From: a virus
Reading direction: 5' to 3' (one strand)
Virus record (IMG/VR): IMGVR_UViG_3300020472_000164
Location: 1 to 23,986 of that record
Length of the DNA: 23,986 bases
This document shows positions 1 to 23,986 of this stretch, in pieces (the first letter of the stretch is position 1; each line of letters opens with the position of its first letter). Both the position numbers and the translations under genes were made by a program. The notes below the pieces were generated by a model that had not been told where the DNA came from, made no database searches, and was given only the letters and a program-made list of their open reading frames with translations.

Positions 1-72
1 CGCGAAGACGGCAACGAAGATGAGCGCCACGAAGGCGCAGAGCATGAGAACGATGTCGGAGACGTCAGGCAT
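1..72 (-). CDS. Small membrane protein, N-terminal part only (possible holin)
   Basis: The ATG is at 70-72 and the frame stays open to the window edge, giving 24 visible residues. After a short polar start (MPDVSD) almost everything is hydrophobic (I, V, L, M, A, F), so this is a membrane segment beginning near residue 7. It overlaps the end of the preceding gene by eight bases, so translation is probably coupled. Its place after the minor tail genes and next to another membrane protein fits a holin or other lysis-module protein, but size and membrane-segment number cannot be seen. Too short to assign further. Confidence 0.6.
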   Translation of the reverse strand, partial: MPDVSDIVLMLCAFVALIFVAVFA

Positions 73-268
73 GATTCCCTCGGAAGATGTGTCGGAGCTT
101 GGTCACGTAACCGTTCTTCTCGCCGAAAGCGTGCATCGACGTGAAGAGGGGGGCGGTCTTTCGCACCATAGCATCCGCTTCTCGACGACGTTCGCGTGCG
201 CGCTGTAGGTCGGCGCGCGCCTGCGCAACCTCACGCTTGCCGGTGTTCTCGATGTCTTCGGGGATCAT
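65..268 (-). CDS. Small charged helical protein (67 aa)
   Basis: Its ATG overlaps the stop of the upstream gene as ATGA (265-268), and its own end overlaps the next membrane protein by eight bases, so it sits in a tightly coupled set. Residues about 10-35 are rich in R, E, A and K with heptad-like spacing and should form one long helix. The C-terminal part (roughly residues 40-67) contains FGEKNGY and basic residues. Small proteins of this make-up are common beside holin/lysin genes in actinophages; no biochemical role is known to me. No signal peptide or membrane segment is visible. Confidence 0.75.
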   Translation of the reverse strand: MIPEDIENTGKREVAQARADLQRARERRREADAMVRKTAPLFTSMHAFGEKNGYVTKLRHIFRGNHA

Positions 269-681
269 TGGGCCGCCTCCCTGGCCGCCTCTTCGATGGA
301 TTCGAGGGCATGTACGTTTGTCGCCATAACCTCTGCGAGGCCATCGTACTGCTCGGTGATACGATCCGCCCGTTGCCGATCTTCGCGCGCGGCCTCCACC
401 TGTAGCCGATACGCCTCATCCTTGTCGGCAAAGCGGTCGGCGGCGGCGCGTCGCTCGATCTCGGCGGCGGCGTCCTTCTGGGCGATCTCGCGCGCGTGGT
501 GCTCGACGAGGTCGGCGACGCGGCGAAGGTGCTGCCCGCGCGTCATGAGCCTGTCGGTGAGGATCGCCCACGCGAGAATGCCGACGCCGGCAACCTGCAA
601 AAGCCCGTCCACCGTCGCCGTCCCCGTAAACCACGCCCAGAGGTTCGGCGTGGACGTGGAGACGTCAGCGAGAAGGTGCAC
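265..681 (-). CDS. Membrane-anchored coiled-coil protein, holin-like (138 aa)
   Basis: I place the start at the GTG of 679-681, the first start codon after the preceding tail gene ends at 692; reading further upstream would run through that gene. No good ribosome binding site is seen, so the start is moderately secure. Residues about 24-43 (VDGLLQVAGVGILAWAILTD) form one membrane segment. Residues about 50-125 are a long charged helix rich in R, A, E, D and Q, probably a coiled coil. One membrane segment followed by a long cytoplasmic or periplasmic coiled coil is a layout often seen near lysis genes of actinophages. It could be a holin, an antiholin or an unrelated membrane protein. Confidence 0.7.
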   Translation of the reverse strand: MHLLADVSTSTPNLWAWFTGTATVDGLLQVAGVGILAWAILTDRLMTRGQHLRRVADLVEHHAREIAQKDAAAEIERRAAADRFADKDEAYRLQVEAAREDRQRADRITEQYDGLAEVMATNVHALESIEEAAREAAQ

Positions 682-691
682 GCTGCGAAGT

Positions 692-1336
692 CTATCCGTC
701 GACAGCCGGAACGCCCTCGCCGAGCACTTCGATACGGAGGGCGGGCGACTGGAAGACAGCTTCGCACGGGTCGACGTTTCCAGCCGCCACCCAGAAGCCG
801 ACGTAAGCGCTGATCTGGTACGGGCCGGGGTTGATCTCCGGATCGATTTCGACGATGTCGGAGAGCGCCATGGGGAGCCCCTGTCGCTGATCCGTGTAGA
901 CGCGCGCCGTGCGCTGGCCGAGGCCGTATGCGGGGATCGTGACGGCGTTGCCATCGACGATCGAGTACCCGAGGTAGGCGATGACGAAGCTGCCGCCCGG
1001 AGTGATCGACACCTCGCCCGCCGTGACGTCGAGTGCGATGCGGCCATACGGGATCTCGAAGGCCGATAGCCGCATGAGCGGCGTCGTCGCGTACCAGTGC
1101 ACAACGGCATCATTCGCGACGGTCCCGGTCGAATAGGTGCCACCCGCGACGCCGTCTGTCTTGAGATTGGCGAGATACGTTAGTGTCCGGAGTAGCGTGT
1201 CGGTCGAACCGATGTTCTGCCCCGCGGTCGGTCGCGACAGGTCGTCGAGTTGACGGTCGACGCCGCCCATCCAGTCGGCGAGCCACCCGAGCTCGAGGGG
1301 GAGATTCCCGCGACGAGTACGGCTACCGCGCGCCAT
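692..1336 (-). CDS. Probable minor tail protein (214 aa)
   Basis: The ATG follows directly after the stop of the preceding gene and has a near-perfect Shine-Dalgarno sequence, GAGGTGATCT, just upstream, which fixes the start. Residues about 10-35 carry a hydrophobic/charged helix (LGWLADWMGGVDRQLDDL). The rest is predicted to be mainly beta strands rich in V, T, G and Y, without Cys clusters, signal peptide or membrane segments. It lies at the end of the tail operon after the hub-like and fibre-like genes, so a role at the tail tip is likely. Sequence alone does not show whether it binds the receptor or only joins tip proteins. Confidence 0.65.
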   Translation of the reverse strand: MARGSRTRRGNLPLELGWLADWMGGVDRQLDDLSRPTAGQNIGSTDTLLRTLTYLANLKTDGVAGGTYSTGTVANDAVVHWYATTPLMRLSAFEIPYGRIALDVTAGEVSITPGGSFVIAYLGYSIVDGNAVTIPAYGLGQRTARVYTDQRQGLPMALSDIVEIDPEINPGPYQISAYVGFWVAAGNVDPCEAVFQSPALRIEVLGEGVPAVDG

Positions 1337-2476
1337 CTAGATCACCTCGCATTCGATCGCCATGTCGAGCCCCGTCTCGTCGCCCTTGATGCCCGTGATG
1401 CGAACCGTGAACGACTCAACGAGGTACGGGTGGTCGGGTGGCACGTCAATGAGCACCGTATCGCCCGGAGCGAATTCGCCGAGTCCCGGCTTCGCATCGC
1501 CGCGGACGGTGAAGCTGAGCGACCGAACGTAGCCGCGCGCGTACTCGGCGAGGCGAATCGCGTGACCGTCCAACGTCGCCTGACGCGAGATGTCGTTGCG
1601 CGAGGTGTCGACGAGATCGGTCGGCGGGTAGCCGCTGCCCGAGACGAGATCGGCATTCAGTACGCGCGACAGGACGGTGATGTCTTCGCTCTTCCCCGAT
1701 GCCATCCACACGGCGGTCGCGAAGCTGTCGGTCGAGTCCGTCACCTTGAGGCCGGAGATCGGTGACTGATCCCCGAGCGACCACGAGCCGCGATCCTGCC
1801 CAAGGCGAGGATTCGCCGCCGTGCCGTGGCGCATCGGATAGACGAGCGACAGGCCATCCGGCGCGCGCTGAGCGTCGAAGGCGAAGTCGGGGCCGCCCTC
1901 CACTTCGGATAGGTCAGAGAGAGCGTCGCCGATCATCTTGAAGTCGGTGAAGGCGTAGTTGCGCTCATGCACGCCCGTTTCATCGGCGGGGAGGATGAAC
2001 GGCGTGGGCGCGCCGGGCCACGCCAGGCGCTGCGCGACGAGCTTCTTCCCGATCGTCCCGAGCGACCACCCGGTGAGGGAGGTATTCAGCGAGGCGTTCG
2101 GCACGCCGTTGACGATGAGTGGGGCGGTGCGCGCCGAGGCTGGCGCGATGATCGAACGACCGAGCCATGACGATTCGACGCCAGCCGCCGAGAGCGCAAG
2201 CGTCTGGGCGTCCTCATCCCACGTGCGGTCGTCGCCGACGAGGCCCCACGCGAGAATGCGATCGTTGTCGTCGCGTGCGAGAAGGATCGTCTTCTGCGGC
2301 TCGCTGGCGGCGCGAATGTCGAGCGACCGCGTATCGATGTCGCGAAGGTCGACGGTGCACGAAAGGATGTCGGGACGGTTCAGGAGCGCCGCCCAGTTGG
2401 CGCCCTCCATCACGGGAAGGTCGATGATCGGCCCGCCCGTGACGAAGTCCGCGAGGGCGTAGGAGACGCCGGGCAT
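1337..2476 (-). CDS. Minor tail protein, probable tail-tip hub (379 aa)
   Basis: The gene ends immediately before the start of the next one and begins four bases after the stop of the gene upstream. The protein has the look of the hub-type minor tail proteins of actinophages (the ReqiPepy6 gp37-like group): an N-terminal region with short antiparallel strands ending in a clause like DNDRILAWGLVGDDRTW, a central portion with IGDALSDLSEVEGGPDFAFDA, and a C-terminal beta domain (GEFAPGDTVLIDVPPDHPY). That central motif resembles hub proteins that form the ring closing the tail tube. Family assignment is from memory of such sequences, not from a search. No peptidase or glycosidase motif is seen. 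Confidence 0.7.
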   Translation of the reverse strand: MPGVSYALADFVTGGPIIDLPVMEGANWAALLNRPDILSCTVDLRDIDTRSLDIRAASEPQKTILLARDDNDRILAWGLVGDDRTWDEDAQTLALSAAGVESSWLGRSIIAPASARTAPLIVNGVPNASLNTSLTGWSLGTIGKKLVAQRLAWPGAPTPFILPADETGVHERNYAFTDFKMIGDALSDLSEVEGGPDFAFDAQRAPDGLSLVYPMRHGTAANPRLGQDRGSWSLGDQSPISGLKVTDSTDSFATAVWMASGKSEDITVLSRVLNADLVSGSGYPPTDLVDTSRNDISRQATLDGHAIRLAEYARGYVRSLSFTVRGDAKPGLGEFAPGDTVLIDVPPDHPYLVESFTVRITGIKGDETGLDMAIECEVI

Positions 2477-2480
2477 GGCG

Positions 2481-3389
2481 TTATCCCGCCGCGGATGTCG
2501 GCGTCATCTGCACGGCGTGCCAGGGGATCGTGTACGTGGAGATCCACCCACCCGCAAAGGCCATGCGTGCAGTAAAGCCCCCCGTCGTGACGTTGACGGC
2601 GGCGGCCGAGAGCGTCGATCCCGACGTATTGGCTTGAGTGCCAACGAGCACGAGCGGGGGCTGCGTGAACCGGCCGGCGGGGAAGGAGACCGCGACGTCG
2701 AGATAGTTCGCGCCGCCCGAGCTGCCGAAGGTAACCGAGCCGGCGGCTTCGGCGAAGGTCTGCATCGCCCACGCGCTGCCGGTCCACTCGTAGAGGTTGC
2801 CGCCGATAACATAGGCGACCTGACCGGAGGTGGCCGATGTCCACGCGGTGAGCTCGGCGAGCGTGCGGAAGGGTACGACGCCGCCACGCATCGCGGTCAT
2901 CTGATACGTCTCGGTGAGGACGTTCGATCCGCCGTTCGCGGCCGATGTCCCGGCGTAAACGCGAAGCGTGCCGAGCTCAAGAGCGCCGGTCGGGATGGCG
3001 GGCTTCGTCGGCGTCGCCGCGGCCGTGCCGTCCGTCGTGCCGAACGTTGGAAGCGCGTCCCCGTCTCCGGTCGTGTCGTCGTTATGCTTCACCCAGATCA
3101 CGGTGATGCGCGAGTTCGACGCGGGCGCCGCCGCGATCGGAACGTTCACCGTCCCGTCGTTCGTGAAAATCGACACGCCGTCCGCCTTACCCTTCGACGT
3201 GACGAATTCGGCCGCCGCGACGGCAACGTTCATCGTCGCGAGGGCGGTGAGGAGCCCCGACGCGGGGCCGAGCACGCCGACGCGAGGCGAACCGTCCACG
3301 TTCGCGACGACCTTCGCCATGTCGGCGCGACGGCCGTCGAGAGGGACAGGGGCGGCGTTCTGGATCGGGACCGCCTTTGTGAGTGTCAT
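2481..3389 (-). CDS. Minor tail protein with C-terminal lectin-like domain (302 aa)
   Basis: The start is ATG at 3387-3389, with GAGG about nine bases upstream. The N-terminal two thirds has the pattern of a common actinophage minor tail protein, with SKGKADGVSIFTNDGTVNV at about residues 85-103 and RITVIWVKHNDDTTGDGD soon after. The last roughly 80 residues (from about 222) have the spacing VSFPAGRFTQPPLVLVG ... VNVTTGGFTARM ... IPWHAVQM, which resembles the H-type lectin-like fold used by several phage receptor-binding proteins. I infer that it binds a cell-surface carbohydrate at the tail tip. The lectin call is by eye and should be treated as tentative. Confidence 0.75.
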   Translation of the reverse strand: MTLTKAVPIQNAAPVPLDGRRADMAKVVANVDGSPRVGVLGPASGLLTALATMNVAVAAAEFVTSKGKADGVSIFTNDGTVNVPIAAAPASNSRITVIWVKHNDDTTGDGDALPTFGTTDGTAAATPTKPAIPTGALELGTLRVYAGTSAANGGSNVLTETYQMTAMRGGVVPFRTLAELTAWTSATSGQVAYVIGGNLYEWTGSAWAMQTFAEAAGSVTFGSSGGANYLDVAVSFPAGRFTQPPLVLVGTQANTSGSTLSAAAVNVTTGGFTARMAFAGGWISTYTIPWHAVQMTPTSAAG

Positions 3390-3404
3390 GCGCTCATCCT
3401 CTCA

Positions 3405-4283
3405 TCACAGGTACGCCGATGCGGCGTAGAGGGTCATCGTTGGAGTGCCCGAGGTGCCGCCGAGCGGGTTGACCTGATAGCGGCGTGTAGCCCCGGGCGG
3501 AATCAAGAACCACTGACGCTTCGATAGGAACGCCGACACGTCGCCCGCGCCGATCGTCGCTCGTTGCGTCCGTGAGTCGAGCACGACGATGTCGCCGATG
3601 CTCGTGTCCCGCTCGAAGACGATCTCGCGCCCGGTCTCAACTTCGGTCACGCGAAAACCGTTCGCGAAGCCGCCCGCGTCGCCGATCTCGATTCGGGGGA
3701 GCGTGGGGGCGACGCCACCGTTCGCAAACGACACCTGGCCGATTGTGCCTTCGGTTCCCCAGTCCCAGAAGAGTCCCGACACCGCCGACCCGAGCGGCCA
3801 TGTGAGACCACTGCCGGCAGTCGGCATCCCGGTCCCGTCGCTCGTCTCGGAGCCATAGCGGCGCGGGTCGGGGGCGACGAGGGAGATGTCGAACGGGAAG
3901 TGATCGAAGCCGTATTGGAACGGGGCGACGAGGTCGAGAAGCCACACGGTGCGCTCTGTCGTTCCGAGCTCGTCGGTGACGCGCATTCGGATCGCCTGGC
4001 CGTCTGCGAACATCGACGACAAGCGCTGACGGGCGACGAGGGCGAGCGTCGGCGTTGTGCCGTAGAACTGTCCCACGAGCACGGGGCGGTGCTCCCTCGT
4101 GAAGACCTGACCAAGCCCGTATGCACCGTGCGCGTTCGGTCGCTTCGCGAGCCTCGGGTCGGTCTCGGGAAGGCGGTACCAGGCGTTCAGCGTGACGTTG
4201 TCGTAGACCCAGCCGTCAGCGGTCACGGGGTCGGCCGCGAACGTGATCGAGTCCATGTCGGAGATGAGTTCGACGATCGTCAT
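3405..4283 (-). CDS. Distal tail protein (Dit-like, 292 aa)
   Basis: It starts with ATG overlapping the tape measure stop as ATGA (4280-4283), the normal place for the distal tail protein in siphoviruses. It is the adaptor ring between tail tube and tip. The N-terminal half contains the expected tail-tube-like domain with a long insert-free run (LVGQFYGTTPTLALVARQRL ... RVTDELGTTERTVWLLD ... FPFDISLVAPDPRRYG). The motif of a beta strand followed by DPRRYG near residue 143 is typical. The C-terminal half is a beta-rich, galectin-like domain ending with GTPTMTLYAASAYL. Length and position both match the family. Confidence 0.8.
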   Translation of the reverse strand: MTIVELISDMDSITFAADPVTADGWVYDNVTLNAWYRLPETDPRLAKRPNAHGAYGLGQVFTREHRPVLVGQFYGTTPTLALVARQRLSSMFADGQAIRMRVTDELGTTERTVWLLDLVAPFQYGFDHFPFDISLVAPDPRRYGSETSDGTGMPTAGSGLTWPLGSAVSGLFWDWGTEGTIGQVSFANGGVAPTLPRIEIGDAGGFANGFRVTEVETGREIVFERDTSIGDIVVLDSRTQRATIGAGDVSAFLSKRQWFLIPPGATRRYQVNPLGGTSGTPTMTLYAASAYL

Positions 4284-6079
4284 CGCACGCCCGCTTTCGC
4301 CAGTCGCAACGCCTGCGAGACGCGCTCTCCCGACCCGAGCGGGTCGCGCGCCTCGTGAATCTCCAAGTGCCCAATCATCGGCGCATCGCCGCGCCCGGCC
4401 GCGCTCCCCGCCGAGGAGGGCGACGGATAGGCGGTGGCGCTCGCGCCAGGAGCGTACCGGCTCGCCGGAGCGCCGTTCTCGTCACGGAAGCGCAGCGCCG
4501 AGGTGATCGAAATCGGAACGGCGAAGCCGCCTTCCTCGACACCGGATGCGAACTGTTCAGCGATCGCCTTTCCAGACCGCCCGAGGTTCGTCCACCCCTG
4601 ACCGCTTAGCGGGCCACGCTTCGCGGGCGAGTTCGGAAAGAAGCCAGCCGCGAAATCAACGATGCCCGCGACGGCGTCGCCGACCGGCCCGAGCATCTGA
4701 CGGATTCCGGAGATGAAGCCTTGAATGAGCGAACGTCCGGAGTTGACGAGCCACGACCCGACGCCCGAGAAGACGCCTTGCACGCGCCCGGGAATTCCGC
4801 CAAGGATTCCCAATGCATTGCCGACCCACGTACCGATGCCGTTAGCCATGGAGCGCACGGAGTTGACGACACCGTTGAACGCGTTTCGGGCACCGTTGTA
4901 GAAGCTCCCCGCCGCGCTCGACGTACGCGACATGCTGCCCACGAATTGATCGAGCGTCCGGTCGCCCGACAGCCAGCCGAAGAATCCATTGACGACCGTC
5001 CAGATATCGGCGACCAGGCGAGTGTTATCGATCAGTAGCGGGGAGAGGGCAACGAGTGCCTGCGTCACGGGCGGAATCGCTTCGGTACCGAGGCGCACGA
5101 GATCGGGAATCAGCGGCGCCACGGCGAGGATGAGGTCAATGAACGCCGGCGTCGACTCCGCGAGGGCGTCGCCGAGCATCGGCCCGACGACGTCGATCGT
5201 TTCGTTCAGGATGGGAATCAGCGACGTGTTCGCAAACTCAGTCAGCTGCAGCATCGCGGGGAGGAGCGCTTCACCGAGGCGAGCGCGCGAGTTCTCAAGC
5301 TGCGCCGCAAGCGTGCGCTGCTGATTCGCGAGACCGCCGCTCGTGCGCTCGAAGTCGCCCGCCGCGACGGCACCCTGCTCAAGGATCTCGGCCTGAGCCG
5401 CGAGGACGCGCTGCTGCTGCGTGAGTGAACCTGTCCCCTCGTAGATCCCCATTGCCATTGCGCGCGCCTTGAGCGTCGCGTCGTCGAGAAGGACGCCGAA
5501 GCGGCGCAGCGGCTCCGACTCCCCGCGGAGCCCGGCGCCGATCGCCTCAATGGCTTCGGCCGGGTCGGCGTCATAGAACGACGCGAAATCGGACGCAAGA
5601 CGGACAAGGCTCTCGGAGAAGACGGCGTTGTCCTTGCCGGCGAGGCCCGCCGCCTGGCCGTAAACGCCGATCGTCTGCGCGGCTTGCAGGGCGGCGAGTT
5701 CACTCTGGCCGATGCTCGTCGCCGTCGTTTCGGCGAAAGCCTTAATCGTCGTCGAACCTTCACCGAAGACCTGATCGATAGCGGTACCAGCCTCGACGAG
5801 GCTCGACGCCGTCTCGATCCCCTGCATGGCGAAGTCGACCGCTGCGCGCAGACCCGTCCCGACCGCCTGTCCGACTGAACTCACGATGCTCGTCGCGATA
5901 CCGGCGACGGCGGTCCCCAGGAAGGAACCGCCGAATGCGCCGAGGAAGGTTCCGCTTGAACGACGGCCGGCGCTGTCGAACGGCCCCTGATTGCCGCTGA
6001 TGTCATCGGCGACCTGCCGCGGGATGCGCTTGCCGTCAGCGGTGATCTCGACGATGCCCTCGGCCACCACGACGCTCAT
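4280..6079 (-). CDS. Tape measure protein (599 aa)
   Basis: This is the longest leftward tail gene, lying directly after the frameshifted chaperone pair and before Dit, as tape measure genes do. It sets tail length and probably enters the cell with the DNA. A hydrophobic, Gly/Ala-rich stretch at about residues 45-90 (FLGAFGGSFLGTAVAGIATSI) is followed by long helices with Q/A/L-rich heptads to about 300. A second hydrophobic set lies at about 300-350 and a third, Gly-rich set at about 395-470. The C-terminal region includes GFFPNSPAKRGPLSGQGW, a motif shared by many tape measure proteins. At 599 residues it is short; at about 1.5 angstrom per residue the tail would be near 90 nm. TAGGGT precedes the ATG by six bases. 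Confidence 0.9.
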   Translation of the reverse strand: MSVVVAEGIVEITADGKRIPRQVADDISGNQGPFDSAGRRSSGTFLGAFGGSFLGTAVAGIATSIVSSVGQAVGTGLRAAVDFAMQGIETASSLVEAGTAIDQVFGEGSTTIKAFAETTATSIGQSELAALQAAQTIGVYGQAAGLAGKDNAVFSESLVRLASDFASFYDADPAEAIEAIGAGLRGESEPLRRFGVLLDDATLKARAMAMGIYEGTGSLTQQQRVLAAQAEILEQGAVAAGDFERTSGGLANQQRTLAAQLENSRARLGEALLPAMLQLTEFANTSLIPILNETIDVVGPMLGDALAESTPAFIDLILAVAPLIPDLVRLGTEAIPPVTQALVALSPLLIDNTRLVADIWTVVNGFFGWLSGDRTLDQFVGSMSRTSSAAGSFYNGARNAFNGVVNSVRSMANGIGTWVGNALGILGGIPGRVQGVFSGVGSWLVNSGRSLIQGFISGIRQMLGPVGDAVAGIVDFAAGFFPNSPAKRGPLSGQGWTNLGRSGKAIAEQFASGVEEGGFAVPISITSALRFRDENGAPASRYAPGASATAYPSPSSAGSAAGRGDAPMIGHLEIHEARDPLGSGERVSQALRLAKAGVR

Positions 6080-6088
6080 GCGTTCACC

Positions 6089-6714
6089 CTACTCGCGCGA
6101 CAGCCAGCCATCGCGCTCAAGCTCGGCCAGCGCGTCGCTTGCCGAGGCGGCGTCCGCGACGCGCTTCGCTTCTTCGCGTTCGCGGGCGATCTCCTCGAAG
6201 AGGCGCGCACGCATCGCGCCGGGATAGGCATGTAGGCGACGAGCGAGAGAGAAGAAAGTGACGGAGTCGAGCGCTCGCCAATCAGCAACGCCGTGGAGCG
6301 CCGAGAGGTCGCTCGTGACGTCGTCGTGATAGTCGAGTATCCAGTCAATTTCCGCTCTCCGCTCTTCGATCAGCCTTTTGGGGCCGAGAGTCCCCCGAGC
6401 ACCACGTCGCGGCACTTCATCATGATCGGCAGAAGCGCGTCGCCCGCATCGGGCTCGGCGGCGAGCGCCATGTACCCCGCCTCCCCGATCGCCTCTTCGA
6501 GGAGCCACGACATCGCGATCTCCGTGCCGTGAAGGCGTGCCTGGCGCAGGAAAGCCAAAGCGAGACCGGCGTGCGGCTTAGCCGGCATCGTGTACTCGAT
6601 CGCCTCCTCGTCGCCGCGCTCGATCGAGAAGAGCACGACGCGCTCGGGCGCGTCGTCCCAGTCGTCATGCTTGATGACGGGCGGGACGTACAGTGCAGAA
6701 GCCTTTTCGGTCAT
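6089..6714 (-). CDS. Tail assembly chaperone, -1 frameshift fusion (GT, 208 aa)
   Basis: Reading the zero frame from 6714 to the AAA codon at 6378-6376 and then slipping back one base joins to a second open frame ending at 6089. The product has 113 residues of G followed by 95 residues starting RLIEERRAEIDW. The second part is highly charged and helical (LARRLHAYPGAMRARLFEEIAREREEAKRVADA), typical of the T domain that contacts the tube subunit. The base at 6376 is read twice. The downstream frame has no start codon of its own near the junction with a ribosome site, which supports frameshifting rather than a separate gene. Its end lies nine bases before the tape measure ATG. Confidence 0.85.
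6370..6714 (-). CDS. Tail assembly chaperone, zero-frame product (G, 114 aa)
   Basis: This is the shorter product of the tail chaperone pair located between the tail tube gene and the tape measure gene. It starts at ATG 6712-6714 and stops at TGA just after the slippery site, ending SAPKG. The protein is acidic and helical with no membrane segment. In lambda the equivalent protein gpG coats the tape measure and recruits tail tube subunits; the same role is inferred here. No close sequence motif identifies it. The call depends on position, size and the frameshift signal. Confidence 0.85.
   Translation of the reverse strand: MTEKASALYVPPVIKHDDWDDAPERVVLFSIERGDEEAIEYTMPAKPHAGLALAFLRQARLHGTEIAMSWLLEEAIGEAGYMALAAEPDAGDALLPIMMKCRDVVLGGLSAPKG
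6376..6382 (-). promoter_or_regulatory. Programmed -1 ribosomal frameshift site
   Basis: On the coding strand the heptamer is CCCAAAA, read C CCA AAA in the zero frame and CCC AAA after the slip. It is a perfect X XXY YYZ heptamer, and both tRNAs can re-pair. The zero-frame stop follows two codons later. I did not identify a clear downstream pseudoknot. Confidence 0.85.
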
Positions 6715-6752
6715 GTCCTGTCTTTCGTTTCGGGGGTAGTGTTCGGGGGATG

Positions 6753-6788
6753 CCGGGGCGGGCGACGGATCAGCGTCGTCCGCCCCGG
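6753..6788 (-). terminator. Strong hairpin after the major tail protein gene
   Basis: The stem pairs 6753-6767 with 6774-6788: 15 pairs including one G-T, with a six-base loop. It begins four bases after the tail tube stop codon. No T run follows on the transcribed strand, so it may be a terminator of the T-less actinobacterial kind, or a 3' stabiliser or attenuator that lets the abundant tail tube mRNA exceed that of the chaperones. Confidence 0.6.
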
Positions 6789-6792
6789 TCGG

Positions 6793-7335
6793 TCACGCTT
6801 CGGTCTCGTCTTCGATCTTGAGAGCCTTGATCGACGCGCTGACCCAGTGCAGGGCGAACGTGACGGGAATGACCGTCTGACCGTCCTTCGTGTACGCCAT
6901 GGCGATGTTGCCGGTCTGCAACGTCTTGCGCAGGATGATCCGGCGACGGAGGCCGCCCGGGGCGAGGCCGTCGAGAAGCACGGCGCCGTAGTCGGGCGAG
7001 AAGGCGCTCTCGTCGTTGTCGAGCTCGACGACGTCGCTCGTCGGCGCGGTGTTGTTCATCGCGCGCGCCAGGTTCTCAAGCGTCGGCTCAGCGAGCGAGG
7101 TGGCGACGTTGATGCTGCGCCCCGTGCGCTTGCGCCCGACGACGTCGATGATCTGATCGACGGTGAGGTCGGCGAAGGTCTGCTCGATGTTGAGCGTGAC
7201 GCCCTCCTTCGTGCCGCCGAGGTCGGTCCACCCGACGCCGGGAGCAGTGTCGATGTCGGCGGGCTCGGTCGCCCCGAAGGCGCCCGCGTAGATCGTCGCC
7301 GGCCCCTGGATGAGGTTGGTAGCGGTGACGGTCAT
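6793..7335 (-). CDS. Major tail tube protein (180 aa)
   Basis: The ATG at 7333-7335 is preceded by AAGGAGGG at a good distance, placed inside the end of the previous gene, and indicates strong translation. The protein forms the hexameric rings of the tail tube. It is beta-rich, with a start like other actinophage tube proteins (NLIQGPATIYAGAFGATEP), a motif near residue 40 (WTDLGGTKEGVTLNIEQTF), and a long loop/helix region (RSINVATSLAEPTLENLARAMN at about 73-94). The length fits a tube protein without an added Ig-like domain. It is followed by a strong hairpin and then the chaperone pair, the standard order. Confidence 0.85.
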   Translation of the reverse strand: MTVTATNLIQGPATIYAGAFGATEPADIDTAPGVGWTDLGGTKEGVTLNIEQTFADLTVDQIIDVVGRKRTGRSINVATSLAEPTLENLARAMNNTAPTSDVVELDNDESAFSPDYGAVLLDGLAPGGLRRRIILRKTLQTGNIAMAYTKDGQTVIPVTFALHWVSASIKALKIEDETEA

Positions 7336-7338
7336 GCG

Positions 7339-7476
7339 TCAGCCCTCCTTCTTCTCGGTCGTCTTCTTCTCGTCCTTCGCCAGGAGCCCCTGGCGCTTAA
7401 GGTCGAGGAGTTCGGCGTCGTTGACCGTGAGCACCTTGTCGGGCTCGATGGTCGTCCGTACCTTGTGCGTTGCCAC
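7339..7476 (-). CDS. Small protein with a repeat module shared with the tailspike (45 aa)
   Basis: The chosen start is GTG at 7474-7476, because GGAAGGAAGG lies about seven bases upstream; no other start in this frame has as good a site. Residues 5-31 (VRTTIEPDKVLTVNDAEL and onward to RQGLL) match, at roughly half the positions, residues 46-72 of the tailspike gene, and a second, weaker tailspike copy. The C-terminus is a Lys/Glu-rich tail. Small proteins with a V.V.D.E...L...GL pattern are common in phage head-tail regions, but their role is not established. It may be a virion component or a connector accessory. Confidence 0.7.
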   Translation of the reverse strand: MATHKVRTTIEPDKVLTVNDAELLDLKRQGLLAKDEKKTTEKKEG

Positions 7477-7516
7477 GGTCGGCCTTCCTTCCATTCTCGT
7501 GATCGTTCTCGGGGGT

Positions 7517-7999
7517 CTAGGCGGCGGCCCGCGTCCAGTCGAGCGCCATGTCAAAGGTGATTCGCGCGTAGCCACTTGGGTCGTCGGTGACCTTCGAGGG
7601 CTCAGAGTAGAGATAGGCGGCCTGCACGCGCGCGGGGAGGTATGCGGCGGGAAGTTCGACGGGCCGCCCGTACGCCTGCACGTCTTCGGTCGCGTTGCGA
7701 ATGAGCTCGGCAAGGCGGGCGGCCTTGTTCCACGGCGGCTTCGTCGTCACGTTCCCGGCCGCGTCCATGCCGACCGCCCAGCAATCGACCTGCACGATGG
7801 GGCGACGGGTGAACGTGTCGATGTCGGGGATGCCCGTCACGGCTCGCGCGGTGACGAAGCCTGCCTCCGCCCACAACGAAGCGTCGCTCGGGAGAGCGGT
7901 CGCGACGCTGCCGGCGTCGAGAAGCGGCACGCGCTGACGCAGCCACGCGACGGCGACGAGGTCACTCGTGGGGAGGTAGGCGCTCAACGGGATGCTCAT
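7517..7999 (-). CDS. Tail terminator protein (160 aa)
   Basis: The ATG at 7997-7999 overlaps the upstream stop as ATGA. Tail terminator proteins form the ring that ends tube growth and joins the tail to the connector. The protein has the expected size and alternating strand/helix layout, with a basic N-terminal helix region (SDLVAVAWLRQRVPLL), the core strand pair FTRRPIVQVDCWAV at about residues 65-78, a helix with KAARLAELIRNATEDV at about 94-109, and a C-terminal strand SGYARITFDMALDW. The order gp10-like, terminator, tube protein matches other siphoviruses. The assignment rests on position and layout more than on a unique motif. Confidence 0.75.
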   Translation of the reverse strand: MSIPLSAYLPTSDLVAVAWLRQRVPLLDAGSVATALPSDASLWAEAGFVTARAVTGIPDIDTFTRRPIVQVDCWAVGMDAAGNVTTKPPWNKAARLAELIRNATEDVQAYGRPVELPAAYLPARVQAAYLYSEPSKVTDDPSGYARITFDMALDWTRAAA

Positions 8000-8391
8000 C
8001 GCGAGCCCCGATCGCGAAGGCGCGAGCGCCGCGTCGTGACCTGAATGACGCCATGACGCGAGACTCCAGTCCCGGAGTAGTTCAGGTCGCCCGCGCGCGT
8101 CTGAGCGAAGGCGGGGCGCATGTACGGCTGCGCGCCCATCTTCGAGGTGCCGCGCTCGACCATGAGCGCGTAACCGACATCGCCGCCGCCCGCCCCGATG
8201 GTCGTCGTGATCTTCGCGCCGCTGCGCTCGGTGACGGTGTCGATCGTGTCGTGCAGCGCCCACGAGCGCTTCGGCACGAGCCGCTGCATCCGAGAGGCGA
8301 CGGCCTGTCCGAGGTTCGCCATCTTCGGTTCGATCTGCCGGGCGATCTCGGCGCCGTCCGTGACGCGGGTGATGCGAATGCGCGTGTCCAC
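7996..8391 (-). CDS. HK97 gp10-like head-tail completion protein (131 aa)
   Basis: The start is GTG at 8389-8391, chosen because GAGGAGG sits eight bases upstream at 8400-8406. The protein belongs by appearance to the HK97 gp10-like group: an N-terminal region with a helix (GAEIARQIEPKMANLGQAVASRMQRLVPKRS) followed by ALHDTIDTV, a strand pair, and YALMVERGTSKMGAQPYMRPAFAQ at about residues 77-100. The motif E.GT....QP.MRPA is the signature of the group. These proteins act at the junction of tail terminator and connector. It overlaps the tail terminator gene and is separated from the upstream stopper by a hairpin. Confidence 0.8.
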   Translation of the reverse strand: MDTRIRITRVTDGAEIARQIEPKMANLGQAVASRMQRLVPKRSWALHDTIDTVTERSGAKITTTIGAGGGDVGYALMVERGTSKMGAQPYMRPAFAQTRAGDLNYSGTGVSRHGVIQVTTRRSRLRDRGSR

Positions 8392-8419
8392 TGACGGCAC
8401 CTCCTCTACGTTGGCGTCT

Positions 8420-8458
8420 GCGTGAGGCGACCCGTTTACGGGGTCGTGAGCCTCACGC
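8420..8458 (-). terminator. Two-part hairpin at the end of the stopper gene
   Basis: The outer stem pairs 8420-8428 with 8450-8458 (nine perfect pairs); an inner five-pair stem, 8429-8433 with 8441-8445, caps it. The TAA stop of the stopper gene (8436-8438) lies in the terminal loop, so the hairpin can form only after the ribosome leaves. No T run follows. It could end, slow or stabilise the transcript before the gp10-like gene. Confidence 0.5.
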
Positions 8459-8774
8459 CCAGAGTAACGGATGCGCGCCCCCCGAGGCCACGCGGCGTCC
8501 GTGTCGTTCGATCGAGATCGTAGATTCGCCCGTCGCGAAGATCCTGGATACGGTCGCCCGGCTGAACGGGAACGTTCGGCGGCACGCGGACGCTGAGCTT
8601 GCGCACGGCTCGCCACGTCAACGACGCTTCGTCGTATTCGGAGCCGGGGCGCTCGATCAGTGACATGGGGAAGTTCTCGAAGCCGGCCACCTTCTCGACG
8701 CCCTCGACGACGTCGCCGAGCGAATTCTCGGTCTGCGTCCCGCGGATAAGCGCGCCGCGGGTCGTGGCGATCAC
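8436..8774 (-). CDS. Head-to-tail stopper (112 aa)
   Basis: The gene starts with ATG overlapping the adaptor stop as ATGA (8771-8774). The size and beta-rich pattern fit the stopper family (SPP1 gp16 / HK97-type connector), which closes the portal channel until the tail docks. A central stretch carries the sequence VPVQPGDRIQDLRDGRIYDLD at about residues 70-90: a compact barrel motif, with a PGDRI turn seen in several connectors. No other motif is distinctive. Position after the adaptor and before gp10-like and terminator supports the call. The stop codon falls inside a hairpin. Confidence 0.7.
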   Translation of the reverse strand: MIATTRGALIRGTQTENSLGDVVEGVEKVAGFENFPMSLIERPGSEYDEASLTWRAVRKLSVRVPPNVPVQPGDRIQDLRDGRIYDLDRTTRTPRGLGGRASVTLGVRLTTP

Positions 8775-9211
8775 AGCGACGACCAGGGGAGCGAATCGTC
8801 GAACGCCTCAGAGGCCGTGTCGACGCCGGTCGCACGTGTCGCGCCGTGACCGCCCGGGGCGAGCGCGCGGATGCCGCGCCACGACAGTCGGCGAAGGCAC
8901 TTGCGCGCGAGCGGCGACAGGAGGTGCGAGTCGGGGTTGCGGTACGCCGCCGACGCGCCGTCCTGCGTGACGCTCGACACGTCTTCGCGCGAGAAGAGGT
9001 CGGGCTGATTCTTCACGAACGCAGCCTGGTAGCACGTCGCGAGCTTGAGCCAGTACCGATCGCGGTCGGAGATGTCGGAGCGCTCCACCTCTTCGATGAG
9101 GCCCGTGACGGATTCGAGCACACCGACAGCGATCGTGCGATGCATCTCGGTCACCGTCTCGCCGGTCTTCGCGACGACGTCTGCGACAGAGGCCCAGGGG
9201 GTTGCGGCCAT
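8771..9211 (-). CDS. Head-to-tail adaptor (146 aa)
   Basis: I choose ATG 9209-9211, which has GGAAGG about ten bases upstream; another ATG in frame at 9244 lies inside a hairpin and would have no ribosome site. The protein is mainly helical, with helices at about 5-20, 23-45 (VTEMHRTIAVGVLESVTGLIEEV) and 50-70 (RDRYWLKLATCYQAAFVKNQP), then DLFSREDVSSVTQDGASAAYR. The pattern W.KLA...QA.......D.FSREDV.S..QDG is typical of gp6/gp15-like adaptors, which sit beneath the portal. The C-terminus is Gly/Ala/Thr-rich and probably flexible. Confidence 0.8.
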   Translation of the reverse strand: MAATPWASVADVVAKTGETVTEMHRTIAVGVLESVTGLIEEVERSDISDRDRYWLKLATCYQAAFVKNQPDLFSREDVSSVTQDGASAAYRNPDSHLLSPLARKCLRRLSWRGIRALAPGGHGATRATGVDTASEAFDDSLPWSSL

Positions 9212-9231
9212 GATCCCGCCTTCCGATAGAG

Positions 9232-9267
9232 CGAGGGGCGGCACCCCCCGAAGAATGCCGCCCCTCG
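9232..9267 (-). terminator. Hairpin between a hypothetical gene and the adaptor gene
   Basis: A perfect 12-bp stem pairs 9232-9243 with 9256-9267, with a 12-base loop. It starts about 13 bases after the stop of the 163-residue gene. As for the other hairpins in this operon no T run follows. It argues against a translation start at 9244, which lies in the loop. Confidence 0.55.
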
Positions 9268-9280
9268 TCGATGACCGTCG

Positions 9281-9772
9281 TTACTCGGTCGCCTTGTCGC
9301 CGGTCGAGCCGACGTAGTTGGTTGCGCCCTCCGCGTCACCGTCAGCGGCGACCACGCGCGGCGTCGGCGCGTCACCCGCGGCGTCGTGCGCCGGGATGAC
9401 GGGAACGGCGTACGTGAGCACCCACGACTCGCCGTCCGGGTGACGCTTCGCCCGCTTGAACGCCGCTTCGCCAGTCGGCCACATGCCGGCGTCGATCGCG
9501 TACTGCCGCGTCGCCGCCTTGTTGGGCTCGTGGTCGAAGCCGTTCGCTTCGGTGTACGGGTTGCGCGAGTTGTCGACCGAGCCCGGCCCGAGAACGAAGT
9601 CCTTCTCGTGCGTGGTGCTCGGCGACTGCATGTCGACGCTGCGCGCCGCGACCTCGACGTCGTTCGGCACGCGCGGGTCGGCGACGTCCTGGCCGGGCTT
9701 GACACCCTCCGTCGCCTCGGCGTGCTCGGCCGGCGTGGTGAGGTCGGCCTTGTTGGTCGTCTTCTTCGCCAT
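9281..9772 (-). CDS. Hypothetical protein after the major capsid gene (163 aa)
   Basis: It starts at ATG 9770-9772, directly after the capsid terminator hairpin. The first 50 residues are polar and look disordered (many T, A, E, P, D). The middle (FVLGPGSVDNSRNPYTEANGFDHEPN then a helix ATRQYAIDAGMWPTGEAAFKRAKRHPDG) is better ordered, followed by SWVLTYAVPVIPA and a flexible Ala/Gly/Asp tail. Position between capsid and adaptor is where head decoration or small accessory proteins are often coded, but no known decoration fold is recognisable. It could be a virion protein or an assembly helper. No membrane segments or Cys residues are seen. Confidence 0.7.
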   Translation of the reverse strand: MAKKTTNKADLTTPAEHAEATEGVKPGQDVADPRVPNDVEVAARSVDMQSPSTTHEKDFVLGPGSVDNSRNPYTEANGFDHEPNKAATRQYAIDAGMWPTGEAAFKRAKRHPDGESWVLTYAVPVIPAHDAAGDAPTPRVVAADGDAEGATNYVGSTGDKATE

Positions 9773-9800
9773 GTCTTTGCCCCTTCGATCAGGTGGCCGA

Positions 9801-9833
9801 CGAGGCGGGGAGCGTTACGGCGTCCCCGCCTCG
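9801..9833 (-). terminator. Strong hairpin after the major capsid gene
   Basis: An 11-bp perfect stem pairs 9801-9811 with 9823-9833 (G/C-rich), with an 11-base loop; an overlapping inverted repeat pairs 9781-9788 with 9831-9838. It begins six bases after the capsid stop. No T run follows; it probably marks or stabilises the end of the capsid mRNA. Confidence 0.65.
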
Positions 9834-9838
9834 AAGGG

Positions 9839-10792
9839 TCACGCGGCGTTGATGACTTCCAGCACGGCCCACGCCTTGACGTTGCCGAGCGCGAACGCGC
9901 GGCGGGCGCGCACCTTGAGGATCGTCTCATCGGTCAGTGCCGAGAGACCGTCGCGACCGTCGATGACGACCGACTCGACACCCGAGCGCTTGCCGACCAT
10001 GGCGAAGTCGGGGTTGCCGAAGAAGATCAGCGGGTTACCCGCCGCCCCCTTCGCCCCCGCGCCGCCGATGGTCGCCGCCTGCGAGGCCGACGCGGTCGCC
10101 GCGGTGACGGCACCCTGCGACCACAGGATCGGGTACCCGAAGAGCGTGTCGGGCGAGTCCTGTCGCGGCGACGGCTCGAAGATCGGGTTGCCCTGCGTGT
10201 CCTTGAGCTTGCGGATGATGCCCTTGAACACCGGGTGGGCAACGAAGATGTTGTTGGCCGCACCGTAGCCCGAGCCCTCGATCTTCGACGCGAGATCGGA
10301 GAGGTTGTCGTACGTGATCGCGTCCTCGGCCGAGGCGTGATTCGCGTTCGCCGTGTAGCCGACCGCGGCATCCGCCGAGGTGATGGCACGATAGATCGAC
10401 GTGAACGGAACGGTGGAGCCGTTCGCCGCGGCGGTCGTGCCGAAGACGGCCGAGTCGAGAAGGACGCCGAAGCTTCCGGCCCACGACAGCTTCTTCGCCT
10501 CGATGATGTTGGCGATCTGGTCGTCGATGTCCTCTTCGGCCAGACGGAGCGCCGAGCCGAACTTGATCGCGGTGAGGGTGACCTCGTCGTTCGCGGCGGT
10601 GTCCTCGCCGTACGCGGCGCCCTTCGCGACCACGGCGACGGACATGTCGGCCATGCGCGGTTCGGTCTTGGTCGCGCCGTTCATGGGGACGGAGCGGAGG
10701 CGGGATTCGGCGACCGAGTACCACTCGATGCGGCGAATGACGTCGGAACCCTGCTCGTCGCGGAGCCAGGCTTCCATGGTGTTACGTGCCAC
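9839..10792 (-). CDS. Major capsid protein, HK97 fold (317 aa)
   Basis: The start is taken as GTG 10790-10792 (VARNTMEAWLRDEQGSD), with AAGGAAG six bases upstream at 10799-10805; reading further upstream would enter a structured leader without a ribosome site. The protein shows HK97-type capsid features: an N-terminal arm, the E-loop region around MNGATKTEPRMADMSVAVVAKGAAYGEDTAANDEVTLTA, a spine helix with EEDIDDQIANIIEAKKLSWAGSF at about 95-120, and P/A-domain motifs such as NIFVAHPVFKGIIRKLKD and LFGYPILWS. The C-terminus has ILKVRARRAFALGNVKAWAVLE, typical of the family. It is preceded by a separate scaffold gene, so no internal delta domain is needed. It is flanked by hairpins on both sides. 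Confidence 0.9.
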   Translation of the reverse strand: MARNTMEAWLRDEQGSDVIRRIEWYSVAESRLRSVPMNGATKTEPRMADMSVAVVAKGAAYGEDTAANDEVTLTAIKFGSALRLAEEDIDDQIANIIEAKKLSWAGSFGVLLDSAVFGTTAAANGSTVPFTSIYRAITSADAAVGYTANANHASAEDAITYDNLSDLASKIEGSGYGAANNIFVAHPVFKGIIRKLKDTQGNPIFEPSPRQDSPDTLFGYPILWSQGAVTAATASASQAATIGGAGAKGAAGNPLIFFGNPDFAMVGKRSGVESVVIDGRDGLSALTDETILKVRARRAFALGNVKAWAVLEVINAA

Positions 10793-10806
10793 GGGGCGCT
10801 TCCTTT

Positions 10807-10854
10807 CGGGAATGAGTCGACTCCGCGATGTCGTTGACATCGGGGCTCATCCCG
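10807..10854 (-). promoter_or_regulatory. Folded leader just upstream of the capsid ribosome site
   Basis: On the transcribed strand 10854-10846 can pair with 10816-10807 (nine pairs, one bulged base). Inside it 10842-10836 pairs with 10832-10826: seven pairs closing a three-base loop. The AAGGAAG ribosome site of the capsid gene lies two bases beyond the outer stem, so folding could expose or regulate it. No protein or ligand partner is known. Confidence 0.5.
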
Positions 10855-10892
10855 AGCGCGCGCCGTCCGGCGTTGCCCATACCGTAGCACGA

Positions 10893-10927
10893 CGAAGCGC
10901 CCCGGCGTTGGGGACCGAGGCGCTTCG
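10893..10927 (-). terminator. Hairpin after the scaffold gene
   Basis: A nine-pair perfect stem joins 10893-10901 with 10919-10927 around a 17-base loop containing C-run/G-run complementarity. It stands about 60 bases after the scaffold stop and about 100 bases before the capsid start. No T run follows. It may separate scaffold and capsid expression. Confidence 0.5.
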
Positions 10928-10970
10928 CGTGTCGAGCCGCTGGAGACGGACGACTGCTTCTAGGAGGAAA

Positions 10971-10981
10971 CGCTATTAGCG
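10971..10981. promoter_or_regulatory. CTAnTAG palindrome, site 1
   Basis: CGCTATTAGCG is a perfect palindrome of five-base arms around one base, in the noncoding gap between the scaffold stop and the hairpin. It is the cleanest copy of the motif found at five other intergenic positions in this window. Confidence 0.45.
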
Positions 10982-10989
10982 TACCACTA

Positions 10990-11682
10990 TCACGAGCGGC
11001 CGAGCAACTGCGCCGCCGCCTTCTCGCTGGCGGTCTTCGGCTTGCGCGCCACGTCGCGCCCGTCGCGGTCAGCTTCGCCCGCGACGGACTCGCGCTTGCG
11101 CCGCTTGCGCGCGAAGAGCGCCGGCACGGCGGTCTTGAGATCCTCGATCGCGTCCTCGATGCCGTCGAGCCCGTCGTCGTCGAGATCCATGTCGTCGAGG
11201 TCGAGCGACCGAATGGCGTAGTCGAGCGACTCGGTGGCGACGCCGGCCGAGCGTAGAGCGGCCCGAGCCTCGGAACGCTTCGCGCGGATCGTGCCGGCCT
11301 TCTCGCCTTCGCGGCGAGCCTCCTCGCGCACAGTGTCGAGATCCGGCGCGTCGTCGTCGTCATCCTTCTTCTTCGGCTTCGGCTTGCGCGCCTCTTCGAG
11401 CTCGCGCTCGCGCTCGCGCAGGCGACGGCGGCGCTTCGCGCTCTGGCCGTTGGCGGTCTTGAGCGAGGCGCGGGTCTTCTTGAGCTCTTCTCGGAGCTCG
11501 TCTTCGCTCAAGTCAGCGAGGTCGTCGCCGTCCTCCTCGGCGTCGTCCCCGTCTTCGTTCTCGTCGCCACCGTCCGCGTCGGTGTCCTCATCGCGTGCGA
11601 GCATCTGCGCCTCGGGGTGCGGCGACCAGGCGAACGCCGGGCCGTGTTCGAGCGGAAGGAAGTCGGTCATCTTGTCTGCCAT
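10990..11682 (-). CDS. Capsid scaffolding protein (230 aa)
   Basis: I choose ATG 11680-11682 because GGAAAGG lies five bases upstream; an in-frame GTG at 11715 overlaps the lysin stop but lacks a good site. The protein is extremely charged and has no aromatic core beyond the first 25 residues (MTDFLPLEHGPAFAWSPHPE). It has an acidic run at about 30-60 (DEDTDADGGDENEDGDDAEED), a coiled-coil helix at about 60-105, a Lys then Asp run (KPKPKKKDDDDD), another helix, an acidic region with DLDDMDLDDDGLDGIEDAIEDL, and a basic C-terminus (KRRKRES to the end). An acidic centre and basic C-terminal tail is how siphovirus scaffolds bind the capsid protein. Its place just before the capsid gene agrees. 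Confidence 0.8.
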   Translation of the reverse strand: MADKMTDFLPLEHGPAFAWSPHPEAQMLARDEDTDADGGDENEDGDDAEEDGDDLADLSEDELREELKKTRASLKTANGQSAKRRRRLRERERELEEARKPKPKKKDDDDDAPDLDTVREEARREGEKAGTIRAKRSEARAALRSAGVATESLDYAIRSLDLDDMDLDDDGLDGIEDAIEDLKTAVPALFARKRRKRESVAGEADRDGRDVARKPKTASEKAAAQLLGRS

Positions 11683-11711
11683 GTCGGCCTTTCCTTTTCG
11701 GGGGTCGTCGT

Positions 11712-12545
11712 TCACTCGGCGAGGTCGTCGAGCCCGGAGGGGATCGCCTTCGCGTCCTCGGGCGTCTCCTCGATCGCCTCGCCCACGGCGGTCAGGTCGC
11801 GACCGCCCGCGAGCACGGTCTTCTCGACCGCCTCACGCAACGCGGCGCCGGAAACCTCTTCGGCCTGCCGTCCGCCGTTGAGCTCCTTGTAAAGCTGCGC
11901 CGTCGCGAGATCGCGGATGCGCGCGAGGTCGCCGTTCGGGTAGAAGTAGATCCAGAGCGGGCTGTCGTCGGGCATGTCGCCATGCTTGAAGAAGCGCGCC
12001 CCGGGCTGCTGCATGTAGAGCCGGTCCACGCGATAGGCCATTCTTACGAGCTCCTGGGCCGGGGTGCGCCCGTTTCGGAACGTGATGCCGTGCCAGACGC
12101 CCTGGGCGATCTCCTTGACGGTGGGCATGTCGTCTTCTCCTCCCGCCCCCGCGGGGACGCCTTCGTATCGGTGATTATCCAAGTGCTCGAAGTGCTCGAA
12201 GTGCCACTCCTCGACGAGGGTCCACACTCCGTCGATCCACCGGTAGACGGTGCGCCGCCACCCGTGGTCGTGCATGATCGCGAGGATGCGCTGCGCCTCA
12301 TCGGAGTCGACCGCGCCGCCCTCCTGGTGCACGCTCGGCGTATTCGGGGAGAGTGCGATCGGGTATCCGTCGCGGAGGTACTTCTGATACCACTCGTTCT
12401 GTCGGCCCCATGTGCGGCCGGCTTCGGTGATCTGGATCGGGTGCCCGATTTGCCGGTCAATGCGGAAGATCGAGTTGGCCGGCTTGCGGTCCAGCCAGCC
12501 CCGGCCGTAGCCGAGGTCAACGAACTCGCCCGGATAGACGTACAT
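11712..12545 (-). CDS. Peptidoglycan peptidase, M15 family (endolysin, 277 aa)
   Basis: The ATG at 12543-12545 shares one base with the stop of the preceding 57-residue gene; GAGGA is seven bases upstream. The N-terminal domain has the two zinc motifs of the VanY/Ply500 type M15 peptidases: SVHQEGGAVD at residues 71-80 (zinc ligands H73 and D80) and EEWH at 112-115 (catalytic Glu and ligand H115). Such enzymes cut the stem peptide of cell wall peptidoglycan. The C-terminal half (from about 140) contains YFYPNGDLARIRDLATAQLYKELNGGR and is probably wall-binding. It sits inside the head module between MuF and scaffold, not in a lysis cassette. It has no signal peptide. It could be a virion-associated or a true late lysin. 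Confidence 0.85.
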   Translation of the reverse strand: MYVYPGEFVDLGYGRGWLDRKPANSIFRIDRQIGHPIQITEAGRTWGRQNEWYQKYLRDGYPIALSPNTPSVHQEGGAVDSDEAQRILAIMHDHGWRRTVYRWIDGVWTLVEEWHFEHFEHLDNHRYEGVPAGAGGEDDMPTVKEIAQGVWHGITFRNGRTPAQELVRMAYRVDRLYMQQPGARFFKHGDMPDDSPLWIYFYPNGDLARIRDLATAQLYKELNGGRQAEEVSGAALREAVEKTVLAGGRDLTAVGEAIEETPEDAKAIPSGLDDLAE

Positions 12546-12718
12546 CACGCATCCTCGAAAACGAGCGCGCCCGCGTCGTCCAGCGTCGCCTTTACGAGCC
12601 CGTCGCCGTCGAGGTCGGCCGACCCGCCGATGTCGAGGATGATGTGCGGCGGTGCGCCGTCTGCGGCCAAGATCGCGCGCAGCGCGTCATGGTCCGGGAT
12701 CGCTTCGGGGGTCACCAT
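12545..12718 (-). CDS. Small hypothetical protein before the lysin (57 aa)
   Basis: This frame runs from ATG 12716-12718 to TGA 12545-12547, sharing one base with the lysin start, and has the same biased codon use as its neighbours. It begins MVTPEAIPDHDALRAILA, with PPHIILDIGG in the middle, and ends with VFEDA; it is acidic. The region DLDGDG at about residues 36-41 looks like a calcium-loop fragment but is too short to claim. It has no ribosome site; instead TACGAT stands six bases before the ATG. The lysin is translated from its end. I do not recognise a family. It may be an immunity-like or regulatory partner for the lysin, or a structural peptide; this is speculation. Confidence 0.7.
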   Translation of the reverse strand: MVTPEAIPDHDALRAILAADGAPPHIILDIGGSADLDGDGLVKATLDDAGALVFEDA

Positions 12719-12724
12719 GGCGCG

Positions 12725-12730
12725 ATCGTA
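12725..12730 (-). promoter_or_regulatory. TACGAT -10-like element, six bases before ATG
   Basis: On the transcribed strand TACGAT ends six bases before the ATG of the 57-residue gene, and TGG stands directly upstream (extended -10). No ribosome site exists there. Start of transcription would fall at or near the ATG. No good -35 element is seen. Confidence 0.45.
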
Positions 12731-12733
12731 CCA

Positions 12734-13591
12734 CTAGGGGCGCCCGCGCGTCGTGAACTCGCCCCGCTTCACGGCCGCGGCGGCGTACGCCTTGACGCTC
12801 TTCGGCGCCTCGACGCCGCGATCAAGGAGGCGCGCAGCGGCGTCGACCCGCGTCGCCATCGACTCGGATTCGAGCGAGAAGCCGCGGAGCACGGAGCGAT
12901 CGGCCTCACGACGGAGCGCGTCGGCGTAGCCCTGATCGTTCAACGCCTCGACCTGGCATCGGCAGTGCGGATGCGCGGGCGGGTACGGGATCGCCTCGGT
13001 GACGGATGAGCGACGGCCGTACGATCGGCCCGCCGGGAAGTCCTCGCCAGGCTTCGTCACGCGCCCCGAGTACGCGAGACACGTGACGCACGCATTCGTC
13101 TCGGCAACCCAGACGGTCGGAAGCTCGGCGGCGTCGGCCGCGGCGGTCGTCCCGGCGTTGCCGGCGCGGTTGACGAGCGTCGTCACGTCGCGCGTGACGC
13201 GGTTCGCCGCGGCATTGACGGGTGCCATGACCTCTTCGGGCTCGGCTCCCGCGCGCGCGAGGCGCTTCGCGTTGCGGAGGTCGGCGGCGATCTCGCGCTC
13301 GGTCGCGCGCGCGGCGGCGGTCATCTCGCGCGGCGGTCGCGCTGTGACGCGCGGCGGCGCGTCGAGGTCGCGGAGGACGCCCGCCACGCCGAGGTCGAAC
13401 GCGGACGACACCGCGGCGGCGAGGTCGCGCCCGATCGACGGGGCGACCAAGCGCAGCACGCGCGCGCGGACGCTCGGATCTTCGCGCGCGAGGAGGCGGC
13501 GAAGCTCGTCGACGGCATCGGTGAAGCGTCGCACGCGCGCGGCGCCGAGCACCTGACGCTCAAGCCGGGCGAGCTCGCGCTCGATACTCAC
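12734..13591 (-). CDS. MuF-like minor capsid protein (285 aa)
   Basis: It starts with GTG overlapping the portal stop (GTGA, 13588-13591). It matches phage Mu gpF-type minor head proteins, which sit inside the capsid near the portal and are often the site of toxin or effector fusions. The N-terminal 160 residues are helical and rich in Arg/Ala. The conserved zinc-binding-like region is at about 161-212: NACVTCLAYSGRVTKPGEDFPAG, then PYPPAHPHCRCQVEAL, with C168, C171, H207, H209, C210 and C212. The C-terminus is helical and basic. No extra toxin domain is present; at 285 residues it is a minimal member. Confidence 0.85.
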   Translation of the reverse strand: MSIERELARLERQVLGAARVRRFTDAVDELRRLLAREDPSVRARVLRLVAPSIGRDLAAAVSSAFDLGVAGVLRDLDAPPRVTARPPREMTAAARATEREIAADLRNAKRLARAGAEPEEVMAPVNAAANRVTRDVTTLVNRAGNAGTTAAADAAELPTVWVAETNACVTCLAYSGRVTKPGEDFPAGRSYGRRSSVTEAIPYPPAHPHCRCQVEALNDQGYADALRREADRSVLRGFSLESESMATRVDAAARLLDRGVEAPKSVKAYAAAAVKRGEFTTRGRP

Positions 13592-15144
13592 GGCGTCCCG
13601 TCATCGACCGTGTCGACGAAGCCCTCGGCAGCCACGTACTCGAAGAGCTCGGGGAGCATCTGCTCAAGCATGGCCGGCGTGACGACGCCGAGCGTGCGCG
13701 CGTTGCCGAGCTTCGCGAGCGCGTCGGAGAGGAGCGTCAGCATCTCGGGCGAGATCGCCGCCGCGTCGTCGGGATACCACTCGTTCACGTCGTCGTCGGT
13801 GTAGCCCGCTTCCAGAAGCGCCTTGCGCAGCGGAACTCCCGCCTTCACCTTCGCCGACACGAGTTCCAAGCCATCCTTGTCCGTTGACGTCTCGGAAGGG
13901 TTAAACGTCACGGTCGGCTCGCCCGCCACGCCGACGACGCCGAGCACGGTCGCCGCGACGTCGCGGAAGAACGCCGTCGCCTGCTTCTTCACGCGGGCGG
14001 CCTTGCGATTCACGCGCCCCTCGGCGCGGCGACGGGACTCGCCGGACGGCTGCTCGCCGGTCATGTCAAACTCGAAGAGAGGGACGCCGCACGCGACCGC
14101 CATGCCGCGCAGGTACCAATCGAGGTTCGACAGGAATGGATCGGACTCGCCCGCGTCGTATGTGCCGGTCTGCTTCACGCCTCGAAGCATCGCGATCGAA
14201 CCGGGCACGGAACGGATGCGGCGCTTCGCGGTGGCGTTCGTGAGCGCATCGCCTGACGGCGTAGTGGTCGGACCGTCCGTGCCGAAGTCGTCGTCGATGT
14301 CGTCGTCCACCTCTGCGGACGGGTCGAGAAGCGCCCATCGCGACGGGAGCCCCTGCGCATCGACGTTGACGAGATTGTTCGCACTGATCTTCGCGATGGC
14401 ATCCTGAAACGCCCACGCGCGGCGATGCAGCGGGACGCCGTAGGGCTTCCCGCCGATCGCGAGGTGCGAGATGAGCATCCGATCGCCGTCGTGGTCGAGG
14501 TAGGCGTCGCCCGGCTCGCCGTCGTCGGGATAGTCGAGCACGAAGTCGTTCGCGTCGTTGCCCTTGCCGGTGGCAGTGACGAGCTTCACGGAGAAGTCGT
14601 CGTAGTAAAGGACAGCGCTCGTCGCAGGACGCTCCTTCGTCCCCGAGTCCCACAGATGCACGCCGTAGAGCGCGACGCGCTGGGACTTCTTGTCGTAGAC
14701 GACGATCGAGGAGAGGGGCGACATGCCGACCGTGTCGACGTCCTCGATTGTGAACGCGCCATCCTCGTCGAGTCCGGTCGGGTCGGTGACGACGTAATAG
14801 TCGCCGAAGATCCCGGCGTTGAGAATCCAGTCGTGCGCCTCGTCGTCGATGTCGTTCGCATCCATCCACGCTTCGAGCACTGCGGACGCGGAGCCGGTCG
14901 CCGTGATCGAAGCGAGCTCGACCTTGTCGACCACGGCGTCGACCGGCACGTGCGCGAAGCTGATCGGCGTCGCCTTCGACTGATCGATGATGCGTTGCTC
15001 GACGCGGGAGCCCGCGATCTCGGCCCGCTTGCCGTCGTAATACTCGCGCGCCTTCGTGTACTCGGGCTCCTTGTCGCGCATGAGCGCCAGTGCTCGGCCG
15101 AGATCGCGACGAAGGTCGGCGAGGTTATCGGGTGCGTCGGCCAT
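13588..15144 (-). CDS. Portal protein (518 aa)
   Basis: Start at ATG 15142-15144. The dodecameric portal forms the DNA channel of the capsid. Family-like features are the start (DLGRALALMRDKEPEYTKAREYYDGKRAEI), a hydrophobic/aromatic segment near 110 (DWILNAGIFGDYYVVTDP), a central region with YGVPLHRRAWAFQDAIAKISANNLVN at about 235-262, and the helical stem/crown part with DPFLSNLDWYLRGMAVACGVPLFEFDMTGEQPSGESRRRAE at about 346-385. That last stretch matches a conserved motif of actinophage portals. The length is normal. TAGGAT occurs six bases before the ATG (AGGA may also act as a ribosome site). A gap of 93 bases separates it from the tailspike gene. Confidence 0.9.
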   Translation of the reverse strand: MADAPDNLADLRRDLGRALALMRDKEPEYTKAREYYDGKRAEIAGSRVEQRIIDQSKATPISFAHVPVDAVVDKVELASITATGSASAVLEAWMDANDIDDEAHDWILNAGIFGDYYVVTDPTGLDEDGAFTIEDVDTVGMSPLSSIVVYDKKSQRVALYGVHLWDSGTKERPATSAVLYYDDFSVKLVTATGKGNDANDFVLDYPDDGEPGDAYLDHDGDRMLISHLAIGGKPYGVPLHRRAWAFQDAIAKISANNLVNVDAQGLPSRWALLDPSAEVDDDIDDDFGTDGPTTTPSGDALTNATAKRRIRSVPGSIAMLRGVKQTGTYDAGESDPFLSNLDWYLRGMAVACGVPLFEFDMTGEQPSGESRRRAEGRVNRKAARVKKQATAFFRDVAATVLGVVGVAGEPTVTFNPSETSTDKDGLELVSAKVKAGVPLRKALLEAGYTDDDVNEWYPDDAAAISPEMLTLLSDALAKLGNARTLGVVTPAMLEQMLPELFEYVAAEGFVDTVDDGTP

Positions 15145-15150
15145 GCCCGC

Positions 15151-15156
15151 ATCCTA
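15151..15156 (-). promoter_or_regulatory. TAGGAT -10-like element before portal
   Basis: TAGGAT ends six bases before the portal ATG on the transcribed strand. Same spacing as four other leftward starts. The AGGA part could instead serve as a ribosome binding site at a normal distance, so this copy is ambiguous. Confidence 0.4.
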
Positions 15157-15223
15157 CCCGGAGCCACGACGAGTGCGCGACAGCCGCCGAGGCGGCGCGT
15201 CCGAAACCCACCTATATGTGCGG

Positions 15224-15232
15224 GCTAGTAGC
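15224..15232. promoter_or_regulatory. CTAnTAG palindrome, site 2
   Basis: GCTAGTAGC is a perfect four-plus-four palindrome in the 93-base gap between tailspike and portal. On the minus strand it lies within CTACTAGCCCGC, a 12-base string found again on the plus strand at 21172-21183. Confidence 0.45.
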
Positions 15233-15236
15233 GTTG

Positions 15237-15245
15237 GCTAGTAAG
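15237..15245. promoter_or_regulatory. CTAnTAG-like site, site 3
   Basis: GCTAGTAAG is a seven-of-nine copy of the palindrome, 13 bases from site 2. It contains the TAG stop codon of the tailspike gene, so part of the match may come from coding needs. Confidence 0.25.
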
Positions 15246-17085
15246 GGGCGGCGTCCCACTCCAACCCATCGAGGTGAACAATCGTGTTACCACCTGTTCC
15301 CGGCGTGAAGTTCCCGACTGCCGTGGTTGTGACGATGCAAACCGACGCTGTGCCGCCAGTGCCCGCGGCGTTCTGTCGGCATTGCACAGAAGGGCGAGCC
15401 CATTCGGGGAGCACGGCAAACCGCTGACCCGCGACCACCCCACTCGGAGCTGAAACCGCACCCCTCACTTTGACTTTCCTCCCCTCACGGCGGACCTGCG
15501 GCGGGCGGAAGCCTGCCGCCGCGCTGTACGGTGAATCGAGCGTGATGTCGGTCCACCCGTCCACGTCGGGGCCATGTACGTTGAGTGTGCCTCGGGCGTC
15601 GGGAAGTCGCACTCGCGCGACGTTTGCGTCCATGGACATGACGTAGATATCAATGCCCGGTGAGGTGTAGGCGTCGCCGGGGTTCGTGTCATAGACCGCC
15701 CCCTCGGTCGTCGTGACGAGCCCCACACCGTCCTCGATGAAGAGCCCGTAATCCTCGGTTGTGCGATGCGGGTCGATAGAGGCGTTCGCGACTTCGGTAA
15801 CCTTGTTCATGTCGCCGCCAACGAGGAACTCTCCGCGGAAGCGGTCGTTGATTCCGTAGGACTGTTCGTCGGTGCTGTCGACGTAGATGTCGGCGTATCC
15901 GAGGCCGGGTGTGATCGAACCGTCCGCAGCGTTGAATGCCAGCTGACCATTGTTCATCGCCTGAGCCTGCACGTATCCGGTGATGAACTGGTCGAACCAG
16001 ATTCCGTGGGAGCCGTTGAACGATGCGACGAGGCCGACGTGGTTGTGGCGTTGCACGTTGTTGAACTCGACACCGATGCCGCCATTCCACTTCGCAACGA
16101 CATTGACGGTGTGGCACTCGGACTGATCCGACCACCATCCCCTCCCGCCGTTGTGATGCAGGTAGACGTTGGTGAGGAAAATCTGCCGATTGCGCTTCGA
16201 GGCCACGAGACCGTCTCCGACGCAATCGTGAATCTCAACGTTCGTGATGTGCGACGGTCGGGTGAACACGCCGTCCTCACCCATGAGCGTCATGCCATTG
16301 GCGCGACCGTTCTTGATGATGACGTTGTCCATGCGGAACTGGTCGCCGACCCACGCTCGAACGAGCGCTGTCGTGCCACCTGTGACCGCTTGCCCCACCT
16401 TGTTCCCGTCGATTGTGAGGTCGCGAATTCCCGCGCGCGGGGTCGGGGTGTTCTCCACACCGTCGTGCTCCAGGTTGATCTGCTGCATCGGGTTCGTGTT
16501 ATCCGGCACCCGAAGCGTCGTCGAAGAGACACCATCACCGACAATCTCCACGTTGCCTGGGATGAACACACGATCGTCGAGGCAGTTGAACACGCCACGG
16601 CCGAGGCGAAGCGACCCACCGCCGAGCGCGCTGAGGGCGTCCATCGTGGACTGCAACACCGCCGCGCTGGTCATGAACGAAGGCCCGAAGTAGGCGATCG
16701 CGGTAGCCGCAATAGTGGCGCTTAGTTGGTCCGGGAAGCTCGTCGAACCGTCTGCGCCGAGCATCTTCCCGAGGCGACGGGAGAGCACGCTCTCGGGGTC
16801 TTCGGCTTCCTCGTACTGCGCATCGGTGAAGTGAGGCCGCGGGATCGGGTCGCCGCCCTCGACGGCGTAGACGAGGTTCTGTCGGAGGAGATCGTAATAC
16901 TCGCTGAGCGTGACGGTGATAACCTCATCGGGCTCCTGAACCGTGCGAATGTTGATCGTCTGTTCGGCCACGCCCTCAATCCCCTCACCGGTATAGAGCA
17001 ACCCTGCCGCTTCGAGATAGCGGTACTCGCCGTCCGAGACTTCGAGCCAGACGCCGGGCTGCATGGTCGTCTGTACGAGCGGCAT
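15238..17085 (-). CDS. Tailspike/fibre with beta-helix (615 aa)
   Basis: The ATG at 17083-17085 is preferred; a GTG six codons upstream is also possible. The N-terminus carries two tandem copies of a small module (residues about 3-35 and 43-76) related to the 45-residue protein coded at 7339-7476. Residues about 125-480 read like a pectate-lyase type right-handed beta-helix, with GGGSLRLGRGVFNCLDDRVFIPGNVEIVGDG and repeated N/H/G turns (NVEIHDCVGDGLVAS, NVYLHHNGGRGW, NVVAKWNGGIGV, GLVASFNGSHGI). The end (from about 530) is a beta domain with RREGRKVKVRGAVSAP and FAVLPEWARPSV, like receptor-binding tip domains of actinophages. It may bind and cut a surface polysaccharide. The location between terminase and portal is unusual. 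Confidence 0.8.
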   Translation of the reverse strand: MPLVQTTMQPGVWLEVSDGEYRYLEAAGLLYTGEGIEGVAEQTINIRTVQEPDEVITVTLSEYYDLLRQNLVYAVEGGDPIPRPHFTDAQYEEAEDPESVLSRRLGKMLGADGSTSFPDQLSATIAATAIAYFGPSFMTSAAVLQSTMDALSALGGGSLRLGRGVFNCLDDRVFIPGNVEIVGDGVSSTTLRVPDNTNPMQQINLEHDGVENTPTPRAGIRDLTIDGNKVGQAVTGGTTALVRAWVGDQFRMDNVIIKNGRANGMTLMGEDGVFTRPSHITNVEIHDCVGDGLVASKRNRQIFLTNVYLHHNGGRGWWSDQSECHTVNVVAKWNGGIGVEFNNVQRHNHVGLVASFNGSHGIWFDQFITGYVQAQAMNNGQLAFNAADGSITPGLGYADIYVDSTDEQSYGINDRFRGEFLVGGDMNKVTEVANASIDPHRTTEDYGLFIEDGVGLVTTTEGAVYDTNPGDAYTSPGIDIYVMSMDANVARVRLPDARGTLNVHGPDVDGWTDITLDSPYSAAAGFRPPQVRREGRKVKVRGAVSAPSGVVAGQRFAVLPEWARPSVQCRQNAAGTGGTASVCIVTTTAVGNFTPGTGGNTIVHLDGLEWDAAPY

Positions 17086-17091
17086 GGCGGC

Positions 17092-17097
17092 ATCGTA
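17092..17097 (-). promoter_or_regulatory. TACGAT -10-like element before tailspike
   Basis: TACGAT ends exactly six bases before the tailspike ATG on the transcribed strand; no ribosome site is present. The palindrome site 4 lies ten bases upstream. Confidence 0.45.
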
Positions 17098-17107
17098 CCG
17101 CACCGCG

Positions 17108-17116
17108 GCTAGTACG
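17108..17116. promoter_or_regulatory. CTAnTAG-like site, site 4
   Basis: GCTAGTACG is a seven-of-nine copy. It includes the TAG stop of the large terminase (TAC TAG), so some of the match is constrained by coding. It sits ten bases upstream of the -10-like element of the tailspike gene. Confidence 0.25.
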
Positions 17117-18662
17117 CCACGGACTCGGCGCCCGCGCGCGCCCGCTTCCCGCGCGACAAGAAGTAGCGCACGCCGGCGCCGACGGCGTCGACCCGGTCAT
17201 CGTGCGGCGCGCGCGGGAAGGCGACCATCTCGCCCTCAGCGTCGCGCACGCCGGGCGCGTTCCGCACGTGAGCGACGCGCCCGCGCTGATAGTGGTCGAG
17301 CGCGTCGGCGGCGCGAACCTGTTTCGGTGCACTCACCGTGTACGTCTTCACGCGGAACGGCAGGCCGTGGAGAATACGCGACCAGAGCTCGCCGCCTTGA
17401 TTCGTCTCGACGATGACGAGCACCGCGTGCCCGCGCGCGAGAGCACGCTCGGCGGACGCGAGCACCTTGAGTCGCACGTCATCGGGCGGGAGGCGCAGCG
17501 CCGTTGCCTCATAGACGACGCACTTGCCGGCCTCGCGCGACCAGCCGACCGCGGCGATAGCGGTCGCGTCGCTCGACTCCTTGCTCGTCACGGCCGGGTC
17601 GACGGAGATCACTTCGTGCGTGATGAGCGGGAGAAGCGGTGCGGCGGGCAGGCGCTCGAAGTCGTCTATCTGCCAGTAGTCACCGTCCGCGCCAAGCGGG
17701 TCGTTGGCGTAGTTCTTCGCGTACTGGCGCGTTCGTTCGATCGACTCAAGGAATGCGAGCGGCCACTTTTCGGGCCAGACCGAGCGGCGCATGCCGCCAT
17801 CGTCAACGACGATCGGGAGATGATGCCGTGCGACGATGCGCTCGACGAGTACCCAGCGGTTACCCTCGTCGCCTTCGCCCTCGTCGACCTCGCCACGGTT
17901 CGCCTTCACGATCTGGTGGACGATCGAGCCCTGCATCGTGACGGTGCCGACGAGAATGACGTGCGCGTAGATGTTCAGTGGGAGGATCGCTTCGCGCAGC
18001 GTGGCGAGACGCTTGCGCGCGAGCTCGGCCGAGTAGCGCGCCTCGTGCGGCTCGATGTCGTCGAGGATGATGAGGTCGGGGCGACGATCGCCGACCTTCA
18101 TGCCGAGGTTGGAGGAGTCCATGCCGGCCGCCGCGAAGACGAAGCCCGAGCGCGCGTGATAGAGCGAGACGCGGTCGGCCATGACGGTCCCGCGTCCGCG
18201 CGTCTTCGGCTCAACGAGATCGGGGAAGTCGGAGCGGATGAGCGCGTTCGTGTCGAGCTCGGCTTTGAATGTGGCGAGGTGCGTCTGTGCCTGCGTATCG
18301 GTGTCGGCGAACGCCGCCGCGAAGCGGACGTGACCGTGCGCCGCGGCCCACATCGGCAAGAGGAGGAACCACCACGTGCTCTTCCCCATCTCGCGCGGCG
18401 CCACCTCGGCGCGTCGCGAGGTCATCGGTTCGACCTGCGACGCGCGCCACGCTTTCGCTGTCTCGGCCCATTCCACGTGCACGGCGCTGAGCGAGCGTGT
18501 GCCGTCTGGCGCGGTCAAATGGCGACGGAGGTACAGGAGCGCGAAGAGGAGCGGATCGTCGCGCGTGACGCGGCGACGGTACTCGGAGCGCTCAGCGGGC
18601 GTCGAAAGCTTCGCGAGGCGTTCGAGGTGCGGGCGCACGAGCGCCGCAGGATCGAGCGTCAC
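17109..18662 (-). CDS. terL: Terminase large subunit (517 aa)
   Basis: It begins with GTG overlapping the preceding stop as GTGA (18659-18662). The motor packages DNA into the capsid and cuts it. The ATPase half shows a Walker A-like loop APREMGKST at residues 88-96 and a Walker B strand DLIILDDIE at 196-204, with a coupling motif VGTVT near 248. The RNase H-like nuclease half shows ISVDPAVTSKESSDATAIA (D355), LVIVETNQGG (E419) and HDDRVDAV (D488, D492). The length is usual. The Walker A region is slightly unusual (Arg-Glu-Met before GKS) but is seen in other terminases. It is coupled to the Cys-rich gene upstream. Confidence 0.93.
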   Translation of the reverse strand: MTLDPAALVRPHLERLAKLSTPAERSEYRRRVTRDDPLLFALLYLRRHLTAPDGTRSLSAVHVEWAETAKAWRASQVEPMTSRRAEVAPREMGKSTWWFLLLPMWAAAHGHVRFAAAFADTDTQAQTHLATFKAELDTNALIRSDFPDLVEPKTRGRGTVMADRVSLYHARSGFVFAAAGMDSSNLGMKVGDRRPDLIILDDIEPHEARYSAELARKRLATLREAILPLNIYAHVILVGTVTMQGSIVHQIVKANRGEVDEGEGDEGNRWVLVERIVARHHLPIVVDDGGMRRSVWPEKWPLAFLESIERTRQYAKNYANDPLGADGDYWQIDDFERLPAAPLLPLITHEVISVDPAVTSKESSDATAIAAVGWSREAGKCVVYEATALRLPPDDVRLKVLASAERALARGHAVLVIVETNQGGELWSRILHGLPFRVKTYTVSAPKQVRAADALDHYQRGRVAHVRNAPGVRDAEGEMVAFPRAPHDDRVDAVGAGVRYFLSRGKRARAGAESVAY

Positions 18663-19099
18663 GGCTCGACGTCGGGGATGACGCCATTATCGCCACGCTC
18701 GGCCGCTCGTCTTGCGCGGTGCTCCTCCCACGTCATCCCGCACGTCTTGCAAGCGGGTTCGATGTTGGGAAAGCCGAAGTCGTGCACAAGCTGGCACTCG
18801 CGTCTCGCGGGCCGTTCGACGTCGAACGGTACGGCGACGTCCATCTCCTCGTCGGGGTCGAAGAGGTCGAGATCGGGTTCGGCTTCCGGCGTCCATGTGA
18901 GCGTCATGGCGTGCGGCGTGGCTGGGTAGACGCGCCGCGTCCCGATCCACTCGTGCCGAGGTTCGCGATATCCGCCCGGAATATGCTCACCAAGGTTGAC
19001 GAGTTGATCTTCGTCGTGACCAGCTTCGAGGTCGCACTTCACCTGACCGACGACGCGACCGCCGACCGTGAGCGCTCCGATCGCTCCGCATGTGCTCAT
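18659..19099 (-). CDS. Cys-rich hypothetical protein between terminase genes (146 aa)
   Basis: Starts with ATG overlapping the stop of the probable small terminase (ATGA, 19096-19099) and is itself coupled to the large terminase. The N-terminus holds C4, C22 and H28 (MSTCGAIGALTVGGRVVGQVKCDLEAGHDEDQ), followed by an Asp/Glu-rich centre. Near the C-terminus a second set, HDFGFPNIEPACKTCGMTWEEH, gives CxxC with flanking His. This suggests two small zinc-binding knuckles. Proteins with the N-terminal pattern occur in actinophages as unknowns. Its place between small and large terminase suggests, but does not show, a packaging role. Confidence 0.7.
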   Translation of the reverse strand: MSTCGAIGALTVGGRVVGQVKCDLEAGHDEDQLVNLGEHIPGGYREPRHEWIGTRRVYPATPHAMTLTWTPEAEPDLDLFDPDEEMDVAVPFDVERPARRECQLVHDFGFPNIEPACKTCGMTWEEHRARRAAERGDNGVIPDVEP

Positions 19100-19599
19100 C
19101 GCTTCATCTCCTCGGGGTGTTCGTGTGGGATGCCGGCCTCGTCAAGCATCGCGAAGAGCTCGGCGGTGGCGCCGTCGTGGTGCGTGACGTCGGCCTCGAT
19201 GCGCTGCGCCGCGTCGTCGCCGTGCATCTTCGCCTCGGCGCCGCGCACGTCGAGAAGCACCTTCGCCGCGTGTACGTCGAGCGCGCCGACCTCCGATGCG
19301 CGAGCGATCGAAGACCGGGCGGCGAGCGCGATGATGTCGTATTCGAGTTGGCGGCGCTCGATCCGCTCGTCGCGCGTGCCGACCACGTCACCCTGAGCGG
19401 CGCGATGCGCAGCGACCATGTCTTTCAGCTGCGCGATCGTCACATCGCGACCGATGCCGCCCGCCGATGCGGGGCGAAGCGCCATGCCGCGGATCGAGCG
19501 CCAAGCGTGACCGTCGACGATGCGACGCTCGTACGCCCACGCCTGCTCGTCGGCGACGCGCTGAGCGATGAGCGCGCGGTCTTCGGGGGTGAGGCTCAT
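19096..19599 (-). CDS. terS: Probable terminase small subunit (167 aa)
   Basis: ATG start at 19597-19599. The protein is helical and basic at its beginning. Residues about 22-60 (YERRIVDGHAWRSIRGMALRPASAGGIGRDVTIAQLKDMV) have the shape of a helix-turn-helix as found in small terminases: it would bind the packaging site and feed DNA to the large subunit. The middle (about 70-130: RDERIERRQLEYDIIALAARSS ... VLLDVRGAEAKMHG) fits the helical oligomerisation core. It lies one gene before terL. Similar proteins are labelled as small terminase or as HTH DNA-binding proteins in actinophages; I favour the former at moderate certainty. TAGGAT precedes the ATG by six bases. Confidence 0.6.
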   Translation of the reverse strand: MSLTPEDRALIAQRVADEQAWAYERRIVDGHAWRSIRGMALRPASAGGIGRDVTIAQLKDMVAAHRAAQGDVVGTRDERIERRQLEYDIIALAARSSIARASEVGALDVHAAKVLLDVRGAEAKMHGDDAAQRIEADVTHHDGATAELFAMLDEAGIPHEHPEEMKR

Positions 19600-19605
19600 G
19601 CGCGC

Positions 19606-19611
19606 ATCCTA
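19606..19611 (-). promoter_or_regulatory. TAGGAT -10-like element before the small terminase
   Basis: TAGGAT ends six bases before the ATG on the transcribed strand and overlaps the TAG stop of the gene before. TTGACG lies 20 bases further upstream, too far for a normal -35 spacing. AGGA may alternatively be a ribosome site. Confidence 0.4.
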
Positions 19612-19782
19612 CTCCTCGTGGCTCTCACGACCGTCAAGGCTGTGATGGATGATAACCCAGCCATATGACCCGTCTTCGCGCTTGATTGCCTCCGTCGTCG
19701 GGCCGCAGATGCAGTCGCCGCCCTCGACGTCGTGCTCGACGAGATCGTTCACGGGGTAGACATGCACGTCGTCTTTGCTCAT
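19609..19782 (-). CDS. Small conserved-type protein with a CIC motif (57 aa)
   Basis: ATG at 19780-19782, overlapping the upstream stop as ATGA (19779-19782). The sequence starts MSKDDVHVYPVNDLVEH, continues EGGDCICGPTTE, then DGSYGWVIIHHSLDGRE. This pattern (HV.P..DL..H, C.CGP..E, GW...HHSLDGR) is familiar from many actinophages, where its function is unknown. Cys-x-Cys and three His residues could bind a metal. It is the last gene before the small terminase and shares its transcription direction. I give no functional claim. Confidence 0.8.
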   Translation of the reverse strand: MSKDDVHVYPVNDLVEHDVEGGDCICGPTTEAIKREDGSYGWVIIHHSLDGRESHEE

Positions 19783-19895
19783 CCGATGTGAATCCGAACG
19801 ATGACGAGACATAGCAGAATCAGGCTTCCGAAGTAAACGGCAACGATGATCGGGAGGTCGCCGATCATGCGCGCGATCTTGCTCCATCGGTCCAT
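19779..19895 (-). CDS. Tiny single-span membrane protein (38 aa)
   Basis: The ATG at 19893-19895 has GAGGAGG seven bases upstream, so translation is well supported despite the short length. Residues about 13-35 (LPIIVAVYFGSLILLCLVIVRI) form one membrane span; the N-terminus MDRWSKIARM is basic and should stay in the cytoplasm. The next gene overlaps its stop. It lies in an accessory cluster together with a two-span protein. A holin-like, superinfection-exclusion or host-takeover role would fit but none is shown. Confidence 0.65.
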   Translation of the reverse strand: MDRWSKIARMIGDLPIIVAVYFGSLILLCLVIVRIHIG

Positions 19896-19897
19896 CG

Positions 19898-20086
19898 TCA
19901 CACCTCCTCGTCGTTCATCGCTTCGGCGAGCGTCACGTCGTGCGGATGCAATGCGGCGGCGATGTGCGCCACGAGCCACACCGCCCACGCCGAGACGACG
20001 ACGAGGATGCCGAGCGGGCCGATCTGCGTCGCGACGGCGACGAGCGCGAAGATCGGCACGAGGTAGGCGAGCGTCCAACGGGTCAT
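19898..20086 (-). CDS. Small two-span membrane protein (62 aa)
   Basis: ATG 20084-20086 overlaps the upstream stop as ATGA and has GGGAGG at a suitable distance. Residues about 6-24 (LAYLVPIFALVAVATQIGP) and 30-52 (GILVVVSAWAVWLVAHIAAAL) are two membrane spans with a very short turn, so both ends are on the same side. The end HPHDVTLAEAMNDEEV is acidic. Size and hairpin topology resemble small holins, but the gene is far from the lysin (11712-12545). Could also modify the host membrane. No family recognised. Confidence 0.65.
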   Translation of the reverse strand: MTRWTLAYLVPIFALVAVATQIGPLGILVVVSAWAVWLVAHIAAALHPHDVTLAEAMNDEEV

Positions 20087-20325
20087 CGCTTCGCCTCCCG
20101 CTCGATCCATTCGCCGCGGTCGCCTCGTTGTGCCACGACGTTACCGCCGTCGAGAAGATCGACGACAAACGTGTCGCCCCCACGCCCTCCACTCTCTGAC
20201 CGCTCATTCGCCCAGGCGCTCGCCTCGGCGAAGTCGACAAAGCGCCCGACGACTGTCGCTTCGCAGTCGCCCATTTCGCTGCATTCGAGACATCCAACCT
20301 CGATCGCGACGTAGCGATTGTTCAT
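20083..20325 (-). CDS. Hypothetical protein with a Cys cluster (80 aa)
   Basis: Starts at ATG 20323-20325, overlapping the stop of the preceding gene as ATGA. The beginning NNRYVAIEVGCLECSEMGDCEATVVGRF has C12, C15 and C21 between two beta strands; residues about 30-45 form a helix (FVDFAEASAWANERS), and the end returns to a strand (TFVVDLLDGGNVV). This looks like a compact two-strand/one-helix fold with a CxxC turn. No family is recognised, and the number of Cys residues is one short of a usual zinc site. Confidence 0.65.
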   Translation of the reverse strand: MNNRYVAIEVGCLECSEMGDCEATVVGRFVDFAEASAWANERSESGGRGGDTFVVDLLDGGNVVAQRGDRGEWIEREAKR

Positions 20326-20855
20326 GATTCCTTCACTCTCTGCGCGACAGCCGTCACGCCGATGCTGACGCCACGCGGTGACGCGACGATGGACAGGTGG
20401 TAGGCGTCGAGGCCGAGCGTGCGATGCTTCGCCTTCCCGACGCGCGCTCCCTCGTCGATAGCGACGGTACGGCGATCCTCGATCATCGCGTAACGATGGC
20501 GCCGTTCGTGCCACGTTCCGACGCCGGCCCCCCCGCGCACCCATGACGCACGGAACGCCTCGTCGCCGCGAATGCCCTCGACGACGCAACGGTCGGCAAG
20601 CTCGACGAGGTTCGTCCGCCAGCCGCGCGCATCGGCGTCGGCGAGAAGGCGACGAGCTCCCGCCGTCACGACGTCACCCTCGAGAGGCTCGACGTGCGGA
20701 CGCCCATGGTCGGTGACGATCCTCGCCACCTCGCGCCGCATCCGGTCCTCGTACGCGACGCGACGGTGGGCGATGTGGGCATCCTCCGCCTCAGGCGTGA
20801 GCGCGTGAAGCGGTGTCGGCTTCGCGAGACCCGGCGCGGTTAGGTAACTGCTCAT
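20322..20855 (-). CDS. First leftward gene, hypothetical (177 aa)
   Basis: It is the first gene of the leftward block. The ATG at 20853-20855 has no ribosome site but has TAAAAT six bases before it. Residues about 22-50 form a charged helix (EDAHIAHRRVAYEDRMRREVARIV), and about 62-90 another (VTAGARRLLADADARGWRTNLVELAD). The second half (from 110) is basic with Trp/His-rich parts (GTWHERRHRYAMIEDRRTVAID) and the end reads like beta strands (YHLSIVASPRGVSIGVTAVA). A DNA- or RNA-binding role is possible from the charge, but no known fold is evident. It should be expressed from the divergent control region. Confidence 0.65.
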   Translation of the reverse strand: MSSYLTAPGLAKPTPLHALTPEAEDAHIAHRRVAYEDRMRREVARIVTDHGRPHVEPLEGDVVTAGARRLLADADARGWRTNLVELADRCVVEGIRGDEAFRASWVRGGAGVGTWHERRHRYAMIEDRRTVAIDEGARVGKAKHRTLGLDAYHLSIVASPRGVSIGVTAVAQRVKES

Positions 20856-20861
20856 GGCTCG

Positions 20862-20867
20862 ATTTTA
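20862..20867 (-). promoter_or_regulatory. TAAAAT -10 element for the leftward block
   Basis: TAAAAT on the transcribed strand, six bases before the first ATG, with TGTGA in front. It gives a leaderless or nearly leaderless mRNA. No convincing -35 was found. The palindrome site 5 lies five bases upstream of it. Confidence 0.55.
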
Positions 20868-20872
20868 TCACA

Positions 20873-20881
20873 CCTATTAGC
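20873..20881. promoter_or_regulatory. CTAnTAG palindrome, site 5
   Basis: CCTATTAGC, eight of nine positions of GCTAnTAGC, five bases upstream of the leftward -10 element. With two flanking bases it reads CACCTATTAGC, differing at one position from the sequence in the rightward promoter spacer. Confidence 0.45.
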
Positions 20882-20914
20882 ACTCTGGTAGCTGTGGGCT
20901 TATCTGCGCCGAGC

Positions 20915-21013
20915 GCGACGGATAGTGGACGGTTCCGCGCTTATGTTGCGGCGACGGTTCGGATAGCGAGCGGCGCCGCCGCTCAGGCGACGGTTTACCG
21001 CTCTGCGGCGACG
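20915..21013 (+). repeat. Degenerate GCGACG repeats
   Basis: GCGACG starts at 20915, 20951, 20987 and 21008, so the first three are each 36 bases apart. GACGGTT occurs at 20928, 20953 and 20989. GGATAG follows two of the units. The repeats are short and the units between them differ, so they may be iterons, operators, or chance in G/C-rich DNA. Confidence 0.3.
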
Positions 21014-21118
21014 CGTTTAGAGATGTGTTTACGATGTTGTTGCTTTTCTTGAAACTCATGGTGCGCGTGCGGGCGTAGGAGACTCAACAGTGAAAGTGAC
21101 AACTCGCAAACACATCGC

Positions 21119-21136
21119 GAACCGACGTGAACCGAC
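21119..21136 (+). repeat. Direct repeat GAACCGAC, ten bases apart
   Basis: GAACCGAC at 21119-21126 and 21129-21136, one helical turn apart and 25 bases upstream of the rightward -35 element. The reverse complement core CGGTTC occurs at 20930 and 20955. The place is right for an activator or repressor site. Confidence 0.35.
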
Positions 21137-21160
21137 CTCGGCCCGTGGACAACCCCCCGC

Positions 21161-21189
21161 TTGACACGCACCTACTAGCCCGCTACCGT
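21161..21189 (+). promoter_or_regulatory. Rightward promoter TTGACA-17-TACCGT
   Basis: The -35 is a perfect TTGACA (21161-21166), the spacer is 17 bases, and the -10 is TACCGT (21184-21189). Transcription should begin near 21196 and read the four plus-strand genes after a leader of about 130 bases. The spacer contains the palindrome CCTACTAGC. Confidence 0.75.
21171..21179. promoter_or_regulatory. CTAnTAG palindrome, site 6, inside the promoter
   Basis: CCTACTAGC lies wholly between the -35 and -10 elements of the rightward promoter. A protein bound here would block RNA polymerase. It shares a 12-base string with site 2. Confidence 0.5.
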
Positions 21190-21235
21190 CGAGAGCGCGC
21201 GGGCAGCGCCTTTCGAGTTGCTGACACTCTCGAAG

Positions 21236-21287
21236 GCTCGCCCCGCCGCCGAGATCGGGGAGGCATCTCCGTAGCGGCGGGGCGAGC
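21236..21287 (+). promoter_or_regulatory. Leader hairpin with a 14-bp stem
   Basis: 21236-21249 pairs perfectly with 21274-21287 (14 pairs, nearly all G-C), enclosing a 24-base loop that can form a further short GGAG/CTCC stem. It is between the rightward promoter and the first gene. A weaker inverted repeat (TTCGAG/CTCGAA) precedes it. No T run follows. It may act as an attenuator, an mRNA stabiliser or a small RNA end. Confidence 0.55.
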
Positions 21288-21329
21288 ATCCCGCTCCCGC
21301 GCAAGCCGTCAGCAAACGAAAGGAACATC

Positions 21330-21707
21330 ATGGAATCCACCGCACCGCACTACCCCGAGAGGGTCACGCTCTCGGCCGAGCTCGCCGCCGACCTGGGCGC
21401 ACACGTCCCGCGCCGCTTTCGCGCCGAGCGCGCACGCTGGATGCTCGCCGCATCTCGCCTTAGCACGGGATCGCCACTTAGCCCCGCCGCAGTTCACTTC
21501 GGCGTCACCGCCGAGCCGTACCTGCGCCGCCGCGTCCGCACCGAGCGCAACCCTGATGAGGTCGACGTCGACCCGATGGCCGATCCTTGGTACGCCGAGG
21601 GCGTGACGGTCCCCTGTGTCATATGCGGAATGCGCCCCCAGCGCGGTGGCCTTGGCGCTTGCTCGACAGGATGCCTCGAAGCCATCAACGATCTGGCCGC
21701 CTCATGA
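21330..21707 (+). CDS. Early protein with a C-terminal Cys motif (125 aa)
   Basis: First gene of the rightward block. The ATG is preceded by AAAGGAA at six bases. Residues about 10-50 are helical and basic (LSAELAADLGAHVPRRFRAERARWMLAASRL). At the C-terminus, VTVPCVICGMRPQRGGLGACSTGCLEAI (about residues 93-120) gives four Cys (CxxC ... CxxxC), as in a small zinc ribbon or treble-clef. It overlaps the next gene as ATGA. The function is unknown; nucleic-acid binding would fit. Confidence 0.75.
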   Translation: MESTAPHYPERVTLSAELAADLGAHVPRRFRAERARWMLAASRLSTGSPLSPAAVHFGVTAEPYLRRRVRTERNPDEVDVDPMADPWYAEGVTVPCVICGMRPQRGGLGACSTGCLEAINDLAAS

Positions 21708-21997
21708 CCTCCACCGACGACAAGATCGACGAACACATCGCGCGCCGACTCCTCGACTCGATCTCCGACCCGTCGTGCCACTGGACGCAGAGCGGCGCCA
21801 CATGCTGCGAGGCGGCGACGTGGATCATGCCCCTGTCGTGCGGGCACTTCCGCTACTACTGCTCCGAGCACCAGGCCGCGATGCACTCCTACATCATGAC
21901 CACCGAGAAGCGCGAGGCGATCGGCTGTCGCCTCGCCACCGAACCGCCCGAGCACCCGATCTTCATGCACGTCACCGTCGAGTGGAGGAAGCTGTGA
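21704..21997 (+). CDS. Early protein rich in Cys and His (97 aa)
   Basis: ATG overlaps the previous stop (21704-21707). The sequence has many possible metal ligands in about 35 residues: PSCHW, TCCEAATW, LSCGHFRYYCSEHQAAMH. The CGH and CSEH elements look like a small treble-clef or RING-like knuckle. A helix follows (SYIMTTEKREAIG). The end is a strand, HVTVEWRKL. Similar Cys/His-rich small proteins are common in actinophage early operons with unknown roles. The next gene overlaps its end. Confidence 0.7.
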   Translation: MTSTDDKIDEHIARRLLDSISDPSCHWTQSGATCCEAATWIMPLSCGHFRYYCSEHQAAMHSYIMTTEKREAIGCRLATEPPEHPIFMHVTVEWRKL

Positions 21998-22359
21998 CCA
22001 CCCCCGATAACGCCGAAGCGCGTCCCGCCCGCGACGCCTCCCACGACGCCCGCCTGATCGACGACCTTCGCGCCTGGCGCGCCCGCGTCGACGAGCGCGG
22101 ACCTGAGCCCGAGCGCTGGACGGCTCGTCTCACCCTCGACGAGCTCGACGCCCTCCTCACCGCCGCCGACGATCGCGACCGCCTCGCGCGCGAAGCCTGC
22201 GCCGAGCCGGAACCCCCTCGCGCGCTCACCGATGACTCGGGCGTCGAGTATCGGATCTGCTTCACGTGTCGGATGGCAATATGGCGCGTGCCGGGCGGCG
22301 CGATCTGGCGTCACGTCACCGCGGACGGATTCACGACACACGACGCCGAACCCGCATGA
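21994..22359 (+). CDS. Early protein with a CFTC motif (121 aa)
   Basis: I choose GTG 21994-21996: it overlaps the previous stop as GTGA and has GGAGG six bases upstream. Residues about 15-70 are charged helices (RLIDDLRAWRARVDERGPEPERWTARLTLDELDALLTAADDRDRLAREA). Residues about 85-110 hold YRICFTCRMAIWRVPGGAIWRHV, a CxxC hairpin with aromatic residues, followed by HVTADGF and HDAE, so CxxC and two His could bind zinc. It overlaps the primase gene as ATGA. No family recognised; a role next to the replication protein is possible. Confidence 0.7.
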   Translation: MTTPDNAEARPARDASHDARLIDDLRAWRARVDERGPEPERWTARLTLDELDALLTAADDRDRLAREACAEPEPPRALTDDSGVEYRICFTCRMAIWRVPGGAIWRHVTADGFTTHDAEPA

Positions 22360-23678
22360 CCTCCGACAAGCGCCGCGGCAAGCGCGTCGCCTCACCCCCG
22401 AACACGCCCGCTGTCGCCGCCTCGCTCGCCCGGATCGGCTGGCCGGTCTTTCCCGTCACGATCTACGAAGACGACGCCGGCAAGCGACACAAGGTGCCCG
22501 CCGTGAAGTGGAAAGACTGGGCGACCGCTGACGAGGCCACCGTCGCCGCTGCGTGGGCGGGCGAGCACGCCGGACGCTGGATCGGCGTCTACTGCGCCGA
22601 GGCGGGCGAGCATGGCATCGTCGTCGGCGACGTCGACCCCGGAGGCGACGAGTCGATCGCCGAGGCGGGCCACAGCCTCCCCGAGACCTTCTCGTACCCG
22701 ACGCACCGCAAGGGCGGCCGGCACCACCTCTACGCCGCGCCCGTGGGTGTCGACCTCACGATCGCGGCGAACGTCGTCCCGCACGTCGATGTCCGCGCCG
22801 GGTCGGGCCTGTTCGTCTACTACGGTCCCGAGCTCGCCGAGGCGCCCACCCTCGCCCCTGCCCCGGACTGGCTGCTCGTCTCGCGCGAGCGCAAGCGTGA
22901 CGGCGGTGACCAGGCCGACCGCGCCCCCGATGCCGATGTCGACGCCTACCTCACCCGCCTCGCCGAGGGCAAGCCGTCTGCCGACGTCCGCGACGTGCTT
23001 TCTCGCATGAAGCCGGACGGCATGTCGCACGATGACATGCTCGAGGCGATCACCGACCTCGTCAAGCTCGGCCGCGACGGGCACCGCGGCGTCGCCGCGG
23101 CCTTGGACGCTGCGCGCACGACGTACTCTCGCGGGTGGCCTGACGCCGGCCGCCACTGGGACAACGCCGTTGCCGGCAGCGTCCGCCGACTCGGCCTCCC
23201 GCCCGTCACCATGGCGATCTCGAAGACCGAGCGCAAGGCGATCGCGCGCCGCAATCGCCCCGACGCGATCGAGAAGCGCAACGTCGAGCGCAAGGCAGCA
23301 TACCGGGTGAAGAAGCATAAGTCCGCGATGCTCCGCGACGAGACCGAGGAGCGCCCGCGACCCGGCGACCGCGTACTCGAAGACGCCGCCCTCTCCGACG
23401 AGCTCGCGCGCCTCCTCCGTGGGCGCTGGGCATACGCGGACGGGTACGGCATCATGCGCTACCACGAGAAGGGCGACGGTGGGCGATGGAAGCCCGCCGA
23501 GGAGCATTCCCTGATCGAGGCCGTACGCCGCCTTCTCGTCGAGATCGAGATCGACGAGCACGAGGCCGCTGCGCTGCGAGGCGACAACAAGGCGATCGAC
23601 AAAGCGCGCTCCCTTCTCTCTCGCTCGCGCTCTGCCGCCGTCGCGCGTCTCGTGGTCGGCATCCTCGCTTGCAGTTGA
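22356..23678 (+). CDS. Primase-polymerase, apparently cut short before the helicase (440 aa)
   Basis: ATG overlaps the previous stop. It starts DNA replication by priming. The N-terminal prim-pol domain (about 15-180) is clear: GIVVGDVDPGGDE with D92 and D94, GGRHHLY with H123/H124, and VDVRAGSG with D145, the three motifs of the AEP/prim-pol family. A linker with basic repeats (about 300-350) leads to a D5-type domain (about 380-440): GRWAYADGYGIMRYH, GRWKPAEE, a helix, then LLSRSRSAAVARLVVGIL. In other phages this leads on to LLN..NGVVDL and the SF3 helicase. Here a TGA follows after three residues (ACS). The gene therefore looks truncated, or the helicase is coded elsewhere. Confidence 0.85.
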   Translation: MTSDKRRGKRVASPPNTPAVAASLARIGWPVFPVTIYEDDAGKRHKVPAVKWKDWATADEATVAAAWAGEHAGRWIGVYCAEAGEHGIVVGDVDPGGDESIAEAGHSLPETFSYPTHRKGGRHHLYAAPVGVDLTIAANVVPHVDVRAGSGLFVYYGPELAEAPTLAPAPDWLLVSRERKRDGGDQADRAPDADVDAYLTRLAEGKPSADVRDVLSRMKPDGMSHDDMLEAITDLVKLGRDGHRGVAAALDAARTTYSRGWPDAGRHWDNAVAGSVRRLGLPPVTMAISKTERKAIARRNRPDAIEKRNVERKAAYRVKKHKSAMLRDETEERPRPGDRVLEDAALSDELARLLRGRWAYADGYGIMRYHEKGDGGRWKPAEEHSLIEAVRRLLVEIEIDEHEAAALRGDNKAIDKARSLLSRSRSAAVARLVVGILACS

Positions 23679-23725
23679 AAGGCTTGTGTTGCGCGCGTTG
23701 CGAGGTTGTCCTGCTCAAGAGGATC
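23679..23725. other. Possible junction between two DNA sources
   Basis: Just before and after 23678 the style of the sequence changes from strongly G/C-biased phage coding to a more mixed composition. No inverted repeat, tRNA end or obvious attachment site is visible in this 47-base stretch between two converging genes. Confidence 0.4.
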
Positions 23726-23986
23726 TTAGGTCGCGGTGATTATGGAATTGCTGCTCGTCTCGAGGGATGTTGAGCCAGGATACTTGGATGCCTTGCTCAA
23801 GCTGTCGATCGCGTCGAGTGACGCGGTCTTCTGCTTGGCCCGGTGCAACACTTGGACATGGCGCGAGTTCTCGAGACCCGACTCTCTCATCCATGCCACA
23901 CTCTCGAGTCGCTCCGAGCCCGATTCTTTGCCCTGGTAGAGCCTGTCGGGGACCGACGCCAAGAAGCCTTGCAACTCCTCGAGCGT
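23726..23986 (-). CDS. C-terminal part of an unrecognised protein
   Basis: An open frame enters from the right edge on the minus strand and ends at TAA 23726-23728 (86 residues seen). It reads as polar, helical protein (LQGFLASVPDRLYQGKESGSERLESVAWMRE ... VLHRAKQKTASLDAIDSLSKASK) ending in a Ser/Thr-rich tail. It uses TTG, AGC, AAG and TCA codons that are rare in the phage genes. I do not recognise a family; it shows no transposase or integrase motif. It may belong to another replicon joined here, to host DNA, or to a recently acquired gene. It converges with the primase gene. Confidence 0.45.
   Translation of the reverse strand, partial: TLEELQGFLASVPDRLYQGKESGSERLESVAWMRESGLENSRHVQVLHRAKQKTASLDAIDSLSKASKYPGSTSLETSSNSIITAT

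Follow-up and report, generated by a model that had tools for sequence, protein, structure and literature searches.

The spike encoded between the large terminase subunit and portal genes of the window (23,986 bases, the whole of an IMG/VR record and possibly a genome fragment) starts with two diverged copies of a module that is also found as a small stand-alone protein, encoded in most cases directly upstream of one family of major tail protein genes. The N-terminal repeat is real, and the spike is a module-containing protein that stands outside the stand-alone family. Its N-terminus would be a rare form of a known sort of docking region, made from a module family that has no name in the libraries searched. 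Judging from the sequences, we favor the reading that the module docks the spike to the virion, most probably at the tail-tube or neck position used by the stand-alone protein.

The window carries a siphophage structural cassette, in which some of the genes were named by synteny with the Microbacterium phage OscarSo. The closest annotated relatives, OscarSo, Wyvern and Isperia, all share this gene order. In the tail-tip region, a 302-residue gene (2484-3389) matches PHROG 3398, a virion structural protein, with an E-value of 2.8e-38, and is a possible second adhesin. The large terminase subunit (17112-18662) is 38-43% related to those of the Streptomyces satellites MiniFlayer and MulchRoom. 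Because of this kinship, attachment to the neck of a helper phage in the manner of MiniFlayer was considered; it was set aside, since no module precedes the tail protein of that helper.

Table 1. Positions of the spike, its module copies and related features in the window
Feature	Position	Strand	Remarks
Structural cassette		-	terminase small and large subunits, spike, portal, scaffold, capsid, connectors
Structural cassette, continued		-	45-aa gene, major tail protein, chaperone, tape measure, distal tail, minor tail genes
Spike gene	15238..17085	-	ATG at 17085, stop ends at 15238; 615 aa; between terminase large subunit and portal
Module copy 1, aa 1-35	16981..17085	-	profile match; E-E-H in full-length model
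Module copy 2, aa 43-78	16852..16959	-	profile match; predicted β-β-α-β
Linker	16756..16851	-	stretch FTDAQYEE and helix 97-109; in alignment resembles a stretch of OscarSo gp8 (FSPEQYAE)
Stand-alone module protein	7339..7476	-	GTG start; 45 aa; 3 nt before major tail protein gene
Major tail (tube) protein gene	6793..7335	-	PF25681, E 2.1e-4 (below cut-off); PHROG major tail protein, E 9.1e-7
TACGAT hexamer	17092..17097	-	6 nt before spike ATG
TANNNT hexamer	19606-19611	-	6 nt before ATG of TerS
TANNNT hexamer	15151-15156	-	6 nt before ATG of portal
TANNNT hexamer	6086-6091	-	6 nt before ATG of tape measure

Two module copies ahead of a β-helix body

An earlier note on this DNA had described residues 3-35 and 43-76 of the spike as diverged copies of each other, and the present analysis agrees: the positions it gave (17079-16858) and the two peptides it quoted are correct. 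An ungapped alignment of residues 4-35 with 46-77 has 10 of 32 positions identical (31%) and a BLOSUM62 score of 40, which is reached by 4.5 in 10,000 shuffles. Moreover, a profile that represented stand-alone relatives only, neither the spike nor OscarSo gp8 being included, was searched against 10,211 ORFs and found exactly two domains in the spike, copy 1 (MPLVQTTMQPGVWLEVSDGEYRYLEAAGLLYT; 26.0 bits, i-E 2.5e-6) and copy 2 (IRTVQEPDEVITVTLSEYYDLLRQNLVYAVE; 32.3 bits, i-E 2.5e-8). Both matches run across the whole module and lie above shuffled sequence, the top score among 20,000 shuffles of residues 1-85 being 11.1 bits. As this profile was made without the spike, the repeat does not depend on the comparison of one copy with the other. 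Seven residues are invariant in the stand-alone family (T7, P11, V17, E21, D24, L25 and R27, in the numbering of A4). Copy 2 keeps them all; copy 1 has a tyrosine in place of D24 and an alanine in place of R27, and has also lost a nearly invariant arginine at position 6.

AlphaFold2 predicted copy 2 as strand-strand-helix-strand with a pLDDT of 93-97, from an input alignment with rows over copy 2 only and none over copy 1. In the full-length model, copy 1 adopts a strand-strand-helix arrangement at a pLDDT of 66-80, whereas in the model of a 121-residue fragment its pLDDT is below 60 and a strand takes the expected place of the helix. The helix 97-109 in the linker is present in both models. 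The earlier note would have given up the repeat had the predicted N-terminus lacked repeat symmetry; no such structure was obtained, but the support for copy 1 is moderate, its helix being missing from the fragment model.

Structural similarity search revealed that copy 2 is closest, among solved folds, to the N-domain of ribosomal protein bL9, with an RMSD of 1.6 Å over 39 residues and a Z-score of 2.9, which is low on account of the small size of the domain. Several of the nine structure matches are ribosomal chains, which we take to be of the bL9 type from their chain letters. Copy 2 and bL9 share the same β-β-α-β fold and no sequence relation, so that copy 2 resembles the bL9 N-domain in fold only. 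Nucleic-acid binding by analogy with bL9 was set aside because of the acidic character of the spike copies (5-6 D/E vs 1-2 K/R), and no claim of RNA binding is made. Against predicted viral structures, the top match of copy 2 is the stand-alone protein from KimJongPhill, and the matches include a DUF7210 protein as well. A Foldseek search of the N-terminal model against the PDB gave nothing below an E-value of 0.001; RbpA, which appeared in it with an RMSD above 10 Å, was taken as a chance match.

The body of the spike is a right-handed parallel β-helix, as in β-helix tailspikes, according to a low-confidence model (pLDDT mostly below 60) that superposes with a Z-score of 10.3 and an RMSD of 4.0 Å over 217 residues. 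It matches chains of phage tail fibers and tailspikes (Z about 9-10, about 4 Å), in addition to β-helices of the pectate-lyase type. The Pfam Beta_helix match of the spike (E 0.0013) is below the family cut-off, and its C-terminal part matches PHROG minor tail and receptor-binding tail proteins (E 4.5e-5 and 1.6e-3). Searching phage records by tblastn with the full-length spike gave no match, and no relative was found in viral contigs with either the spike or its N-terminus.

A stand-alone module protein linked to the tail-tube gene

The stand-alone protein mentioned in the earlier note was confirmed in the same genome by a profile match of a short gene, the GTG of which is preceded by a GGAAGG motif. 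Pattern scans of viral contigs, together with tblastn of phage records, yielded about 47 further module genes. The stand-alone proteins share one architecture, in which the module makes up the folded N-terminal part and the remainder is a hydrophilic tail of variable sequence. For 48 module ORFs the downstream sequence exceeds 150 bases, and in 46 of these the next gene encodes a relative of the window's major tail protein, mostly within about 30 nt. The two exceptions are the spike and OscarSo gp8, both located between the terminase and portal genes. The stand-alone gene of the window adjoins the major tail protein gene in this way, and the spike gene does not. One more, divergent, relative of the tail protein follows the module ORF of L047.

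All five annotated phage kinds whose tail protein is more than 40% identical to that of the window have a stand-alone gene upstream of it, namely OscarSo gp22, Wyvern gp20, Isperia gp18, Zuko gp18 and KimJongPhill gp21, and in Zuko and KimJongPhill it occupies the same place as in the window. These proteins possess the same module as the spike, but in one copy with a hydrophilic tail and without the spike body. The differences between module genes number 2136, 1384 and 3376 at codon positions 1, 2 and 3, respectively, a distribution that fits protein-level selection. More distant tail tube proteins (28% identical), for example that of MindFlayer, have no module upstream, and the gene upstream of the tail protein in Yara is unrelated to the module.

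No member of the module family matches Pfam, PHROG or NCBIfam above threshold. A few stand-alone proteins and OscarSo gp8 give weak profile matches to DUF7302 and DUF7210, all below the curated cut-offs (best scores 18.8 vs 24.9 bits and 12.9 vs 27 bits, respectively), and the spike itself matches neither; the likeness of the module to these families thus consists of sub-threshold matches and the structural match to a DUF7210 protein. Comparison of the family with PDB sequences gave nothing below an E-value of 1, and the module patterns were not found in bacterial and archaeal genomes. The final codons of the stand-alone gene (AAG AAG GAG GGC, encoding KKEG; 7342-7353) resemble the ribosome-binding site of the major tail gene, and KKEG-like endings recur across the stand-alone family. 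Since such codons can also provide the ribosome-binding site for the gene that follows, the lysine/glutamate-rich C-terminus was set aside as a binding motif.

The terminase-portal slot and proposed docking of the spike

The interval between the terminase and portal genes is an accessory slot for fibers, and extra genes at this place are known from Microbacterium phages (PMC7302621). In relatives of the window phage it is empty or holds accessory genes, some of them of fiber types: L028 has a phage-tail-repeat protein there, L031 one with collagen repeats, and OscarSo gp8 and gp9. OscarSo gp8 (105 aa) resembles the spike in having a copy-1-like module and a similar linker; however, it has one copy and is separate from the fiber-like gp9, which is annotated as a minor tail protein. 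Proteins of the slot share ends in differing combinations, as gp8 and gp9 have a terminal motif in common (WI.T...GDPDAI.LYFEDG; L003 4137-5968). A module in the slot is rare, with one doubled case, the spike, and one single case, OscarSo gp8. The slot fibers of L028 (4613-6412) and L031 (5109-6314) are devoid of it and have another N-terminus in common (MPILTVDIAHDAPTSNAS... and MPILTINTANDAPDSNAS...), which may be a docking domain of a different kind. The module is therefore not required in the slot; the L031 phage, on the same contig as L015, does carry a stand-alone protein.

The anchoring role that the earlier note had suggested for the N-terminus is the most economical reading, because nearly all module ORFs adjoin the major tail gene on its upstream side. 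The constant association of the stand-alone gene with a single tail-tube family makes that tail protein the most likely target of its product, which would contact the tail tube or the junction of tube and terminator. The spike has the same module, with all seven invariant residues in copy 2, and hence most likely sits at the site of the stand-alone protein. It would occupy this site through its own module copies, in imitation of the small protein, and the tail tube or neck, not the tail tip, would then carry the spike. Copy 2 is the probable binding copy, whereas copy 1, with two invariant residues lost, may act as a spacer, provide a second contact or cap the trimer. We thus propose, with somewhat less than even confidence, that the spike is an accessory receptor-binding β-helix protein docked via two tandem 35-residue β-β-α-β modules at the tail-tube site of the stand-alone protein. 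The notion of a receptor-binding spike along a siphophage tail tube or neck, attached by tandem domains that would imitate a conserved tail-tube companion, appears more doubtful.

Several observations argue for docking at this site: the two exceptions to the tail-gene linkage are proteins of the spike slot, OscarSo encodes the module separately in that slot beside the fiber-like gp9, and the other slot fillers are fibers with phage-tail or collagen repeats. In addition, the spike has a β-helix body with a C-terminus of the receptor-binding type, both copies are found by a profile made without the spike, and the fold of copy 2 is confident. The main counter-evidence is that the other slot fibers have no module. 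The lack of a module upstream of the distant tail tube proteins, and the low-confidence copy 1 of the fragment model with its strand in place of a helix, also weaken this reading.

The earlier note had further taken the doubled module as a hint of an unfamiliar anchoring mechanism, but doubling as such is not new, since several conserved assembly domains stand in tandem at the N-termini of Ackermannviridae tailspikes (TSP2 and TSP4 of CBA120/S117; PMC11414711). As in the spike, these tandem domains precede the receptor-binding part. Their gp10-like XD domains join four spikes in a branched complex; no sequence relation to the spike is claimed, and the XD fold is absent among the structure matches listed for the N-terminal model and copy 2, an absence that excludes nothing. 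Precedents for the proposed docking are the 936 lactococcal siphophages, which are reported to bear adhesion modules on their neck and major tail protein (PMC6669499), and the β-β-α segment that holds a trimeric fiber to the tail of mycobacteriophage Mysterious (PMC13252515). If the spike copies indeed dock at the site of the small protein, a function could be assigned to the whole stand-alone family of these actinobacterial phages, and a phage route to gaining an adhesin outside the tail tip would be revealed. The tight gene linkage makes the prediction on the small tail-tube-adjacent protein specific, and this prediction is the useful part.

It is possible, if rather unlikely, that the module anchors or organizes the spike elsewhere, at the tail tip, a Dit-like distal tail protein or the portal and neck, the fold being re-used for different partners. 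Mysterious is a precedent here too, as the β-β-α N-terminus of its gp40 docks the fiber on the distal tail protein; this segment, which resembles the module, has an acidic helix start (PMC13252515). Homology to the gp40 anchor was rejected on the sequence of phage Acadian, whose gene-40 protein, regarded as the counterpart from its same numbering and length (136 aa), gives no profile match. Acadian presumably belongs to the same cluster B5 as Mysterious. An anchor at another site also agrees with the different N-termini of the fibers in the same slot, and with the drift of the spike copies from the stand-alone consensus, copy 1 having lost two invariant residues and the position-6 arginine. 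However, copy 2 retains the complete invariant set, which a re-targeted domain need not do, and the spike gene is distant from the tail-tip genes.

Gene neighborhood is not proof of contact, and the stand-alone protein could be an assembly factor absent from the virion. That it is such a factor or a chaperone for the tail tube, with the spike copies forming an assembly or trimer-registration cap instead of an anchor, seems improbable to us. Its gene does directly precede the tail tube gene at a short distance, its small module with a variable hydrophilic tail would suit such a role, and the helix 97-109 follows the copies in the spike. Nevertheless, the spike would then need a separate anchor. 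The P22 spike attaches by its N-terminus. Attachment by the N-terminus is also the rule in well-studied spikes such as those of Ackermannviridae (PMC11414711).

Origin of the copies and promoter-like hexamers

The term tandem duplication, used in the earlier note, holds for the tandem repeat, but duplication as its origin is not established. The best score of copy 1 is against OscarSo gp8 (89; tree support for the grouping 87/83) and that of copy 2 against the stand-alone proteins (67-69), and the copy-to-copy score of 40 is below that of each copy against other family members. One-clade tests rejected no grouping. On these comparisons, gain of the second module from a stand-alone-type gene appears at least as likely as duplication, fitting the data no worse. 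That an intragenic duplication made both copies and left the second one neutral is very unlikely: the copies are head-to-tail in one gene and their grouping survives the one-clade test (p-AU 0.32), but they are only 31% identical, each scores higher against other family members than against its neighbor, and copy 2 keeps every invariant residue, unexpectedly for a neutral copy.

Hexamers of the pattern TANNNT lie six nucleotides before the ATG, often after a hairpin, in the spike gene and in genes of L028, L031 and L037. At this spacing, the pattern precedes 4 of the 18 gene starts in the window, compared to 6 of 780 NTG codons on the same strand (P about 1e-5), which suggests putative leaderless promoters inside the structural cassette.
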